Assembly: GCA_020850535.1 (NCBI GenBank)
Contig: JADZEM010000013.1
Location: 62,001-126,000 of the forward strand
Length of the DNA stretch: 64,000 nt
Reading direction: 5' to 3'
Source: Chloroflexota bacterium
GTDB lineage: Bacteria; Chloroflexota; UBA6077; JACCZL01
Shown: in pieces, positions 1-64,000 of the stretch
Layout of the letters: each line of letters opens with the position of its first letter
Numbering within the stretch: position 1 is the first letter of the stretch
The notes under the pieces: model-generated
What the model was told of the DNA's origin: nothing
Databases searched by the model: none
What the model saw: only the letters and a program-made list of their open reading frames with translations
Made by a program: the position numbers and the translations under genes

Positions 1-149
1 GCTATCCTCCCTACCTCGAGCAGATGGCGCAGATCTGGCGGGGGGAGTTCGGCGACCTCTTCAGTTGCAGCCCCGTCGACCTTGCCGAGGCGCTCCGTCG
101 GGCCGAGCCGCGGATCCAGGCCCTGCTGGACCGGGCCTGGACGGTCTGA
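1..149 (+). CDS. C-terminal end of a probable extracellular solute-binding protein (partial)
   Basis: The window opens inside a gene read in the frame whose codons begin at base 3. The last 48 residues run from YPPYLEQMAQIWR through EFGDLFSC to ALLDRAWTV and stop at 147-149. The amphipathic helical tail, with a LxxAxPRIQALLD-like ending, resembles the C-terminus of family 1 (sugar-type) ABC binding proteins, but too little remains for a firm call. Nothing of the N-terminus is visible. The stop codon lies in the loop of a 15-bp inverted repeat, so the gene probably ends its transcript here. Confidence 0.45.
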   Translation, partial: YPPYLEQMAQIWRGEFGDLFSCSPVDLAEALRRAEPRIQALLDRAWTV

Positions 150-163
150 CCGTCCAGGCCCGG
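131..163 (+). terminator. Perfect 15-bp hairpin spanning a stop codon
   Basis: Bases 131-145 and 149-163 are exact reverse complements (CCGGGCCTGGACGGT and its complement) around a 3-base loop. The stop codon of the upstream gene is in the loop/right arm. No run of T follows, so this is a terminator-like stem rather than a canonical intrinsic terminator. It could also protect the mRNA 3' end. Confidence 0.5.
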
Positions 164-237
164 CCGGGGCTGCGCCGTCGTGCGACGTGCCGGCCCCGGC
201 TGCGTGACGTGCGTGCCCCGGCTGCGTGCCTCACTCG

Positions 238-1287
238 CTACAGCCGGTAGAAGCGCGTGGCCGTGTCGCGGAACAGGTCCGCTTTGACGCTCGCGCTGGC
301 CCCCTGGGCGAGCCGCTTGCAGGCGTTCCAGTACGCCGCGTAGGGGTACGCGCCCTTGTCGACCGGGAAGTTGCTCTCGAACATGCAGCGCGCTGAGCCG
401 AACGCTTCAACACAGGTGTCCACGTACGGCTGGCACGCTGCGGCGAGCGCTTCAGAGGATGGTGGCCGCGGCAGCTCGTGGAAGCCGTTGCCGTAGCGGC
501 CCATCCCCATGCCGCCGAGCTTGACGTGGACGTTCTGGCAGGTCGCCAGCTCGCGGATCGACTGTGCCCAGGTCTGGAACACCTCGTCGCGGCGGCCGGC
601 GTACGGCCCGACGCCGAGCGGCGCGCCGATGTGGTTCAGCACGATGGGCGTGTCCGGGTAGGCGCGGGCCAGGGCGGTCAGCTCGTCGAGCTGCGGATGG
701 TAGAGCCAGGCGTCGAAGGAGAGGCCGAGCGGTGCGAGCCGGGAGAAACCCTCGCGGAAGGTGGGATCGCCGAGCAGGCCGGGCTGGACCTGGGCGCTTG
801 CGCCAACCTCGGCGTCCCAGGCCACGGCGTGGCGGATGCCCTTGAACCGTCCGCCCGGGCCGCCGGCGGCCTGGATGTGCGCTTCGAGCACCTCCTGGAC
901 GTGCGCGCCGAGCAGCAAGTCGGCAAAGCCCACAATGCCGGCGCAGACGCGGGTGGGACCGTAGTTGCCGCTGGCGCTCATCGCCGCGATGCCGTTGACG
1001 AACTCGGTCTCGCCCACCGGCTGCATCGCCTCGGGGCCGCCGGCGCGGTGCATCGACCAGCACTGCAAGAACACCGTCGCGGTGATGGTGTGCCCGGTGT
1101 TCAGATCGGCCAGGAGTTCGTCGAGCAGGTAGCGGGTGTCCCAGTCGGGCACGTCCCACAGGTGATGGTGCGGGTCCACGATCGGCAGCTCTGGCTCGAT
1201 GATCTCTTCCTGCCACTGCGCCAGCCACTCCTGGCGAATGGGCGGGTCCATGCGGTGCCTGAGGGCGGGCGCACTCGGAGACGACAT
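238..1287 (-). CDS. Amidohydrolase family protein (metal-dependent TIM-barrel hydrolase)
   Basis: About 349 residues, the usual length of the Amidohydro_2 (COG3618) family of lactonases, decarboxylases and amidohydrolases. Near the N-terminus it has the metal motif VDPHHHLWD (HxH). A later strand carries IVLNHIGAP with a candidate metal His, and near the C-terminus MFESNFPVDK carries the conserved Asp. All three are expected for this fold. Two in-frame ATGs lie 9 bases apart; I prefer the second because GGAGG sits about 9 bases before it. The substrate cannot be read from sequence; relatives hydrolyse sugar lactones or decarboxylate aromatic acids. It stands alone, ending 88 bases after the previous gene on the other strand. 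Confidence 0.85.
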   Translation of the reverse strand: MSSPSAPALRHRMDPPIRQEWLAQWQEEIIEPELPIVDPHHHLWDVPDWDTRYLLDELLADLNTGHTITATVFLQCWSMHRAGGPEAMQPVGETEFVNGIAAMSASGNYGPTRVCAGIVGFADLLLGAHVQEVLEAHIQAAGGPGGRFKGIRHAVAWDAEVGASAQVQPGLLGDPTFREGFSRLAPLGLSFDAWLYHPQLDELTALARAYPDTPIVLNHIGAPLGVGPYAGRRDEVFQTWAQSIRELATCQNVHVKLGGMGMGRYGNGFHELPRPPSSEALAAACQPYVDTCVEAFGSARCMFESNFPVDKGAYPYAAYWNACKRLAQGASASVKADLFRDTATRFYRL

Positions 1288-1495
1288 CGGCGGCATCCTC
1301 CAGCAGCGGATACGAGCGTCACGCCTGGAGAGTCTACCCCGGCGGCGTGCTGCACGGCGGGAGTTGACGAAAGACGCGGAAATGCGACCTGTGACGCAGT
1401 TGTGTCGTTACGGATAGCGGCGGCTGGCGTTCAGCCGGTGCCGCACGCGGGCCAGATGTGGCCTGTTGAGGAGTGCCGTAGCGAAGGAGGCAAGG

Positions 1496-2158
1496 ATGCC
1501 GAGGTTGCCAGGCGTGGTGGTGGGTGTGATGGTAGGCGTGACGGTGCTGGGCGTGTGCGCGCTTGCCGTCCCGGTATGGCCCGTGGCGGCTGGACTGGTA
1601 TCCACCGAGATCCACGTTGACCGGAAGACGCCGAAGAAGACGCCGACCCCGCCCCCAACGCCAACGCTGACGCCCACGCCGCTGCCGACGGCGACCGCTG
1701 CAGTGGCCGTCGCGGCTGCTGCTCCGACGGCCACCCTCACCCCGACTCCCTCCCCGACGCCGTCGCCAACTGCCACGCCGGCCGCCGGCAAGAAGAACAA
1801 GAAGGCGAAGCAGGTGAGCGACTCGGCCAAGAAGGAGAAGAAGAACCACGACAACACCGTTACGGTGGGGCGCGGGACGCTCGATCCGATTCCTGCCCTG
1901 CCGCGCGGCGAGACGGTCGAGATCAAGGGGACGGCGCTCAGGAGCGGCGAGGTGTGCTCGCTCCAGATGTTCTACTCGGATAAGGCGGCCAGGACCATCC
2001 GCGATGTGGTCCCCGACGAGCATAAGCGATGCGTCTTCAGCGTGACCGTGCCCGACCGCCCCGGGGCCGTCGGCGAGGGCAAGGCGCTGATGATCCTGAC
2101 CAAGGAGACCAGCGGCAAGAAGTCCGGCGAAGCCCGCCAGACGTTCACCGTGAAGTAG
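1496..2158 (+). CDS. Secreted or membrane-anchored Thr/Pro-rich hypothetical protein
   Basis: About 220 residues. The start at 1496 is set by AAGGAGG at 1484-1490. Residues 5-35 form a single hydrophobic signal or anchor segment (GVVVGVMVGVTVLGVCALAV). Next comes a Thr/Pro-rich stretch (TPTPTPT type) typical of extracellular linkers, a short Lys-rich segment (GKKNKKAKQ), and a folded C-terminal part of about 100 residues with alternating beta-strand character (VTVGRGTLDPIPALPRG through RQTFTVK). One Cys pair (VCSLQMF and RCVFSV) could form a disulfide outside the cell. I do not recognise a family. It is most likely a surface protein with a small beta-sandwich domain. Confidence 0.75.
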   Translation: MPRLPGVVVGVMVGVTVLGVCALAVPVWPVAAGLVSTEIHVDRKTPKKTPTPPPTPTLTPTPLPTATAAVAVAAAAPTATLTPTPSPTPSPTATPAAGKKNKKAKQVSDSAKKEKKNHDNTVTVGRGTLDPIPALPRGETVEIKGTALRSGEVCSLQMFYSDKAARTIRDVVPDEHKRCVFSVTVPDRPGAVGEGKALMILTKETSGKKSGEARQTFTVK

Positions 2159-2232
2159 GCTCTCCCTCACGGTGAGGTGGCGTACCTCCTGGCGTTCGCT
2201 GGGTGGGCCGACGGGCGGGAGGAGATCAGTCA

Positions 2233-2964
2233 ATGGGATGGGAGGCGCTCGCACAGTGGGGTGACGACGTCGCGCGCATCGAACAGCTCGCTGGTGGGGT
2301 CGCCAACGACGTGTGGAGCGTGCGCGTCAACGGGCGCCTTGCGGTCGGTCGTCTCGGCGCCAGGAGCGACGCCGACCTCGCCTGGGAGACCGATCTCCTC
2401 CAACATCTCGACCGTGCAGGTCTGACCGTGCCGCTGCCGATCCCGACCAGGGCCGGCCGGCTGTTTGCCGACGGTATGGTGGTGATGACCTACGTGGAGG
2501 GCGGACCGCCCGCGACGGAGGCCGACTGGTGTCGTGTGGCCGACACGCTCCGCCACCTGCATCGGTTGACGCAGGGCTGGCCGCAGCGCCCAGGCTGGCG
2601 GTCGTCGACCGACCTGCTGCACGCCGAGACCGGGACGAAGATCGACCTCGGCGCGATGCCGCCTGAGGGCGTCGCTCGCTGCCGAGCAGCGTGGGCGCGG
2701 CTCGTCGGACGTCAGACATGCGTCGTCCACGGCGACCCCAACAGCCGCAACGTCCGCATGACCGAGGATCGGGTCGCGCTGATCGACTGGGACGAGGCGC
2801 ACGTCGACGTCCCCGACCTCGACCTGGTGCTGCCCCACAATGCCGCCGGTCTCGCCGACAACGTGCACGACATCGCCGCGCAAGCGTCGGCTGCGTGGGA
2901 AGCGGCCGTCTGCTGGGACGACGAGTATGCCGTCAAGCGGCTCGCCGAAGTGCGAGCGGTCTGA
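2233..2964 (+). CDS. Aminoglycoside phosphotransferase-like (APH family) kinase
   Basis: About 243 residues. The ATG at 2233 is preceded by GGGAGGAG at 2217-2224. The C-terminal lobe has the catalytic Brenner motif VVHGDPNSRNV and the metal-binding LIDWDEAH, in the order and spacing of APH/choline-kinase proteins. The N-terminal lobe is short (GGVANDVWSVRVNGRLAVGR) and the usual nucleotide-binding Lys is not obvious, since the strand reads LAVGRLG. The family phosphorylates small hydroxylated molecules such as aminoglycosides, homoserine, choline or methylthioribose; the substrate here is unknown and resistance should not be assumed. It is probably transcribed alone or with the preceding gene, 74 bases upstream. 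Confidence 0.8.
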   Translation: MGWEALAQWGDDVARIEQLAGGVANDVWSVRVNGRLAVGRLGARSDADLAWETDLLQHLDRAGLTVPLPIPTRAGRLFADGMVVMTYVEGGPPATEADWCRVADTLRHLHRLTQGWPQRPGWRSSTDLLHAETGTKIDLGAMPPEGVARCRAAWARLVGRQTCVVHGDPNSRNVRMTEDRVALIDWDEAHVDVPDLDLVLPHNAAGLADNVHDIAAQASAAWEAAVCWDDEYAVKRLAEVRAV

Positions 2965-3146
2965 GCAGCGGCAGCGAACCGAGCGCCCGCCACCAACGCC
3001 GGATCGTTCGCTGCTCGGCGTGGCGACGGCCCATCCGGATGCGACCATCCTATCCGGATGCCCGCTTTCACCAGGCGTGAGGGAGCTCTGCGTCGAGCTT
3101 GCACCGGGAGTTGAGGCTGGTTCCCGCCATGTGCCGACGCTTGCGA

Positions 3147-3530
3147 CTACGCGGTACTCATGAGGAGCCAGAGCCACCAAGGCCAGATCAGGATCTGAAT
3201 AGCGATCCATTGCAGCGCCGAGAGCGCAGTCTGGCCAGCCGCTGGACCAGAGCCAGCCAACCACATCAAGGCGCTTAGGAGGAGACCAGGAGCTAGATAT
3301 GTTCCTATTCCGAGCACCCAGCTTGCCACAGCGCCGAACCTCGGCTGTGAGAGGCCTTGCACGAGCAGCACTGTCCCGATTGGGACCAGCCAAAACAACG
3401 TCGGCAACGATGGAACGCCGTCCACGCCGCGAGACACTGGTGTGCACGTTGCCGAGATCCCGAGCACCAGCGACGCGACGGCCGCGCCGATGTAGACCCC
3501 TCTGTAGACATGCCGTGGGTCGGTCGTCAC
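3147..3530 (-). CDS. Four-helix integral membrane protein, unknown function
   Basis: The open frame extends to 3722, but the first 64 residues look non-coding. A GTG at 3530 with GAGG 7 bases upstream gives a tidy 127-residue protein starting VTTDPRHVYRG. Four hydrophobic helices follow: VYIGAAVASLVLGISATC, LPTLFWLVPIGTVLLVQGL, a long AVASWVLGIGTYLAP region, and a Trp-rich last helix (IQILIWPWWLWLLM). No family was recognised. The local base composition is less G+C-rich than the neighbours, so it may be a recent acquisition or simply under weak selection. Confidence 0.5.
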   Translation of the reverse strand: MTTDPRHVYRGVYIGAAVASLVLGISATCTPVSRGVDGVPSLPTLFWLVPIGTVLLVQGLSQPRFGAVASWVLGIGTYLAPGLLLSALMWLAGSGPAAGQTALSALQWIAIQILIWPWWLWLLMSTA

Positions 3531-3845
3531 GATCCAACCTCGCTCGACCTTCTCAACTGACGCGCGAGACTCCTTCACGGATGCTCTAGAAGGCGCCAGC
3601 GCCACAGCTACCTGAAGCTGGATCGTCGGAAGCCACGAGGTCGGGGTCCCGACAGGCATGCTGGCAGCCGAGCAACTGAAGAGCCGAGAGCCGGAGTCGT
3701 AGTTGCAATTCATGTCGCTCATATGCGAGACGTACTCTGACGTACTCTAGTGGCTCGTCTGGCGTCAATCACCGGGTCGCTCAGTGCCGGTCATCATCCC
3801 GACCCCACTCGGCACGCTCAGGGCAAGCTACGCGAGGAACGCCCT

Positions 3846-3970
3846 CCCGTCCGTCACCCCGACCGCGGCGAGGCACGAGCGGAGTGGCGGGATCTTCCCA
3901 GGGTGACGGACGACTGACGAGGAAGATCCCTCGACTGCGTTCGCACGCTCACTCCGCTCGGGATGACGGG
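3846..3970. repeat. Palindromic interspersed repeat, CCCGTCATCCCGA type (copy 1)
   Basis: This copy has one arm related to GTCATCCCGACCGCAGCGAG and the other ending CCGCTCGGGATGACGGG, with GGGATCTTCC / GGAAGATCCCTCGACT as inner arms. A second copy is at 34495-34665. It fills the gene-free stretch 3531-4078, where I saw nothing else. Confidence 0.7.
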
Positions 3971-4078
3971 GGAGGGAGCAGCCTCACGTCGCTCGGGATG
4001 ACGGTGAAGCGTCGGCAGAGGTCCAACCCGGTCGTTCGCGACTGACAGACCACCAGGCCGAGACGGAGAGGTGCACCT

Positions 4079-4279
4079 GTGACAGATGTTGAGAGCCTTG
4101 AGCGACAGGTCGAGGCTCTTTCATCGGAAGAGTCGGCCGACTTCCGGGACTGGTTCCATGCGCTTGACCAGGACGCCTGGGATGCGCACATTGAACGGGA
4201 CGTGGCTGCCGGACGCCTGGATAATCTGGCTGAACGTGCGCGGCGCGAATATGCCGATGGTAAGACGCCTCCCCTGTGA
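4079..4279 (+). CDS. Orphan antitoxin-like protein (RelE/ParE-type module partner)
   Basis: 66 residues starting at GTG, behind GGAGAGG. The sequence VESLERQVEALSSEESADFR, then WFHALDQDAWD, then a tail (GRLDNLAERARREYADGK) matches the short helical proteins that precede RelE-superfamily toxins in type II modules. Those proteins share the pattern L..LS..E...FR.WF...D...WD..IE.D...GKLD.L...A. The following toxin frame starts by a GTGA overlap at 4276 but is broken after about 17 codons, so this antitoxin is an orphan. It may persist by neutralising related toxins elsewhere or may simply be decaying. The family assignment is from memory of such pairs. Confidence 0.7.
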   Translation: MTDVESLERQVEALSSEESADFRDWFHALDQDAWDAHIERDVAAGRLDNLAERARREYADGKTPPL

Positions 4280-4362
4280 TCCACAGGGCAACGCCTGAGT
4301 TCTGGGCGTGTTACCGTAGATTGCCGTTCGCTGCGCTGATTCACGCGATGTCAACGGTTTGA
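4276..4362 (+). pseudogene. Remnant of a RelE-type toxin gene (N-terminus only)
   Basis: A GTG overlaps the antitoxin stop (GTGA) as in coupled toxin-antitoxin pairs. It reads VIHRATPEFWACYRRLP, which is the typical beginning of the roughly 90-residue toxins paired with this antitoxin type (pattern M.H.ATP.FW.CY..LP). It then changes to FAALIHAMSTV and stops at 4360-4362. At least 70 residues, including all catalytic positions, are missing. The break leads straight into the 3' end of the opposite-strand gene at 4351. Confidence 0.65.
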
Positions 4363-4785
4363 AGTGAGGACGGCTTCCGGCGCCTGGATCGTGGCTATCG
4401 GGTCGGCGTGGCGATGCACGAGCTTCCACGCGCCGTCCTCGCGGCGGTAGATGTGCGTCACGCGGAGCACCATCGGCGCAGCGCCAGTGCGACCCGTCAG
4501 CGATGGCCGCGAACGCTCGAAGTGGGCCGTGTAGGCCAGGTCGCCGCTGGTGAACCGCCCGATCTCCTCGAACTCGATCTGACCACCGGCAAATCGGGCG
4601 GAGGCCCACTCGTAGCGCGGCTCCAGCTCGTCCCAGCCACGCTCGTAGCCGCCCCACCCGCCGAAGAGCGTTGCATCAGGCTCGTGCGAGCACAATGAAT
4701 TCCAGGTGGCGACGTCGCCGTTGAGGAAGCCGACCGTCGCCGCCTGCATCCGCGTGATCGCCGCCTGGAGATCGTCGTCCGCCAT
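4351..4785 (-). CDS. SnoaL/DUF4440-like (NTF2-fold) protein
   Basis: 144 residues from MADDDLQAAITRMQAATVGF. This start fits better than the longer open frame to 4914, whose extra residues are Arg/Pro-rich and unlike the family, and GGGAG lies just upstream. Features of the NTF2-like fold are a helical start, a WNSLCSHEPDATLFGGWGG segment, and paired strands ending VTHIYRREDGAWKLVHRHAD, the usual DUF4440 signature (.R..DG.W.I.H.H.S). Members are polyketide cyclase-like enzymes, ketosteroid isomerase-like enzymes, or simple ligand binders; the exact role is unknown. Its 3' end overlaps the fossil toxin by 12 bases. Confidence 0.8.
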   Translation of the reverse strand: MADDDLQAAITRMQAATVGFLNGDVATWNSLCSHEPDATLFGGWGGYERGWDELEPRYEWASARFAGGQIEFEEIGRFTSGDLAYTAHFERSRPSLTGRTGAAPMVLRVTHIYRREDGAWKLVHRHADPIATIQAPEAVLTSNR

Positions 4786-4947
4786 GCTCCCACCCCCGGA
4801 ACGGTACTCTCCCTGTACAGTGCAGGAGAGGCGTTCTGCTCGGGCAAATATGCTGCGAGCGGGTGTCGCTCGGTTGGGTGGACCGTGGCGCTGACAGCCC
4901 GTCCACGCTCTCATGCTTCCGTTCTCACCAGCAGCAAGGACTGCCCC

Positions 4948-5190
4948 ATGTGCCGCGGCATCAAGCAGCTTCGACGCCCGGACGCGCCAGCCACCGACGA
5001 GGAGCTGCGCGCCGCTGCCCTCCAGTTCGTGCGCAAGATCAGCGGCCTCCGGCAGCCTTCAAAGGCCAATCAGACGGCGTTTGAGGCGGCCGTCGAGGAG
5101 ATCACCGCCGCGTCTGAGCGGCTGCTGCAGTCGCTGGGCGGGCGCGGCACGGCGCAGCAGCCTGCATCGGGGCACTTGTCGGCGTCGTGA
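4948..5190 (+). CDS. DUF2277 family protein
   Basis: 80 residues from MCRGIKQLRRPDAPATDEEL. The opening MCR.IK.L..P.P.AT.EE and the AALQFVRKISGLRQPSKAN core are diagnostic of DUF2277, a small helical family common in high-G+C bacteria with no established function. The ATG at 4948 is preferred over the upstream in-frame ATG (4885) because family similarity begins exactly here and AAGGA lies just upstream. After the conserved core comes a short Gly/Ser tail. Confidence 0.85.
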   Translation: MCRGIKQLRRPDAPATDEELRAAALQFVRKISGLRQPSKANQTAFEAAVEEITAASERLLQSLGGRGTAQQPASGHLSAS

Positions 5191-5276
5191 AGCGGCCGTC
5201 TGGACGGTGAACGCCCTCAGATGCACGCTGCTCTGCCCATTGTGCAGGCTTCTGGGAATCTGACACGCTCCAGGAG

Positions 5277-5305
5277 TTGACGCGCGGCCCGCTGACGGCT
5301 AGGCT
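5277..5305 (+). promoter_or_regulatory. Candidate housekeeping promoter for the 5435 binding-protein gene
   Basis: TTGACG (5277-5282), a 17-base spacer, then TAGGCT (5300-5305). The position, about 130 bases before the gene, is sensible. The -10 is imperfect. Confidence 0.4.
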
Positions 5306-5434
5306 TACGACGCTTGCAGGCGCGATCCTGTGAGCGATGTACGTCACCGGCGACGAGACCACGCCGCCGCCTCTCCCCCCAGCGGTTGAGAGGCGGCCGA
5401 GCGCGTCGCTCCGTAGTGAAAGGGAGCAAAATCG

Positions 5435-7213
5435 ATGCAGCGCAGCAGATTGACCCGTCGGGAGGCGCTCGGTAAGGGCCTGCGGCTCCTGGCCGTCGCC
5501 GGACCGTCCGTGCTGCTGGCCAGCGCCTGCGCCCAGCAGCCTGCCGCCCCGGCCAAGCCGGCTGAGAGCAAGCCAGCGGAGTCGAAGCCCGCCGAGACCA
5601 AGCCGGCCGCTCCGGCCGCCGCCGCGCCCACAGCCGCCCCGGCCAAGCCGGCTGAGGCCGCGAAGCCCGCCGAGGCGGCCAAGCCGGCTGCCGCCGCCAA
5701 GCCAGACGCCGCGATCCCGGCGATGGCGGCCTCCGGCGAGATGCCGAAGCGTGGCGGCACCCTGCGGGCCGTCGTTCAGAACGACTTCGTGACGATGTGG
5801 CCGATGATTACCACCGGCCCGACGGCGTCCGTCTGCTACGACTGGCTGATCCGGTGGCGGAAGGGGCCGGATGGCCGCTGGGGCCCACAGCCCGGCCTTG
5901 CCGAGTCCTGGGAGCTGACGGACACCTCGGCCACCTTCAAGATCCGCAAGGGCGTCAAGTTCCACGATGGCACCGACGTCAACGCCGATGCCATCGCCTG
6001 GAACGTCAATACCTGGATGACGCACCCGAAGTCCCTGGCCAAGTCGCAGCTCGGGGCCGTTGCCAAGGAGAAGTCGGCGGAGATCGTCGACGATTACACC
6101 GTCAAGATCAACCTCGCGGCGCCGGCTGGCTCGCTGTTGGCCGTCCTCTCCGATGCCCAGCGCGAGACCGGCATCGTCTCGAAGGCCGCTCACGCCAAGC
6201 TTGGCGACGACGGGCTGGCGCTCCAGGCTGTCGGGAGTGGGCCGTTCATCTTCGAGCAGTGGCAGAGCGGCTCGCAGTTCATCGTCAACAAGAACCCCAA
6301 CTACTGGGAGAAGGGGCTGGACGGCCAGCCGCTGCCGTACCTCGACAAGATTCACTACCGCTTCGTCCCTGACGACTCGGTTCGCTTCGTCGAGATGCGT
6401 TCCGGCAGCGCGGACATCGGCCAGTTGTTCCGCGGGCGCGACGTCCCGACGGCCAAGGCCGAGTCGGGGCTGAACTACTGGGAGGACGCGCAGCAGGGCC
6501 GCCTCTACCGCTTCTTCTTCAACGCCCAAAAGGCGCCCTTCAAGGACAACCTCAAGCTGCGCCAGGCGATCCAGTACGCCATCGACCGCGAGGCGATGGC
6601 GAAGGCCGTCGGCGGCGGCGTCGGCAGCGCCAACAAGTACGACCTGACCGAGGGTACCCTCGGCTACGATCCCTCAGTTCCCTTCTACAGCTTCGATCTG
6701 GCGAAGGCCCAGGCCCTGATGAAGGAGTCTGGGGTCTCGACGCCGCTCAACGTCCGGCTGACGGTCATCTCCCGCGAGACCGACCAGCAGCAGGCCCAGA
6801 TGATCCAGCAGATGCTCGACAAGATCGGCATCAAGGTCGAGATCGAGGCGCTGGAGCGCGTGGCCTGGGGCCAGAAGGTCCGCCAGTCCAACGACTTCGA
6901 GATGGCGACCCAGCAGACCAGCACGCCGCTGGATCCGGACGTCATCTCGCTGGCCTGGGCGCCAGACGGCCCGGCCGCCTACGTCCGCCCGAGCGAGCCG
7001 GCCATTCAGGACTGCCTGAAGGAGGCGCGGACCTCCTACGACGTCGGCAAGCGGCAGGCGACGTACGTGAAGTGCCAGACCCAGATGTTCGATACGGCGT
7101 GGTGGGGCCACATGTGGATCCAGCCGTACAACTACATCACCAGCAAGAAGGTGAAGCTCTCCAGCCCGTTCTTCCAGGAAGACTGGCGCGAGTGGAGTAT
7201 CTGGCTCGCCTAG
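5435..7213 (+). CDS. ABC transporter substrate-binding lipoprotein, family 5 (peptide/opine/nickel type)
   Basis: 592 residues, with AAGGGAG before the ATG. The N-terminus has a twin-arginine-like start (RLTRREALG), a hydrophobic stretch and a lipobox (LLASAC, Cys32), so it should be exported, possibly by Tat, and lipid-anchored. Residues 33 to about 95 are a flexible linker of PAKPAE / AAKPAE units. From about residue 100 the SBP_bac_5 fold follows: RGGTLR, GLAESWELTD, FKIRKGVKFHDGT, GSGPFIFEQWQ, and LRQAIQYAIDREAMAKA. This is the extracellular ligand-capture part of an oligopeptide-type importer. No permease genes are adjacent on this strand; a CaiB-type CoA-transferase follows after 143 bases, which suggests the ligand may be an acid that is activated as a CoA thioester. 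Confidence 0.93.
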   Translation: MQRSRLTRREALGKGLRLLAVAGPSVLLASACAQQPAAPAKPAESKPAESKPAETKPAAPAAAAPTAAPAKPAEAAKPAEAAKPAAAAKPDAAIPAMAASGEMPKRGGTLRAVVQNDFVTMWPMITTGPTASVCYDWLIRWRKGPDGRWGPQPGLAESWELTDTSATFKIRKGVKFHDGTDVNADAIAWNVNTWMTHPKSLAKSQLGAVAKEKSAEIVDDYTVKINLAAPAGSLLAVLSDAQRETGIVSKAAHAKLGDDGLALQAVGSGPFIFEQWQSGSQFIVNKNPNYWEKGLDGQPLPYLDKIHYRFVPDDSVRFVEMRSGSADIGQLFRGRDVPTAKAESGLNYWEDAQQGRLYRFFFNAQKAPFKDNLKLRQAIQYAIDREAMAKAVGGGVGSANKYDLTEGTLGYDPSVPFYSFDLAKAQALMKESGVSTPLNVRLTVISRETDQQQAQMIQQMLDKIGIKVEIEALERVAWGQKVRQSNDFEMATQQTSTPLDPDVISLAWAPDGPAAYVRPSEPAIQDCLKEARTSYDVGKRQATYVKCQTQMFDTAWWGHMWIQPYNYITSKKVKLSSPFFQEDWREWSIWLA

Positions 7214-7251
7214 TCGCGGCCAGCCTTCCTCATCTCTCGCGTGAGGTGACC

Positions 7252-7312
7252 CACTTTATCTCACGCCCCTGCTCCCCTCTCCGCGCCGGAGCGGGGGGCC
7301 GGGGGGTGAGGT
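7252..7312. repeat. G/C-rich inverted-repeat fragment (CTCACCCCC...GGGGGTGAG type)
   Basis: The stretch TCTCACGCCCCTGCTCCCC ... GGGGGGCCGGGGGGTGAG forms an imperfect hairpin. It is related to the perfect 41-bp inverted repeat at 23402-23556 and to a fragment at 29200-29247. It lies between the binding-protein gene and the CoA-transferase gene and may attenuate read-through. Confidence 0.55.
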
Positions 7313-7355
7313 TGCTTGTCCCGATCTCATCCCTGTATCCAACTGGAGTCACTGT

Positions 7356-8597
7356 ATGCCCGGACCGTTGTCGGGCCTTCGCGTCCTTGATTTCACCCTG
7401 GCGCTGGCTGGTCCCTTCTGCGGGCTGGTGCTGGCGGACCTGGGCGCAGACGTCATCAAGATCGAGAGCCCGGACCCAGACATCCGGACTGCCGGCGGCC
7501 TCCAGGTCTACCATGGCGAGAACAGCCATTTCCTGGTCGTCAACCGCAACAAGCGCGGCCTCAGCATGGACCTGAAGGACGAGCGTGGACGTGAGGCGTT
7601 CTACCGCCTCGTCAAGACCGCCGATGTCCTGGTGCAGAACTATCGCCCTGGCGTCATGAAGCGGCTCGGGGCCGACTACGAGACGCTCAGCGCCATCAAC
7701 CCCGGCCTGATCTACTGCTCGATCTCCGGGTTCGGCGAGGGCAGCCCCTACGCCGACCTCGCCGGGCTGGACCTCATCGCCCAGGGGATGAGCGGCCTGA
7801 TGAGCGTCACCGGCTCGCCCGGTGGCGGCGAGCCGGTCAAGGCCGGCACCCCCGTCACGGACATGGGCTCCGGCATGTATGGGGCGATTGGCATCCTGGC
7901 GGCGCTGCACCATCGCCACGAGACCGGGCGCGGCCAGCAGGTCGAGGCGACCCTTCTCGACACCCCGATCTCCTGGCTGACCTGGCGCGCGGCCGAGTAC
8001 TGGGGCAGTGGCAAGACGCCCGAGGCCCAGGGCAGCGGCAAGGGCGCCTACCGGGCGTTCCAGTGCTCCGATGGCCGCTGGGTCAACATCGGACCGACCA
8101 ACCGCCTCTGGAAGGCGACCTGTAAGGCCCTCAACGCCGAGCATCTGTTGGAAGACCCGCGCTTCACCACGCAGACGCTCCGCAACGAGCACCACGCCGA
8201 CCTGACCGAAGAGATCCAGAAGGCGTTCCGCGCGAAGACCTCGCCGGAGTGGATCGCCATCTTCCAGGAGATCGGCGTCCCGACCGGGCCGATCAAGACG
8301 ATCCCCGAAGTGCTCGAGCAGGATCCCCACGTCAAGGCCCGCCAGATGGTCGTCGAGGTCAACCACCCGACCATCGGCCCGATGAAGACGCTCGGCGTGC
8401 CGGTCAAGCTCTCGAAGACGCCGGGCGGCGTCACCCGGGCCGCGCCGACGCTCGGGCAGCACACCGTCCAGGTGCTGATCGAGCTGGGCTACTCGCTGGA
8501 GGAGATCGACGCCCTGCGCGCAGACGGCGTGATCTACACCACCGGCGACGAGCACGGCGAGTACGTCGCCCCCGAGGCCGCGCTCACCTACAACTGA
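7356..8597 (+). CDS. CaiB/BaiF family (class III) CoA-transferase
   Basis: 413 residues, the normal length. The start MPGPLSGLRVLDFTLALAGPFCG and the segment LADLGADVIKIESP are the hallmark N-terminus of formyl-CoA transferase relatives. Then come VLVQNYRPGVMKRLGADYETL, ISGFGEGSPYADLAGLDLIAQ, and the GTPVTDMGSGMYGAIGILAAL segment of the second domain. Members move CoA between two carboxylic acids through an aspartyl-CoA intermediate in a ring-interlocked dimer. Substrates range from oxalate to carnitine and cannot be fixed here. It is downstream of an ABC binding protein and ends at a terminator-like inverted repeat. Confidence 0.93.
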   Translation: MPGPLSGLRVLDFTLALAGPFCGLVLADLGADVIKIESPDPDIRTAGGLQVYHGENSHFLVVNRNKRGLSMDLKDERGREAFYRLVKTADVLVQNYRPGVMKRLGADYETLSAINPGLIYCSISGFGEGSPYADLAGLDLIAQGMSGLMSVTGSPGGGEPVKAGTPVTDMGSGMYGAIGILAALHHRHETGRGQQVEATLLDTPISWLTWRAAEYWGSGKTPEAQGSGKGAYRAFQCSDGRWVNIGPTNRLWKATCKALNAEHLLEDPRFTTQTLRNEHHADLTEEIQKAFRAKTSPEWIAIFQEIGVPTGPIKTIPEVLEQDPHVKARQMVVEVNHPTIGPMKTLGVPVKLSKTPGGVTRAAPTLGQHTVQVLIELGYSLEEIDALRADGVIYTTGDEHGEYVAPEAALTYN

Positions 8598-8598
8598 G

Positions 8599-8673
8599 GT
8601 GTTGGGTTCTGGGTTTCAGGTTTCGGGGGGAGGTGGCCCCGCTTCCTGAAACCCGAAACCCAGAACCCAACAC
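8599..8673. terminator. Inverted repeat built of GGGTTCT/GGGTTTC heptamers between convergent genes
   Basis: Bases 8599-8624 (GTGTTGGGTTCTGGGTTTCA...) and 8648-8673 are reverse complements over 26 bases with one mismatch, around a 23-base spacer. It sits exactly between the ends of the CoA-transferase (+) and the binding protein (-), so it could stop transcription from both sides. The arms use the same 7-base units as the heptamer arrays elsewhere in the window. Confidence 0.65.
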
Positions 8674-8678
8674 CCACG

Positions 8679-10505
8679 CTACTTCAGCTTCATCTCCTTC
8701 ACCATGATGAAGCCGTCGAGGCGGGGCTTCCACTCGACCTTGGTGCTGAGGCCGTAGTAGAAGTTCGGGTGGCCGATCGGCACCGTGTAAAACTGCTCGT
8801 GGATGTACTTCGCGATGTCCTGGAACGCCTTCTGGCGCTCAGTCCCCTTGAGGGGTAGCGCCTTCTGCTGCATCTCTTCCAGCTTCTCGTCGCAGACCGC
8901 CGAGTTGCGCGCCTTGCAGGTGTAGTAGGCCGTGACGGTGGACGAGTAGTCCATCAGCTCGTTGCCGTGGGCGTGCGTGCCCAGCATGCCCCGGTTCGGG
9001 TCAATCGAGCCAGGGCCGGTGTTCGCGCCCCAGATCTCCTGGTGCGCCGCCGTCTCCACGCCGCGCGTCTTGGCGTTGACGAGCCCGATCTCGACCATTC
9101 CCTGCGCGACGGCCTCGGCGGCCTCTTCCAGGCCGACGATGTAGGCGCGCCGGACGTACATCGTGAGCGGCGCGTCCACCGGCACGCCGTCCGCCTTCGC
9201 CTGCGCGATGAGCTGCTTCGCCTTCGCCATGTCAAAGGCGTACGGCTGCAGATCGGGGTTGTAGCCGGTGGCGCTCGGGCCGACCAGCTGACGGGCTACG
9301 TCGCCGCCGCCCATCACGTCCTTGATGATCGCCTCCTTGTCGATGCTCAAGGCGATGGCCTCGCGGACGCGCTTGTCCTTCATCGCGACGTTCGAGGTGT
9401 CCATCCGGATGAAGATCGTCTCCAGGCTCGGAGTGGTCTGGCAGTTCGGCGTCATCTTGCACTGGTCGCCGGTGATCCACCGCGCGATGTCCGCCTCGCC
9501 GGCCTTGGTCATCGCCGCGCGGACGTCGCGCTCGGCGCGGAACTGGAAGGTCACGTCCTTGATGCTGGCAGCGCCCTTCGCATCCGCCGAACCGTTGCCC
9601 CACCAGTCAGGATTGGCCGTCAGCTTGATGGACTGGCCCTTCTGCCACTCGACGAACGTGTACGGCCCGGTCCCGATGGGCTTCAACGGCACCTCGTCTG
9701 GCTTCTCCTTCATCTGCTTCAGCGAGCCGATGGGCGAGAAGTAGAGCCGCTCGGGGAGGATCGGATCTGGCGCCTCGGTGACCACGTCCAGGGTCAGCTC
9801 GTCCACGGCCTTCGCCTGGAACTCTGGCCCGATGAACGTACGGATGCGGTAGTTCTTCTCCTTGCCCCAGGTGTCGTTCAGGCTGGCGGCGGCCGCCTCA
9901 GCGTTGAACGGCGAGCCGTCGTGGAACTTCACGTTCGGGCGGAGCTTGAAGCGCCAGGTGGTCGGGTTGGTGCTCTCCCAGGCCGTTGCCAGCTCGCCCA
10001 CGAGCTTGTTGTCAGCCGGGTCGCGGTTGACCAGCCCCTCCGCGACGTTGCGGATGACGGTGTAGCCGAACGAGTTGTACGCCTCCCACATCATCAGCGT
10101 GGGCGGCTCCTCGCCCTGCGCGATGACGATGCTGCCGGCCGGCGTGACCTTGGCGACAGCCGCGCCGGCGGCCGGCTTGGCGGCCTCGGCCGGCTTCGAC
10201 TCCGCGGGCTTGGCCGCGGCAGCCGGGGCGGTCGTGGGCTGCGCCGCTGCCGCGGGCTTGGCGGCCTCGGTTGGCTTGGCGGCGGCAGCCGGAGCGGTGG
10301 TGGCGGCTGGCGCGGCCGGCTTGGCCGCCTCAGCTGGCTTGGCCGGGGCAGACGTTGCGGCGGGGGCGGCGGCCTGCGGCGCACAGGCGGTCAGGGCCAG
10401 CAGCATGCTCAGGAGCAGCGCTGTCCAGGCGGCACGGCGCTGCCGGGATCCTCGCCGATCCGGCCTCCCGAACAGAAACACACGACGCTCGGTACGACCA
10501 CGCAT
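8679..10505 (-). CDS. ABC transporter substrate-binding lipoprotein, family 5
   Basis: 608 residues. The start at 10505 has GGAGG close upstream; the open frame continues far upstream to 11669 but that part is antisense to the permease gene. Basic N-terminus, hydrophobic segment and lipobox LALTAC (Cys41). A long linker of AAKPAEAAKPAA units extends to about residue 120. The binding domain follows: GSIVIAQGEEPPTLM, LATAWESTNPTTWRFKLRPNVKFHDGS, IGTGPYTFVEWQKGQ, and VREAIALSIDKEAI. It is the last gene of an operon with two permeases (order B, C, binding protein), a usual layout for dipeptide/oligopeptide importers. The two ATPases are not in the window. Confidence 0.93.
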   Translation of the reverse strand: MRGRTERRVFLFGRPDRRGSRQRRAAWTALLLSMLLALTACAPQAAAPAATSAPAKPAEAAKPAAPAATTAPAAAAKPTEAAKPAAAAQPTTAPAAAAKPAESKPAEAAKPAAGAAVAKVTPAGSIVIAQGEEPPTLMMWEAYNSFGYTVIRNVAEGLVNRDPADNKLVGELATAWESTNPTTWRFKLRPNVKFHDGSPFNAEAAAASLNDTWGKEKNYRIRTFIGPEFQAKAVDELTLDVVTEAPDPILPERLYFSPIGSLKQMKEKPDEVPLKPIGTGPYTFVEWQKGQSIKLTANPDWWGNGSADAKGAASIKDVTFQFRAERDVRAAMTKAGEADIARWITGDQCKMTPNCQTTPSLETIFIRMDTSNVAMKDKRVREAIALSIDKEAIIKDVMGGGDVARQLVGPSATGYNPDLQPYAFDMAKAKQLIAQAKADGVPVDAPLTMYVRRAYIVGLEEAAEAVAQGMVEIGLVNAKTRGVETAAHQEIWGANTGPGSIDPNRGMLGTHAHGNELMDYSSTVTAYYTCKARNSAVCDEKLEEMQQKALPLKGTERQKAFQDIAKYIHEQFYTVPIGHPNFYYGLSTKVEWKPRLDGFIMVKEMKLK

Positions 10506-10558
10506 GAGACCTCCTCCTCGTCGATCCGTTCGGCTGGCATCGTCGCCAGGGTTCTGGT

Positions 10559-11578
10559 CTAGGCGGCGGCGCGGGCTGCTCCGCGCCGCACCCACCGCCA
10601 CGAGCTGACCGGGTCCGTCACGACACGGACCCAGGTCGCCAGGACGTTGAAGCTCAGGGCCGTCAGCATGATCGCCAGCCCGGGGAACGTCACCAGCCAC
10701 CAGGCAGTCTGGAGGTACTCGCGGCCCTGCGCCAGCATCAGCCCCCAGGATGACTCCGGCGGCTGGATGCCCAGGCCCAGGAAGTCGAGCGCCGCCAGTG
10801 CGAGCATCATCGTGGCGACCTCCAGCGTGGCCAGCACGATGATCGGCGAGAACAGGTTGGGGAGCATGTGGACCAGCACCAGCCGGGCGTCGCTGCACCC
10901 GAGCGCCCGTGCCGCCTCCACGAACGGCCGCTCCCGCAGGGAGAGCATCATCCCGCGTGTGATGCGGGCGTAGACCATCCAGCGGGTGATGACCATCACC
11001 AGGATCAGGTTCTGGAAGCCCGGCCCCAGCGCGAACAGGACGAACAGCGCCAGCAGCAGGCCCGGCACGCTCATCTGAAGATCGACCAGCCGCATGATCA
11101 GGTCGTCCACGCGGCCCCGGTAGAAGCCGGCCAGCAGGCCGAGCGAGACGCCGACCGTTCCCGAGATCAGCGCCGTGGCAATGCCGACCGTCAGCGAGAT
11201 CCGCGCGCCATAGATCAGCCGGCTCAGGATGTCCCGCCCGAGCGTGTCCGTGCCGAGGATGTACGGGATGCCGCCCTCTTGAATGGCGGGCGTCATCGGC
11301 GGCTTGACGCGAGTGCGGATCGACTGGGTGTACGGATCGTGCGGGGCGACCAGCGGCGCGAAGATCGCCGAGCCGATCACCAGCACGATGAATATCGCCG
11401 CCACCAGCACAACCTTGTCGTCCACGAGGGCGCGGAGCAGGTCCGCCCAGGTGATCGCTCCCGACCGCTGGGCCGCACGTGCCCTGGGCGCTGCGCTTGC
11501 GACCCCGGGTGCGTCTGGAGCGCCATCCGCCTGTTGGCCGGGCGCGTCCAGCCCTGCTGCGCGGACACTCTGTGCCAT
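10559..11578 (-). CDS. ABC transporter permease, DppC/OppC type
   Basis: 339 residues. The N-terminal 60 are polar (a DppC trait), followed by a first helix (VVLVAAIFIVLVIGSAIF) and the family segment HDPYTQSIRTRVKPP. GTDTLGRDILSRLIYGARISL is the diagnostic DppC motif. Five further helices carry the EAA loop (EAARALGCSDARLVLVHMLP), which contacts the ATPase. It forms the translocation channel with the DppB-type protein encoded just upstream (155 bases). A binding-protein gene follows after 53 bases. Confidence 0.93.
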   Translation of the reverse strand: MAQSVRAAGLDAPGQQADGAPDAPGVASAAPRARAAQRSGAITWADLLRALVDDKVVLVAAIFIVLVIGSAIFAPLVAPHDPYTQSIRTRVKPPMTPAIQEGGIPYILGTDTLGRDILSRLIYGARISLTVGIATALISGTVGVSLGLLAGFYRGRVDDLIMRLVDLQMSVPGLLLALFVLFALGPGFQNLILVMVITRWMVYARITRGMMLSLRERPFVEAARALGCSDARLVLVHMLPNLFSPIIVLATLEVATMMLALAALDFLGLGIQPPESSWGLMLAQGREYLQTAWWLVTFPGLAIMLTALSFNVLATWVRVVTDPVSSWRWVRRGAARAAA

Positions 11579-11732
11579 CTGCCCTCCGAACGGGGCCTTC
11601 CGGCCCGTCTGAGCGGTTGTCTGCCCGTCTACGCTGACGACTCACGCGGGACATGGCTGCCATCGCCATGCGGCCTGCTTGCGTGTGGCTCGTCGGCCCA
11701 GCCCAGGCTGGGCCGACCGAGCGATGGTGCGG

Positions 11733-12710
11733 CTACGCGGCGCTGCTGCCGAAGCGGATGCGCGGATCGACCCGTGTGTAGAGGATGTCCACCAGCAGGT
11801 TGAGCGCGATGATCATGATGGCGATGACGAAGACCGTTGCTTCCACCAGCGGCAAGTCACGCCGTCCGATGCTCTGGATCAGCAGCGATCCGATGCCGGC
11901 CCACCCGAAAACGGTCTCCACGACCACCGCGCCGTTCAGCAGCGAGGCCGTCTCGTCGCCGGACATCGTGACAATCGGGATGGCCGCGTTCCTGAACGCG
12001 TGACCGAAGGTGCAGACGCGCTCGGTCAGGCCTTTGGAGCGGGCTGTCACCACGTACGGCTTGCTCATCTCGTCCAGCATCGCGCCGCGCGCCACCTGCG
12101 CGATCCGCCCGATGGGCCGGAACGCCAGCGTCAGGGCTGGCAGCAGCGTGTGCTCCAGGCCGCCGTACCCCGAGGTTGGCAGCCAGCCCAGTTGCACGGC
12201 GAACAGGAGGATCAGCATCAGCCCGAGCCAGAACTCGGCCGTCGACACGCCGCCCAGCGAGACGACGGTCAGCACCCGGTCGATAATCGAGCGTGGGTAG
12301 ATGGCCGAGACCGTGCCGATCAAAATCGCCGTGGGAATGGCGATCAGCGCCGTGGCCAGCGCAAGGTGGAGGGTGGCCGGCACCCGACTCAGGGCCACCG
12401 GCAGGGACGGCACCCGCTGCCACAAGGACTGGCCGAAGTCGCCGTGCAGCCAGCCGGCGGCCGTGCGCCCAAACTGCACGTAGAGCGGATCGTCGAAGCC
12501 GTACTGGGCGCGCGTCGCCAGGTACTGCTCCTGGGAGGCGTCCGGCGCCAACATCATCTTGGCGGGATCGCCGATGCCGCGCCCCAGCACGAAGACGAAA
12601 ATGAGCACGCCAGCCAGCACCAGGACTGAATGGATCAGTCGGCGCACCAGATAGGCAGTGATGGCGACCCCCTCGGGCGTCGCGCACACTGAGGCCAGCC
12701 CCGCCCGCAA
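11733..12710 (-). CDS. ABC transporter permease, DppB/OppB type
   Basis: 325 residues. Family similarity starts at ITAYLVRRLIHSVLVLAGVLIFVFVLGR, so the true start is probably the TTG at 12710 or the GTG about 8 codons later; neither has a clear ribosome site. The usual order is seen: first helix, a periplasmic-side loop with QYGFDDPLYVQFG, GDFGQSLWQRVPS, then LALATALIAIPTAILIGTVSA, and the EAA loop (PYVVTARSKGLTERVCTFGHAFRNA). It pairs with the DppC-type permease. First gene of the three-gene import operon on this strand. Confidence 0.92.
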   Translation of the reverse strand: MRAGLASVCATPEGVAITAYLVRRLIHSVLVLAGVLIFVFVLGRGIGDPAKMMLAPDASQEQYLATRAQYGFDDPLYVQFGRTAAGWLHGDFGQSLWQRVPSLPVALSRVPATLHLALATALIAIPTAILIGTVSAIYPRSIIDRVLTVVSLGGVSTAEFWLGLMLILLFAVQLGWLPTSGYGGLEHTLLPALTLAFRPIGRIAQVARGAMLDEMSKPYVVTARSKGLTERVCTFGHAFRNAAIPIVTMSGDETASLLNGAVVVETVFGWAGIGSLLIQSIGRRDLPLVEATVFVIAIMIIALNLLVDILYTRVDPRIRFGSSAA

Positions 12711-13058
12711 CGGGAGCAGCCAGAGAGCGTAGCGCCCTTGTCCGTCATTGGTGCAACAAACCCGGCAGCGTCACCGGTCCGTCGCGGTGCCCCACACGCC
12801 CGGACACTATGGTCCAGACTGACGGGAAAGTCAAGAAGCCAATGCGTCTCTCAATTGGCCCGATGGATCCGCTGGACATCTCATTGGCAATGTTGGAATG
12901 CGTCGGTGTGGGAAAGCGCCGCCGGCGGGCAGGGCGTCCTGGGGAGACGCGCGGGAGCGTAACGCCAGGATCGTCGCCGTACCTCCTTCGCTACAGGCTG
13001 CGTCGAGCGCGGCGCAGGGCTTTCGGGGAGGCAGTAAAATGGAGCAGGAGGGCGAGCC
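12711..13058. other. Gene-free stretch upstream of the DppB-type and Uma2 genes
   Basis: About 350 bases between divergent genes. It should hold the promoters for both. I found no convincing -10/-35 pair, repeat or RNA structure. The part before 13059 contains GGGAGGCAGTAAAATGGAGCA, an A-rich patch close to the Uma2 start. Confidence 0.5.
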
Positions 13059-13643
13059 GTGGCCGTGTCGATCCCGCGTCGGCTGTTTACGGTGGACGAG
13101 TACTACCGCATGGCGGCGGCTGGTGTGTTCAAGCCCGGCGAGCGCGTCGAGCTGCTCGACGGCGAGATCATCCCGATGAACCCGATTGGCTCAGAGCATG
13201 CCTGGTGCGTCAATCGGGTCTCGGGGATCTTCTTCCGATTTGCAGACTACCTCAAGGTCGGCACGCAGAATCCGCTGCGTCTCAGCGACCGTAGCGAGCC
13301 GCAGCCAGATCTTCTCATTCTCCAGCCAGACACTCCTGAGGATCGGCACCCCGAGCCTGCTGATGTGTTCCTGGCGATCGAAGTGGCGGAGAGCTCACCG
13401 CGGGTAGATCGAGGACGCAAGCGATCGCTGTACGCACGGGCCGGTATCCCAGAGTACTGGATCCTTGACCTGAACGCCCAGCGCATCGAGGCGTACCGCG
13501 ACCCAGTGCGCTCGCGGTACCGCACGGCGGCGTTGTTTGGCCGCGGTGACACCATCTCACCGCTGTTCGCGCCAGACCTCGTCATCGACGTCGCGACGAT
13601 CCTCGGGAAGCCGCCTGCCGCCCAGTCGCCGCCGCAGTCTTAA
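13059..13643 (+). CDS. Uma2 family (DUF820) nuclease-like protein
   Basis: 194 residues starting at GTG. The opening RRLFTVDEYYRMAAAGVF and ERVELLDGEIIPMNPIG are typical of the Uma2/DUF820 family, a PD-(D/E)XK-like fold. Expected active-site segments are present: E(L)LDGEI, QPDLLIL (the Asp), and FLAIEVAESSPRVDRGRKRSLYARAGIPEYWILDL (Glu, then Lys). The family is expanded in cyanobacteria and Chloroflexota, often dozens of copies per genome, and its role is still unclear. No transposase or partner gene is visible. Confidence 0.9.
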   Translation: MAVSIPRRLFTVDEYYRMAAAGVFKPGERVELLDGEIIPMNPIGSEHAWCVNRVSGIFFRFADYLKVGTQNPLRLSDRSEPQPDLLILQPDTPEDRHPEPADVFLAIEVAESSPRVDRGRKRSLYARAGIPEYWILDLNAQRIEAYRDPVRSRYRTAALFGRGDTISPLFAPDLVIDVATILGKPPAAQSPPQS

Positions 13644-13711
13644 CCTGACGACAACCCTGGCCCGGCTGCGAATGGCCGTTACGTGCGGTACCATGAGAAG
13701 CAGCATGCAGG

Positions 13712-15982
13712 ATGTGGCGGGCCGGCCGACATCCCATCGCCACTGAGCCGGCGCGTCCGGACTGGGCCACGATGCAGGCTCCCCACACCCCTTTCACACT
13801 CCCGTGGCCCGGCAGACGGCGTCTCGGCCGCCAGTCGTCGGAGTCGGATGGGGCGCAGGCTGCCTCGCGGAAGACGCGGGGCGGCTGGACTCGGCCCCGA
13901 ATCAGGCTGCCCTGCCCCCGCCTTCCCAGCCTCGGGCCGCGCGCCCTGGCCGGCCTGACGGCCTGCCTGCTGGTGCTGGCGCCCGGCCTGCTCGCCGCCG
14001 AGGCAATCGTCTGGGCCTATGATGCCCGCCTGACCGACGATGCCCGTGTGCGCGCGACGGCCGGCCTGGACAGCGTGACGGGACTGGTAGATGCCGAGCG
14101 GACGCGCGCGCTCAACAACGCCGACCTTGCCGGCGTCCGCCTTGGCCCGACCATCAGCCAGGGCGTCTCGCCGGACGATCTGGTCAAAGCAACCGGTGAG
14201 CTGCGAGCGGCGCTGCGGGCCTCGCTCGTGGCCCCGCTCGGCGGCGACGGCAAGACGCTCGCCAGCGACCCGGCCAGTAACCTCCCGTTCGGCAACACCT
14301 GGGAGGCGAAGCAGGCGCTGACTGGCAAGTCCGTCGTGGTGCTCCAGGAGCGGATGCCCGGATTCGCCGTGCAGGCCGCTGCGCCACTGCGGGTCAACGG
14401 CGAGATCGTGCCGGGTGCGGTGATGGTCGCGCAGAACCTGGACGACGGCTTCCTGAACACGTCGCTGCGGCTGACCGGCCTCGACGTGGCATTGATCCAG
14501 AACGGTCGGCTGGTGGCGGCCTCGCGTGGCATCCGACGCTCGTTCTCGTTCGCCACGGCTGCGGATCAGAACGTCGATCCTGAGCTGGTCGCCTCGGGGC
14601 CGGACCGCTTCAAGCGGGCGCGGCTGGGCAACGAGGCGTTTCTCCTGGCTGGGCGGACCGTCTCCAACGGGCCGCGCGAGATCGGCGTGCTGCTGGTGGG
14701 GCCGTCCGCCGAGACCGTCTCGGATGCTGTCCGCTGGGCGCGCCTGCTGACCTACGGCGGCGCGCTGGCTGGCGCGCTCCTGGCCGGGCTGCTCGGCGTG
14801 CGGCTGGGGGCGTGGCAGGTCCGGCGCGTGACCGCGCTGACTGGCCGCGTGCGGTCCCTGGCTGTGCCCGACGCTGGCGCACGCGTCATCGCCGCCCGAC
14901 CATCTGGCGGCGGCCCCTGGTCTGTGCTTGACGCCGCCATTGCCGACACCACGGCGGCGCTGGTGCGGCGCGCTGACGAGCAGCGGCTGCGGGCGGCCCG
15001 TCTGGAGGCAGTCCTCGGGAGCCTGGCCGAGGGTGTCATCGTGGCCGACGAGCAGCGCCGCGTGATCTTCGCGAACCCCGTTGCGCGGCAACTGCTGCAC
15101 TTGCCGGCCGGCCCCACCGACAGCCTGCCGCTGCTGGGCGATTCGCTGGCGGCCGGCTCGGCGGCCAGCGAGCGGGTGATTCGCAGCTACTCAGCCTCGG
15201 TGCTCAGCTCGAGCGGCGACGACCTCGGCTTCGTCACCGTCCTGCGCGACGCCACCCACGAACAGGAGGTCGAGCGGGCCCGCTCCGAGATGCTCGGCGT
15301 GGTGTCCCACGAGCTGCAGACGCCGTTGACCGCTATCAAGGGCGCCCTTGAGCTGGTGGTCGAGGAGGACGAGGGGCGGCTCTCGCGCGTGCAGCGGCGC
15401 TTCCTGAACACCATCGACCGCAACTGCGCTCGCATGATCGGGCTGGTGGGCGACCTGCTAGACCTGAGCCGGATGGACGCTGGCCGCCTGTCGCTCGACT
15501 CGCGCCCTCTCGACGCACAGAGCGTCGTCCTGGGGAGCGTGTCGGCGCTCTCGAACCTGTTCGAGCAGCGGCGGCAGGCGGTCCGTGTCACGGTCCCCGA
15601 GGGTGTCCCGCCGATCCTCGGCGACCGGCGTCGCGTCGAGCAGATCCTGACGAACCTGCTCTCCAACGCCGCCAAGTACACCCCCGAAGGTGGGACCATC
15701 GAGGTGATGGCTGCCGCCGAGAACGGGCACGTGCGGCTGGCAGTCGCGGACAGCGGACCTGGCATCCCCGAGGCTGAGCGTGAGCTGGTCTTTGACCGAT
15801 TCTATCGCGGCAAGGACGCCGGCCGGCGCGGCGAGGCTGGCAGCGGCCTGGGCCTCGCCATCGTCAAGTCGCTGGTGGAGCTGCACGGTGGGACCGTTCG
15901 CGCAGAGGCGCCGGCTGATGGATCCGTGGCGCACGGCGCTCGGTTCGTGGTGGATCTGCCGCGCGCCGCCGACGACGACTGA
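13712..15982 (+). CDS. Membrane sensor histidine kinase
   Basis: Up to 756 residues; the start could also be ATG 13772, as neither has a good ribosome site and the first 60 residues are Arg-rich. A helix at about residues 77-100 (LAGLTACLLVLAPGLLAAEAI) and a second at about 345-370 (YGGALAGALLAGLLGVRLGAW) enclose an extracellular sensor domain of about 240 residues. A HAMP/PAS-like linker follows (EGVIVADEQRRVIFANP). The dimerisation domain has GVVSHELQTPLTAIKG with the phospho-acceptor His near residue 533. The ATPase domain has NLLSNAAKYTPEGG, VADSGPGIP and GSGLGLAIVKSL. No response regulator is adjacent; the nearest is at 42075. The gene stops 4 bases from the convergent neighbour. Confidence 0.92.
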   Translation: MWRAGRHPIATEPARPDWATMQAPHTPFTLPWPGRRRLGRQSSESDGAQAASRKTRGGWTRPRIRLPCPRLPSLGPRALAGLTACLLVLAPGLLAAEAIVWAYDARLTDDARVRATAGLDSVTGLVDAERTRALNNADLAGVRLGPTISQGVSPDDLVKATGELRAALRASLVAPLGGDGKTLASDPASNLPFGNTWEAKQALTGKSVVVLQERMPGFAVQAAAPLRVNGEIVPGAVMVAQNLDDGFLNTSLRLTGLDVALIQNGRLVAASRGIRRSFSFATAADQNVDPELVASGPDRFKRARLGNEAFLLAGRTVSNGPREIGVLLVGPSAETVSDAVRWARLLTYGGALAGALLAGLLGVRLGAWQVRRVTALTGRVRSLAVPDAGARVIAARPSGGGPWSVLDAAIADTTAALVRRADEQRLRAARLEAVLGSLAEGVIVADEQRRVIFANPVARQLLHLPAGPTDSLPLLGDSLAAGSAASERVIRSYSASVLSSSGDDLGFVTVLRDATHEQEVERARSEMLGVVSHELQTPLTAIKGALELVVEEDEGRLSRVQRRFLNTIDRNCARMIGLVGDLLDLSRMDAGRLSLDSRPLDAQSVVLGSVSALSNLFEQRRQAVRVTVPEGVPPILGDRRRVEQILTNLLSNAAKYTPEGGTIEVMAAAENGHVRLAVADSGPGIPEAERELVFDRFYRGKDAGRRGEAGSGLGLAIVKSLVELHGGTVRAEAPADGSVAHGARFVVDLPRAADDD

Positions 15983-15986
15983 CCCG

Positions 15987-16997
15987 TCAGCTGCCGTGCC
16001 GCGCCCGCAGCTTCGGCGCGATCTCGGCGGCGAAGCGCAACGCCTGGTCTGTCTGTGGGAAGTCCATGAAGCGCAGGATGAAGTGGCGAACGCCGGCGTC
16101 CAGCCGCTCTTCCAGCTTCGCGTAGACCTGCTCGGGCGTCCCCACGAGACGGGTCTCCTCGGTGCTGTGGTGGTAGAGCAGGCTCCGCTCGGCAATGGCA
16201 CGGGCATCGGCCTCGCGGTCGGCAATCGAGACCACCTGACACTGCCAGACGTGCAGGATCGAAGACGGGTCGCGCCCGACGGCCTCGCAGTGCTGGGCCA
16301 GCACGCCCGACTTTCGCCTGTACTCGGAGATCGGCTGGCTGCCCGTCTCCCACCAGTCGGCATGCTTCGCGACCACGCGCAGGGTCAACTGCTCGCCGCT
16401 GCCGCCGATCAGGATCGGTGGGACCGGGTGCGGGAGCGGGTTCGCGAACGCCTGGTCGATGGTGTAGTGGCGGCCCTCGAAGCTGGCCGGCGACTCCGTC
16501 CACATCCGGCGGAGGATCTGGCAGGCCTCGTCAAGCTGCTGGATGCGGATGGCCGGGCGCGGCATCTCGTAGCCGTACATCCGGTACTCGCTCTCCATCC
16601 AGCCCGCCCCGATGCCGAGGATCAGCTTGCCGCCGGTCAGCACCTGCAGCGTCGAGGCCGCCTTCGCCAGCAGGGACGGATGGCGGTAGTTGTTCCCCAG
16701 CACGATCTGCCCGTACTGGTACTCGGGGAAGACCGCCGAGAAGTGAGCGGTGGCCGTCCAGCACTCCAGCGTGTCCGGCTCGGGGGGCATCCAGGGCGTC
16801 CCCGGCACGAAGTGGTCCGAGAGCCAGACCGAGTCGTACTTGCCGCGCAGGGCCGAGAGGTTGCCGCGCACTGCCGGGAGCCACGAGACGGCCGGCGCGC
16901 CGGCCGGATCCCACATCGGGAGCCGCCAGCCGAACCGCAACGGGGCGTCCAGCCCACTCCCTCGGACGTTGGACGCCGTCACCCCACCAGTCGCCAT
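15987..16997 (-). CDS. LLM class flavin-dependent oxidoreductase
   Basis: 336 residues of the bacterial luciferase-like TIM-barrel superfamily. Typical elements are RFGWRLPMWDP at the first strand, YDSVWLSDHFVPG, GNNYRHPSLLAKAASTLQVL (substrate/cofactor loop), LILGIGAGWMESEYRMYG, and PHPVPPILIGGSGEQLTLRVVAKHADWW. In actinobacteria and Chloroflexota this subgroup mostly uses coenzyme F420 rather than FMN, but the cofactor cannot be told here. The substrate is unknown. It is convergent with the histidine kinase with almost no gap. Confidence 0.9.
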   Translation of the reverse strand: MATGGVTASNVRGSGLDAPLRFGWRLPMWDPAGAPAVSWLPAVRGNLSALRGKYDSVWLSDHFVPGTPWMPPEPDTLECWTATAHFSAVFPEYQYGQIVLGNNYRHPSLLAKAASTLQVLTGGKLILGIGAGWMESEYRMYGYEMPRPAIRIQQLDEACQILRRMWTESPASFEGRHYTIDQAFANPLPHPVPPILIGGSGEQLTLRVVAKHADWWETGSQPISEYRRKSGVLAQHCEAVGRDPSSILHVWQCQVVSIADREADARAIAERSLLYHHSTEETRLVGTPEQVYAKLEERLDAGVRHFILRFMDFPQTDQALRFAAEIAPKLRARHGS

Positions 16998-17173
16998 CGC
17001 TGTCCCCTTCCAGCGCGCATCCGCACCGATGCGCCATCAAGCTCTGCCATCATGCTCCAGCACGCGCCGCCCATGATAGCCCGGCCGCCGACTGCCAGGA
17101 CGACGCTGACGCCGCACCCAGGGAGCTTCACGCCAGGCCATTCCGGAGAACACTGCCTGTTCGTGCGCGAGGC

Positions 17174-17938
17174 TCACCCGTGGGCGATGGCGACGCCCGC
17201 CATCAGCGCCTCGTTGCTCAAGCCGGGCGGGGGCGTGTGCCCTGCTTCCGCCAGCCGGGCACGGTACGTCTGGCAGAGCCGCTCGCCCAGCTCGTAGCGG
17301 CGCAGATCTGACAGCTCGGGCGCGCGCAGCAGGAATTCCCGCGCCAGCGCCACGTCCTCAGCCGTGAACGCCGACGCGACCCACGGCGGCAGGGCAAGGC
17401 TCGGGTCGATGGGCGGCAGGGTGCGCGGCAGCTCCTCGCGCCGCTCCCGCACCACCACCGTGCCCGCCGCCAGATCCCCGAGCCGCTGCGAGCGCCGCGT
17501 CAACAGCACGCTGATCGCCCCGGCCATGTACCCCGACGGCAACAGATCCACCAGTCGGACAATGTTCCGCACCAGGCTGTGCACCAGCGTCACCGGCTCG
17601 CCGCGCACCGTCAGGACGCGGACGCCGGCCACTCGCTTGCCCGGCGACTGGCCGTTCCAGGTCAGCTCGAAGAAGATGAAGTAGCCCCAGAAGATCGCGA
17701 AGATCAGCAGCAGGCCGATGCCGACCCCGACAGGGACCAGCACATCGGTGTTCTCAGGGAAGAAGTAGCGCGCCAGCACGGCCGTGCCCATCCCGAACAC
17801 CATCGCCAGCGCCACGATCGCGACCAGTTGAATCAGCCCGTCGATCAGCATGGCCAGCCCGCGCGAGCCAAGCCCCGCGAGGTCGTACTGGAGATCGATC
17901 TGCTCCGGCGTCCGGAGATCGTACGAGTCGCCGATCAC
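17174..17938 (-). CDS. RDD family membrane protein
   Basis: 254 residues starting at GTG. The N-terminus DLRTPEQIDLQYDLAGLGSRGLAMLIDGLIQ has the family opening (GSR..A..ID), and two or three hydrophobic helices follow. The family's third signature is in GQSPGKRVAGVRVLTVRGEPV. The C-terminal 90 residues are soluble and helical. RDD proteins are small membrane proteins of uncertain role; one was linked to Na+/H+ exchange. In high-G+C Gram-positives and Chloroflexota they commonly sit beside SpoIIM, DUF58 and MoxR genes, as here. It is divergent from SpoIIM with about 140 bases between them, presumably a shared promoter region. Confidence 0.92.
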   Translation of the reverse strand: MIGDSYDLRTPEQIDLQYDLAGLGSRGLAMLIDGLIQLVAIVALAMVFGMGTAVLARYFFPENTDVLVPVGVGIGLLLIFAIFWGYFIFFELTWNGQSPGKRVAGVRVLTVRGEPVTLVHSLVRNIVRLVDLLPSGYMAGAISVLLTRRSQRLGDLAAGTVVVRERREELPRTLPPIDPSLALPPWVASAFTAEDVALAREFLLRAPELSDLRRYELGERLCQTYRARLAEAGHTPPPGLSNEALMAGVAIAHG

Positions 17939-18078
17939 GCGCCCTCACCCGCTGTGGCTTCACGTTCTGCTGACTCAGGATGCCATACTGTCAGCCGGAG
18001 GGGAATCCTTTGTGGCGCCCGGGCAACGCACGCTGACATGTGCGGCAGGTCTCGGGGTTGCCGGCCGTGGGGGCGGGT

Positions 18079-19107
18079 GTGGCTACCGTTGACGAGCTGA
18101 TTGCGGCCCGCCGGGCGCGCTGGGAGCAGCTTGCCGTGCTCCTGAAGCGGGCCGGCAGCGATCCGCGCCGCCTGTCCGCCGCCGAGATCGAGAGTCTCAG
18201 CCAGCTCTACCGGCAGGTCGTCTCGGATCTGGCGGTCGCGCGGCGCGATTTCCCCCAGGATCAGGTGGTCGGCTACCTGAACGGCCTCGCCCAGCGGGCC
18301 TATCCCCTGGTGTACCGTGCGCCGGTCGGCTCGTGGCAGCGGCTGGCGCAGTTCTTCCTGGTGGAGTTCCCCGAACGGTACCGGGCCTGCTCGCGGTTCG
18401 TGCTGGCGGCGTTCCTGCTGTTCACCATCCCGGCCATCGTGGCGTTCGCCGTGGTGCAGGTCAACCCGACGCTCGCCGAGGAGATCCTGCCGGCCGACAT
18501 GACGCGCGGCGTCCGGAACGGCCACCTCTGGACGAACATGCCGCCCGCCGAGCGTCCGTACATGGCCTCGTTCATCATGACGAACAACATCCAGGTCTCG
18601 CTGATTGCGTTCGCAGGCGGGATGCTGCTCGGTACACTCACCGTCTACGCGATGGTGCAGAACGGGCTGATGCTTGGCTCCGTGCTCGGCTACACCCACC
18701 TCTACGGTCTCAGTGCGGACTTGCTCGGGTTCGTCTCGCCGCACGGCTACATCGAGCTGACCGTGATCTTCATCGCCGGTGGCGGCGGCCTGCGGATGAC
18801 CTGGGGCATCATCCAGCCGGGGCTGCTGCGCCGCCGGGATGCGCTGGTGCAGGGCGCGCAGGAGGCGGTGCTGCTGGTCGTCGGCGCGATGCCCCTGCTG
18901 GTAGTTGCCGGCCTGATCGAGGGCTTCATCTCGCCATCGAGCCTGCCGAACGTCGTCAAGTACGTGTTCGGGCTGCTGACCGGGATCGTGCTGCACCTCT
19001 GGCTGCTCGGCCCGAGCGTCTGGGTACGTCTCGGGCCGCGGCGACGCGCAGCGGCTGGCCGCGCCATGATGCACCCCGGCCAACGAGGAGTACCATTGTC
19101 AGCCTGA
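18079..19107 (+). CDS. Stage II sporulation protein M (SpoIIM)-like membrane protein
   Basis: About 342 residues from the GTG at 18079; an earlier GTG (18040) is possible. The start VDELIAARRARWEQLAVLLKR, then LSQLYRQVVSDLAVARRDFPQ, is typical of the non-sporulation SpoIIM family, followed by 5-6 helices: RFVLAAFLLFTIPAIVAFAVV, NIQVSLIAFAGGMLLGTLTV, a GLSADLLGFVSPHGYIELTVI segment, and a last helix near VKYVFGLLTGIVLHLWLLG. In sporulators SpoIIM works in a cell-wall hydrolase complex; this version usually travels with MoxR, DUF58 and RDD genes. The last codons and the stop are supplied by an interspersed repeat that begins at 19097, so the C-terminus may have been altered by insertion. Confidence 0.9.
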   Translation: MATVDELIAARRARWEQLAVLLKRAGSDPRRLSAAEIESLSQLYRQVVSDLAVARRDFPQDQVVGYLNGLAQRAYPLVYRAPVGSWQRLAQFFLVEFPERYRACSRFVLAAFLLFTIPAIVAFAVVQVNPTLAEEILPADMTRGVRNGHLWTNMPPAERPYMASFIMTNNIQVSLIAFAGGMLLGTLTVYAMVQNGLMLGSVLGYTHLYGLSADLLGFVSPHGYIELTVIFIAGGGGLRMTWGIIQPGLLRRRDALVQGAQEAVLLVVGAMPLLVVAGLIEGFISPSSLPNVVKYVFGLLTGIVLHLWLLGPSVWVRLGPRRRAAAGRAMMHPGQRGVPLSA

Positions 19108-19285
19108 GCGCAGCGAAGGATCTCACCTGCTGACGCGAGCGTTGACGGTCAGCGGTCAGCGGTCAGCGGTCAGCAAGAGTATGTCATCCTGAACGAGCGA
19201 GCTTGCGAGCGACGTGAAGGATCTCACCCGCTGACGCGAGCGTTGACGGTCAGCGGGTGAGGTCCTTCGCTGCGCTCAGGATGAC
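19097..19285. repeat. Palindromic interspersed repeats, GTCATCCTGAGCGCAGCG type (one partial and one full copy)
   Basis: A partial copy begins at 19097 inside the SpoIIM 3' end. A full copy spans 19183-19285, with outer arms GTCATCCTGA / TCAGGATGAC, inner arms AGGATCTCACCCGCTGAC / GTCAGCGGGTGAGGTCCT, and a centre built from GCGAGCGTTGACG. Short GGTCAGC units are tandemly repeated between the copies. Related copies are at 31782-31885, 35770-35934 and 42834-42860. Confidence 0.8.
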
Positions 19286-19328
19286 AGTGGTATCTTGCAT
19301 GCGTTGCACGAGGCTGCTGAGCGGTCGG

Positions 19329-21011
19329 TCAGCGCCAGGTCCGGCCGCCGTATGCTGCCAGCAGCCGTTCCAGCAGGAACAGGCCGGCCGCCAACGCCAG
19401 CAGCAGCGGCCAGCGCGGCTCGCGGGTGTCCCGCCGGGCGGTCAGGAGATCCTCACTATTCCCCTGGCTGCGCTGCGTCTGCATCGTGTTCCCCTCGCCC
19501 TCGTGCAGGGCGATGCGCTTCCCTTCGGGGATCGGGTTGGCGGGACTCGTCAGCTCGTAGGCGGGCGGGATCGGGCGGTCGCGCAGCAACTGGCGCACGG
19601 CGTTGAAGAAGACGGTCAACGCCACCCGGCTGCGGTCGTCGGTGCTGTCTGGCGGCAGTCCCGCGATGTAGACGGCGGCCGGCCGCTCGCGCTGGGCCAG
19701 CCAGACCCGGCCCGCCCCCTGCCGGAGGATCGGGCGGAAGCCAGCAGGCAGGCGCACCGAGCCGGCCGGCGTCAGCGTCTCAAGCACGTCGAAGTTCAGA
19801 TCGTCGAGCAGCGGGCTGCTGTCTACGAAGTCCTGAATCGGCGTCGGGGCGGCTGACGCCGGCGGCAGCAGGTAGCCATCCCCGACGAGCAGCGTCGGCA
19901 CGTCGTCCGGCGGGCGGGCGTCCAGCAGGGTGGCCGGCACGGCGCGCAGGTTCGGGCGGACGGTCTCCGGCTGCCAGCGCAGCCGCTCCGGCCAGCGCCG
20001 GTCCGCCAGTTGCCAGTCGACGCGGATCAGCCCGCTGGCCGGAGCCTCGACCACCGCCGTGTCATCGACTGTGTACGCGTCGGGCGGATCGAGCCGCAAC
20101 GTGTACAGGCCCGGCATGGTTGGCCGCAACGGCTCGTACCAGCGACCGTCGGCCTCCCAGCGGGCCGCCGACTCGGACACGCTGCCGTCTGGCGCGGTCA
20201 CCACCAGCGTGCTGGCGGCCGGCGGTGGCCCGAACGCCCGCACCTCCACTCCGATCTCGCGGATGTCCCCGGTCAACGGGTTGACCAGTGGCCGCAGCGA
20301 GGCGAACCCGCGCTGTGGCACCGGCTGCCCGACATCCTGCCAGATCACCACCAGATCGCGGCGCCTGGCGATCCAGTCCGGGGCCGGCTGGTCTGCGATC
20401 ACCACGAGGTGGGTGATCTGGCAAGCCGCCTGTGGATCGGGCGGCTCCTCCAGCAGCCGGCGCAGGATGCCGAGGTCGGTTCCGAGCGCGCGTGGCTGGA
20501 GATCAGTCAGCCGTCGCCGAAGCTCATCCGGCTGACGGGTCGCCAGCAGCAGGTCGCGCCGCTCCAGGTCGAACGCCGAGAGTCGCCAGCAGACGGTCAG
20601 GCCGTCCGAGCCGCTGGCCGCCTGCATTCCGCGAGCGGTCTCCGTCAGCAGCCTGTCCACCTCGCCTCGGACCCGCTCAGCCCGCGGCGCGCCGTCCTGC
20701 AGCGTGCTCATGCTGGCCGAGGTGTCCACCAGCAGCCACGCTCCGACGGCGCGCGGCCCACTGTCCAGGGCGATGGTCTCCTGGCTGCTGAGGGCCGCTG
20801 CCAGCAGGAGCAGCACCATCGGCAGGCGCAGGTAGAAGGCTGGTGCACGCAGCGGGTTACCCAGGCCGAGGCGCAACGGTCCGGTCCTGGCGGGATTCAC
20901 CACACGGAAGAACTGGGCGGCCGTCAGCCAGTGGTTTTCGACCAGCGGCTTCGCGAGATGGACGACGATGGCTGCCGCCACCAGCCCGGCCAGCACCCCG
21001 AGCACGATCAC
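19329..21011 (-). CDS. vWA/BatA-like membrane protein
   Basis: 560 residues. The layout is that of BatA-type proteins: one helix at residues 1-20, a short linker with RVVNPARTGPLRLGLGNPLR, a second helix (FYLRLPMVLLLLAAAL), then a von Willebrand A domain starting VGAWLLVDTSASMSTL, whose DTSAS is the metal-ion (MIDAS) motif. A Bat-like beta-sandwich region and a C-terminal helix (WPLLLALAAGLFLLERLLAAYG) follow, so most of the protein is outside the membrane between anchors. Such proteins act with MoxR ATPases and DUF58 proteins in envelope or complex assembly. It follows DUF58 in the same direction with a 24-base gap. Confidence 0.88.
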   Translation of the reverse strand: MIVLGVLAGLVAAAIVVHLAKPLVENHWLTAAQFFRVVNPARTGPLRLGLGNPLRAPAFYLRLPMVLLLLAAALSSQETIALDSGPRAVGAWLLVDTSASMSTLQDGAPRAERVRGEVDRLLTETARGMQAASGSDGLTVCWRLSAFDLERRDLLLATRQPDELRRRLTDLQPRALGTDLGILRRLLEEPPDPQAACQITHLVVIADQPAPDWIARRRDLVVIWQDVGQPVPQRGFASLRPLVNPLTGDIREIGVEVRAFGPPPAASTLVVTAPDGSVSESAARWEADGRWYEPLRPTMPGLYTLRLDPPDAYTVDDTAVVEAPASGLIRVDWQLADRRWPERLRWQPETVRPNLRAVPATLLDARPPDDVPTLLVGDGYLLPPASAAPTPIQDFVDSSPLLDDLNFDVLETLTPAGSVRLPAGFRPILRQGAGRVWLAQRERPAAVYIAGLPPDSTDDRSRVALTVFFNAVRQLLRDRPIPPAYELTSPANPIPEGKRIALHEGEGNTMQTQRSQGNSEDLLTARRDTREPRWPLLLALAAGLFLLERLLAAYGGRTWR

Positions 21012-21035
21012 GGGCAGATCCGGACGACCACGTTC

Positions 21036-22079
21036 TCAGCCTGGCCGGCGGAACAGCGCGTGCAGGCGGCGCTCGGTGCGGAACCAGTCGCCGAAGCGCT
21101 CGGCGATGGCCGGCTCGCGCTCGGCGGGCCACGACCAGTGGACGTGCGCCCGCGCCGCCCGCCGCAACGGCTCCAGGCCCGTCTCGATCTCCCGCTCGAC
21201 CTTTCGGACGGTCTCGCCATCGATCTCCAGCTCTGGCTGGCGTCCTGGCAGGCCCGGCCCGTCGATGCGCCGCGCGCCGGTCCCGAGGGCCGCCCGTTCG
21301 GCCGGCCAGCTATCCAGCTCCACCAGCATGACCCAGCGCGAGCCTTCGGCGGCCCGTGTCATGCGGCGAGCCAGGGCGTCACGGTCCGCTGGCGGCAGGT
21401 AGCCGTCCGTCACGACGATCCAGATAGCCGTCGGCGGGAGCTGCGGCCAGAGGACGTCCACGTTCAGACACGGTGGCGGCGGTGGCGGCGGCGGTCGCAG
21501 CCGCTGACGCCAGCCTGATGGTGCGGGAGGTGGCTCGACGGACGCGCGGAGCCGCCGCAGGGCCGTGCGGACCCGGCCGTTGTCACTGCTTCCCTTCAGG
21601 ATCTCGGCCGGTTGGCTGCGCTGACTGTAGAGCGGATGCAGGATGATGCGGTCGCTGCCGTGGAGCGTCAGGACGGCCAGCGCTTCGGCCAGCCACAGCC
21701 CGACGAGCAGCTTCTCCGCGCCCGGTGGCCCGAGCATCGTGTGGCGGGCGTCGAGCGAGACGGCCAGCGTCAACTGCTCTTCGGCCACGAAGCGGCGGGC
21801 CAGCCAGCGCTGACTGTCGTCCAGGCCGTGGCGCGCCGAGGCCCGCCAGTCCACGTGCCGGATATCGTCGCCGGGGGTGTAGTGGACCAACTCGCGGATC
21901 TCCAGGCTCTGGCCGTGCCGGCGGGTCAGATGCGCGCCGGTCAGGCCGGCGCGATACTCCTGGCGGTACTCAAGCGCCTGCCGCTCCAGCCAGCGGCGGT
22001 CGAGCGGCAGCGGCGGCCAGTCACCTGGGGCCAGCGCCCCGCCTCCGTCCCAGGTCGTCCGGGCTGGCGGGCTCAGCAC
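21036..22079 (-). CDS. DUF58 domain protein (MoxR partner)
   Basis: 347 residues if it begins at the GTG at 22079, whose bases overlap the MoxR stop codon; GGAG of the MoxR 3' end serves as ribosome site. The longer frame upstream is antisense-like sequence overlapping MoxR and is rejected. The conserved DUF58 block is HGQSLEIRELVHYTPGDDIR followed by HVDWRASARHG (motif Y.PGDD.R.IDW). Next is a vWA-like half (LAVSLDARHTMLGPPG). A proline-rich loop (PPAPSG, then RPPPPPPPP) interrupts the middle. Translational coupling with MoxR supports a joint function. The substrate of these MoxR-DUF58 systems is unknown in this lineage. Confidence 0.88.
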   Translation of the reverse strand: MLSPPARTTWDGGGALAPGDWPPLPLDRRWLERQALEYRQEYRAGLTGAHLTRRHGQSLEIRELVHYTPGDDIRHVDWRASARHGLDDSQRWLARRFVAEEQLTLAVSLDARHTMLGPPGAEKLLVGLWLAEALAVLTLHGSDRIILHPLYSQRSQPAEILKGSSDNGRVRTALRRLRASVEPPPAPSGWRQRLRPPPPPPPPCLNVDVLWPQLPPTAIWIVVTDGYLPPADRDALARRMTRAAEGSRWVMLVELDSWPAERAALGTGARRIDGPGLPGRQPELEIDGETVRKVEREIETGLEPLRRAARAHVHWSWPAEREPAIAERFGDWFRTERRLHALFRRPG

Positions 22080-23320
22080 GCCCGTTGCTCCACGACGACC
22101 CGCAGGGCCGCTGCGACCGAGCGCTGGTACTCTGGGCCACCGGACGCGCGGCTGGTCGGGGCCGTTCGCTGACACAGCTCCGCGATCAGCCGCGAGAGCA
22201 GTTCGGCCTCCGCGCCGGGCGCCGACCACTGCTCGGCCTCGCGCGCTCCGCCTACGCCGACAAAGCGCTCCTTCCAGTCGTAGGTCAGGCGGATGCGGTG
22301 CCGCAGCGTCGGGATCACGACCCGCGCCAGGGCCGGGCCGTCGGCGCGCGGCGTGTCAGCCGAGAACAGGTACGTCCAGGCTTTCGCGCCGCGCATCAGG
22401 GCGATGGCGGCGCGCGGACCGAGGCCGTACGGCAGCAGCTCCGGCAAGACCTCTTCCAGCCAGCGGCGGTCGTCCCCTTCGACGCCCTCCAACTCCCCGA
22501 ACTGCCGGTTGGTCGCCGCGATCAGGTTGACGATGTGCGTCTCCAAACGATCGAGCGCTTCGACGTCCCGGATCTCCTGCTGGATTCGCGCGAACCACGC
22601 CCGCGAGTCCGCCTCCGTGAGCCGGCCGCGCGGCCCTGCTCCGCCCCCGGCCCCGTTGGCCCCACGAGCATGGATGGCCGCGCCAGCCTCCTTGCCCATG
22701 ATGGCGGCCAGGGTGGCCTTGCCGGGCAGCGGCATCAGGATCTTGAAGGTGAAGCGGTCGGCCTGCGCCTCGGGGAGGGTGTACGTGCCTTCCTGGTCAA
22801 TTGGGTTCTGGGTGGCCAGCACCATGAACGGGCGCGGGGTCGGATCGTCGCGGCGCTGCTGGTAGTCCGGCAGGAGGTACGTCGTCCCGAGAACGGTCAC
22901 CTGTCGCTCGGCCATCGCTTCGAGCATGGCGGACTGGGTCTTCGGCGTCGCCCGGTTGATCTCGTCGGCCAGCAGCACCGAGGCGAAGACCGGCCCCGGC
23001 TGGAACGCCAGCCGGCCCGCGCCGCCACCCCGCGGGTCCGGCATGAACGTGCCGGTGATGTCGGCCGGCATCAGGTCCGGGGTGAACTGGATGCGGCCCC
23101 AGCGCAGCGCCAGCGCGTTGCCCAGGGCCTTGACGAGCTGGGTCTTGCCCATCCCAGGATTCGCTTCGAGCAGAACGTGCCCATCGGTGTAGAACGCGAC
23201 GAGGCAGAGCCGAATCACCTCGTCCACGTCGAACAGCTCAAGACGCACGGTGTCGAGCAGCACCTGTGCGAGCCGTCCGCCCGGCGTGTTGGACGTGTGC
23301 GGCGTGCCCCCGGTCACCAT
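22073..23320 (-). CDS. MoxR family AAA+ ATPase
   Basis: 415 residues. Walker A is in GHVLLEANPGMGKTQLVKAL (about residues 47-66). Walker B is in SVLLADEINRATPKTQSAML, and sensor 1 in MVLATQNPIDQEGTYTLPEAQ, the MoxR signature. A C-terminal lid domain follows, with GPRAAIALMRGAKAWTYL. About 40 residues between (GGGAGPRGRL region) are extra and Gly-rich. MoxR proteins are chaperone-like ATPases that activate or assemble complexes with vWA proteins. It is transcribed with DUF58 and the vWA gene; the Gly/Gln-rich gene upstream is separated by an inverted repeat. Confidence 0.93.
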   Translation of the reverse strand: MVTGGTPHTSNTPGGRLAQVLLDTVRLELFDVDEVIRLCLVAFYTDGHVLLEANPGMGKTQLVKALGNALALRWGRIQFTPDLMPADITGTFMPDPRGGGAGRLAFQPGPVFASVLLADEINRATPKTQSAMLEAMAERQVTVLGTTYLLPDYQQRRDDPTPRPFMVLATQNPIDQEGTYTLPEAQADRFTFKILMPLPGKATLAAIMGKEAGAAIHARGANGAGGGAGPRGRLTEADSRAWFARIQQEIRDVEALDRLETHIVNLIAATNRQFGELEGVEGDDRRWLEEVLPELLPYGLGPRAAIALMRGAKAWTYLFSADTPRADGPALARVVIPTLRHRIRLTYDWKERFVGVGGAREAEQWSAPGAEAELLSRLIAELCQRTAPTSRASGGPEYQRSVAAALRVVVEQRAC

Positions 23321-23401
23321 GTCAGCGTGATCTCCCGTGCGTCATCAAGGGTATGGCTCCCGCGCTGCGCCAATGATGCGACATCACGGCCTGCCGAGAG
23401 C

Positions 23402-23556
23402 GCCCTCACCCCCAGCCCCTCTCCCTGTGCGCGGGAGAGGGGAGGCATATCAATGCGGTTTGTCACTGCGACTCATGCCTGGTCGCGTGGGTACGGCAGC
23501 TCAGTTCTTGCGTCCCCCCTCTCCCGCGCACAGGGAGAGGGGCTGGGGGTGAGGGC
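23402..23556. repeat. Perfect 41-bp inverted repeat between MoxR and the Gly/Gln-rich gene
   Basis: Arms 23402-23442 and 23516-23556 are exact reverse complements (GCCCTCACCCCCAGCCCC... and its complement), with a 73-base spacer. The arms contain a smaller palindrome (CTCCCTGTGCGCGGGAG). Fragments of the same sequence occur near 7252 and 29200. It could form a long hairpin in RNA or a cruciform in DNA, and separates two genes of one functional cluster. Confidence 0.85.
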
Positions 23557-23569
23557 CTCGTCTGAACGC

Positions 23570-25558
23570 TCACGGCCTGCCGCCCCCCTCCAGCAGCGAC
23601 TGGATCCACGGTGGCAGCGGCTGGCCAGGGCTTCTGGTCCCCTGGGTCGTCGAGCCGCCGGCGTTCGGGCCTTGCGGACCGGTCAGGCCGCCCTGGGCTG
23701 GCCCCGGCGTGACGGGGGCCGGCCGCGGCGTGCCAGAGGATGGCTGGCCCGGCCCGATGGCCGGCAGGTCAATCGAGACGATGGCGTCCGTGCTGGGGGC
23801 TGAGGGAACCTGCACGGGCGTCGGCGCGCCGAGGACGGGCGGCGTCGGCGGGGCGTTCGGATCGCCGTTGCGGGTCGTGCCGGGGCCACCCTGGTCGCTG
23901 CCGCCGCTCCCGCCGCCTCCGGGGCGTGACTCATCACTGGACGAGCCGCCTGAAGGCTGTTCCTGCCGCGGGCTGCTCCCCCCGCCGCTGCCCTGCCCCG
24001 GCTGCTGTCCGCCGGCTTGCGCCTGGGCTGGGGACTGCTGCTCCCCAGACCCGGCCTGGCCGTCTTGCCCCTGGCCCTGCGACCCGTCCTGCTGCCCGCC
24101 ATCCGGCCCGCCCCCAGCCGACCCCTGCCCGGCCTGCTGGCCCGCGCTGCCGGATGCCTCCGCCCCCTGGCTCTGGCCCTGCCCTTGCCCTTGCCCTTGC
24201 CCTTGCCCGTCGCCTTGTCCCTGGCTGTCTCCTGGTCCTGGTTGGCCCTGGCCCTGGCCCTGTTGTCCTGCTGCCTGGCCCTGCCCGTTGGCTTCACCTT
24301 GACCCTGGCCGGCGTTGCCTGCACCCTGGCCCTGGCCGCCCGCGCTCCCACTGCCCGCGCCCTGCCCCTCTCCGGCCCCCTGGCTGCTGCCACTGCCCTG
24401 GCCCTGAGCCGCGCCTGCACCTTCGCCCTGGCCGGCCCCGCTGCCGCCCGCCCCGGAGCCTGCCCCCTGGCCTTCGCCGCTCCCCTGCTGGCCGCTGCCT
24501 CCACCGCAGCCACCATCACCCTCAACCTGCGGCGTCGGGGTGGGCGTCTGGGGCTGGCGTGACTCGGTGGTCAACGGGTCTGTACCGGTCAGGCTGGTCA
24601 GTGCCGGCACCAGCGGCCTGATCAGCCCCAGCCACAATGCCAGCAGCGCGATGAGCGTTCCGAGCAGCCAGAGTGCGCCATACAGCGCCGCTCGCTGTCC
24701 GATCTCCCGCCCCAGCGCGACGCCCGGCGCGCGCCGCACATCCAGCACGAAGCCCGCCCGCCCCAGCCGAGCCGCCTCGCGCACCTGCACGATCTTCCGC
24801 AACAGCGGCTGAGGCTGCGCGGCGTCCCAGGTGCGGACCTGCGCCAGCCGCGTCGAGAGCAGCAGCATCGCCTCGGCGCGGGCCACCAGCCGCCGGACGC
24901 CGTGCGGGACGGCTGACTGCCAGCAGATCGCCAGTGAGGCCGCCTGTCCGCTCAGGAGCGGTTGCAGGGCAGAGCCTGCGCCAACCAGCGCACAGGCTGC
25001 TACGGCCAGCAGGCCGCCGACCGCCGCCAGCATCAGGTCCGGCGTCCGGCCGCGCGTGGCGAGCAGGAGCGCGCTCGCCAGCAGCAGCCCGAGCGTGCTC
25101 CAGCCCAGCTGCTGGGCCGCGAACCAGCCGGCAAAGGCCCGGCCGTGCCCCTCGACGCGCCGGGCGCCAGCGGCTGGCTCGGCGTCTGCGAGCCGCGCCA
25201 ACCGCCGCTCGGCGCGGGTGGCCCAGGTGAGCAGCAGGCCGCTCGTGCAGAGGCCGACGAGCGCCAGCGTCACCAGCAGGACGCCCGCCCGCGCCGACCC
25301 GACCGACGCGGCTGCCCAGGCCGTCCCGAGGATGCTCGCCGAGGCCAGCAGGAGCAGCACCAGGGCCGGGACCACCCCGTCCAGCCGTCGGCGGCTCCGT
25401 CGTTGCAGGCCGGGAGGACGGGCCGGCCGGGGCGTCGGGGCCCACGCGCTGCGGACGACGGCCTGCCCGCGTGGTCTGGTGCCGCGCCCGCGTGGTTGCG
25501 CGGCGAGTCCGCCTCGCCCTGCGCGGCCCGTCGTGAAGCCTGTCAGCCAGCCTGCCAT
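23570..25558 (-). CDS. Large membrane protein with long Gly/Gln/Ser-rich extracellular tail
   Basis: 662 residues. Residues 1-60 are basic (Pro/Arg-rich). Helices: about 60-80 (VVPALVLLLLASASILGTAW), 90-110, two near 150-200, and one near 290-315 (LYGALWLLGTLIALLALWLGL). A globular segment between has KIVQVREAARLGRAGFVLDV. From about residue 335 to 600 the chain is almost only Gly, Gln, Ser and Ala (GQGQGQ units) and ends in a Pro/Gly/Thr tail (PPWIQSLLEGG). Such a tail is likely disordered and outside the cell, perhaps wall-associated. Position directly before MoxR-DUF58-vWA resembles the DUF4129-type transmembrane member of these clusters, but no DUF4129 motif is clear. The repeats also make the antisense strand look open (Leu/Ala-rich frames), which are not genes. 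Confidence 0.8.
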   Translation of the reverse strand: MAGWLTGFTTGRAGRGGLAAQPRGRGTRPRGQAVVRSAWAPTPRPARPPGLQRRSRRRLDGVVPALVLLLLASASILGTAWAAASVGSARAGVLLVTLALVGLCTSGLLLTWATRAERRLARLADAEPAAGARRVEGHGRAFAGWFAAQQLGWSTLGLLLASALLLATRGRTPDLMLAAVGGLLAVAACALVGAGSALQPLLSGQAASLAICWQSAVPHGVRRLVARAEAMLLLSTRLAQVRTWDAAQPQPLLRKIVQVREAARLGRAGFVLDVRRAPGVALGREIGQRAALYGALWLLGTLIALLALWLGLIRPLVPALTSLTGTDPLTTESRQPQTPTPTPQVEGDGGCGGGSGQQGSGEGQGAGSGAGGSGAGQGEGAGAAQGQGSGSSQGAGEGQGAGSGSAGGQGQGAGNAGQGQGEANGQGQAAGQQGQGQGQPGPGDSQGQGDGQGQGQGQGQGQSQGAEASGSAGQQAGQGSAGGGPDGGQQDGSQGQGQDGQAGSGEQQSPAQAQAGGQQPGQGSGGGSSPRQEQPSGGSSSDESRPGGGGSGGSDQGGPGTTRNGDPNAPPTPPVLGAPTPVQVPSAPSTDAIVSIDLPAIGPGQPSSGTPRPAPVTPGPAQGGLTGPQGPNAGGSTTQGTRSPGQPLPPWIQSLLEGGGRP

Positions 25559-25680
25559 CGCCCGATCAGGCTCCCACTACCGTATGCACGTCCGCGTGTG
25601 TGTGACGGCAGACCTCGCGGGCAACGCCCTCCGGTCTGCTTCTGGGACAGCACGGCGACCGTGCAGGCCATCCCATGTCT

Positions 25681-25708
25681 TGTTGGGCCTGGCAGGAATG
25701 ATATTCTG
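25681..25708 (+). promoter_or_regulatory. Candidate promoter for the PLP-enzyme gene
   Basis: TTGTTG (25681-25686), 16 bases, TATTCT (25703-25708), about 100 bases before the TTG start at 25805. It lies in a locally A+T-richer patch. Confidence 0.35.
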
Positions 25709-25804
25709 CAGCGTCAATGGGGGCAGGTACATGAGGGCAGGTATGTGGGGTGACTGGCTGCTCGGGCGGGCGTCGCACGTACTTCCGTCATCTGGGAGGA
25801 CGCC

Positions 25805-26857
25805 TTGTCTGTCACACTCGAACCGCTGACCACGACGGTCACCGCCGACGAGATCCGCCGGCGCGTGGCGACGCTCCCGCGCGTGCCGCTGGCGCTCACG
25901 CCGACGCCGATGCAGGACGCCCCACGCCTCGCGAAAGCCTTGGGCCTTGGGCGGCTGCTCATCAAGCGTGACGACCTGACCGGCCTGGCGTTCGGCGGCA
26001 ACAAGACCCGCAACCTGGAATTCCGGATGGCCGAGGCCGTCGAGATGGGGACCGATGTCTTCATCGCGGGGCTGGAGGCGCAGTCGAACTCGGCGCGGCA
26101 GACGACCGCCGCCGCCAACATCCTCGGCATGCAGACGATCCTCGTCCTCCGCACGGACCGCGACTGGCAGTGGCAGGGCAATCCGCTGGTGGACCGCATC
26201 CTCGGGGCCGACGTGCGCTGGCTGGAGACCGACGACCCCGCCGTCATGGACCAGACCCTCCGCGACGTCGCGGAGGAGCAGCGCCAGCGTGGCAAGCGGC
26301 CCTACGTCATGAATCACGCCGGCGCGTTCGCGCTCGGGTCGGCGCTGGCGTACCTGCTCTGCACGCTAGAAGTGGTGGAGCAGACGGCGGCGCTCGGCGT
26401 CCAGCCGACGCACCTCTACATGACCTCGGGGAACAAGGGACACGCCGGGTTGGTGCTCGGGCGGAAGCTGCTGGGGCAGGCGTTCCGGACGGTGGCGATC
26501 TCCCAGCGGCGGGGCGATGACCGTGTGCCGGGCGCGCTGGCCGGCGCCCGCGATGCCGCCCGCGCGCTGGGGTGGGACGTGCCGCTGTCCGAGGCGGACG
26601 TCGAGAGCTACGACGACTATGTCGGCGTTGACTACGGCGTGCCTTCGCCGGAAGCGCTGGAAGCGATGCGGCTGGCGGCCCGGACCGAGGGCCTGCTGCT
26701 CGACCCGGTCTACACCGGCAAGGCGATGGCCGGCCTGATCGACCATGCCCGCACCGGGCGGCTCGGCAAGGATGACGTGGTCGTGTTCATCCACACCGGC
26801 GGCCTGCCAGCGATCTTCGCCTTCAAGGACGAGATCCTGGAGAGCCTGGGGACGTAG
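25805..26857 (+). CDS. D-cysteine desulfhydrase / ACC deaminase family PLP enzyme
   Basis: 350 residues starting at TTG with GGGAGG upstream. The start PLALTPTPMQDAPRLAKALG, then LLIKRDDLTGLAFGGNKTRNLEF, is the family signature; the Lys in GGNKTR is the PLP Schiff-base residue. The phosphate-binding TSGNKGHAGLVLG and the substrate-side LEAQSNSARQTTAAA follow as expected. Relatives are D-cysteine desulfhydrase (D-Cys to pyruvate, H2S and NH3), ACC deaminase and L-cysteate sulfo-lyase; the substrate is not fixed. It lies alone on the + strand, 250 bases upstream of the dihydroxyacetone kinase genes. Confidence 0.9.
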   Translation: MSVTLEPLTTTVTADEIRRRVATLPRVPLALTPTPMQDAPRLAKALGLGRLLIKRDDLTGLAFGGNKTRNLEFRMAEAVEMGTDVFIAGLEAQSNSARQTTAAANILGMQTILVLRTDRDWQWQGNPLVDRILGADVRWLETDDPAVMDQTLRDVAEEQRQRGKRPYVMNHAGAFALGSALAYLLCTLEVVEQTAALGVQPTHLYMTSGNKGHAGLVLGRKLLGQAFRTVAISQRRGDDRVPGALAGARDAARALGWDVPLSEADVESYDDYVGVDYGVPSPEALEAMRLAARTEGLLLDPVYTGKAMAGLIDHARTGRLGKDDVVVFIHTGGLPAIFAFKDEILESLGT

Positions 26858-26932
26858 CTCCCCTGAGATACGGCTCGCGACTGGCAGCGCGAGAGCGGCG
26901 CAATTCGCGCTGCCGGTCGTCGCACAATCTTC

Positions 26933-26946
26933 GGGACATCTGTCCC
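26933..26946. promoter_or_regulatory. 14-bp palindrome upstream of dhaK (possible operator)
   Basis: GGGACA-TC-TGTCCC, a perfect inverted repeat with a 2-base centre, about 165 bases before DhaK. Such a site is typical for a dimeric repressor, but the regulator is not identified and chance occurrence in high-G+C DNA is possible. Confidence 0.3.
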
Positions 26947-27109
26947 CTGGCCGCTCCTGGTCGAGCGGCATACACTCTCCGGGATGGGATCGGCTTGATC
27001 CAGGGCCGTCGTGCGCGCCCGATCTCGGCGAGGCTTCCGTGCGCGCTGGAGCGTACCGTCGGCTGTGCGCCGTGGACAGGCCATCTCGTGACGTCTGGGA
27101 GCGTGCATC

Positions 27110-28111
27110 ATGCAGAAACTGCTCAACGATCCCGCCAATTTCGTCGACGAGATGCTTGAAGGCATCCTGTTGGCCCACCCCGACCGGCTGCGCGCGGTCG
27201 AGGGCGAGCCGCGCGCCATCGTGCGGGCCGATGCGCCCCGGGCCGGGAAGGTCGGGATCGCCACGGGCGGCGGGTCCGGCCACCTGCCAGTCTTCCTGGG
27301 GTACGTCGGGCGTGGGCTGGCGGATGGCTGCGCGGTCGGGAACGTCTTCGCATCGCCCAACGCCGACCAGATGCTGACGGTCACCAAGGCGATTGACGGC
27401 GGCGCTGGCGTGCTGTACCTGTACGGCAACTACGGCGGTGACGTGATGAACTTCGACTTCGCGGCCGAGATGGCCGCCGCCGAGGGCATCACCGTCGAGA
27501 CGGTCCTGGGCGCGGATGACGTGGCCTCAGCGCCCCCCGAGCGAGCCAACACCCGACGCGGCATCGCCGGCATCTTCTTCGGCTACAAGGTGGCCGGCGC
27601 CGCCGCCGAGGCCGGCGCGGACCTCGCCACCGTCAAGGCGACCGTCGAGAAGGCGTTCTCGCGCACCCGCTCGATGGGCGTGGCCCTCGCGCCCTGTACC
27701 CTGCCGACGGTCGGCCATCCGAACTTCGAGGTGCCAGCCGGCCAGATGGAGATCGGCATGGGCATCCACGGCGAGCCCGGCGTCTCCCGCGAGGCCATCC
27801 GCCCGGCCGACGAGGTCACGGACGTCCTGCTGGACCGCATCTTCGCGGACTTGCAGCCGACCAGGGGCAGCGACGTGGCCCTGCTGGTGAACGGGCTCGG
27901 CGCGACGCCGAAGGAGGAGCTGTACATCGTCTACCGGCGCATCCATGCCCGGCTGGCCGAGCGCGGCCACCGCGTGCACCGGCTGTACATCGGCGAGTAC
28001 GTCACCTCGCTGGAGATGGCCGGGGCCTCGATCTCGATGCTGGAGCTGGACGACGAGCTGGCCCGGCTGATCGACGCCCCCGCCGATTCGCCGTTCTTCC
28101 TGCAAGCGTAA
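27110..28111 (+). CDS. dhaK: PTS-dependent dihydroxyacetone kinase, substrate-binding subunit DhaK
   Basis: 333 residues with GGGAG before the ATG. Residues 50-60 (IATGGGSGHLP) hold the conserved GGGSGH. Later IGMGIHGEPGVSRE carries the His that forms a covalent hemiaminal with dihydroxyacetone, and the mid-region YGNYGGDVMNFDFAAEMA is typical. DhaK binds dihydroxyacetone, and DhaL-bound ADP, recharged by DhaM, phosphorylates it to DHAP. DhaL follows 183 bases downstream, after a hairpin repeat at 28124-28191. DhaM and an HPr protein are on the opposite strand about 1 kb further on. Confidence 0.95.
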   Translation: MQKLLNDPANFVDEMLEGILLAHPDRLRAVEGEPRAIVRADAPRAGKVGIATGGGSGHLPVFLGYVGRGLADGCAVGNVFASPNADQMLTVTKAIDGGAGVLYLYGNYGGDVMNFDFAAEMAAAEGITVETVLGADDVASAPPERANTRRGIAGIFFGYKVAGAAAEAGADLATVKATVEKAFSRTRSMGVALAPCTLPTVGHPNFEVPAGQMEIGMGIHGEPGVSREAIRPADEVTDVLLDRIFADLQPTRGSDVALLVNGLGATPKEELYIVYRRIHARLAERGHRVHRLYIGEYVTSLEMAGASISMLELDDELARLIDAPADSPFFLQA

Positions 28112-28123
28112 GGCCCGTCACGC

Positions 28124-28191
28124 CGTAGCGCGGGAGCTTGTCCCCCGCCCGTTTCCTGACCGAACAGGCGGGGGCAAGCCCCCGTGCTACG
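28124..28191. repeat. Inverted repeat between dhaK and dhaL
   Basis: Arms CGTAGCGCGGGAGCTTGTCC... (28124-28149) and GGCGGGGGCAAGCCCCCGTG... (28167-28191) are imperfect reverse complements around a 17-base loop. It may cap the dhaK mRNA or balance dhaK and dhaL expression. I saw only this copy. Confidence 0.6.
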
Positions 28192-28294
28192 GTCCGACCG
28201 CCTGAGACAGCCTCTTGGCGGGCCGTGCGACTCGTCAGTCCGTGGCGCAGGCACGGCACTGATGAGTCGCCTGCCGCCTCCTGGAGCATCACCC

Positions 28295-28924
28295 ATGAGC
28301 GACGACGTTCTGACCTTCGACGGGCTACGGGCGGCGTTGGGCCGCGTAGCCGACCGACTCGAAGCCGCCCGCGACGACCTCTGCGCCCTCGACGCCATCG
28401 CTGGGGACGGCGACCTCGGCGTCACGATGGCGACGGGGTTCGGCGCGATCCGCCCGCTGATCGAGAATCCGCCAGCCGAGGATGCCGGCCAGTTGCTCTC
28501 GCAGGTGGCGATGCAGATCGGCAAGGTCGCGCCCTCGACGATGGGCACGCTGACGGCCACCGCCCTGCTGCGGGCCGGCACGAAGGCGCGCGGCAAGACC
28601 GACCTGACGGCCGCCGACCTTGCCGAGATGCTGGAAGCCGCCGCCCAGGGTATGAAGGATCGTGGCAAGGCGGATGTCGGGCAGCGGACGGCCATCGACG
28701 TGCTGGTGCCGGCAGCGGCAGCGGCCCGCGAGGCGGCCGGGGCCGGCGAGTCGGCCGCCGTGGCGCTCACGAAGGCGGCAGCGGCCGGCGAAGAGGGCGC
28801 GGCAGCCACGGCCAACATGGAGCCGGTCCTCGGGCGCGCGGGCTGGATCGCGGACCGTGCCCGTGGCAACCGCGACGCCGGCGCAACGGCCTGGGCCACG
28901 ATCCTGAGCGCGCTGGCCGGCTGA
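28295..28924 (+). CDS. dhaL: Dihydroxyacetone kinase ADP-binding subunit DhaL
   Basis: 209 residues from MSDDVLTFDGLRAALGRVAD; the longer open frame is rejected because similarity starts here and GGAG is upstream. The Mg-ADP-binding motif reads LDAIAGDGDLGVTM; the three Asp ligands are kept, but the His of the usual GDGDHG is Leu. The helical barrel motifs follow: VAPSTMGTLTATALLRAG, DVGQRTAIDVLVPAAA and LGRAGWIADRARGNRDAGA. DhaL holds a permanently bound ADP that is rephosphorylated by DhaM. It ends 6 bases before a 215-bp palindromic element. Confidence 0.92.
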   Translation: MSDDVLTFDGLRAALGRVADRLEAARDDLCALDAIAGDGDLGVTMATGFGAIRPLIENPPAEDAGQLLSQVAMQIGKVAPSTMGTLTATALLRAGTKARGKTDLTAADLAEMLEAAAQGMKDRGKADVGQRTAIDVLVPAAAAAREAAGAGESAAVALTKAAAAGEEGAAATANMEPVLGRAGWIADRARGNRDAGATAWATILSALAG

Positions 28925-28930
28925 CCCGGC

Positions 28931-29145
28931 AGGGCGATTGCACGTTGAGCTTGCCGTGCAGCGTCGTCGGGGCTTGAAAGCCCCCCCTACCATCCTGCAG
29001 TCGCTGCGCGACGCTACCGTCTCGCCCGTCGACGGTGTTCCCGGCGTCCGTCGCGCAGCGACGGCATGACTGTAGGCGGGGGTTTCAACCCCCGACTGCG
29101 CGTTTCACGACGGTATGGGAACACCGACGAACATGCAATCGCCCT
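28931..29145. mobile_element. MITE-like element E, copy 1 (terminal repeats AGGGCGATTGCA)
   Basis: The ends AGGGCGATTGCACGTT (28931) and AACATGCAATCGCCCT (29145) are inverted repeats differing at one of 16 bases. The 215-bp interior is a large palindrome: GGGGCTTGAAAGCCCC near the left, CCCCCGAC near the right, and GTCGCTGCGCGACG / CGTCGCGCAGCGAC in the middle. There is no coding content. The sister copy at 31483-31699 has the same ends and nearly the same length. Confidence 0.75.
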
Positions 29146-29199
29146 GGCTGACCCGGCTCCACCGCCGCGCGGTTTCTCTGGTCATGCTGTTGAACCTGT

Positions 29200-29247
29200 C
29201 CCCCCATGAACTCCTTGAGAGAGGGGGGCTGGGGGTGAGGGGGAGTA
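29200..29247. repeat. Fragment of the CTCACCCCC-type G/C-rich repeat
   Basis: CCCCCCATGAACTCCTTGAG ... AGAGGGGGGCTGGGGGTGAG resembles one arm of the perfect inverted repeat at 23402-23556. It lies between element E and the HPr gene. Confidence 0.5.
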
Positions 29248-29267
29248 CGTCGGGGTGATGCCTCAGG

Positions 29268-29555
29268 CTACTCCCGGAGGCCGGCGATCACCCCCGCCAG
29301 CGCCGCCACCGATTCGGCGGCGGCCGGGCCGCTGGCACTCAGCGTCAACGTCGTCCCGCCCGTCGCGCCGAGGGTCAGCACGGCCAGAATGCTCTTTGCG
29401 TTGGCCTGCTTGCCGTTCGCCGCGATGGTCACCGGGGCGGCCAGCGCGGCGGCCGCCCGCACGACCTCTGCCGCCGGCCGGGCGTGCAGCGCCACGTCGG
29501 CCGGCAGCACGACCGTCTGCGTCACCACCGCGCCATCATCAGAGCTTGCGGGCAT
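29268..29555 (-). CDS. ptsH: HPr family phosphocarrier protein
   Basis: 95 residues. VVLPADVALHARPAAEVVRAA holds the phospho-accepting His (residue 24 here; His15 in classical HPr, shifted by an N-terminal extension of 9). GKQANAKSILAVLTLGAT contains the Ser position used by HPr kinase in Firmicutes. The tail TLTLSASGPAAAESVAAL is normal. HPr passes phosphate from enzyme I to DhaM. It overlaps the end of dhaM by 17 bases, so the two are co-translated. Enzyme I is not in the window. Confidence 0.92.
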   Translation of the reverse strand: MPASSDDGAVVTQTVVLPADVALHARPAAEVVRAAAALAAPVTIAANGKQANAKSILAVLTLGATGGTTLTLSASGPAAAESVAALAGVIAGLRE

Positions 29556-29967
29556 CGCGCGCCTCCTTTGCCGCCTGCGCTACCTCGGGTAGGCTCGCGC
29601 CGATGGAGGCCAGCACCCCCGCCGCCACGGCCCCTTCGACCAGCGGCCCATCGACTACCGCCAGCCGAGCCAGCTCCGCTGCCGACAGCTCCTCTTGCGC
29701 CGCCTTGACGGCCAGCACCGAGCTGCCGAGATCCATCAGTACCACTGCGCCGGCCCCCTGGGCAGCTTGCTGGAGCGTCTCCAGCACCCGCTCGCCGTCC
29801 GAGCCGAGGCTGCCGTCCACCGCCCCGCCCACGGCGTAGATCGTGACAGATGGGCCGGCCATCTGCCCGACCAATGCTGCCAGCCCCTCGACGAGGGCGG
29901 CGCTGTGCGACACCAGCACCAGGCTGACGGTGGCCGAAGTGGCAGCGGCGGTAGATTCGTGTGGCAT
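29539..29967 (-). CDS. dhaM: Dihydroxyacetone kinase phosphotransferase subunit DhaM (EIIA-Man domain only)
   Basis: 142 residues. The start of the fold, VSLVLVSHSAALVEGLAALV, contains the active-site His. GAVVLMDLGSSVLAVKAAQEEL and VVDGPLVEGAVAAGVLASIG complete the mannose-type IIA domain. In Escherichia coli DhaM is a 470-residue fusion of IIA, HPr and truncated enzyme I; here IIA stands alone with a separate HPr gene next to it, as in many Gram-positives. It rephosphorylates ADP bound to DhaL. It is convergent with the dhaKL pair, which is unusual because the four genes are normally collinear. Confidence 0.92.
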   Translation of the reverse strand: MPHESTAAATSATVSLVLVSHSAALVEGLAALVGQMAGPSVTIYAVGGAVDGSLGSDGERVLETLQQAAQGAGAVVLMDLGSSVLAVKAAQEELSAAELARLAVVDGPLVEGAVAAGVLASIGASLPEVAQAAKEARDARKL

Positions 29968-30008
29968 GGGGCGGATTCTACCCTGCCACGCCGACGGCAG
30001 CGGACACC

Positions 30009-31298
30009 CTACAGGTCTGGCAACCGGCCATCGGGCACCGCGTAGTCGATCTCCGGCCGCGTGCCGTCTGGGCTCGCCGTCTCATCAGGGGCCTTGCGGC
30101 CGTACAGGACTGTCAGGACCGGCGGCACGACGAGCGTCGTCAGCAGGCTCATGATGACGACCGTCGAGAACACGACATCGGGGATCGCGCCAATCGACTG
30201 CCCGACGTTCGCGACGATCAGCCCGACCTCGCCGCGCGGGGCCATCCCGACCCCGATGATCGCCATCGACCGCGTGCCCTTGCCCAGGCCGCCCAGCCCG
30301 CAGCCGAGTACCTTCCCGACGATCGCCAGGACCGTCACCGTGAGGGCCAGCCCCAGCACGCTGGCGTCGAGAAACAGCCGCCAGTCCACCCTGCTGCCGG
30401 TGATGACGAAGAACAACGGCACGAACAGCTCGTAGATCGGCAGGGCGCGGTGCTCCAGCTCGTACTGCTCGCGGACCTCGGCCAGCACCATGCCGGCCAG
30501 GAACGCGCCGATGATGGCGGCCAGCCCGATGCTCGCCGAGAGCGCGGCCAGCCCGAGCATCATCAGCACGGCCACGACGAACGGCGCGTTCCGAACCGGC
30601 AGCCGGTCCAGGTGGATGCTCCAACGGCGGATCGCCTGGCGGCCGGCCAGTGCGACGAACGCCGTGAACGCCAGAGCCTGGGACGCGATGATGGCGATGC
30701 TCACCAGCGACACCGTGCCCGTCTGCCCGATGGCCGAGACGACGGCCAGCACGATCATCGCCAGGATGTCGTCGATGACGGCCGCCCCGAGGATGATCCG
30801 GGCCTCGTCGGACTGGATCTGCCCCAGGTCCGCCAGCACCCGCGCCGTGATCCCGACGCTCGTCGCCACCATCGCCGTCGCCACGAACAGCGCTTCGACC
30901 GTCGGGTGTCCGAGCAACGCCACGTACGCATACCCGAGGACGAACGGCAGCACCACCCCGCCCACAGCCACGCCGCCCGCTCGCCCGCCGACCTTCAGGA
31001 TGTCCGACAGGCGCGTCTCCAGCCCGACCAGGAACAGCAGCACCACCACGCCCAGCTCGGCCAGCACGTCGTAGATCAGGCTGAGCGCCTCGTGAGCAGC
31101 GGCTTCGTCGTGCATGGCGTGGATCAGGTCGGTGGAGGGTGTCCCGATCCACCCGAGCGCATATGGCCCCAGCACGACGCCCGCCAGCAGCTCGCCGATG
31201 ACGGCCGGCTGGCCCAGGCGCTCGAACAGTGCGCCGATCGCCTTGGCAGCCAGGAACATCAGGAAGAGATCGGCAAGGACAGCGGCGGCAACGTGCAT
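30009..31298 (-). CDS. Cation:proton antiporter (CPA2/KefB-like)
   Basis: 429 residues from MHVAAAVLADLFLMFLAAKA. The longer frame is rejected because the start at 31298 has GGGAGG 7 bases upstream and the helices begin there. About 12 hydrophobic helices; GELLAGVVLGPYALGWIG, LRLSDILKVGG-like linkers, VATSVGITARVLADLGQ, and DDILAMIVLAVVSA (the paired Asp of the ion-binding helix) are typical. GMAPRGEVGLIVANVG near the end is the family motif. Such proteins exchange Na+ or K+ for H+. No regulatory TrkA domain follows. The long 5' leader looks like an attenuator, so expression is probably controlled by early termination. Confidence 0.92.
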   Translation of the reverse strand: MHVAAAVLADLFLMFLAAKAIGALFERLGQPAVIGELLAGVVLGPYALGWIGTPSTDLIHAMHDEAAAHEALSLIYDVLAELGVVVLLFLVGLETRLSDILKVGGRAGGVAVGGVVLPFVLGYAYVALLGHPTVEALFVATAMVATSVGITARVLADLGQIQSDEARIILGAAVIDDILAMIVLAVVSAIGQTGTVSLVSIAIIASQALAFTAFVALAGRQAIRRWSIHLDRLPVRNAPFVVAVLMMLGLAALSASIGLAAIIGAFLAGMVLAEVREQYELEHRALPIYELFVPLFFVITGSRVDWRLFLDASVLGLALTVTVLAIVGKVLGCGLGGLGKGTRSMAIIGVGMAPRGEVGLIVANVGQSIGAIPDVVFSTVVIMSLLTTLVVPPVLTVLYGRKAPDETASPDGTRPEIDYAVPDGRLPDL

Positions 31299-31358
31299 CG
31301 GCGGCCTCCCGTTGAGAGATGGCAGTCCAGGTCCGGACAGACGACAGCGCAGGGCAAC

Positions 31359-31440
31359 AAAAAAGAGACTGCTTGAGCAGTCTCCACCGAGCCGCGCTGG
31401 TACGGGGTACGCGGCCACCCCGAGACTCCCTGAGAGCCTC
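31359..31440 (-). promoter_or_regulatory. Attenuator or riboswitch-like leader of the antiporter gene
   Basis: Read on the minus strand, four segments can pair: 1 GAGGCTC (31440-31434), 2 GAGTCTC (31428-31422), 3 GAGACTGC (31384-31377), 4 GCAGTCTC (31372-31365), followed by six T. Segments 1:2 and 3:4 pair together (terminator formed); 2:3 is the exclusive alternative (AGTCTC with GAGACT, terminator broken). Between 2 and 3 lies a domain where GGGGT/ACCCC and GCCGCG/CGCGGC would cross as a pseudoknot. The pairings are direct reading; ligand and class are unknown. Confidence 0.65.
31365..31384 (-). terminator. Intrinsic terminator inside the antiporter leader
   Basis: An 8-bp perfect stem GAGACTGC / GCAGTCTC with a TCAA loop, followed at once by six T on the minus strand (31364-31359). 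It stands about 60 bases before the antiporter start, so it can only act conditionally. Confidence 0.8.
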
Positions 31441-31447
31441 CCCAACG

Positions 31448-31476
31448 AGTATAGCAGCAGGCGTCAGTCGTCAGCC
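31448..31476 (-). promoter_or_regulatory. Candidate promoter of the antiporter leader
   Basis: TATACT at 31453-31448 (minus strand) would start transcription near 31441, exactly at the first pairing segment of the leader. The -35 is weak (CTGACG/GCTGAC, spacer 15-16). Confidence 0.5.
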
Positions 31477-31482
31477 GTTATC

Positions 31483-31699
31483 AGGGCGATTGCATGTTCG
31501 TTGGAGTTCCCATAACGTGGTGAGACGCGCAGGCGGGGCGAAGCCCCCGCCTGCCTGCGCGCATGCCGTCGCTGCGCGACGGTAGCCGGGAACAGCGTCG
31601 ATCGGTGCGACTGGAGCGTCGCGCAGCGACTGCAGGATGGTAGGCGGGGCTTTCAAGCCCCGACCACCCTGCACGACGCGCTCAACATGCAATCGCCCT
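31483..31699. mobile_element. MITE-like element E, copy 2
   Basis: 217 bp with ends AGGGCGATTGCATGTT and AACATGCAATCGCCCT that are exact inverted repeats over 16 bases. The interior has GGCGGGGCGAAGCCCCCGCC, GTCGCTGCGCGACGGTAGCC, and on the right GTAGGCGGGGCTTTCAAGCC. Same length class and organisation as copy 1 (28931-29145). It borders the antiporter promoter. Confidence 0.78.
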
Positions 31700-31709
31700 G
31701 CAGTCGTCA

Positions 31710-31791
31710 TGCAATGGTGACCGACGGGCACCCCTCCTCTGTCATCCTGATGCAATGGTGACCGACGGGCCCCCCTCCTCTGTCATCCTGA
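31710..31791. repeat. 41-bp tandem duplication
   Basis: A unit beginning TGCAATGGTGACCGACGGGC and ending CTGTCATCCTGA is present twice in a row (31710-31750 and 31751-31791) with one base difference. It adjoins a GTCATCCTGA-type palindrome. Confidence 0.85.
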
Positions 31792-31885
31792 GTGAAGCGA
31801 GCCTGCGAGCGTAACGAAGGATCTCACCCGCTGACCGTCAACGCTCGCGTCAGCGGGTGAGGTCCTTCGCTGCGCTCAGGATGAC
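31782..31885. repeat. Palindromic interspersed repeat, GTCATCCTGA type (full copy)
   Basis: Outer arms GTCATCCTGA / TCAGGATGAC, inner arms AGGATCTCACCCGCTGAC / GTCAGCGGGTGAGGTCCT; 104 bases, one longer than the copy at 19183-19285, with the centre in inverse orientation. It lies downstream of the L,D-transpeptidase gene. Confidence 0.82.
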
Positions 31886-31958
31886 AATGGGGTGTTGCGT
31901 GCTTTCACCGACATACTCGTGCTGCTGACCGCCGTCCGCTGGCCGCTGGAAGCGCGCG

Positions 31959-33155
31959 CTACTCCTGGATCACCAGCGGCGTGCCGACCTCCGCCCACTC
32001 CCAGAACCAGAGCGAGTCGTCGTAGCTCATCCCGAGGCACCCGTGGCTGCCCGAGTATCCCCAGTTGCCCGACCAGTAGTTGTAGTGAATCGAAGAGCCG
32101 TCGTTGGTGAAGTACTGCGTGAACAGCACATCCTTCAGGTAGTAGCCGCCCGGCGCGTCCCGTGGGATGCCCAGCCCCTCAGAGCTCATGATCTCGTTCT
32201 GGACGCGCCGCAAGATGGTGAAGAACCCGGTCGGCGTCGCCCAGCTGGCGGTGCCCTTGAGCGACAGCGTCGAGTAGACCGGCTTGCCGTCCTCGTACGC
32301 CGTCACGATGCACGGGTCCGACAGCTCGGCCACGATCAGCTTGCCGGGGTGTGGCGGGAACGTGCTCGGCACACGCACCAGCGAGCCGTGGACGAACTGC
32401 TGCTGCCCGATGCGATACCACATGTCGCCATCGGAGCCTTTGACCTCGCCCAGGACCGTCACGCCCTCGTTGTGGCCGGCCTTCCCGACGATGTTGCCGT
32501 CCGTGACGCCCGGCGTGCTGCGGATGTTCGCGCCGCCGACGATGCGGGCCGGCATCGCCGTCTGGTTCTTCTGGGCCAGGTACCACTCTGGCGGATCGCC
32601 GCTCGGGCCGACATCCTTCGCGTTGACGTAGGCGATGCCATTCGTGAGCGGGTTGCGGACCCGGATCCGCGAGCCGTCCTGCGGGTTCAGCACGCGGAAG
32701 TAGCTGAAGGCTGGAGCCGTCCCAAAGCTGACCGCCCGGTCGTCAGGGCCAGACCACAGCTCGGTCGGCGTGTGATTCTGGACCCAGCCCAGGCCATCCT
32801 GCGCCACCGGCGGCGAGGCCGGCGACGACCCCGGCGGGGGCGGGGCCGCGGCTGGCGCACCGGTGGCGGGCGCGCCCGCCACCGGTGCGCCAGATGGGGA
32901 TGGCTGCGGGCTGGCGCCGGGGGTGGCTGTCGGGCTGAAGCGGTTGTTGCGCGTCGAGCCGCTGCCATTCCCGGAGCCGGTGCTGCGCGTAGGCGTCGCC
33001 GATGGCTCGGGCTCCGCCTCCGTCTCGCTGCTCGACTGTGCCAGCGCGACGCTGATGCTGCCCAACGAGACCAGCATCGCCGCCGGCGTAACTGCCAGCA
33101 GCCGCAGCGCGCCACGGCGCGAAAGCCGCCTGATTGATGATGAGCCGTCGAGCAT
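31959..33155 (-). CDS. Secreted L,D-transpeptidase (YkuD) with SH3-like region
   Basis: 398 residues. A twin-arginine signal (IRRLSRRGALRLLAVTPAA, then LGSISVALAQ) suggests Tat export. Residues 40-120 are a Ser/Pro/Thr/Gly-rich spacer. Next is an SH3-like region (VQNHTPTELWSG to IVGKAGHNEGVTVLGEV, with ANIRSTPGVTDG as the repeat motif). The C-terminal YkuD domain begins KLIVAELSDPCIVTAYEDGK and carries the catalytic SGSHGCLGMSY with the nucleophile Cys. It should cross-link or modify cell-wall peptides outside the membrane. The start shown is the ATG at 33155. The Trp-rich end (DSLWFWEWAEVGTPLVI) is normal for the family. Confidence 0.93.
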   Translation of the reverse strand: MLDGSSSIRRLSRRGALRLLAVTPAAMLVSLGSISVALAQSSSETEAEPEPSATPTRSTGSGNGSGSTRNNRFSPTATPGASPQPSPSGAPVAGAPATGAPAAAPPPPGSSPASPPVAQDGLGWVQNHTPTELWSGPDDRAVSFGTAPAFSYFRVLNPQDGSRIRVRNPLTNGIAYVNAKDVGPSGDPPEWYLAQKNQTAMPARIVGGANIRSTPGVTDGNIVGKAGHNEGVTVLGEVKGSDGDMWYRIGQQQFVHGSLVRVPSTFPPHPGKLIVAELSDPCIVTAYEDGKPVYSTLSLKGTASWATPTGFFTILRRVQNEIMSSEGLGIPRDAPGGYYLKDVLFTQYFTNDGSSIHYNYWSGNWGYSGSHGCLGMSYDDSLWFWEWAEVGTPLVIQE

Positions 33156-33391
33156 CGATCCTCCCGGAAACCGCGACAGTCACACGGCGCGCCTCAGCCA
33201 GACGCCCGGCCGACTGCCCACCGCGCATTTTAACGAGCGACGTGCTGTTCTGGAAACGCTGACGCGCGTAGAACGCGGACGGGCCGGCCGCGCAGTTGCT
33301 CCGGCCTCTGCCCCCCGACACCCGGCTATCATCCCGCCTGCTGGCGTTCACCAGCGCAGGATGACACCGCGAGAAGGGGGCACCGAGCCTG

Positions 33392-34330
33392 ATGCAGATC
33401 GGACTGATGATCCGGAGCGGGAACAATGGCGGCAACGGCGCCATCAACGCCCACCGTTGGGAGACCCTGCGCGAGATGGCGCTGCTGGCCGAGGACATCG
33501 GCGTGGACACCCTGGGCGCGCCCGACCATCTGCTCTTCCGCCATGCGCCGCCCGTGGTGCATCTGCCCGCCGGCGAGACGCGCGGCACCTGGGAGGTCTT
33601 CACCCTCCTGACGGCCATCGCCGCCATCACGAAGAAGGTCACGCTGCTGCCGCTCGTCGCCTGCACCAGCTTCCGCAACCCCGCCCTGCTGGCGAAGATC
33701 GCCGACACCCTGGACGAGGTCAGCAACGGCCGGGTGCTGCTCGGGCTGGGGGCCGGCTGGCACGAGCCGGAGTATCGCGCGTACGGCTTCCCGTTCGACC
33801 GCCGGGTGAGCCGCTTCGACGAGGCGCTTCAGATCATCGTGCCGCTGCTCAAGGGCGAGAACGTCACCTTCAAGGGCGAGTTCTACGAGACGGACGACGC
33901 CTTCTTGACGCCGCGCGGCCCCCGCGCGAAGACGGGCCTGCCGATCTGGATCGGGGCGCGCAAGCCGCGCATGCTCGGCCTGGTGGCGAAGTACGCCGAC
34001 GCCTACAACACCGACATGCTCCTCAACCTCGACGACACGAAGGCGGCCGAAGACCTCTTCGCCATCGTGGACGACGCCTGCCGCAAGGCCGGCCGCGATC
34101 CGTCAACGCTCCTGCGGACGTCCGGCTGCTCGCTGGCGATGGAGGGCGCGGACGACGTGCCCGGCGGCCCGCCGGCCATCATCATGCGCGGCTCGACCGA
34201 CGAGATCGTGGACAAGCTGGCGGCCTACGCGGCGCTCGGCATCAAGCACTTCACGTTCTGGATGCACCCGTGGACGCTCAAGGCCATCGAGCAACTGGCG
34301 CCCATCGTGGAGAAGGCGCACAAGCTGTAG
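33392..34330 (+). CDS. LLM class F420-type oxidoreductase
   Basis: 312 residues, luciferase-like superfamily. MQIGLMIRSGNNGGNGAINA, then VDTLGAPDHLLFRHAPPVV, LLTAIAAITKKVTLLPLVAC, LLGLGAGWHEPEYRAYGFPF and GLPIWIGARKPRMLGLVAKYAD are the expected blocks. The GAPDHLLF segment and the small first loop favour an F420-dependent subgroup. It is separate from the other LLM protein in the window (15987), with different length and loops. Substrate unknown. A GGGNNNN heptamer array starts 12 bases after its stop codon. Confidence 0.9.
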   Translation: MQIGLMIRSGNNGGNGAINAHRWETLREMALLAEDIGVDTLGAPDHLLFRHAPPVVHLPAGETRGTWEVFTLLTAIAAITKKVTLLPLVACTSFRNPALLAKIADTLDEVSNGRVLLGLGAGWHEPEYRAYGFPFDRRVSRFDEALQIIVPLLKGENVTFKGEFYETDDAFLTPRGPRAKTGLPIWIGARKPRMLGLVAKYADAYNTDMLLNLDDTKAAEDLFAIVDDACRKAGRDPSTLLRTSGCSLAMEGADDVPGGPPAIIMRGSTDEIVDKLAAYAALGIKHFTFWMHPWTLKAIEQLAPIVEKAHKL

Positions 34331-34341
34331 GATCGTCGGCG

Positions 34342-34445
34342 GGGTGTCGGGTTCTGGGTGTCGGGTTCTGGGTCTCGGGTTCTGGGTTTCGGGTTTCAGG
34401 GGTGGGTCGTGGGGCGCGGGCCGTGGGTCGTGGATCGTGGTTCGC
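34342..34445 (+). repeat. GGGNNNN heptamer array (mixed TTCT/TCGT types)
   Basis: About 15 units of 7 bases in strict phase: GGGTGTC, GGGTTCT, GGGTGTC, GGGTTCT, GGGTCTC, GGGTTCT, GGGTTTC twice, then a 6-base unit and GGGTCGT, GGGGCGC, GGGCCGT, GGGTCGT, GGATCGT. Both unit types seen elsewhere are joined in one array, which shows they belong to one family. At least four GGG runs with short spacers satisfy the G-quadruplex pattern. Confidence 0.9.
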
Positions 34446-34494
34446 TGGGCGTCCCGGAGCCGATGTTCAGGACATCTAGGAACGAGCACACCAC

Positions 34495-34665
34495 GCCCGT
34501 CATCCCGACTGCGGCGAGGAACGAGCACATCACGCCCGTCATCCCGACCGCAGCGAGGAACGAGCGAAGTTGAGGGATCTTCCTCTCGTAGAAGACGGAA
34601 GACGTGTTGAACGAAGAAGATCCCTCGACTCCACTCGCAAGCTCGTTCCGCTCGGGATGACGGGG
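34495..34665. repeat. Palindromic interspersed repeat, CCCGTCATCCCGA type (copy 2)
   Basis: Arms CCCGTCATCCCGACTGCGGC... (occurring twice on the left) and GCTCGTTCCGCTCGGGATGA on the right, inner arms AGGGATCTTCC / GGAAGAC and GAAGATCCCTCGACT. Related to copy 1 at 3846-3970. Together with the heptamer array it fills the gene-free region 34331-34760. Confidence 0.78.
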
Positions 34666-34760
34666 TAGGAAGTCGCAAGCCCTGCCCTGCGCCTGCCGAA
34701 CGGGTCGTTCCGTTCAGGATGCCATGCCTGCTCGCATGCAGGACTCTGAAACACCACCCC

Positions 34761-35633
34761 TCAAACGATCCCGACGCGCTCCAACGTCTCCGTCAGCTCC
34801 CGCTGAGCCAGGGCGTCCAGCGGGTCGGATGGCGCGCGCACGTGGGCCGTCTTGAAGATGCCGCGCCGCCTTAGGATCTCCTTATTGATGGCATGGCCCA
34901 TGCGCAGCCCCGTCGAGGAGACCCGCAGGACCGGCAGCAACGACCGCTCGAACGTGTCCTGCGCCCCGGCCTTGTCACCAGCCTGCCACTGGTCCCAGAT
35001 CTTGACGAAGACCTCCGGCGTGGACGGCCACGGCATCGTGCCGACGCTCCCCCGCCGCAGCTCTTCCAGGAAGTACGTCCCCGCCGAGCCGCCGAAGACC
35101 GTCACCAGCCGCCCGGCCTGCTGCACGCACTCCTCAACCCGCAGCGGGTTCGGCGCACTCTCGACCTTGGCGTAGCGGACGTGCTCGCTCTCCTCGGCGA
35201 TCTGCCGAATCACCCCGGCTGGGACGGTGACGTAGGTCGTGTCCTGGATAAAGACCGGCACCGTCACAGCGTCTGAGATCGCCTTGAAGTAGGAGCGCAT
35301 CTCCGAGCCGGAGACGCCCATCGACGGCGGCATGCACATCACCGCCGACGCGCCGAGATCCTGAGCCTGCCGGCTGTAGAGCGCGGCCACCACGTTCGAC
35401 TGCGCGCCGGTGTTGACCACGACGGGGACGCGCCCCCGCACGTGATCGACCACCAGTTTCGTGACGTGCTGGCGCTCGCCCTCGGTCAGCTTCAGGAACT
35501 CGCTGCCGAGCGCCAGCCCCAGTCCGTGGACTCCCGCGTTGACGTTGAAGTCAACCTCGGCGAGCAGGCTCTCGTCGTCAATGCGCCCTTCGTCGTCGAA
35601 AGGCGTCAGCAGGATCGGGTAGATCCCCTGCAT
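34761..35633 (-). CDS. Dihydrodipicolinate synthase (DapA)/KDG aldolase family protein
   Basis: 290 residues from MQGIYPILLTPFDDEGRID; the ATG at 35633 has GGAGG 4 bases upstream. The longer frame runs through repeat DNA and is rejected. The Schiff-base Lys is in EHVRYAKVESAP. The pyruvate-carboxylate loop reads LALGSEFLKLTEGER in place of GTTGE. The usual active-site Tyr segment (YNVP) is FIQDTTY, as in some sugar-acid lyases and not in true DapA. This suggests cleavage of a 2-keto-3-deoxy sugar acid or a dehydratase reaction. It follows a dehydratase-type gene on the same strand, 410 bases of repeats apart. Confidence 0.88.
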   Translation of the reverse strand: MQGIYPILLTPFDDEGRIDDESLLAEVDFNVNAGVHGLGLALGSEFLKLTEGERQHVTKLVVDHVRGRVPVVVNTGAQSNVVAALYSRQAQDLGASAVMCMPPSMGVSGSEMRSYFKAISDAVTVPVFIQDTTYVTVPAGVIRQIAEESEHVRYAKVESAPNPLRVEECVQQAGRLVTVFGGSAGTYFLEELRRGSVGTMPWPSTPEVFVKIWDQWQAGDKAGAQDTFERSLLPVLRVSSTGLRMGHAINKEILRRRGIFKTAHVRAPSDPLDALAQRELTETLERVGIV

Positions 35634-35651
35634 GGTACCTCCGTCGGTGGC

Positions 35652-35735
35652 AGGTCGTGGGTCGTGGGTCGTGGGTCGTGGGTCGTGGGCCGTGGGCCGT
35701 GGGGCGTGGGGCGTGGGGCGTGGGGCGTGGGGCGT
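35652..35735 (+). repeat. GGGTCGT/GGGGCGT heptamer array in the DapA-family leader
   Basis: Twelve 7-base units (AGGTCGT, GGGTCGT four times, GGGCCGT twice, GGGGCGT five times) directly before the start of the DapA-family gene (35633). On the coding strand of that gene it reads as ACGACCC/ACGCCCC units, so it lies in the promoter or untranslated leader. Confidence 0.9.
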
Positions 35736-35769
35736 GGGCACTCTCAGTGCAATCATGCAAGATGCAATT

Positions 35770-35934
35770 GTCATCCTGAGCGCAGCGAAGGATCTCACCC
35801 GCTGACCGTCAACGTCAACGTCAGCGGTCAGCAAAGCGTATGTCAGCCTGAACGAGCGAGCTTGCGAGCGACGTGAAGGATCTCCCAACCTTGACGGTCA
35901 GCGGGTGAGATCCTTCGCTGCGCTCAGGATGACA
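35770..35934. repeat. Composite GTCATCCTGA-type palindromic repeat
   Basis: Two left-type arms (GTCATCCTGAGCGCAGCGAA at 35770 and GTCAGCCTGAACGAGCGAGC near 35841) share one right arm ending CGCTGCGCTCAGGATGACA. It looks like a nested or recombined pair of elements. Confidence 0.78.
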
Positions 35935-35986
35935 TGATATGTTGCATGCTTACGAAACGACTGCGTCGCCAGTCAGGCTCTACACT

Positions 35987-36043
35987 CCCACGATCCACGA
36001 TCCACGATCCACGATCCACGATCCACGATCCACGATCCACGAC
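35987..36043 (+). repeat. ATCCACG heptamer array
   Basis: Seven to eight units of ATCCACG, reverse complement CGTGGAT (the GGATCGT-type variant), end at the stop codon of the enolase-superfamily gene at 36044. Here the G runs are only two long, so quadruplex formation is less likely. Confidence 0.88.
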
Positions 36044-37207
36044 CTACGACCCCGCCTTGGCCCGGTGCTCCTCGATGTACTCCCAGATGATGTCGTAGCC
36101 CAGCCCCGGCTTCGTCGGGATGGTCACGTACCCGTCTGGCTCCAGCGGGTCGGGGGCCTCGCGCAGGTACGGCGGCGTGGCATCGTAGTCCACGCCCGGG
36201 GCTACCAGCCCCTTCTCATAGTATTCGCAGGTGTCCTCGCTGACCGAGCCGAGCATCTGGAGGTTCGCCCAGCCACTCATGTGAATCTCGCACTTCACGC
36301 CGTACGCCTCGCAGACGATGGCCGTCTTCTTTGCCGCCGTGATCCCGCCACGGTTGCAGTCCATCCGGCTCATGTCGGACGCACCGCGGATGATCCAGTC
36401 GGCCCGCGTGAAGACGTTCCCCTCGGTGATCTCCGGCGAGAGAATCGGGATCGTCAGCTCGCGCGCCAGCCGCACGTAGGACTCGACCCGGTACTCGGGC
36501 ATCGGGTGCTCGTACCAGTAGAAGTTGAGCCGCTCCAGCGCCTTTCCGACCTTCAGCGCCTCTTCCACCGTGTGGTACGTGCCCCACGGGTCATACATCA
36601 GCACCATGTCGTCGCCGACGGCCTCGCGGACCAGCTCGCAGACCTTGATGTCCCAGTCCGTGTGCGACGGCCGCCCCGGCACTGACTCGCCGGTGGCCGG
36701 GTTCCAGAAGTAGTACGGGTGGATCTTGTACGCCGTGTACCCCTGCCTCTTCATCTCCAGGGCATGCTCGGCGTAGTTGTCCGGCTGGCCCATGTTGGGA
36801 TAGGTGCTGGCGTAGGCGCGAATCCGCTCGCGCGCCCCGCCCAGCAGCTTGTGGACGGCCACGCCGGCCGCCCGCCCGGCCAGGTCCCACAGCGCCATGT
36901 CGATGACGCCGACGACGTGCTCGGGCGCGTTCATCACCCAGAGCCACTTCCAGAACTTCTCACGGTCCAGCGGGTCCTGGCCCACCAGCATCGGCTTGAC
37001 CCGGTTCATGATGAACTGTCGCGAGTGCTCGTGCAGCCCCTCCTCATCGCCGTGTGCACCGCCGCCGAAGTAGTACCCCTCGACGCCCTCGTCGGTCAGG
37101 ATCTTGACGACGGTCTGCAAGACTTCCGTCTTCGGATAGGCCTTGCCGTGGCGGTACCGGTCCACCTTCCAGTGGAACGGCACGATCTGAATGTCCGTGA
37201 TCTTCAC
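36044..37207 (-). CDS. Mandelate racemase/muconate-lactonizing (enolase superfamily) enzyme, probable sugar-acid dehydratase
   Basis: 387 residues, starting at GTG. The N-terminal cap (MKITDIQIVPFHWKVDRYR) and barrel are complete. Catalytic elements: YTAYKIHPYYF (the Lys-X-His pair), LMYDPWGTY (metal Asp), FYWYEHPMPEY (metal Glu), LSPEITEG (third acidic ligand), and KCEIHMSGWANL (catalytic His). KxH at the second strand is seen in acid-sugar dehydratases of this superfamily. It sits below the transporter genes of the same strand (86-base gap) and above the DapA-family gene, so a route from sugar acid to 2-keto-3-deoxy acid to cleavage products is likely. The exact sugar is unknown. Confidence 0.9.
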   Translation of the reverse strand: MKITDIQIVPFHWKVDRYRHGKAYPKTEVLQTVVKILTDEGVEGYYFGGGAHGDEEGLHEHSRQFIMNRVKPMLVGQDPLDREKFWKWLWVMNAPEHVVGVIDMALWDLAGRAAGVAVHKLLGGARERIRAYASTYPNMGQPDNYAEHALEMKRQGYTAYKIHPYYFWNPATGESVPGRPSHTDWDIKVCELVREAVGDDMVLMYDPWGTYHTVEEALKVGKALERLNFYWYEHPMPEYRVESYVRLARELTIPILSPEITEGNVFTRADWIIRGASDMSRMDCNRGGITAAKKTAIVCEAYGVKCEIHMSGWANLQMLGSVSEDTCEYYEKGLVAPGVDYDATPPYLREAPDPLEPDGYVTIPTKPGLGYDIIWEYIEEHRAKAGS

Positions 37208-37292
37208 TGAGGATTCCCTTCTTTGGGCTCCAGGTTCGGTGGCCGTTGACGCGCTCGGAGACGTGGCATGGAGATTTCATCGTAGCGTTGGT

Positions 37293-38222
37293 CTACACGT
37301 CCTTCACCGCGCCGGCCGTCAGCCCGCGCACGAAGTGACGCTGGATCAGCATCAACACGACCAGCAGCGGTACGCCCATCATCGTGGCGGCCGCGCCGAT
37401 GGTGTTGAACGCCGTCGTCAGCTCGTTCATCTGGCGCACCAGCCCTATGGTAGCCGTGTACTTCGTCTGCGTCTCGAGGATGATCGAGGCGAAGCCGTAC
37501 TCGCCCCAGAGCGCCATGAACGCCAGGATCGCCACCGTCACGATGCCGATGCGCGCCAGCGGGATCACGATGAACAGCAGCGTCTGGAACAGCGTGCAGC
37601 CGTCGATGCGCGCAGCCTCCTCAAGCTCCCGGGGGATGGTCCGGATGAAGCCGCTCGCCAGCCAGGTGGCGGCCGGCACGTGGAACGCCGTGTAGATAAT
37701 CAGCAGCGCCGTGTGGCTGTCCTGCAAGCCAAGCTGGTTGACCAGGAAGTAGATCGGCACGAACAGTGACGGACCCGGGAACATCTGCCCGACCAGCAGC
37801 AGGGTCAGCATCGTCGAGGCGCCTGGGAACTTGAACCGCGCGAACCCGTAGCCGGCCAGCGTCCCGATGGCTGTCGAGAGGACCGCCGGGATGATCGCCA
37901 CGTACAGGCTGTTGAGCACGTACAGGTACCAGTACTGCAGCTCGCGGGTGGTCGCCGCGCCGGCCGCCCCGGCCAGCAGCGCCTGGTACTTCTCCAGGGT
38001 GGGATGCAGGGGGATGTACTGCGGCGGGATCGCCCAGGAGTCCACGTCCGTCTTGACCGAGGTCAAGAGCAGCCACAGGAACGGGAACGTCAGGACGATG
38101 AAGATCAGCAGGCCGAGCACCGTCACGACGATCCGCTGAAGCAGCTGCTGGCGTCTCCAGGTCAGGCGGGCGCGCGGCAGCGGGGCCGGCCGCGCGCCGG
38201 TGTCGAGCGCGATCTGGCTCAT
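37293..38222 (-). CDS. Carbohydrate ABC transporter permease, MalG/LacG type
   Basis: 309 residues from MSQIALDTGARPAPLPRARL; ATG overlaps the stop of the upstream permease (ATGA). Six helices: IVVTVLGLLIFIVLTFPFLW first, then TSVKTDVDSWAIPPQYIPLHP (MalG-type loop), VAIIPAVLSTAIGTLAGYGF, and GQMFPGPSLFVPIYFLV. The EAA loop is IPRELEEAARIDGCTLFQTL. It forms the channel with the MalF-type partner. An MsmX-like ATPase is not encoded here and must come from elsewhere. Confidence 0.93.
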   Translation of the reverse strand: MSQIALDTGARPAPLPRARLTWRRQQLLQRIVVTVLGLLIFIVLTFPFLWLLLTSVKTDVDSWAIPPQYIPLHPTLEKYQALLAGAAGAATTRELQYWYLYVLNSLYVAIIPAVLSTAIGTLAGYGFARFKFPGASTMLTLLLVGQMFPGPSLFVPIYFLVNQLGLQDSHTALLIIYTAFHVPAATWLASGFIRTIPRELEEAARIDGCTLFQTLLFIVIPLARIGIVTVAILAFMALWGEYGFASIILETQTKYTATIGLVRQMNELTTAFNTIGAAATMMGVPLLVVLMLIQRHFVRGLTAGAVKDV

Positions 38223-39115
38223 CGCTCCTCCATGCGCCACGCGCCGCGCAGGATGACCAGATACGCCACGCTCAGCCCGAGCAGGATCACGAAGTTGATC
38301 ACCGAGAGCGCCGAGGAGAGCCCGAACCGGAACGAGTTGAACCCCATCGAGTAGATGAAGGTCGAGAGGATCTCGCTGGAGTTGGCCGGGCCGCCGCGCG
38401 TCGAGCCCCAGACCGTCGTCAGGTCGTTCATGTTCCAGATCAGGTTCATGACGCCGATGACCACCAGCGGGTAGGCGAGGTGGGGCATGATGATGTAGCG
38501 GAACTTCTGCCAGCCGTTCGCGCCGTCGATGGTGGCAGCCTCCAGCAGCCCGTTCGGGATGCCCTGGATCGCCGCCGAGACGATCAGCGCGGCGAACGGC
38601 AGGTGCCGCCACGTCGCGATGGCCGAGAGCGCGTACATCACCAGGGCTGGATCCCCCAGCCAGGAGATCCCCTTCTCGATCAGCCCGGCCTTCTTGAGCA
38701 GATCGTTCAGGACGCCCATCTCGGCGTGGTACATCCAGCGCCATGCCGCCACGGCGACCACCACCGGCAGAATCCAGGGGATCAGGATGCCAGCCCGCAG
38801 CAGCCGGTTGATCCCCCAGTCAAAGCTGATGAAGTAGCCGATGGCCAGCCCCAGGATCAGCGCGAGGGCCGTCCCGAGGAAGACCCAGATGGCGGTGTTC
38901 TTGAGCACCATCAGGAAGAGGGGGTCTTCGAGCACCCGCTGGTACGACTGCAGCCCGACGAAGTCTGCGCGGCGGGTCAGCAGGTTGGTGTTGGTGAAGC
39001 TCATGCGGATGACCTCGCCCACCGGGTAGACGATGAACGAGAGGACGAGGGCCATCGCCGGCAGGACGAGCGCGAGGCCGAAGAGGTCGTCGCGTCGCAT
39101 CCCGAGGACTTTCAT
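38219..39115 (-). CDS. Carbohydrate ABC transporter permease, MalF/UgpA type
   Basis: 298 residues with GGAGGGAG just before ATG. Six helices; the first segment DDLFGLALVLPAMALVLSFI and the loop VIRMSFTNTNLLTRRADFVG are typical of the family. The EAA loop is GIPNGLLEAATIDGANGWQK. It is co-transcribed with the MalG-type permease (4-base overlap) and the binding-protein gene 69 bases upstream. Confidence 0.93.
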   Translation of the reverse strand: MKVLGMRRDDLFGLALVLPAMALVLSFIVYPVGEVIRMSFTNTNLLTRRADFVGLQSYQRVLEDPLFLMVLKNTAIWVFLGTALALILGLAIGYFISFDWGINRLLRAGILIPWILPVVVAVAAWRWMYHAEMGVLNDLLKKAGLIEKGISWLGDPALVMYALSAIATWRHLPFAALIVSAAIQGIPNGLLEAATIDGANGWQKFRYIIMPHLAYPLVVIGVMNLIWNMNDLTTVWGSTRGGPANSSEILSTFIYSMGFNSFRFGLSSALSVINFVILLGLSVAYLVILRGAWRMEER

Positions 39116-39184
39116 GCTCCCTCCAGCAGCGCCAGGGGCAAGGCAGATCGGACACAGACGCTGCCTGCCCCAGACGCCGAGTGG

Positions 39185-40705
39185 TCAGCCGTTGAACTCG
39201 TCGAGGATGCCCTGCGAGCGCTTGGCCGCCGCTGCCAGCGCGTCCTTCGCCGACATCTGCCCGAGGATCGCCTGCTGCATCGCCGTCGAGAGCGCCTTCT
39301 CGGCCTCCACCAGCCCCGGGAAGGCCGGCATGGGCAGCGCCCCCTCGAACATCTTGCCGGCCTTATATTCGGCGTACCACTCGGGGTAGTACTTCTTGAA
39401 CGTCTCGGTCTCCCAGTTCGCCTTGAGAGCCGGCACCCGCCCCCGGATCACCGAGCCATCCCAGCCGGCCTGGATCGAGGCCTGCTGCCAGAAGTCCACG
39501 TACTTGAGCGCCTTGGCCGGCTGCTGGCAGAGCGTGCTGACCGTGAACGCGGCCGTCGGCGTCATGATCGCGGAGGCGGGCGGCGCGGCCCCGGTCACCT
39601 TGGCCGGCGGCGGGAAGACCTTCATGCCCATCGGGAAGTCGTCCGGGCGGTTCTGGGACTGGATGAAGACCTGGGCGTAGGAGAGCGACACCCACATCGC
39701 CACCTTCTGCTCGAAGAAGAGGGTGGCCGCCTGGCTGAACGCCGTCTCGGTGATGCCCTGCGGCACCGAGCCATCCTTGACGATGTCGACCAGCAGCTGG
39801 AGCGCATCCACAAAGCCCGGCTGATCGATCAGCACCTTCTTGCCGCTGTCGTCGAGCCAGCGACCGCCGTTGCGGTAGGCGATGCCCTCGATGATGTTGG
39901 CGTCGTTGGTGGCGGCCGTCGCCGAGATCGCGATGCCGGCCCGGTCTGGCTTCGTCAGCTTCTTCGCCGCCGCGCGGACGTCCTCCCAGGTCTCCGGCGC
40001 CTTGACGCCCTCGTCCTGGAGGATCTTGCGGTTGAACACCAGGAACGTGCCCATGTCCACGTACGGGTTCGGGCCGTAGAACTTCCCGTTGAAGACGGTG
40101 GTGTTCCAGATCTCGGGGATGAAAAGCGGCTTCCACTTCTCCATCAGGTTCTTGTCGAGATCCTCGAACGGGGCGATGGCCCCGAGCGCCGCGAGGTCTG
40201 GGATGCTCTGGCCGTCGATCAGCAGCACGTCGGCCGTGCGCTTGGCCTGGTACGAGGCCAGCATCTTCTCGCGCTTGGTCGCCCAGTCGTTGTTCGAGTA
40301 CTCCAGCTTGACGCCCGAGCTCTTGATGAACTCCTCGTTCTGCTTCGGGAAGTACTCAAGCTCCCTGGTGGATCCGCCGAACTTCCAGACCACCAGCGGG
40401 CCGTCTGCCGTGGCGACGGCAGCGCTCTGCTGCGGCGTGGCCGTCGCCACGACGGTCGGCGGCGCGACGTTCGACTGCGCCGCCGGCTGGCCGGCGGCCG
40501 GCTTGGCGTCAGCGGCCGGCTTGGGGGCCTCGGCCGGCTTGGCCGGCGCCGCGGGGGCGGCCGGCTCGGCGGCCTTCGGCTGCGGCAGCGCGCCGCCGCC
40601 ACAGGCGGTCAGCAGCGCCGCGCCGGCGACGAACAGGCCGCCGGTCAGCAACTGACGGCGGGTGGTCAGGCGGCGAGCGGTCTTCTGGGATGTCCGAGTC
40701 TCCAT
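39185..40705 (-). CDS. Extracellular solute-binding lipoprotein, family 1 (carbohydrate type)
   Basis: 506 residues with GGGAGG 7 bases before the ATG. A twin-arginine-like signal (RRLTTRRQLLTGGLFVAG) ends in a lipobox (ALLTAC, Cys35). A linker of AAPAKPAEAPKPAA type follows to about residue 90. Binding-domain elements: GPLVVWKFGGSTRELEYFPK, LLIDGQSIPDLAALGAIAPFE, FYGPNPYVDMGTFLVFNRKI, and NGGRWLDDSGKKVLID. This is the sugar or sugar-acid receptor of the import operon; the catabolic genes downstream suggest a uronic or aldonic acid ligand (inference). Confidence 0.92.
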   Translation of the reverse strand: METRTSQKTARRLTTRRQLLTGGLFVAGAALLTACGGGALPQPKAAEPAAPAAPAKPAEAPKPAADAKPAAGQPAAQSNVAPPTVVATATPQQSAAVATADGPLVVWKFGGSTRELEYFPKQNEEFIKSSGVKLEYSNNDWATKREKMLASYQAKRTADVLLIDGQSIPDLAALGAIAPFEDLDKNLMEKWKPLFIPEIWNTTVFNGKFYGPNPYVDMGTFLVFNRKILQDEGVKAPETWEDVRAAAKKLTKPDRAGIAISATAATNDANIIEGIAYRNGGRWLDDSGKKVLIDQPGFVDALQLLVDIVKDGSVPQGITETAFSQAATLFFEQKVAMWVSLSYAQVFIQSQNRPDDFPMGMKVFPPPAKVTGAAPPASAIMTPTAAFTVSTLCQQPAKALKYVDFWQQASIQAGWDGSVIRGRVPALKANWETETFKKYYPEWYAEYKAGKMFEGALPMPAFPGLVEAEKALSTAMQQAILGQMSAKDALAAAAKRSQGILDEFNG

Positions 40706-40940
40706 CGACGTGCCTCCCTCTCCAGATGGGGTGACTGTGGCCTACGCGGCCGGTGCAGGACGGTCGCCGAATTGACCGCGCTGCACCGCGATCGGACCGG
40801 GCAGCAGCGGCGCGGCCAGCCCGACAGACAGCAGGGCAACGCCTGGGCTGCCCCGTCTGGCACGTCGTGGGGGGAGAGATGCGGGAGGCGCGTGGCGGAG
40901 GTCTGCGCGGGTGGAGAGAGGATCTGTGCGCTGCTCGCCG

Positions 40941-41828
40941 CTACGGCGCGGCGTCGCTCCCGGTCGTCTCGTCGCTCCGCTCCGTGCGACGGGTGAACAG
41001 CTCCTGGCGGACGTACGGTTCGCTTCCGAGGGGATCCATCATCAGCCGCAGGCGGCGCTCGCCTTCGGCCAGGTGGGCGACGATCTCCGCCTCAAGCCGG
41101 TCGGCGTCACGCTCGCGCAGGGCGGTCATGATCGACTCGTGCACGGTGACCATCGAGCGGGGCTGTCCCCGGCCGTACTCCTCGCTGCGGAGAATCCCGC
41201 TGACGGTGAGGAGCAGCTGCACCTGCGAGCGCAGGTTGCCCCACGCCTGCTGCAACAGCTTGTGGCCGCTCAGCTCGAAGATGACATCGTGCATCTTGAG
41301 GTCGTAGTCGATGCGGGCGGGGTAGTCGTCCCAGACGTCGGCGGCATGCTCCAGGTACTGGCGCATCCGCGTCAGGTGGGACTCCTCGACGGTGTGGACG
41401 GCCAGCCGGGCGGCGTAGGTCTCCAGCAGGGCGCGCAGGCTGAACGCCTCGCCGGCGAGCGTCGCCGTGACGGGCGTGACGAACGTGCCGCGCCGCGGCC
41501 GGTTGACGACCAGCCCAAGCTGCTCCAGGCTCCTGAGCGCCTCGCGCACGGGCGCTTTGCTGATCCCCATCTGGTTGGCAACATCGGCCTCGACGAGGCG
41601 CTGCCCCGGCGCGATGGCCCCCAGGAGGATCGCCTGCTCAATGGCGAGTGTCACCTCCTGCCGAAGAACTCCTGACCGTGTCGGACTGAACACCGGCTTC
41701 GCCGTGTCACTCCGTGCCCCGTTGCCGATCGACACCACCGCCACCTCGCCGGAAGGCTGGGCCAGCCCGGCCGCACGCGGGTCCGCACCCCCGTTGACGC
41801 CCGGCTGAGCCTGCTGAGAGATAAGCAT
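40941..41828 (-). CDS. GntR family transcriptional regulator (FCD/FadR type)
   Basis: About 295 residues from the ATG at 41828; the first 50 residues are variable and an internal GTG start is possible, as the ribosome site is weak. The winged helix-turn-helix is AIEQAILLGAIAPGQRLVEADVANQ then MGISKAPVREALRSLEQLGL, then VVNRPRRGTFVT. The C-terminal helical FCD domain contains RALLETYAARLAVHT, FHDVIFELSGHKLL-type KMHDVIFELSGH and a His-rich MVTVHESIMTALRERDAD. FCD regulators bind acids such as sugar acids and control nearby catabolic genes. It precedes the binding-protein gene by 236 bases on the same strand. A perfect inverted repeat 55 bases upstream may be its own operator. Confidence 0.9.
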   Translation of the reverse strand: MLISQQAQPGVNGGADPRAAGLAQPSGEVAVVSIGNGARSDTAKPVFSPTRSGVLRQEVTLAIEQAILLGAIAPGQRLVEADVANQMGISKAPVREALRSLEQLGLVVNRPRRGTFVTPVTATLAGEAFSLRALLETYAARLAVHTVEESHLTRMRQYLEHAADVWDDYPARIDYDLKMHDVIFELSGHKLLQQAWGNLRSQVQLLLTVSGILRSEEYGRGQPRSMVTVHESIMTALRERDADRLEAEIVAHLAEGERRLRLMMDPLGSEPYVRQELFTRRTERSDETTGSDAAP

Positions 41829-41882
41829 GGTGGGTGGAAGGCTCCGGGAGGAAGTCAGCATGCGATATTCGACGAACGCTCA

Positions 41883-41907
41883 TCGATAGTCGAAAGTCGA
41901 CTATCGA
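41883..41907. promoter_or_regulatory. Perfect 11-bp inverted repeat upstream of the GntR gene (candidate operator)
   Basis: TCGATAGTCGA (41883-41893), a 3-base centre, TCGACTATCGA (41897-41907). The site is A+T-richer than its surroundings and about 55-80 bases before the regulator start, where a repressor would block its own promoter. Confidence 0.5.
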
Positions 41908-42074
41908 CACTTCGCCATGATACGGGATGTCCTCATGGTTGTCGAGTGGCCTGTTCGGGCCATTTCCGGCCGCGTTGCGCGGGCCTCGTCGTGGTGGGGT
42001 ACAGCGGCCCGGCCCGACCATTTCTTCTGCCAGGGCCGGCCGTTCTGCTAGCCTTCCTCCGGAGAGTGTGTACG

Positions 42075-42761
42075 GTGACCACTGACGTCCTGGCGACAGG
42101 CGCCCCGATCCGCGTCATCCTGGCGGACGATCATCCGATCCTGCGGAGCGGCCTGCGGCTGCTGCTGGGCGCGGAGCCGGACCTCGAGGTGGTTGGCGAG
42201 GCCAACAACGGCCTGGAGGCCGTCGAGCAGACGACCCGCCTCCGGCCAGATGTCGTCGTCATGGACATCGCGATGCCGGGCATGAGCGGCCTGGAGGCGA
42301 CGCGCCGCATCAGCCAGCTGGAGACGGGTGCGCGCGTCCTGATCCTGACGGTCCACGCCGAGGAGCAGTATCTGCTGCCGGTGGTGCAGGCGGGCGGCTC
42401 TGGCTACGTCCTCAAGAGCCAGGCCGACACCGACCTGCTGGAGGCGATCCGCGCGGTGCACCGTGGCGAGGTCTTCCTCGACCCGCCGGCCCAGAAGATG
42501 CTGCTCGAAGATTACCTGGACCGCGTCAAGGCCGGGAAAGAGGTCGACAGCTACCAGACCCTCTCCGAGCGCGAGCGCGAGGTGTTGAAGCTGACCGCCG
42601 AGGGGTACACGGCCCAGGAGATCGCGGACCGTCTCGTGTTGAGCCCGAAGACCGTTGATACCTACCGGCAGCGGGTGATGGACAAGCTGAACCTGCACCA
42701 CCGGGCGGAGCTGGTCAAGTACGCCCTGCGGAAAGGGCTGCTCCAGCCGGGAGAGGGCTGA
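42075..42761 (+). CDS. Response regulator, NarL/LuxR family
   Basis: 228 residues starting at GTG with GGAGAG upstream; the long frame from 41946 is rejected because similarity starts at IRVILADDHPILRSGLRLLL. The receiver phospho-acceptor is Asp64 in VVVMDIAMPGM; the acidic pair is in LADDHP, the Thr/Ser position in ILTVHAEE and the Lys in YVLKSQAD. The output domain is LSEREREVLKLTAEGYTAQE then IADRLVLSPKTVDTY, a LuxR helix-turn-helix. No kinase gene is adjacent, so its partner is unknown. Confidence 0.93.
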   Translation: MTTDVLATGAPIRVILADDHPILRSGLRLLLGAEPDLEVVGEANNGLEAVEQTTRLRPDVVVMDIAMPGMSGLEATRRISQLETGARVLILTVHAEEQYLLPVVQAGGSGYVLKSQADTDLLEAIRAVHRGEVFLDPPAQKMLLEDYLDRVKAGKEVDSYQTLSEREREVLKLTAEGYTAQEIADRLVLSPKTVDTYRQRVMDKLNLHHRAELVKYALRKGLLQPGEG

Positions 42762-42833
42762 CGACAAGTGTTCAGTTGTCGGTGATCTGTGGTCTGTAAG
42801 GGGTATGCCGGTGAAAGCACGCACGTGCCAGTT

Positions 42834-42860
42834 GTCATCCTGAGCGCAGCGAAGGATGAC
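42834..42860. repeat. Minimal GTCATCCTGA-type hairpin
   Basis: GTCATCCT, an 11-base loop (GAGCGCAGCGA), AGGATGAC. It contains only the outer part of the repeat found at 19183, 31782 and 35770, and so may be a deletion derivative. Confidence 0.75.
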
Positions 42861-42935
42861 AGAGCGGGGTGACCCCATCTGACAACTGCAAACTGCTGAC
42901 TGAGAACTCGCACGTGTAGGGTTTTTTCCCACAAG

Positions 42936-42979
42936 CGTGTCGGGGAAACCTCGTCCGCGAGATGGGGAGGCCCCCCGAC
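42936..42979. other. Candidate structured element (branched stem)
   Basis: Outer arms GTGTCGGGG and CCCCGACAC enclose inner pairs CTCG/CGAG and CCTC/GAGG, a three-level stem. A run of six T precedes it on the + strand. It may be a structured RNA or a repeat remnant; orientation is unclear. Confidence 0.4.
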
Positions 42980-43346
42980 ACACATGCGGCCGGACTGCCC
43001 CTATGATTGTCGCGGGCGCACGACGGCGAGCCGCTCCCCCAATCGGGTTCGCCGTGCAGCCATGACGCGGCGGAACGCGACGACACTCGCGGTCCACTCC
43101 GCCACCAGCGTTGTGGTCGTGGAAGCGTCGGTCGTGCCAGCGGCCGAGGTCGCGAGAGCGTGCCAGCGGCGCCCGTCAGGCTCTCTCGTCATGCTGCCGG
43201 CTGCTCACTCGAGCGGCCGGGCAGTCTCTCTAGCTTTCGTAGGCGCTCTGCGTCGGTTTTCCCTGCTGATCTTTCCCGCGTAACGCTATGGCCTCGCACG
43301 CGTCGGGTTGCTTCACGCACCCGGCGCGTCTTTGTGTGCCTGCCCT

Positions 43347-43411
43347 GCGGGCGAGCTTCACCCCGCGGGCGAAGTCCACCCCGCGGGCGAAGTCCACCCT
43401 GCGGGCGGTAG
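43347..43411. repeat. 18-bp tandem repeat (GCGGGCGAAGTCCACCCC)
   Basis: Three complete units at 43347, 43365 and 43383 with a partial fourth, just upstream of the epimerase-like gene. Confidence 0.85.
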
Positions 43412-43440
43412 ACTCCCGCAGCCAGATCGGGAGGGGAACT

Positions 43441-44253
43441 GTGGCGACGCCGCCGCTTGCATTGCACACCTGGAGCCTGGACTCGACGCCGCTCGACGCG
43501 GTGCTGAAGATCGCCCGCCAGACCGGCTGGCAGGCCGTCGAGCTGCGGCACATCGACTTCGTCCGCGCCGCCGAGGCCGGCCAGTCCGAGGACGACGTGA
43601 TCGCGCTGGTCCGTGCGAGCGGCCTGCCGGTGGCCGCTGTCGGCGCGCGGCTCGGCTGGATGTACGCCGAGGGCGAGGAGCGCCAGCAGCTCTTCGACAT
43701 CTTCGAGGCGACCTGCCGGCGGGCGGCCGCCCTCAACTGCCGCGTCGTCCAGTCACCCGTGGATGTGCCGGCCGGCGATCTGCAGGCTGCTGCCGCGCGC
43801 GTCCGCCAGATCGGCGAGATCGCCCGGCGGTACGGCGTGCGGGTGGCCCTGGAACCGATCTGCATCGCCCAGCAGTTCAGCACCCTGGCGAGCGGCAAGG
43901 CGCTGCTGGCGGCGGCCGGGCATCCGTCGGTCGGCCTGGACGTGGACTGCTACCACATCGAGCGCAGCGGCGACGGCATCCCCGAGGTCGAGACGCTCAC
44001 CCTGGACGAGATCGTCTACGTCCAGTACAGCGACGTGCCGGCCGATGCTGGCCCGCCGACCCCGGACAGCCTGCTCAACCGCCTCCAGCCCGGCCAGGGC
44101 GTCGTCCCGATGGCCGAGTTCCAGCGCATCCTGACGGCGAAGGGGTACACCGGACCGTACAGCTTCGAAGCGCCGAATCCGGCCGCCTGGGACCGCGATC
44201 CGCAGACCGTCTCCGACGAGGCGTACGCTGCCAGCCTGGCCGCGTTCCACTGA
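43441..44253 (+). CDS. Sugar phosphate isomerase/epimerase-like TIM-barrel protein
   Basis: 270 residues starting at GTG with GGGAGGGG before it; the earlier frame lies in repeat DNA. Elements of the xylose-isomerase-like AP endonuclease 2 superfamily: LALHTWSLDSTPLDAVLKIA, GWQAVELRHIDF, GVRVALEPICIAQQFST (metal Glu), VGLDVDCYHIERSG (His/Asp) and PYSFEAPNP (last Glu). The family isomerises or dehydrates sugars and inosose, so a role in sugar breakdown is likely but not proven. No neighbour clarifies it. Confidence 0.87.
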   Translation: MATPPLALHTWSLDSTPLDAVLKIARQTGWQAVELRHIDFVRAAEAGQSEDDVIALVRASGLPVAAVGARLGWMYAEGEERQQLFDIFEATCRRAAALNCRVVQSPVDVPAGDLQAAAARVRQIGEIARRYGVRVALEPICIAQQFSTLASGKALLAAAGHPSVGLDVDCYHIERSGDGIPEVETLTLDEIVYVQYSDVPADAGPPTPDSLLNRLQPGQGVVPMAEFQRILTAKGYTGPYSFEAPNPAAWDRDPQTVSDEAYAASLAAFH

Positions 44254-44444
44254 CGCTGCGTGCCGCGCCGCGGGGCCAGCGCTGGCCGCTGCGCGCACTC
44301 GTGCGCGGCAAACTGCCCGACGCAGCCCCGCACCGGACACTCTTATGAGTGAAGCTCACGTACTCGACGGAACCAGGCGCCGCACCGCTCGTTACAACTC
44401 CGTCACAGCCAGGGCTCAGTGGCTCTGGAGACCGTGACCGTGGG

Positions 44445-44461
44445 TTGGCACGGGAGTTGCT
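44445..44461 (+). promoter_or_regulatory. Sigma-54 (RpoN)-type promoter
   Basis: TTGGCACGGGAGTTGCT agrees at all invariant positions with the -24/-12 consensus TGGCACG-N4-TTGCW: GG at 44447-44448 and GC at 44459-44460, spaced 10 bases between GG and GC. Transcription would start near 44472, about 46 bases before the ATG at 44518. No enhancer-binding activator gene is in the window. Confidence 0.6.
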
Positions 44462-44517
44462 TTTGTAAAGGCCAGGTACACTCCCGCGCTTGGGACGGTG
44501 CTGGAAAGGCTACCCAG

Positions 44518-44835
44518 ATGTGCATTCCCATCAACCTCGACGTCCCCGTGGTCACCCACGATCACTACGAGATCGGGATCGCGCGGGACATCCTGTGTGC
44601 ATGCCCTGGTGACCACGCGAGCGCTGGCAGCTCGATGATGGCAGCCTTCGACGCGGTTGGCGGGAATGGCGACCTCTGGCTGCGGGTGAGCCGCGCGGCC
44701 CTGCCCGATCTGTACATTCCGTTTGGCGAGATCGTCGAGACGCAGCCCACGGGCGTGCTGCTCCATGTCGATGCCGCCGATGTCCGCGCGAGCGGCTGGG
44801 AGCGCCTGCCGGCGGCCGTGCCCGTCTCCGCCTGA
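44518..44835 (+). CDS. Small protein with PRC-barrel/DUF2171-like half, unknown function
   Basis: 105 residues from MCIPINLDVPVVTHDHYEIG; GGAAAGG at 44503-44509 sets the start. The first half has three Cys (MCIP, ILCACPG) and a His pair, not obviously a known metal motif. The second half, GGNGDLWLRVSRAALPDLYI then PFGEIVETQPTGVLLHVDAA, resembles the small beta-barrels of PRC-barrel or DUF2171 proteins (...YIP...I......V.L.V....). No membrane segment. It lies behind a sigma-54-like promoter and before a secreted glycosidase-like gene. Confidence 0.55.
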   Translation: MCIPINLDVPVVTHDHYEIGIARDILCACPGDHASAGSSMMAAFDAVGGNGDLWLRVSRAALPDLYIPFGEIVETQPTGVLLHVDAADVRASGWERLPAAVPVSA

Positions 44836-44994
44836 ACCGTCATTCGCGGCGGCATCGCTGACGGCTTGTCAGAACGCACGGTATCATCGCCCCTGCGCCG
44901 CCGGGCGTGTGGCAGCATGCGGCCTGTCCTGACGCGCCGGGCACGACCGTTGCTGTGCATCCCGGCCGGACCATCGGACTGTCGGGGGTGAGGG

Positions 44995-46701
44995 ATGCGG
45001 CGTCGTGAGCTGGTGAAAGCGCTCCTCGGGCTGGCCGCCGCGCCGATGCTCCTGCCGCTGGGAACGCCGGCCGCCCGCGCGCAGCCGGCTCCGCCAGATG
45101 ACGCACCAGCCGAGCCACCAGGCCAGCCTGCCGAGTTGCCGGCCCCGCCTGCTGAGTTGCCGGCCCAGCCACTCCCCCAACCGGTCGCTCCGCTCCCGAC
45201 CACCTTCGCGCGCGGGCCGATCCCGAACAACATCGTCGGCCTGAACGTCGCGCGGCTCCACCAGCCGATCTACATCTGGGCCACCTCGGACGTGGTGAAC
45301 GCGAATGGCGGCGATTGGGGCTACATCACCGTCGTCTGGACCGTGGCGGACCGCGAAGACCGCAACGCCGAGTACAACTTCCAGCAGTTCCTGGATCGTT
45401 GTTTCGAGCACCACGTGCAGCCGATTGTGCGGGTCGCCACGACGTTCAGCCGCAGCACGAAGCCCGGCAACTCGCCGCCCGGCAGCAAGGGCATGGACGG
45501 CTCGTGGTCGCGACCAGACTGGGATGAGCCCAGGAAGTGGCGCGCCTTCTTCGAGCGGGCAACCTGGCCCTCGCGGCACGCCTGGATCATCGTCGGCAAC
45601 GAGCCGAACCTCGGCCGCGAGTGGGGCGACGAGGTCGATGCAGCCGGGTACGCCCGTTACCTCGCCCACTTCCTCGACGTGTTCCAGGACACGCCTCGGT
45701 TCGACGTGGTCAGCGGGGCGCTCGACATCTCGAACAGTACCCAGCTGCCGGTGATGCAGGATGCGCTGGAGTTCCTGGACGAGATGGCCGCTGCCGTGCC
45801 CAGCATCTTCGAGCGGCTGCCGGCCTGGGCCTCGAACCCGTACCGCGTCATCTCCGGCGGGCCGGGCGCGCGCTACACCCATCTCGCCTACGAGGCCGAG
45901 TTCGACCGCATCGGCCGGGAGATGCCCGTCCTGATCACCGAGGCCGGCCACCTGGAGACCGGCGACGAGATGGAGATCGCTCGGTTTTACGCCGAGGCGT
46001 TCCGCGACTGGATGGCCGATCCGAAAGTCGTGGCGGCGACGCCGCTGTTCTGGCACCCGGACCGCAACGAGTTCTGGATGTTCGAGCTGGACAGCAAGAA
46101 CCGCTTCGTCTACAAGAGCCCGACCTACGAGCTGTTGCGAAAGCTGCCCCGGATGGCCGGCTCCCCCGAATACGTGGCCACCATGGGCAACGTGGCGCGG
46201 ACGACCCCCTTCGAGGAGCCGGGAACGGCCGCTGCGCCCGAGGATGATGGCGGCCAGCCGGCATCCGCGCACGCCTCCGAGCGTGAGGGAGATACCTGGG
46301 AGCTGGACGCCGACGGGCAGCCGGCGGCCCCGCACCCGGCCGCTCGGGCACAGCCGCCGGCGGCGCAGGCCAACGCCGCGCAGTCGGCGCAGGCCACAAC
46401 TCCCGCGGCCGGCCCGGCTCAGGCGTCGGCGGGCACGTCGCCGTCAGGGGGCGCACCAGCAGCCGCGCGCCCGTCAGTCGCCCAGGCGCTGCGGGTTGCC
46501 AATACCGATGGCGCGGGCGCTCGGCTGCGGCTCGCGCCATCGGTGGCCTCTGATGCCCTCACGGTGCTGCCAGACGGCAGCATGGTCGAGGCGCTGGGGC
46601 CGGAGCAGGGCAGCGGCGAGCAACGCTGGCGGCGGGTCCGCGCTGAGGACGGTGTCGAAGGGTGGATCGCCGCCGAGCTGCTGGAGCCTGCCGACGAGTA
46701 G
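44995..46701 (+). CDS. Secreted glycoside-hydrolase-like protein with C-terminal SH3 domain
   Basis: 568 residues. A twin-arginine signal (MRRRELVKALLGLAAAPMLL) and a Pro-rich spacer lead into a TIM-barrel like clan GH-A glycosidases: VWTVADREDRNAEYNFQQFL, IVGNEPNLGREWGDEVDAAGY (acid/base Glu after Asn, typical NEP), YEAEFDRIGREMPVLITEAGH (second Glu, nucleophile candidate), and TPLFWHPDRNEFWMFELDS. After an Ala/Pro-rich linker (about residues 400-490) comes a bacterial SH3 domain (ANTDGAGARLRLAPSVASDALTV, then WRRVRAEDGVEGWIAAELLE). It likely acts on cell-wall or surface polysaccharide. The family is not certain. Confidence 0.82.
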   Translation: MRRRELVKALLGLAAAPMLLPLGTPAARAQPAPPDDAPAEPPGQPAELPAPPAELPAQPLPQPVAPLPTTFARGPIPNNIVGLNVARLHQPIYIWATSDVVNANGGDWGYITVVWTVADREDRNAEYNFQQFLDRCFEHHVQPIVRVATTFSRSTKPGNSPPGSKGMDGSWSRPDWDEPRKWRAFFERATWPSRHAWIIVGNEPNLGREWGDEVDAAGYARYLAHFLDVFQDTPRFDVVSGALDISNSTQLPVMQDALEFLDEMAAAVPSIFERLPAWASNPYRVISGGPGARYTHLAYEAEFDRIGREMPVLITEAGHLETGDEMEIARFYAEAFRDWMADPKVVAATPLFWHPDRNEFWMFELDSKNRFVYKSPTYELLRKLPRMAGSPEYVATMGNVARTTPFEEPGTAAAPEDDGGQPASAHASEREGDTWELDADGQPAAPHPAARAQPPAAQANAAQSAQATTPAAGPAQASAGTSPSGGAPAAARPSVAQALRVANTDGAGARLRLAPSVASDALTVLPDGSMVEALGPEQGSGEQRWRRVRAEDGVEGWIAAELLEPADE

Positions 46702-46734
46702 CCTGCGGATTGTCGCCCGCCCGCTCGCGGGCCG

Positions 46735-46798
46735 GTGGAGCGGGGCTTTCAAGCCCTGACGACGCTGCACGACCCGGCCAACGTGCAATCGTCCTGCG
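46735..46798. mobile_element. Half copy of MITE-like element E
   Basis: GGGGCTTTCAAGCCC, then CTGCACGACCCGGCCAACGT and GCAATCGTCCT match the right half of the element at 31483-31699 with several changes. The left half is missing. Confidence 0.7.
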
Positions 46799-46835
46799 CC
46801 GTTCGGCTCTCCCCGCGCGCGTCGGCAGGTATGCT

Positions 46836-46905
46836 CCCACGACCCACGACCCACGACCCACGACCCACGACGCACGACGCACGACCCACGACCCACGACC
46901 CACGA
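46836..46905 (-). repeat. CCCACGA heptamer array (GGGTCGT on the minus strand)
   Basis: Ten perfect-phase units: CCCACGA five times, CGCACGA twice, CCCACGA three times. It ends 11 bases before the start of a broken dehydrogenase gene, so the array replaces its promoter region. Confidence 0.92.
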
Positions 46906-46916
46906 CTGGAGCACAC

Positions 46917-47163
46917 ATGGCCCAGGCGACGCGGCCTCTCGGCTACATCGGCCTTGGGATGATCGACGGCATCATCCACGGCGCGGCTGGTGACGGCGCT
47001 GGCCGCGTCGCTGGGCATCCCGAGCCTGCTCGGCTCGGCGGCCTACCAGTTGCACGCGCTGGCGATGGGCGCCGGCCTGGCAGACGAAGACCAGCGCGCG
47101 ACGGTCACAGTGCTGGACGCGTGCAACGGCGGGCCGGCCCGCTCGAAGCAGGCTGATGCGTAA
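46917..47163 (+). pseudogene. Internally deleted NAD-dependent (3-hydroxyisobutyrate-type) dehydrogenase remnant
   Basis: ATG at 46917 reads MAQATRPLGYIGLGM, the Rossmann start (GxIGLGxMG) of beta-hydroxyacid dehydrogenases. About 12 codons later, in the +1 frame, LVTALAASLGIPSLLGSAAY then QLHALAMGAGLADEDQRATV matches the last 50 residues of the same family (helix ending A.QLY..A...G..D.D.SA), and stops at 47161. Some 200 residues, including the catalytic Lys region, are missing. The deletion also shifts the frame, so it cannot work. Confidence 0.75.
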
Positions 47164-47854
47164 CACGTCCGGCGTGCGAATCGCGGGGCTGGCCGTGCGC
47201 TGGCACACGCTGCCAGCGCCGGCCGACCGTGGCGACGCCCCGGCGGCGTTCGGCCTCTGGGTGCTGGCCGATCCCGATGCCACCATCGACGCGATGACCC
47301 AGGAGGAGTTCGAGCGGACCGACGAGCGGATGCCGTACTTCGCGATGGTCTGGGCCTCGGCGGATTCGCTGGTCTCCCGGGTGCTGGAAGGTCCACGGCT
47401 CGACGGTCTCCAGGTGCTCGATCTCGGGTGCGGGCTGGGGCCGTGCGGCTTCGCGGCGGCTCACCTGGGCGCGCACGTCACCTTCTTCGACTGGGAGCCG
47501 CGCGCCCTGGAGATCGCCCAGCACAGCGCTGCCCGCCAGCCGGTCCCACTATCGCGCTTCGAGTTCCTGGTGGGAGACTGGCGCAACCCGCCGCCGATGG
47601 GGCCGTTCGACCTGATCCTCGGCGCGGACGTGCTCTACGAGCAGCGCAACGCGCCGGCCGTGGCCGCCTTCCTGGCCAGCCACCTGAAGCCGGACGCCGA
47701 GGCCTGGATCGGCGATCCCGGCCGGCCACAGGCCGGGCCGTTCCCGGCCCTGGCCGAGCGCCACGGTCTCCAGGTGGTCAGCAGCGAGATCATGCCGCCG
47801 CGCGCTCACCAGGCCGAGATCACGCTGCTGCGGGTGCGCCGCCCGACCTCCTGA
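47156..47854 (+). CDS. Class I SAM-dependent methyltransferase
   Basis: 232 residues. The start ATG overlaps the end of the pseudogene frame. The SAM site is LQVLDLGCGLGPCGFAAAHLG (motif I), with VTFFDWEPRALEIAQHSAAR as the acidic loop and PFDLILGADVLYEQRNAPAV as the following strand. The N-terminal LADPDATIDAMTQEEFERTDERMPYFA and the D..YE segment resemble the lysine-methyltransferase-like/nicotinamide N-methylase subgroup. Substrate unknown. It begins with a short region, WHTLPAPADRGDAPAAFGLW, that is variable. Confidence 0.9.
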   Translation: MRNTSGVRIAGLAVRWHTLPAPADRGDAPAAFGLWVLADPDATIDAMTQEEFERTDERMPYFAMVWASADSLVSRVLEGPRLDGLQVLDLGCGLGPCGFAAAHLGAHVTFFDWEPRALEIAQHSAARQPVPLSRFEFLVGDWRNPPPMGPFDLILGADVLYEQRNAPAVAAFLASHLKPDAEAWIGDPGRPQAGPFPALAERHGLQVVSSEIMPPRAHQAEITLLRVRRPTS

Positions 47855-47917
47855 AATCCTCCCCCGTACACGCCGCGCCGTCCTTTCGTACCATCCATCC
47901 GCACCGACGCGGTCAGC

Positions 47918-47939
47918 GTCAGGCAGCATGCTGCCTGAC
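47918..47939 (+). terminator. 22-bp palindrome, terminator-like
   Basis: GTCAGGCAGCA and its exact complement with no loop, about 65 bases after the methyltransferase stop. It is followed only by a short T stretch (CCGTTT). Could fold in either direction. Confidence 0.5.
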
Positions 47940-48080
47940 CCGTTTGGGGGCGGCGTGTTGACAGGGGGGACGACGCCAGCAGGAGGGGCGCCGAGCTGAC
48001 AGAAAATGGATCCATCGGCCCTGCTGGCGCGTCTCTTGTGGTAGAGCCTCGTGCTCTGCTGAACCCTGGGAGGTCCAGAC

Positions 48081-48413
48081 GTGGCCTACATGCTGATTGG
48101 ATTGTTGGTGATCGCCGTCGTGCTCGGCGCGTTCACCTGGCTGACCTTCACCCTGGTCGGATTCCTGCTGACGCTGCTGGTGGCCGGCCTCGTGGGCTGG
48201 GCCGCCGACGCCGTGGTGCCCGGCACGCTGCCGGGCGGCTGGATTGGCGCGGTGCTGGCCGGCATCATCGGCGGGTTCCTGGGCACGCTGCTGCTCGGGA
48301 AGATCGGCCCGACCATCTTCGACATCAACATCATCCCGGCCTTCATCGGCGCGGCGGCGATCGCCGTGGCGGCCGAGCTGACGATGGGCTCGCGCTCGCG
48401 CGCCGTCCGCTAG
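48081..48413 (+). CDS. GlsB/YeaQ/YmgE family stress-response membrane protein
   Basis: 110 residues starting at GTG with GGGAGG upstream. Three or four helices and Gly-rich loops: YMLIGLLVIAVVLGAFTWLTF, VAGLVGWAADAVVPGTLPGG, WIGAVLAGIIGGFLGTLLLG and IIPAFIGAAAIAVAAELT. The motif GG.ig....ig..GG..G is the family signature. This copy has an extra N-terminal helix. Members are induced by stress, function unknown. Its 3' end overlaps the tail of the convergent gene. Confidence 0.85.
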   Translation: MAYMLIGLLVIAVVLGAFTWLTFTLVGFLLTLLVAGLVGWAADAVVPGTLPGGWIGAVLAGIIGGFLGTLLLGKIGPTIFDINIIPAFIGAAAIAVAAELTMGSRSRAVR

Positions 48414-49119
48414 CCCCGCCGCGCTTCTTGCCTCGGGGCGAGCCGCCCGCCCGCACCCAGGCGAATCCTCCAGCCTGGGCCGTCGCCAGCGCGGCGGCGC
48501 AGGCCCCGAGCAGCACCCCGGCGAGAACGTCGCTGGGCCAGTGCCAGCCGACCGTCACCCGCGAGGCCGCCGCCGCCAGCCCCACCAGCCCCAGGAGTCC
48601 GAATGCCGGCAGCCGCAGGCGCGGCCAGCGCGCCCCGGTGAACGCTGCCAGCAGCAGCGTGAAGTAGGCCGCGCGGATCGAGTAGCCGCTCGGCAGCGAG
48701 CTTGGCGTGGGCACAATCGTCAGCGGGTAGCCCGGCCCCGGCGCGCCGCACGAGGCCCGCCCGATCGTCTCGAAGAACGCCGACGGCGCGGGCTGCTGAA
48801 AGTAGTACTTGAACGTGATCTCGATGCCGACCCCCGCCAGCAGCAGGAACACGATCCAGAAGCCGGCCCACAGGCGGCGGAAGCGCAGGCAGACGAACGC
48901 CAGCGCCAGCGCATAGAGCAGGCTCAGCTCGGCTGCGAACACCACGCTGGCGCGCTCGCCGAGGCTGCGCCCCCAGCACGGCACATCCTGCCAGAGCACG
49001 GCGGCCAGCCAGCGGTCAGCCGTACGGTGCAGGCCCGTCCAGACGAACACGACGAGCGCCAGGTACGCGCCGCCAGGCCAGACGACGCTGCGGGGCAGGA
49101 TGGCGAGCGGGCCGGACAC
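48343..49119 (-). CDS. PAP2-like membrane phosphatase family protein, divergent catalytic motifs
   Basis: 258 residues with about five helices. The third PAP2 motif is intact (SRVTVGWHWPSDVLAG: Ser-Arg-x5-His-x3-Asp). The first motif reads KYYFQQPAP, with Ala where Arg of the K-x6-R-P signature should be. The second reads PSGYS instead of PSGHS, losing a catalytic His. It may therefore be inactive, or process a different substrate. The Arg/Ser-rich last 40 residues extend into the convergent gene by 71 bases and may not all be needed. Family members dephosphorylate lipids such as undecaprenyl pyrophosphate. Confidence 0.8.
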   Translation of the reverse strand: MSGPLAILPRSVVWPGGAYLALVVFVWTGLHRTADRWLAAVLWQDVPCWGRSLGERASVVFAAELSLLYALALAFVCLRFRRLWAGFWIVFLLLAGVGIEITFKYYFQQPAPSAFFETIGRASCGAPGPGYPLTIVPTPSSLPSGYSIRAAYFTLLLAAFTGARWPRLRLPAFGLLGLVGLAAAASRVTVGWHWPSDVLAGVLLGACAAALATAQAGGFAWVRAGGSPRGKKRGGASGRRASASPSSARPPRRSPPRR

Positions 49120-49152
49120 ACGGGGATGATACGGTGCCCCGGCTCCCGAGCT

Positions 49153-49392
49153 TCAGGATTTGGCGGGCCGCCGATCTGCCCGCGTGCGCGGCCCGCCTGC
49201 GCCGGCCGCCCGGCGGAAGGCCACGAGGTTGTCGGCCTCGGCGGCGAGGTGCGCGGAGTCCCTCGGCAACGGCGACCCCAACGCTGGCCCCAGCGGCACG
49301 GCGACTGCCGTGGCGTGCGTCATCATGCTCCTGCAAGCAAACAGGGCCATCTCGACGTCTTGCCAATCGGCGAAGCGAGACCTCGATCTCAT
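49153..49392 (-). CDS. Small hypothetical protein
   Basis: 79 residues, MRSRSRFADWQDVEMALFAC to a basic tail. It reads more like a natural protein than the Arg/Ala-rich frames around it (WQDVEMAL, THATAVAVPLGPALGSPL). No family recognised and no good ribosome site. It is the only plausible gene in the 550-base stretch between the PAP2-like gene and DoxX; the rest (49393-49665) shows nothing else. Confidence 0.3.
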   Translation of the reverse strand: MRSRSRFADWQDVEMALFACRSMMTHATAVAVPLGPALGSPLPRDSAHLAAEADNLVAFRRAAGAGGPRTRADRRPAKS

Positions 49393-49665
49393 GGCCGCGA
49401 CAGCTCCAGCGCGCGTTCGTACCCGATTCTCACGTGAGCCGCCCGCACTCCAGCGAGCTCTGCCAGAGCAGGCGTTCCAACACGGGGGAGACGACAGAAC
49501 GAAGCGGGTTGGGATGGCGCTGGTCCGTCAAGCCGCCAGGTCCCTGTCAGATTGTCGGCAGGGTGCTGCAGCATCAGTAGTGCTCGGCGAAGCTGCTACG
49601 ATTCTCGGAGAGGCACGCGGGCGCCTGGCCTGACCTGATGCCCGCACACTGGACCGGAGGTCGGC

Positions 49666-50175
49666 ATGCTCGCATGTGCGCTGCTCCTGCTCCGTGTCGT
49701 GACTGGCGGGCTGCTGGTTGGGCACGGCGCGCAGAAGCTGTTCGGATCGTTTGGCGGCTACGGGCTGACCGGAACGGGTGACTGGCTCGAATCGCTGGGG
49801 CTGAAGCCGGGGAAGGCCTGGGCGGCGCTGGCCGGCTGCGGCGAGCTTGGCGGCGGCCTGTTGACGATCCTGGGGCTTGGCGGCCCGCTCGGCCCGATCA
49901 TGACCATCAGCGCCATGAAGATGGCGACCTTCAAGGCCCACTCGGGCAAGCCGATCTGGGTCAGCGCCGGCGGCGCTGAGCTGCCGGTGGTCAACATCGC
50001 CGTGGGCACGGCCCTGCTGATGACCGGCGCTGGCCGCTACTCCCTGGACAACCTGTTCGGGATCAAGGCGCCGCGCTGGCTCACGGCGCTCACGGTCGTC
50101 GGTTCGACGGTCACGCTGGTCGTCGGCCTGCTCATGGACCCTGAGCCGCCCGAGCAGACCGCCGAGGCGGCGTAG
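49666..50175 (+). CDS. DoxX family membrane protein
   Basis: 169 residues; GGAGG 7 bases before ATG. Four helices: ALLLLRVVTGGLLVGHGAQK, then FGSFGGYGLTGTGDWLESLG, AGCGELGGGLLTILGLGGPLG, LPVVNIAVGTALLMTGAGRY and LTALTVVGSTVTLVVGLLMD. The segment VGHGAQKLFG and the E of GELGGG are family marks. DoxX proteins are thought to take part in thiosulfate/quinone or redox chemistry in the membrane; here the role is unknown. The next gene starts one base after its stop. Confidence 0.9.
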   Translation: MLACALLLLRVVTGGLLVGHGAQKLFGSFGGYGLTGTGDWLESLGLKPGKAWAALAGCGELGGGLLTILGLGGPLGPIMTISAMKMATFKAHSGKPIWVSAGGAELPVVNIAVGTALLMTGAGRYSLDNLFGIKAPRWLTALTVVGSTVTLVVGLLMDPEPPEQTAEAA

Positions 50176-50568
50176 ATGTTCGTCGTCGGCGTCTCGGATC
50201 ACATCATGATCGCCCACAGCCTGCGCGGTGAGGCGTTCGGGCCGGCCCAGCGGCTGCACGGCGCCACCTACGAGGTGCGCGCGGAGATCTCCGCGCCGAC
50301 CCTGGACGAGAATGGTATCGTCGCGGACATCGGGCTGCTGCGAACCGTTCTGCGGGAGACCCTGGCCCCGCTCGACCTCCAGAACCTGGACGACTTGCCG
50401 CGGTTCGCCGGCGAGAACACCACCACCGAGTTCCTCTGCCACTGGGTCCACACGGCGCTGACCCGGCGGCTCGGCGCGCGCCCGGAGGCCGGGCTGCGCG
50501 TTACCCTGGTCGAGTCCCCGAACGCCTGGGCCGCCTACGAGGCCCCGATGCTGCTGAAGGAGGCCTGA
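50176..50568 (+). CDS. 6-carboxytetrahydropterin synthase (QueD/PTPS)-like protein, divergent
   Basis: 130 residues, starting directly after the DoxX stop. The T-fold is clear: VSDHIMIAHSL (first His ligand), then RLHGATYEVRAEI, DIGLLRTVLRETLAPLDLQN, NTTTEFLCHWVHTALTR (Thr/Glu of the substrate end) and LRVTLVESPNAWAAYE (Glu). But the Cys-x3-His-Gly-His of true QueD reads FGPAQRLHGAT, so the catalytic Cys and the second zinc His are missing. The reaction is thus uncertain; a different pterin-like or related chemistry is possible. It overlaps the EVE gene by one base (TGATG). Confidence 0.82.
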   Translation: MFVVGVSDHIMIAHSLRGEAFGPAQRLHGATYEVRAEISAPTLDENGIVADIGLLRTVLRETLAPLDLQNLDDLPRFAGENTTTEFLCHWVHTALTRRLGARPEAGLRVTLVESPNAWAAYEAPMLLKEA

Positions 50569-50972
50569 TGGCGGCCTGGCTGGTCAAGAGCGAGCCGAGT
50601 GAGTACAGCTTTGCGGACCTCGAACGCGAGGGGCCGGTCGAGTGGGACGGGGTGAAGAACCCGACGGCCCAGATCAACCTCCGCGGCATGCAGGCGGGCG
50701 ACACCTGCGTCATCTACCACTCGATGTCCGAGAAGGCGGCGGTCGGCATCGCGAGAGTCGTCCGCGCGCCGTACCCCGACCCGACTGACCCGGCCGGCAA
50801 GCGCGTCTGGGTTGACCTGCAGGCCGAGCGGCGGCTGGCGCGCCCGGTCACACTCAAGCAGCTCAAGGCCGAGCCAGATTTCGCCGACAGCCCGCTGGTC
50901 AGGATCTCGCGGCTGTCGGTCAGCCCGCTGACGGACGTGCAACTGGCGATCATCGAGCGGCTGGGCGGGTAG
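50568..50972 (+). CDS. EVE domain protein
   Basis: 134 residues: MAAWLVKSEPSEYSFADLER, VEWDGVKNPTAQINLRGMQA, GDTCVIYHSMSEKAAVGIAR and the end DFADSPLVRISRLSVSPLTD are characteristic of the EVE (PUA-like) fold, which reads modified bases in DNA or RNA and is frequent near modification systems. Here its partners are DoxX and a QueD-like protein instead of restriction genes. TGATG overlap with the preceding gene suggests coupling. Confidence 0.93.
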   Translation: MAAWLVKSEPSEYSFADLEREGPVEWDGVKNPTAQINLRGMQAGDTCVIYHSMSEKAAVGIARVVRAPYPDPTDPAGKRVWVDLQAERRLARPVTLKQLKAEPDFADSPLVRISRLSVSPLTDVQLAIIERLGG

Positions 50973-51011
50973 CAGCGCGCTATCATGCCTCCACGCATTT
51001 GGAGGCTCGTG

Positions 51012-52703
51012 ATGGGTACGTACAAGCAAGACGTGGTGGCCTCGCGGGCCGTCGTCGCCTCGAATCACCCGTTGGCGTCGTCGGCTGGCGTCGAGATCCT
51101 GCTGCGCGGCGGCAACGCCGTCGACGCCTCAGTGGCCACCCTCTTCGCGCTCTCCGTCGTCGAGCCGATGATGGTCTCACCCTTTGGGGCCGGCTTCTTC
51201 ATGATCCGCGATGGCCGCAGCGGCGAGGTCGTGTTCCTCGACAACTACGGCGTCGTGCCGTTCTCGGCCACGCCCGACATGTACGACCCGATCCCCGGCG
51301 ACCTCGACTACCACACCACCGACGACTCGAACTTCGTGGGGCACCGTTCGGTGGCCGCGCCCGGCAACCTGATGGCCTGGGCGCAGGCCGTCGAGCGGTT
51401 CGGACGGCTGCCGCTGGCCCAGACCATCGAGCCAGCCGTCCGGTTCGCGGCGGCCGGCTTCACCGCCAGCCAGTATCTCGTCAACAGCATCCGGCTGTCC
51501 CAGGCCGATCTGGCGAAGTTCCCGGCCTCGGCGGAGGTCTTCCTGCCCGGCGGCAGGGCGCCGACCATCGGGCAGCGCATCGTGCGGACAGACTACGCCC
51601 GCACCCTGCAGCAGATCGCCGACGAGGGCTGGCAGACGATGTACACGGGCAACCTCGCCCGGACCATCGTGGCCGACATGGAGGCGAACAACGGCCTGAT
51701 CACCATGGAGGATCTGGCCGCCTACCGCGTGGTTGACCGCGCGCCCGTGCGTGGCGACTATCGCGGGTACGAGATCGTCTCGACGGCCCCGCCGTCATCG
51801 GGCGGCACGCACATCGTCCAGTTGCTCAACCTGCTGGAGGGCTTCAACGTCGGGAAGGGCGACCTGGCGTTCGGGACGCCCGGCTACGCGCACCTGCTGG
51901 CCGAGGGGCTGAAGATCACCTTCGCCGACCGCCGCCGCTACATGGCCGATCCCGACCGCGTGCCGGTCCCCGTGGCCGAGCTGACCTCGAAGGCGTACGC
52001 CGAGCGCCGGCGGGCCGGCCTGGACCTGAGCCGCGCCCAGGATCACGCGGCCGGCGAGTTCGAGACGGCCGCTGCGATGGTCGGCGCGGGGCACCGTGGC
52101 CCGGACGCCCCCAACACGACGCACTGCACCGTCATCGACGACGAGGGGACCATCGTCAGCGCCACGCAGACGCTCCAGGTGCTGTTCGGCTCGCGGGTGA
52201 CGGTGCCGGGCACAGGCATGCTGCTCTCGAACCACATGAGCCTGATGGACCCGACGCCCGGCAACGCCAACTCCATCGAGCCGGGCAAGCGGATCCTGTC
52301 CAGTATGTCGCCGTCCATCGTGCTGAAGGGCGGGCAGCCGTTCATGGCCCTCGGGACGCCCGGCGGCAAGAAGATCTTCGGCGCCGTCGCCCAGGGCATC
52401 CTGAACGTCATCGATCACGGCATGACGCTGCAGGAGGCGTTCGAAGCGCCGCGCCTCTGGACCGAGGGCGCGCAGTTGGAGATCGAGGGCGGCTTCGAGA
52501 ATCTCGACGCGCTCAAGGCCGACCTGACGGCGCGCGGGCACACCGTCACCGTGGTCGAGAAAGTCGCCGGCGGCATGAACGGCGTCCAGGTGGACGCGCA
52601 GGGCCGCCTGCACGGCGCGGCCTGCTGGCGGGCGGACGGCGTGCCGATCGGCATCAGCGGCGGCCCCGCGAAGCCGCTGGAGAGTATGGGCGTCCCCACC
52701 TGA
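51012..52703 (+). CDS. Gamma-glutamyltransferase family protein
   Basis: 563 residues; GGAGG at 51001-51005 favours the ATG at 51012 over the upstream one. As an Ntn hydrolase it matures by cutting itself before the first Thr of PNTTHCTVIDDEG. VVASNHPLASSAGVEILLRG then GNAVDASVATLFALSVVEP is the conserved start of the large subunit. LSSMSPSIVLKGGQPFMALG then TPGGKKIF is the substrate loop region. Most members lack a signal peptide in this lineage, and none is obvious here, so it may act inside the cell on glutathione-like or gamma-glutamyl compounds. The heptamer array at 52710 follows at once. Confidence 0.93.
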   Translation: MGTYKQDVVASRAVVASNHPLASSAGVEILLRGGNAVDASVATLFALSVVEPMMVSPFGAGFFMIRDGRSGEVVFLDNYGVVPFSATPDMYDPIPGDLDYHTTDDSNFVGHRSVAAPGNLMAWAQAVERFGRLPLAQTIEPAVRFAAAGFTASQYLVNSIRLSQADLAKFPASAEVFLPGGRAPTIGQRIVRTDYARTLQQIADEGWQTMYTGNLARTIVADMEANNGLITMEDLAAYRVVDRAPVRGDYRGYEIVSTAPPSSGGTHIVQLLNLLEGFNVGKGDLAFGTPGYAHLLAEGLKITFADRRRYMADPDRVPVPVAELTSKAYAERRRAGLDLSRAQDHAAGEFETAAAMVGAGHRGPDAPNTTHCTVIDDEGTIVSATQTLQVLFGSRVTVPGTGMLLSNHMSLMDPTPGNANSIEPGKRILSSMSPSIVLKGGQPFMALGTPGGKKIFGAVAQGILNVIDHGMTLQEAFEAPRLWTEGAQLEIEGGFENLDALKADLTARGHTVTVVEKVAGGMNGVQVDAQGRLHGAACWRADGVPIGISGGPAKPLESMGVPT

Positions 52704-52709
52704 CGCGCG

Positions 52710-52758
52710 AGGTTCTGGGTTCTGGGTTGTGGGTTCTGGGTTCTGGGTTCTGGGTTTC
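52710..52758 (+). repeat. GGGTTCT heptamer array between GGT and LysE genes
   Basis: Seven units (AGGTTCT, GGGTTCT, GGGTTGT, GGGTTCT three times, GGGTTTC). It begins 6 bases after the gamma-glutamyltransferase stop and its end provides GGGAGG, the ribosome site of the LysE gene (52759-52764). Six GGG runs satisfy the quadruplex pattern. Confidence 0.92.
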
Positions 52759-52770
52759 GGGAGGCTGGTC

Positions 52771-53481
52771 TTGGATCTTGCGTTGATCGTCGCGGCGGCT
52801 GGCCTGGGGCTGGCGTACAGCGCCGCGCCCGGAGCGGTGAATACGGAGGCATTGCGGCGCGGGCTGGAGCGGGGCTTTCGCCCGGTGTTGCTGGTGCAGG
52901 TTGGCGCGTTGCTCGGCGATATCGCCTGGGCGGTCGTCGCACTGGTGGGCATCGGCCTGTTCTTGCAGGATCGCTCCGTTCAGGTGATCCTCGGGGTGGC
53001 CGGCGCCTGTTTCCTGCTTCGGCTGGCCTGGAGCGCCCTGCAACAGTCCTGGCGAGGCGGTCTCCCTGGAGCGCACGGCCAGGTTGGGCGCGGCGACTTC
53101 GTGACGGGGCTAGTCTTCTCGGTCGCCAATCCGTTCGGGTTGGCCTTCTGGTCCGGCGTCGGCGGGGGGATGGCCCTGACGGGTGACGCCGAGCCGAGCC
53201 TGACGGCGGGCCTGACCTTCCTGGGCGCGTTCATGCTCGGCGCTGGGGCATGGTGCCTGCTGGCCTCACTGGCCGTCGGCTGCGGCCGCCGCCTTGTCGG
53301 CCCGGGCGTCGTGCGCTGGATCGGCGCCCTCTCCGGTCTGGCGCTCGGGTACTTCGGGCTGCGTCTACTCTGGGAGACGCTCGTCACCGTGTTGGAGCGG
53401 CCGGGCACGGCAGCAGGATGGTTGCGGCGCACCGTTGCGTTTGCGGTCAGCCTCCGCGAGACGCGGCGGCTCGTCGTGTAG
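52771..53481 (+). CDS. LysE family translocator (amino-acid exporter)
   Basis: 236 residues starting at TTG with GGGAGG 6 bases upstream. DLALIVAAAGLGLAYSAAPG then AVNTEALRRGLERGFRPVLL is the family start with its conserved PG and G..RG. Five or six helices follow; ANPFGLAFWSGVGG is the mid-region NP motif. Exports amino acids or homoserine-type compounds. The tail after about residue 205 is basic. The gene probably depends on the repeat for its ribosome site, a sign the repeat has been there for some time. Confidence 0.88.
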   Translation: MDLALIVAAAGLGLAYSAAPGAVNTEALRRGLERGFRPVLLVQVGALLGDIAWAVVALVGIGLFLQDRSVQVILGVAGACFLLRLAWSALQQSWRGGLPGAHGQVGRGDFVTGLVFSVANPFGLAFWSGVGGGMALTGDAEPSLTAGLTFLGAFMLGAGAWCLLASLAVGCGRRLVGPGVVRWIGALSGLALGYFGLRLLWETLVTVLERPGTAAGWLRRTVAFAVSLRETRRLVV

Positions 53482-53532
53482 ACCACCCGTGCCGTCGTCA
53501 GGGCCTTGACGCGGATGCACCCGTACACGCAG

Positions 53533-53568
53533 AGACGCGGCCCGCGGCCATGGCCGCGGGCCGCGTCT
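53533..53568. terminator. Perfect 36-bp palindrome between convergent genes
   Basis: AGACGCGGCCCGCGGCCA and its exact complement meet with no spacer. Placed between the LysE end (53481) and the small membrane protein end (53589), it can serve both strands. No T-run. Confidence 0.75.
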
Positions 53569-53588
53569 GTTGCTGTCGCCGTCAGTCG

Positions 53589-53804
53589 CTACGGGAAGCC
53601 GAACGTGAAGCTCGAGTTTTCCTCGTCGGGAGCGGTCCCGTTGAAGCGGTACGCATCGAGCGGGGTGCTCGGGTCGTAGTTCTGCGCCTCGACCATGATG
53701 CCTCGCAGGCTCGACGCCTCTGCGATGAAGATGCCAACCCCGCCAAGGATGATGAGCAGCGCCGTCAAGAGCGCCAGAATCAGTGTTTGCGTCTGTCGGA
53801 ACAT
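53589..53804 (-). CDS. Small single-span membrane protein
   Basis: 71 residues. The start ATG at 53804 is chosen because the longer frame upstream (to 54461) is antisense to the glycosyltransferase. MFRQTQTLILALLTALLIIL GGVGIFIAEASS is one helix; the outer part, RGIMVEAQNYDPSTPLDAYR, is followed by FNGTAPDEENSSFTFGFP, rich in Asn/Ser. The residue mix is natural. No family recognised. It follows the GT39 gene (211 bases). Confidence 0.6.
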   Translation of the reverse strand: MFRQTQTLILALLTALLIILGGVGIFIAEASSLRGIMVEAQNYDPSTPLDAYRFNGTAPDEENSSFTFGFP

Positions 53805-54015
53805 CCCTGAGCCTCTACCTGTGCACGCGCCGTCTCTGCAGGTGGCCGCCGTCATCGTGAGGGCTGCATGGCCACGGGCGCGACTGCGTCTTCTCTCTGT
53901 ACTACGTTCCTTGTAACAGGAAGGACGCACCAGGGATTCCCGCGGGGACCGAACTGTCTCCAGATGGACACGCTCAGGGCGGGCGAAACGGCAGGCGACG
54001 AAGCTGCCGGCGGCG

Positions 54016-55746
54016 TTACCGCCGAGCGCCCGCCGTCGACGCGGTCTCAGGCGGACCGATCCGGTACGCGCGGTAGCTCGGGCTGTCCTTGCCGTTCGCA
54101 CGCTTGCCGTCGAGCGGCTCCAGGCGCAGCGTGTCGTCCAGGCGGTCCGCCGTCGAACGGTGCAGGATCGCCAGCCGCCCGGGCAGGCTCGTGGCGGCCG
54201 TCGCGGGGTCCAGTTGCTCGGCCGGCACGTCCCCCAGCGCCAGCAGGAACGTGAAGCTCGACGACGCCTTGCCGCCGCCCGTGCTCTTGACCGTGACGAG
54301 CTGTGGATCGAGCAGGACCGCCTCGTCTCCCACGCGGGCCGCCTCGACCTGCCGCACCGTGCGGAAGTAGAGCGCGTTGCTGAAGCCGTCCTCCTGGCTC
54401 TCCTCGTAGAAGGTGTCCAGCAGCGAGAGCGGGTGCACCGCCAGCATCGCCACGCCGCCACCTATCGCCAGCAGGACGACCGCCTGTGCCAGCCGCGTGA
54501 CGACCCCCTCCGTCGGCGCGGTTCGTGCGATGGCGCGGGCCGCGGCCGCCACCGCCAGCCCGAGTGCCACGAACAGCACCGGCACCAGCGGCATCAGGTA
54601 GCGGCCGTCCAGCATCGGGCGGTACTTGCCGCTGAAGGCCGGCGGCAGCGCGACGGCCAGCAGGACGCCGCCCACCAGCCACCAGGATCGCTGCCTGATC
54701 GCCACGCCCAGGCCAGCCAGCACCAGACCCGCCGTCAACGCGATCCACGGGTCGGCCAGGTAGGCGATGGTCTGGTGGCGGTCTTCCAGCGCGCCGCTCA
54801 CCAGGCGCACCGTCGAGATGCCGAGCTGCTCCAGGTTATTCACGTAGACGCCGTGGTCTGCCGCTTCGCCAGCGTCCTGATCGGCGTCGAGGTAGCGCTT
54901 CTGCTTGCTCTCGACATCGGCGATCACCTCGAAGCGGCTGGTGACGTGGTAGTACAGCAGGCTGCTGTACCCGACCAGTACCAGGGCCACGGCCATGACC
55001 GGCCAGCGGGTCCGGAGCCATGCCGGCCGCATCAGCAGCGCGCCGAGCGCCGCGCCAACCAGCAACGGAGCAGCGGTCGGGTGGGTCTGGAGCGCCAGCC
55101 CCGAGAGCAGCCCGCCAGCCGCCAGCAGCCGCCCACCCCGGGCCAGCCCATCGAGCGTCAGCCCATCGAGCGTCAGCCCATCCCGCCCGGAGACGCGCAC
55201 CGCCCGCGCCACCAGCCAGAGCGCCGTGGTCGAGACCAGCGGCGTCAGCGAGTGCGACAGCGCGACGTGGCTGGTGATCACCGTGTGCGCGCCAGAGGTC
55301 GCCAGGAACCCGGCTGCCGCCAGCCCGGCGAGCCGCCCACCGACCTCGCGGCCTAGCAGGTAGGTCGGCACGATGGTCAGCGTGCCCAACGCCCAGACCA
55401 GGATCTGCGTCGCCTCCAGGCTCGGCCCAAAGACCTTGTAGACCAGCGCCAGCAGCCAGAGGAACGGTCCGCCCAGGTACGGCGCGGAGTCCGCGAAGTA
55501 GAACGCCCGCCCCTGCGCCATGTCGAGCGCCATCATGATGGTGTCGCCGACGGACGGGAACTGCGGCGAGAGCAGCAGGTGCGGCCAGCGGACCGAGCCT
55601 GCCAGCCCCGCCAGCATGCCGATCAGCAGCACGTCGGCCCAGACGCCGACAGCAGTCAGGCCAGCTACCCGCCCGAGCAGCCGTTCCAGAGGAGACGTCG
55701 CCAGCGCCGGGCGTGCCGTCACCGAGCGTGCGGGAGAGATCGCCAT
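54016..55746 (-). CDS. ArnT/PMT-like glycosyltransferase (GT39 family)
   Basis: 576 residues; the ATG at 55746 with GGAG about 9 bases upstream is preferred over the first ATG. 10-12 helices; the first outside loop holds SVGDTIMMALDMAQGRAFYF (acidic D/E position) and ADSAPYLGGPFLWLLALVYK. Later FGPSLEATQILVWALGTLTI, HPTAAPLLVGAALGALL and FSGKYRPMLDGRYLMPLVPV are typical (RY.lp..P). The C-terminal 100 residues are soluble. Such enzymes use polyprenyl-linked sugars to modify lipids or proteins outside. A short 15-base tandem repeat (near 55150) encodes GLTLDGLTLDG. Confidence 0.85.
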   Translation of the reverse strand: MAISPARSVTARPALATSPLERLLGRVAGLTAVGVWADVLLIGMLAGLAGSVRWPHLLLSPQFPSVGDTIMMALDMAQGRAFYFADSAPYLGGPFLWLLALVYKVFGPSLEATQILVWALGTLTIVPTYLLGREVGGRLAGLAAAGFLATSGAHTVITSHVALSHSLTPLVSTTALWLVARAVRVSGRDGLTLDGLTLDGLARGGRLLAAGGLLSGLALQTHPTAAPLLVGAALGALLMRPAWLRTRWPVMAVALVLVGYSSLLYYHVTSRFEVIADVESKQKRYLDADQDAGEAADHGVYVNNLEQLGISTVRLVSGALEDRHQTIAYLADPWIALTAGLVLAGLGVAIRQRSWWLVGGVLLAVALPPAFSGKYRPMLDGRYLMPLVPVLFVALGLAVAAAARAIARTAPTEGVVTRLAQAVVLLAIGGGVAMLAVHPLSLLDTFYEESQEDGFSNALYFRTVRQVEAARVGDEAVLLDPQLVTVKSTGGGKASSSFTFLLALGDVPAEQLDPATAATSLPGRLAILHRSTADRLDDTLRLEPLDGKRANGKDSPSYRAYRIGPPETASTAGARR

Positions 55747-55809
55747 GCCGATGTACTCCAGGCGTCCTGAGTCTCGACCCGGCAGTGCTCTCGACAGTGC
55801 GAGCATCAC

Positions 55810-56271
55810 TGGATCGGACGCGACGGCTCAGCCGGTGCTGACGGGGGTGGGCATGACGAGCCGCAAGCTGCCGTCTGTCGATGACGGTGCAGGAGTAGAA
55901 CGGACGAGCAGCGACAGCCGCAAGACTTTCGCGACGAAATGGCCGTCCCGGCGCCGCGCAAACAGGATGAGTTCGCGTGCTTCTTACCAGCATCACCGCC
56001 GCGCCACTCGAAGGGGCTTGACGAAACACGGCCAACATGAACGGACGATGAAGGATCAAGGTGTCAATCTGCCGACATTTCGGCCAACCTGACCCTGGCA
56101 GCCTCGATGTTGGGGGGAAAGCGTCGCATGCGCGTGGTGATGCGGCCGCCGGTGTGCTGTCGTTGCGCGACAGTGCTACTATCGGGCTGCGCGCACTGCC
56201 GCCCGCATCAGTTGCACTCTGGCGTGGTTGGCGCGGCGGTGTTGCCGGCACCTCACTGGGGAGTAGCCCGG
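55810..56271. other. Gene-free region between the glycosyltransferase and efflux genes
   Basis: 460 bases between divergent genes. Apart from the operator-like site near 56157 I see no repeat or structured RNA. Open frames through it are not gene-like. Confidence 0.5.
56157..56182 (+). promoter_or_regulatory. Candidate promoter with overlapping operator for the efflux pair
   Basis: CTGTCG-TTGCG-CGACAG (56157-56173) is a 6-bp-arm inverted repeat, and TACTAT (56177-56182) a possible -10, about 90 bases before the HlyD-type gene. A repressor there would sit between -35 and -10, as in many TetR/MarR-controlled pumps. No regulator gene is adjacent. Confidence 0.4.
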
Positions 56272-57240
56272 ATGGCGACACCGACGTCGAACCCGCCCAC
56301 AGACGCGCAGGCCGCGCGTGTCGGTGTTGCTCCTGAACCGGCCCCCACCGCGACCAATGGCCATGCGACGGGTGCACCGACGGCCAGTCCGCCTCCCGCG
56401 GCCGGCGCTGCGTCCGCCCGGCCAGCCGGCCCGGCTGTCGCGCCGACCCTGCACGGACGCGGTGGCCCGGAGATCGAGTCGGCAGCCGCCTTCCGCGCGA
56501 AGACCCGCGCCCGCCGCAAGCGCTTCCTGCTCCTGCTCCCGATCCTGGCCATCGCGCTCTGCGCCGTCGTCGTGTTTGGCTACCGCTACTGGTACCAGCA
56601 CACCTACTTCGTCTGGACCGAGAACGCTTCGGTGACCGGCGATCTGGTGCAGGTCGGCTCGCTCAACGCCGGGCGCATCGTGGCGACTCGCGTGGACGTC
56701 GGGCGGCCGGTCCAGGCGGGTCAAGAGATCGCCGTCGTGGCGATGCCCCAGGATGTCGGAAGCGGTGGCATGGGCGCGGCTCCGCGCCTGGGGATCACTG
56801 GCTCGACTGACACGCTGGTGCCCGTCTACTCGCCGCTGACAGGCGTCGTGGCGGCGCGGACCGGGTTCGTGGGCGGGACGGTCACCGCCGGCCAGCCGAT
56901 CTACTCGCTGGTGGATCCGCGCCAGGTCTGGATTCGCGCCAACATCGAGGAGGCGATGGCCTGGCGGGTGGAGGTCGGGCAGGTCGCCGAGATCCACGTG
57001 GACGCCCTCAACCGCGACTTCATCGGGCAGGTGGACGCGATCACGCCGGCCAGCGCGGCCACGTTCTCGCTGCTCCCCACGAACAACGCCTCTGGCAACT
57101 TCACCAAGGTCACCCAGTACGTGCCGGTCAAGATCGTGGTGGACACGCGCGGCGTGATGCTGCCGCTGGGCACGTCCGTCGAGGTCACGATCCGCGTCCG
57201 CGAGCCCCGCAGCGAGTATCCGCTGCCCTGGGAGCCGTAA
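56272..57240 (+). CDS. HlyD/EmrA-like membrane fusion protein of an efflux pump
   Basis: 322 residues; GGGGAG before ATG 56272. Residues 1-70 are Pro/Ala-rich and cytoplasmic. One helix (RFLLLLPILAIALCAVVVFG) then YWYQHTYFVWTENASVTGDL and GSLNAGRIVATRVDVGRPVQA are the barrel-sandwich lipoyl halves, joined directly with only a short loop; the long coiled coil of Gram-negative EmrA is missing. RQVWIRANIEEAMAWRVEVG and VPVKIVVDTRGVMLPLGTSV form the beta-barrel. This short form fits a single-membrane cell where no outer channel is needed. It is followed by a DHA2 transporter with a repeat between. Confidence 0.9.
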   Translation: MATPTSNPPTDAQAARVGVAPEPAPTATNGHATGAPTASPPPAAGAASARPAGPAVAPTLHGRGGPEIESAAAFRAKTRARRKRFLLLLPILAIALCAVVVFGYRYWYQHTYFVWTENASVTGDLVQVGSLNAGRIVATRVDVGRPVQAGQEIAVVAMPQDVGSGGMGAAPRLGITGSTDTLVPVYSPLTGVVAARTGFVGGTVTAGQPIYSLVDPRQVWIRANIEEAMAWRVEVGQVAEIHVDALNRDFIGQVDAITPASAATFSLLPTNNASGNFTKVTQYVPVKIVVDTRGVMLPLGTSVEVTIRVREPRSEYPLPWEP

Positions 57241-57278
57241 TCCCGTGGGGCGTCACACGCCTGACCTTCTGGTCGGGT

Positions 57279-57413
57279 CGGGGGTTGAAACCCCCGCCTA
57301 CCGTGCACCGTCGCGCTGCGACGGGGCGGGTGGGCGACGTGTGGCTCGATGTACTGAAGGCGTCGCGAAGCGACAGCATGATGGTAGGCGAGGGTTTCAA
57401 CCCCCGACGCTCT
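57279..57413. mobile_element. Element-E-like palindrome between the two efflux genes
   Basis: CGGGGGTTGAAACCCCCGCC at the left and GGCGAGGGTTTCAACCCCCG at the right are inverted repeats; inner GTCGCGCTGCGAC / GTCGCGAAGCGAC pairs as in the elements at 28931 and 31483. The AGGGCGATTGCA ends are absent. It sits 23 bases before the transporter start. Confidence 0.7.
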
Positions 57414-57435
57414 GCCCTGGCGTCAGGCCACGCTG

Positions 57436-59058
57436 ATGGCGACCGTCGCGCAGCCGCTCGGCGGGCCGCCTCTGCTCGGTGCGCGGGGCCGCGTCGCCCA
57501 CCTGACCAGCGTCGTTCCGTACCACTGGCAGGTGCTGCTGGTCATCTCGGTCGGCGCGTTCATGGTGATCCTCGACACCACCATCGTGAACGTGGCGCTG
57601 CCGCGCATCATCACTGTCTTCCAGACCAACATCAGCACCGGGCAGCTGGTGCTGGCAGGCTACCTGCTGGCGCTTGCCGTGGTCGTCCCGACCTCCGGCT
57701 ACCTCTCGGACCGCTTCGGCGCGAAGCAGACCTACCTGATGACGATCATCCTCTTCACGCTCGGCTCGGCGCTGTGCGGCCTCTCGCCGAACGTCGAGGG
57801 GCTGATCATCTTTCGGGTGATCCAGGGCCTCGGTGGCGGCATGCTGATGCCGCTCGGGATGAGCCTGCTGTTCCAGGTGGCCCCGCCAGAACAGCGCGGC
57901 CGGATGATGGGCATCTTCGGGCTGCCGCTGCTGGTGGCTCCGATGATCGGGCCGACGCTCGGCGGCTACCTCGTCGAGTACGTGGACTGGCGGCCGATCT
58001 TCACCCTCAACGTGCCGTTCGGCATCCTGGCCACGGTCATGGGCGCCGTGATCCTGCGGGAGACGCCGAAGCGGCCGGGTGCGCGCTTTGACTGGGCCGG
58101 CTTCGTCCTCTCGGCGCTCTCGTTCTCCACGGCGATGCTGGCCCTGGAGCAAGCGCCCCACGAGGGCTGGGATGCCCCGCACGTCATGGTGCTGTTGCTG
58201 GTGGCCGCCGTCTCGTTCCCCTGCTGGATCGTGGTCGAGCTGGCGCAGGAGCAGCCCCTGCTCGACCTGACCATTCTCCGCCACCGGACCTACGCCGTGG
58301 CGATGCTGGTCAACTTCGTGGCGACCACGGCGATGTTCTCGTCGATGTTCCTGCTGCCGCTCTTTCTCCAGGGCGTGCGCGGCCTCGGCGCGATGGAGGC
58401 CGGCATGCTGCTGCTGCCGCAGGCCATCGCCGCCTCGCTGATGATGCAGGTGTCCGGGCGGCTGCTCGACCGTTTCGGCCCGAAGCCGGTGGTGATCCCG
58501 GGGCTCTGTCTCCTGGCCTACGCCACCTGGCGACTCAGCAGCCTGGATCTCTACACGCCCGACAACACCATCCGGCTGACGCTGCTCCTGCGCGGCCTGG
58601 CGATGGGCATGGTCATGATGCCGGTCACGGCGGTCTCGATGGATGCCATCCCGCGCCACCTGATCCCACGGGCCACGGCCCTCCAGAACGTGCTGCGGCA
58701 GTTGTACGCGGCCTTTGGTACGGGCATGTTCGCCACGGTGCTGACGTTCCGCGAGACGTACCACACCGCCAACCTGATGCAGGACGTGACGCCTGCCAAC
58801 CTGGCGGCTGTCCGCATCCTGACCACCGCCCAGGCGATGCTGATGGAGCGCGGTATGTCGGAGCCGGCGGCGTACGTCAACGCGCTCAATACGGTGATGA
58901 AGCAAGTCGTCCAGATGTCGAAGGTGATGAGCTTCAACGACTGCTTCACCATCGCGACGTACATCGCGCTCCTGGGCGTCATCCCGGCCCTGTTCCTGAA
59001 GCGGGAGCACAAGCCAGCCGCCGGCGCACCCGCCCGCCACGCGCCCGCCGAGGAGTAG
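57436..59058 (+). CDS. DHA2 family (EmrB/QacA) multidrug efflux MFS transporter
   Basis: 540 residues with 14 expected helices. VISVGAFMVILDTTIVNVAL is the DHA2 motif (LD.TIVNVALP). YLSDRFGAKQTYLMTIILFT is MFS motif A. VIQGLGGGMLMPLGMSLLFQ is motif B and PMIGPTLGGYLVEYVDWRPI motif C. Together with the fusion protein just upstream it should form a drug/proton antiporter exporting across the membrane. The C-terminal tail (PAAGAPARHAPAEE) is short. It converges on the M20 gene with 4 bases between. Confidence 0.94.
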   Translation: MATVAQPLGGPPLLGARGRVAHLTSVVPYHWQVLLVISVGAFMVILDTTIVNVALPRIITVFQTNISTGQLVLAGYLLALAVVVPTSGYLSDRFGAKQTYLMTIILFTLGSALCGLSPNVEGLIIFRVIQGLGGGMLMPLGMSLLFQVAPPEQRGRMMGIFGLPLLVAPMIGPTLGGYLVEYVDWRPIFTLNVPFGILATVMGAVILRETPKRPGARFDWAGFVLSALSFSTAMLALEQAPHEGWDAPHVMVLLLVAAVSFPCWIVVELAQEQPLLDLTILRHRTYAVAMLVNFVATTAMFSSMFLLPLFLQGVRGLGAMEAGMLLLPQAIAASLMMQVSGRLLDRFGPKPVVIPGLCLLAYATWRLSSLDLYTPDNTIRLTLLLRGLAMGMVMMPVTAVSMDAIPRHLIPRATALQNVLRQLYAAFGTGMFATVLTFRETYHTANLMQDVTPANLAAVRILTTAQAMLMERGMSEPAAYVNALNTVMKQVVQMSKVMSFNDCFTIATYIALLGVIPALFLKREHKPAAGAPARHAPAEE

Positions 59059-59062
59059 CGGG

Positions 59063-60391
59063 TCACGCCCGCGCAGCCGCGCGCAGCGTCAGGTCCAGCA
59101 TGATCCTGGTCCCGAGCAGCAGGTTCTCCACCGCCAGCCGCTCATCCAGGCCGTGGAACCCCTTGCGATCCTCGGCGGTCAGCATCGTCGGGACCAGCCC
59201 GTAGGCCGGGACGCCCTTCTCGCGGAAGAAGCGGGCATCCGTCCCGCCCACGCAGATGGTCGGGACCGGCAGGCTGCGCGGCATGTGCGCCTTGCAGGCC
59301 GCCTCCAGCGCCGTGAACAGGCCGCCATCGGTCGGTGCGAAGGCGACGTCGGCGTCCGGCCACTCCACGTCGAAGGTGATGCCAGGGTCGTTCACCAGTT
59401 GTTCCAGGTTGGAGACGAACGCCCGGGCGTCGGTGTCTGGCAGCAGGCGGCAGTCGAAGCTCATCTCCGCCTTCTCGGGGATGATGTTGATCTTGTAGCC
59501 GGCCTCTACCAGCGTCAGCGCGATGGTGTCGTGGAGCAGCGGCCGGGTGGCCCGGTGCGAGGCCATCTCCTGACGCGCCGCGTCCCCGCCCAGTCGGCGG
59601 ATCAGCTCGGCAACGGGTGGGCACTCGCGGTCCTCCGTCCCGACGGTCAGCACCCGGTCCACCGCCCGCACCAGCCGATGCGTGGCCGAGTCATCCCAGG
59701 GCTGCGAGCCGTGCCCTGGCTCGGCCCGCGCGATCATGGTGACGCGGCAGATCTTCTTCTCGCCCACGGCGATGCCGTAGACGTCGCCGGCGCTGTAGAA
59801 CCCACGCTGGCCGCCGCCGCCCTCGTCCAGCACGAACGCCGGGTCCATATCCGCGAAGTGGTTGTCCACCATGAACTTCGCGCCGAGCGTGCTGCCGATC
59901 TCCTCGTCGCAGGTCGCCAGCATGACGACATCGCGGTCCAGCTCGACGCCGTGCCGCTTCAGGAGCAGCATCGTCAGCAGCACCATGACGCCCATGCCCT
60001 TGTCGTCCAGGCTGCCGCGCCCGTAGACGTACCCGTTCGCCACCTCGCCGGAGTACGGGTCAAACGTCCAGTCCGAGGCGACGGCCGGCACCACGTCCAT
60101 GTGGTGGCTGAGCACCAGGGCCTTGCCGGATGGGTTGGCGGCCTGCAGCCGGGCCAGCAGGTTGACCTTGTTCGGGTCCGGCGTGGTGTAGATCCTGGCC
60201 TCGATGCCCTCGGTGGCGAGGTGATCGGCCAGGAGCCGGGCGGTCTCCACCGTCCGGCCGACCGGGTGCGAGCTGTCGAGCTTGACGTACGCGGAGAGGA
60301 TGCTTGTCGCCTCGTTCTGGATGGCGCTCCAGTCGATGCGCTCGAGCAGGGCATGCGGCGTGGGTGCTGGGGCTGACGGCTGACTGCTCAC
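59063..60391 (-). CDS. M20 family metallopeptidase/deacylase
   Basis: 442 residues starting at GTG. The two-zinc site is complete: LVLSHHMDVVPAVASDW (first His), VYGRGSLDDKGMGVMVLLTM (bridging Asp), LATCDEEIGSTLGAKFM (catalytic Glu and ligand Glu), and VGGTDARFFREKGVPAYGL. The dimerisation (lid) domain is VTMIARAEPGHGSQPWDDSA. Members are di/aminopeptidases, acetylornithine deacetylase or succinyl-diaminopimelate desuccinylase; this longer subgroup is usually called M20/M25/M40 or carboxypeptidase-like. Substrate unknown. The next gene over is a peptide-type binding protein, so peptide use is a fair guess. Confidence 0.92.
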   Translation of the reverse strand: MSSQPSAPAPTPHALLERIDWSAIQNEATSILSAYVKLDSSHPVGRTVETARLLADHLATEGIEARIYTTPDPNKVNLLARLQAANPSGKALVLSHHMDVVPAVASDWTFDPYSGEVANGYVYGRGSLDDKGMGVMVLLTMLLLKRHGVELDRDVVMLATCDEEIGSTLGAKFMVDNHFADMDPAFVLDEGGGGQRGFYSAGDVYGIAVGEKKICRVTMIARAEPGHGSQPWDDSATHRLVRAVDRVLTVGTEDRECPPVAELIRRLGGDAARQEMASHRATRPLLHDTIALTLVEAGYKINIIPEKAEMSFDCRLLPDTDARAFVSNLEQLVNDPGITFDVEWPDADVAFAPTDGGLFTALEAACKAHMPRSLPVPTICVGGTDARFFREKGVPAYGLVPTMLTAEDRKGFHGLDERLAVENLLLGTRIMLDLTLRAAARA

Positions 60392-60544
60392 GGAAGGTGC
60401 TCCAGGTGGGCTGGCCGCGTGGGTGCGACCACCCAGGATCGCCGGAACCGGTCAGGGCGCATGCCGTGAAGGCACTGGCAAGGGCAGTGGCATGATGCGC
60501 TCACCTGCACTGACACGTCTGGCCAGGATGATACTGCGCCGCCC

Positions 60545-60573
60545 TTGACCATCTGATCTGATTATCCTATCCT
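60545..60573 (+). promoter_or_regulatory. Candidate promoter of the 60657 binding-protein gene
   Basis: TTGACC (60545-60550), 17 bases, TATCCT (60568-60573), in the most A+T-rich patch of this part. The start of transcription would be near 60580. Confidence 0.55.
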
Positions 60574-60581
60574 TCGCCTGA

Positions 60582-60601
60582 GTATTAGGACGGACTAATA
60601 C
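60582..60601 (+). promoter_or_regulatory. Candidate operator (GTATTAG...CTAATAC) at the transcription start
   Basis: GTATTAG (60582-60588), six bases, CTAATAC (60595-60601). The perfect inverted repeat overlaps the expected start of transcription, so a bound repressor would block initiation. Confidence 0.55.
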
Positions 60602-60656
60602 ATTGCTTACGCACTCACTACGGCGAGTGCCGCTTCCGCGCCCCGGAGGGTCTCCT

Positions 60657-62426
60657 ATGGTCCATCGTCCCCTGGCGTTCCTCTTTGCCAGCCTGCTGGG
60701 TGCGTCCACCGTGCTGGCGGCCTGTGCTCCGCAGGCGCCGCGGCCCGGCCCGGCCCCGACGGCCGCGCCCAGCAAGCCTGCCGCCCAGCCGACGACCGCT
60801 GCAAAGCCGGCCGAGGCCGCGAAGCCAGCGGCAGCCGAAGCCGCGAAGCCAGCCGCCGCGAAGCCAGCCGCCGCGAAGCCAGCGGCCACCGCGCCCATCG
60901 CCGATAAGCGCGCCCAGAAGCTCACCGTTGCCATTCCGGCAGACACCGGCCCGCTCAACATCTACAGCAGTGACAGCAAGTTTGACTGGATGGTCGAGCT
61001 GGTCTTCGACAAGCTGCTCTCGCCGTCCCCGTACGCCGAGAAGCCGCTGCCCGCCCTCGCCGAGAGCGCCACGCAGATCGACCAGAGCACCTGGGTGGTG
61101 AAGGTCCGCGATGGCGTCACCTGGCACGACGGCAAGCCGTTCACCGCCGAGGACGTGGTCTTCACCTACACCTCGTTCCGCGATGGCTCGCCGAACCGCC
61201 ACACCCACCACGTCAACGACGTGCCGAAGATCGACCGGATTGTTGCTGAGGATGCGCGGACGGTCCGCTTTGACTGCGGCTACCCGTGTCCATCCCTCGG
61301 CACCGTGACCTTCGCCGATCTGCCGATCCTCCCAAAGCACATCTGGGAGAAGGTTGACAAGCCGCAGACGTTCCAGGATCTCCCCATCGGTACGGGGCCG
61401 TACAAGCTCGTGGAGCTGCGCCCGGACCAGCAGTATCGCTTCGTTGCCAACGAGTCGTACTTCCTGGGCAAGCCGCTCGTGGACGAGCTGGTGATGCCGA
61501 TCATCAAGGATCCGACCACCACCTTCACGGCGCTTCGGACGGGCGAGATCGACGTGGCCGCGCGCGACGTGCCGCCGGAGCTGCTGGCTGAGCTGGGGCG
61601 GCTGCCGGGCGTCGCGCTGGCCCAGACAACGCCGCTCTCCCTGGTTGAGCTGCGCGTCAACTACGAGCGCCCGCCCTTCGACAAGCCCGAGTTCCGCCGC
61701 GCCTTCTCGCAGTTCATTGACCGCAAGGCCATCGTAGACACCGTGCTGCTTGGGCACGGCGAGCCGGGGCTGAAGGGGTACACCCACCCGAACTCACCCT
61801 GGACCCGGCCGGGCGAGGCCACTCCGTTTGACCGCGATGGTGCGAAGAAGCTGCTGGACGACCTCCAGTTCACCGACCGCAACGGCGACGGCGTCCGGGA
61901 GACGCCTGATGGACAGGCGCTCGAATTCGGGCTGATCGTGCCCTCGAACGAGCCGGTCTGGATGCGCGTCGCCGAGCTGATCTCGAAGCAGGCCACCGAG
62001 GTTGGCATCACCCTGACGGTGCAGCCTCTTGACGCGGGCACCGTTCGGCGGATCGGCTCCACGCGCCAGTTCGACGTGTATGTCAGCGAGATCGGCCCGC
62101 ACGGCGTGGCGGACCCGGACCAGTTCATCATGTCGCACCGCTCGGGCTATCTCTGGAAGGCGGGCCTGCCGTACCCCGCGTTCGACGCCCTCTGGGAGGA
62201 GTGGAAGAGCACCGCCAGCATCGACGCCCGCAAGCAGGTCTCCTTCAAGATGCAGGAGCTGCACAACAAGCAGCCGGTCAGCGTGCCGCTCTACTACCCG
62301 CAGACGACCACGGCGTACCGGACGGCCAACTTCGATCAGTGGCAGGAGTCCCGTGGGTACGGCATCGTCCACAAGTGGTCGCTGCTGCCAGCCGCCGCCC
62401 GCAACGGGGCGGTCGTGACGCCGTAG
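60657..62426 (+). CDS. ABC transporter substrate-binding lipoprotein, family 5
   Basis: 589 residues; GGAGGGT before ATG 60657. Signal peptide with lipobox STVLAAC (Cys23), linker of AAKPAEAAKPAA units to about residue 85, then QKLTVAIPADTGPLNIYSSD, WVVKVRDGVTWHDGKPFTAE, IGTGPYKLVELRPDQQYRF, and EFRRAFSQFIDRKAIVDTVL, the SBP_bac_5 domain. It is first in a cluster with two unknown proteins and a DppB-type permease in the same direction. The cluster probably continues beyond the window with DppC and the ATPases. Confidence 0.93.
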   Translation: MVHRPLAFLFASLLGASTVLAACAPQAPRPGPAPTAAPSKPAAQPTTAAKPAEAAKPAAAEAAKPAAAKPAAAKPAATAPIADKRAQKLTVAIPADTGPLNIYSSDSKFDWMVELVFDKLLSPSPYAEKPLPALAESATQIDQSTWVVKVRDGVTWHDGKPFTAEDVVFTYTSFRDGSPNRHTHHVNDVPKIDRIVAEDARTVRFDCGYPCPSLGTVTFADLPILPKHIWEKVDKPQTFQDLPIGTGPYKLVELRPDQQYRFVANESYFLGKPLVDELVMPIIKDPTTTFTALRTGEIDVAARDVPPELLAELGRLPGVALAQTTPLSLVELRVNYERPPFDKPEFRRAFSQFIDRKAIVDTVLLGHGEPGLKGYTHPNSPWTRPGEATPFDRDGAKKLLDDLQFTDRNGDGVRETPDGQALEFGLIVPSNEPVWMRVAELISKQATEVGITLTVQPLDAGTVRRIGSTRQFDVYVSEIGPHGVADPDQFIMSHRSGYLWKAGLPYPAFDALWEEWKSTASIDARKQVSFKMQELHNKQPVSVPLYYPQTTTAYRTANFDQWQESRGYGIVHKWSLLPAAARNGAVVTP

Positions 62427-62527
62427 TCGTCAGGCTGCCGCGCGCCGCCGAGCCGCATGTTCGGCGGCGCCCTGCTCTGCTGCCCCCCGAAACCGCCGTC
62501 TGCGCCTGCCACAAAGGACCGCTGCTG

Positions 62528-63202
62528 ATGACCTGTTACCAGCGCATGCACGAGGTGCTGCTCGGCGTCTCCAGCCCGGGCGCGCCGCTCGACTGGGACG
62601 CCATCCTCTGGGATTGGATGGACGTCACCGATGTCCACGACCGCGACCACATGTTGGGGCGCATGGGCGTGGACCCCATCGACATCTACGAGCTGCCGGC
62701 CGCCGATCTCTCGCGGTTCTCGGGTTTGATCGTCTCGGGGCGCGTCGATCAGGAGCTGCTGTACCGGCACCGCGACCGGCTGCGCCGTTTCCTCGACGAG
62801 GGCAAGGTGATCGTCTACAGCGGCCAGATGTTCCGCCCCTGGCTGCCTGGGGCCGGGCAGGCTGAGCTGGTGAGCCTGGCGGCTCTGGGCGGCCTCAAGG
62901 CCGTCACCTTCGCGCCGCACCCGATCTTCGGTGCGCTGACGCCGGCTGACTTCGGCTCGCCGTTTATTCAGGGCGTGCATCCGCTCCCGGCCGGCGCGGA
63001 GCCCCTGATCGGCCTCGCAGATGGACGGGCCGTGGCCTACGTCGACCGTGTCAGCAGCGGCGGCACCATCGTGGTGCACACCGGCATCAACTTCATGAAC
63101 TTCATCGTCCAGGATACCGCCGTGCGTGACGTCATCCCGCGGCTTGTCGCCTGGATCAACGCCGAGGCTGAGGCCCGTGCGGTGGCCGGGGTCGGCGCGT
63201 GA
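62528..63202 (+). CDS. Unknown protein in an oligopeptide-transporter operon, glutamine-amidotransferase-like fold suspected
   Basis: 224 residues from MTCYQRMHEVLLGVSSPGAP; no strong ribosome site. Strand-helix order is of a Rossmann-like, GATase1/ThuA-type fold: VDPIDIYELPAADLSRFSGL then IVSGRVDQELLYRHRDRLRR, FLDEGKVIVYSGQMFRPWLPG, FGALTPADFGSPFIQG, and YVDRVSSGGTIVVHTGINFM. No Cys nucleophile is visible at the expected turn, where the strand runs into YSGQMFRP. It overlaps the following gene (GTGA), which has the same plan. Function unknown; its place suggests handling of the imported molecule or surface display. Confidence 0.78.
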   Translation: MTCYQRMHEVLLGVSSPGAPLDWDAILWDWMDVTDVHDRDHMLGRMGVDPIDIYELPAADLSRFSGLIVSGRVDQELLYRHRDRLRRFLDEGKVIVYSGQMFRPWLPGAGQAELVSLAALGGLKAVTFAPHPIFGALTPADFGSPFIQGVHPLPAGAEPLIGLADGRAVAYVDRVSSGGTIVVHTGINFMNFIVQDTAVRDVIPRLVAWINAEAEARAVAGVGA

Positions 63203-63801
63203 GCGAGTCGGGTGCTGTTCGCAAGCGGCTCGGGCTGCTCTACGGCGGGACGTTTCCAGAGCGCCGCGTCCTCGACGATCCGCGCTTCGCGCCCTGGTTC
63301 TCGCAGACGATCTACCTGCCAGACCTCGACGCCGCCGCCCTGGCCGATCTCGACGGGTTGTACGTCCCGGAGGGCACGAACCATCGGCGCCTGCAGGCGG
63401 CGTCGGCGCCGGTGTCGGGCTTCCTGGAGCGCGGCGGGACGGTGCTCGTCTTTGGTGACCATCCGGTCTCCTGGATACCGAACATCCGCTGGGAGTTTCG
63501 CCCGGCCCTGGCCGATCCGCGGCTCAAAGCTGGCGGGCCAGACCTGGGGTATCACGAGGCCGTTCCCCTCATCGATCAGATCTGGCACCACCACGGGATT
63601 CTGCGCGCACCGGCCGGCGCGCAGACGCTGTTGGCGACGGAGGATGGCGCCGACGTGCTGTATCTGGATCGGGTCAGCACCAGGGGGACGATCCTGGCGA
63701 CGACGCTCGATCCGCTGCGCCACACCGGCGAGACCCTCCAGCCGCTCGCGACGCGCTACCTGGAGCGGTTCCTCCCGTGGGTCGTCAACGTGCTGCTGTA
63801 A
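63199..63801 (+). CDS. Unknown protein, distant partner/paralog of the preceding gene
   Basis: 200 residues starting at GTG that overlaps the previous stop. KRLGLLYGGTFPERRVLDDP, then LPDLDAAALADLDGLYVPEG, FLERGGTVLVFGDHPVSWIP and VLYLDRVSTRGTILATTLDP mirror GLIVSGR, FLDEGKVIVYSG and YVDRVSSGGTIVVHTG in the preceding protein, in the same order. HHHG near residue 130 (IDQIWHHHGILRAPA) is notable and could bind metal. Likely a heterodimer partner or an old tandem duplicate (inference). No known family assigned. Confidence 0.78.
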   Translation: MSESGAVRKRLGLLYGGTFPERRVLDDPRFAPWFSQTIYLPDLDAAALADLDGLYVPEGTNHRRLQAASAPVSGFLERGGTVLVFGDHPVSWIPNIRWEFRPALADPRLKAGGPDLGYHEAVPLIDQIWHHHGILRAPAGAQTLLATEDGADVLYLDRVSTRGTILATTLDPLRHTGETLQPLATRYLERFLPWVVNVLL

Positions 63802-63871
63802 CCAGCCCCGTCGGACACGACAGTCACTGGTGTGCATTCGCTCAGACGTACTGTGAATCGGGTGATGGCTC

Positions 63872-64000
63872 ATGCTCCGTGAAGGTGGCGCCAGGCTGGT
63901 GCAGTACGCACTGGTGCTCTGGATCGCCCTGACCCTCAACTTTGCTCTGCCGCGCCTGGCCCCGGGCGATCCGCTGGATTACCTGTTCGGCCAGGAGGTC
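63872..64000 (+). CDS. ABC transporter permease, DppB type (N-terminal part, cut by window edge)
   Basis: The frame from ATG 63872 reads MLREGGARLVQYALVLWIAL then TLNFALPRLAPGDPLDYLFG and stays open to the end of the window. First helix and the RLAPGDP motif (a turn after helix 1) are the usual DppB/OppB start. It belongs to the same import cluster as the binding protein at 60657. Confidence 0.85.
   Translation, partial: MLREGGARLVQYALVLWIALTLNFALPRLAPGDPLDYLFGQEV

Follow-up and report, generated by a model that had tools for sequence, protein, structure and literature searches.

The leader ahead of a CPA2-type cation/H+ antiporter gene (~31440-31359, minus strand, in the 64,000-nucleotide stretch of Chloroflexota DNA analysed here, hereafter the window) is, as judged from its aligned relatives, a real, conserved RNA motif with conservation far above chance, and it is almost certainly a regulatory RNA. 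On balance, we favour the reading that it represents a new cis-regulatory RNA class of Chloroflexota, which would control antiporter genes by premature termination of transcription and would most likely act as a Na+ ON switch.

Leader architecture in the window

All leader pieces that a first-pass annotation of the window had named are present where it had placed them when the sequence is read directly (Table 1), including its -10 hexamer, which proved to be of the extended type. The motif is small (~65 nt including the terminator). Pairing of segments 3 and 4 followed by six T had been read as an intrinsic terminator, and this hairpin, with a folding energy of -13.8 kcal/mol, was the sole terminator-like site in a terminator scan of positions 29900-32200. 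Folding energy of the whole leader was unremarkable (z = -1.05, with a method blind to pseudoknots). The T tract is separated by 60 nt from the antiporter ATG, which agrees with the starts of orthologues, and the encoded protein is closest to the CPA2 subfamily, scoring 182 bits against TIGR00932 (CPA2), under the cut-off of 238. Two features of the surroundings were recorded: a 41-bp unit duplicated in tandem (97% match, 31709-31791) lies ~280 bp upstream of the leader, and 27110-29967 holds dihydroxyacetone kinase-type genes, DhaK-/DhaL-like ones on the plus strand and DhaM-/HPr-like ones on the minus strand, the latter directly behind the antiporter.

Table 1. Elements of the leader and the gene behind it, in window coordinates
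Feature	Position	Strand	Remarks
Extended -10, TGC-TATACT	TATACT 31448..31453; TGC 31456-31454	-	without a good -35
P1, 5' hairpin GAGGCTC/GAGTCTC	31422..31440	-	segment 1 31440-31434; segment 2 31428-31422
P2, GGGGT/ACCCC	31404..31421	-	GGGGT 31421-31417; ACCCC 31408-31404; loop is the pseudoknot 5' strand
Pseudoknot 5' strand GCCGCGT (P2 loop)	31409..31415	-	partner 31397-31391
GCCGCG/CGCGGC, as named in the first-pass annotation	31415-31410 with 31396-31391	-	
Linker J GTACCA	31398..31403	-	consensus G(U)UAYCN
Pseudoknot 3' strand GCGCGGC	31391..31397	-	
Invariant segment GGTGGAGACTGC	31377..31388	-	consensus GGNGGRGRCUG; overlaps terminator 5' arm
Segment 3 GAGACTGC	31384-31377	-	
Segment 4 GCAGTCTC	31372-31365	-	
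Six T	31364-31359	-	directly after GCAGTCTC
Intrinsic terminator	31359..31385	-	stem 31385-31377/31372-31364; loop TCAA; T tract to 31359
CPA2-type cation/H+ antiporter, 429 aa	30009..31298	-	ATG 31298; PF00999, E=1.7e-62

Search for related leaders

The search started from the window antiporter; in DNA upstream of orthologous antiporters in related Chloroflexota, the layout was as in the window and the stem sequences were different. Covariance models (R1, and the refined R2 and R3) were built from P2 and the terminator stem only, with the pseudoknot left out; since all three include the terminator, copies acting on translation would escape them. Scans covered ~627 distinct genomes, with the model search carried out within Chloroflexota, mostly on metagenome-assembled genomes, and E-values were calculated per genome, most accepted copies lying far below 1e-3. 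This produced 44 accepted copies, spread over 38 Chloroflexota genomes and three classes: the window's own class has 11, that of G035 has 16 and that of G161 has 17. Of the 44, 36 were found by RNA search alone and 8 were first found via the antiporter. In the window's genome (7.65 Mb), the leader is present as a single copy.

A divergent related copy (L007) was left out of the 44, L094 is not among the accepted copies, and the matches L058, L071, L072, L075, L076, L077 and L096 were removed as false, lying in coding sequence or lacking the core. No model match was present at orthologous antiporters of Armatimonadota, Thermoplasmatota, Acidobacteriota and Pseudomonadota (L037-L044 except L039). 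Two loci ~180 nt ahead of an antiporter (L025 in G067 and L026 in G059) are possible divergent members without an R2 match, reading GGGTCATGCCC ... CCATGGTGGAGTC and then a terminator, with a possible CATG/CATG pseudoknot and an extra hairpin in the linker.

Conservation and covariation of the structure

P2 and a terminator-like hairpin were found in every one of the 44 copies, and in nearly all of them the P2 loop pairs with the strand just downstream, giving an H-type pseudoknot. In alignment A7 (43 rows), P2, pseudoknot and terminator taken jointly were paired in 92.8% of cells, as against 73.8% in shuffles and 44-54% when the same three helices were slid by 1-3 columns; the shuffles do not preserve relatedness, whereas the sliding control does and agrees with them. 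Two-sided compensatory changes were seen at all five pairs of P2 (91.9% of cells paired) and at all seven pairs of the pseudoknot, a helix absent from the search models. For the pseudoknot, 85.4% of cells were paired (56.6% in shuffles), both sides had changed in 76 cells (26 in shuffles), and the covariation score was 0.601 versus 0.168, with both-side cells and score reached by none of 500 shuffles; the covariation of P2 likewise went unreached in 500 shuffles. Matching every P2 loop to the downstream strand of the same sequence also beat all 20,000 random re-pairings (0/20000). The pseudoknot predicted in the first-pass annotation from GGGGT/ACCCC and GCCGCG/CGCGGC is thus borne out by covariation, and related leaders keep it together with P2 and the terminator. 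The terminator stem is kept in 99.4% of cells (43 copies), with weak U tracts in several copies (e.g. L055, L056, L100).

Upstream of this core, the pairing of segments 1 and 2 corresponds to P1, a hairpin directly 5' of P2 that exists in most copies, with L053, L051 and L056 as the few where it is weak or missing; it is ordinary, its sequence differing in each copy. In 25 of 43 copies, a -10-like element (TANNNT) stands 14-52 nt upstream of the motif, whereas Markov shuffles gave such an element in 4.2 copies on average and in 10 at most. A promoter-like element at this distance fits a transcript starting at the 5' hairpin.

The remaining element of the original proposal, an anti-terminator formed by segments 2 and 3, was not supported by the related leaders. 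Plain four-segment attenuation, in which 1:2 and 3:4 pair in one state and 2:3 in the other, has its segments in the window, where 2:3 could form 6 bp; across 24 copies, however, segments 2 and 3 of the same sequence paired by 4.79 bp on average and those of different sequences by 4.81 bp, and 64% of permutations did equally well, which is the chance level. With 1:2 an ordinary 5' hairpin, we consider this scheme very improbable. Attenuation through a leader peptide was also rejected, in agreement with the earlier reading that none is encoded, because P1, P2 and the pseudoknot change freely without keeping frame and no start codon is shared in A7.

The invariant strand and regulated termination

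The linker UUAYC and the segment GGNGGRGRCUG are near-invariant, the linker columns U, A and C carrying 1.69, 1.89 and 2.00 bits and most GGNGGRGRCUG positions lying near 2 bits (18.7 effective sequences). Over eight terminator stem positions, the 5' arm holds 13.1 bits versus 10.3 bits for the 3' arm, which drifts mostly by changes from C to U or from A to G, the result being a G-U pair. Since one arm is favoured, unlike in a plain terminator, it is probable that the 5' arm has some other partner or task and takes part in a second, competing fold. Near-invariant unpaired positions, together with a 5' arm that outconserves its partner, are the usual mark of an aptamer overlapping its expression platform. 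Here the invariant strand overlaps the terminator 5' arm, from which we infer that aptamer and terminator exclude each other. No Watson-Crick anti-terminator is visible, and a likelier competitor of the terminator is the core of the aptamer, which would need the GGNGGRGRCUG strand; pseudoknot and terminator could in principle coexist, and the switch would rest on use of the invariant strand by the aptamer.

These patterns make it highly probable that termination at the leader is regulated. A constitutive partial terminator or transcriptional insulator would account for the presence of a terminator in all copies, but would leave the covarying pseudoknot, the invariant UUAYC and GGNGGRGRCUG and the spectrum of downstream genes unexplained, and we give it hardly any weight. 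AGGUGGAG/AGGAGGAG looks SD-like, but the idea that it marks a concealed start of translation was discarded, there being no conserved start codon downstream and the commonest base at the variable position being U, not A.

Genes downstream of the motif

The first same-strand gene of each copy was read, with representatives run against Pfam and NCBIfam and the rest assigned by sequence resemblance. A Na+/H+-type antiporter lies directly downstream in 32 of 42 assessable copies; among the copies that the RNA search alone had found, the figure is 24 of 34 assessable ones. The antiporters come from five families without recent common ancestry, a much stronger link than the single cation/H+ antiporter to which the leader had been tied at the outset: CPA2 (12 copies), CPA1/NhaP (5 copies, TIGR00831), NhaD/CitMHS-like permease (8 copies, and a further 3 behind a CBS-domain gene), NhaA (2 copies, PF06965, one above the TIGR00773 cut-off) and MrpA (2 copies). 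The NhaD/CitMHS-like assignment is one of fold family, with a putative antiporter substrate. The other copies precede an NfeD-type membrane protease (3 copies; L068, L069, L073), HflK (1 copy), a 48-aa membrane protein (1 copy, L062), other or unclear genes (5 copies) or a contig end (2 copies). A link to sodium is not obvious for NfeD, HflK and a few more of the genes behind the motif, and the position of the motif ahead of NfeD-type genes hints at a role of NfeD in sodium or pH stress.

Several individual loci are of separate interest. At L090 and L099 (G612:C215:5001-6690), two leaders with their genes follow one another, the first ahead of an NhaD/CitMHS-like permease and the second ahead of NhaA. 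At L062 (G416:C41), the motif is followed by a 48-aa ORF encoding a single-span membrane protein with a weak DUF6480 match, and a separate terminator follows this ORF, with tRNA-Thr and EF-Tu beyond; the ORF product is possibly a sodium/pH-responsive small protein. The window's sister genome carries a second CPA2 antiporter (L079, G002:C86:88000-97500; ~4490-5660 and 5688-6710; 69% identical over residues 73-408) that is seemingly split by a transposase-like insertion, with motif copy L049 upstream and copy L055 behind the antiporter on the opposite strand; upstream of L049, the motif and an NfeD-like gene are divergently oriented.

Comparison with known regulatory RNAs

Using Rfam 15, no family matched the window leader or 20 relative loci, in keeping with the earlier failure to match a known consensus. 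Gathering and permissive thresholds gave chance matches only; one example, chrB-a in the permissive scan of the leader (E<=10), was on the wrong strand, at 17 bits versus a cut-off of 43.9. RF03071 (Na+-I) gave no match in the window, the leader (E<=10) or the 20 relative loci, and reached its cut-off in 0 of 201 Chloroflexota genomes. Li+-I and Li+-II (nhaA-I, nhaA-II) had no match in the leader or its relatives even at permissive E, and neither the c-di-AMP (ydaO) nor the Mn2+ (yybP-ykoY) class matched in the window, the leader or the 20 relative loci. The DUF1646/nhaA motif list (NAR 2017) was compared through Rfam only.

The leader has two of the properties by which riboswitches are recognised, a conserved, covarying 5'-leader structure and recurrence ahead of functionally linked genes (the 32 of 42 copies and five families above). 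preQ1 and SAM-II are small H-type pseudoknot riboswitches whose 3' part overlaps the expression platform, and the leader resembles them in being a small H-type pseudoknot with its 3' part overlapping a putative expression platform, but differs in conserved nucleotides, downstream genes and phylogeny, with no Rfam match. Na+-I (RF03071, the DUF1646 motif) also precedes antiporter genes, including those of kefB/napA-type CPA2, and also uses a transcription terminator as expression platform, its read-through being ligand-dependent (PMC9337991). In contrast, RF03071 consists of two extended stems, P1 and P2, and its conserved nucleotides cluster where P1 begins, at its base, and within the loop of P2 (PMC9337991), whereas the core of the leader is an H-type pseudoknot with UUAYC and GGNGGRGRCUG. 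Li+-I, Li+-II and the Na+-II variants likewise control nhaA and other cation transporter genes, and terminators are used by Na+-II variants, but Li+-I has a P1/P2 architecture like that of Na+-I and mostly acts on the ribosome-binding site (PMC9646797). The nqrA-II motif is similarly an orphan riboswitch candidate linked to sodium transport, but has four stem-loops and occurs in Pasteurellaceae only, ahead of nqrA; antiporters and Chloroflexota are not mentioned in the catalogue that describes it (PMC11109978). No description of the present motif was found in open full texts. On this comparison, the leader would be a new class of a known kind, a riboswitch-like terminator leader, outside any named family.

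Proposed mechanism and signal

At low signal, the invariant strand would pair with the terminator 3' arm and transcription would stop. At high signal, a ligand would bind the pseudoknot, and the linker and invariant strand would dock on it, so occupying the terminator 5' arm and allowing the antiporter to be transcribed. Such an ON switch by antitermination would be natural, because a gene exporting Na+ should be expressed at high ligand. Direct binding of a ligand by the RNA appears fairly likely, and direct ion sensing by the leader would fit the features described. Na+ would be the most likely signal since CPA1, CPA2, NhaA, NhaD-like and Mrp proteins share the substrates Na+ (or Li+) and H+; it is ranked first, and alkaline pH second, because validated Na+/Li+ riboswitches control similar genes and Na+-I stays under its cut-off in the 201 genomes. 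The assignment of Na+ as the ligand is nevertheless tentative, at somewhat less than an even chance, and sequence alone does not tell whether the signal is Na+, Li+, alkaline pH, a different ligand or a protein. Control by K+ or c-di-AMP is less likely, because no K+ uptake genes are among the downstream genes.

With the same RNA and terminator switch, the signal could be alkalinity (H+), the pseudoknot or linker shifting with pH and antitermination occurring at high pH. H+ is the sole ion that all the antiporters share, the genes for NhaA and Mrp are known from alkaline stress, and envelope-stress responses include NfeD/SPFH proteins; pH-responsive leaders are known as well, for example alx in E. 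coli (PMC9603457). The alignment, however, offers no sign of a protonation motif (a conserved C+.G-C triple, for example), and the validated RNA switches before such antiporters sense Na+ or Li+ (PMC9337991, PMC9646797); we regard alkalinity as the main rival to Na+, but as an unlikely signal. Recognition of the pseudoknot and the GGNGGAGAC strand by a trans-acting RNA-binding protein, which would prevent or enforce termination with no small ligand, seems improbable: a pseudoknot with an invariant single strand would suit a protein site, and the coupling to the terminator would be identical, but the downstream genes share no autoregulated protein gene and instead encode many unrelated membrane transporters, and the invariant positions are unpaired or at junctions, as in small aptamers.

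Implications

To our knowledge, few RNA classes sense monovalent cations. We see about an even chance that the motif is a new natural class of ion-sensing riboswitch, built on an H-type pseudoknot with a fold unrelated to Na+-I, Li+-I and Li+-II, which would co-regulate five antiporter families and some NfeD/HflK genes in Chloroflexota and sense Na+ or alkaline pH. The motif is a ready test object for the structural question of how small RNAs select Na+ or read pH. Within a single phylum that seemingly lacks Na+-I, it accompanies almost all kinds of bacterial Na+/H+ antiporter, and it could identify substrates of poorly annotated antiporters and reveal how NfeD and HflK genes of Chloroflexota are linked to sodium or pH.
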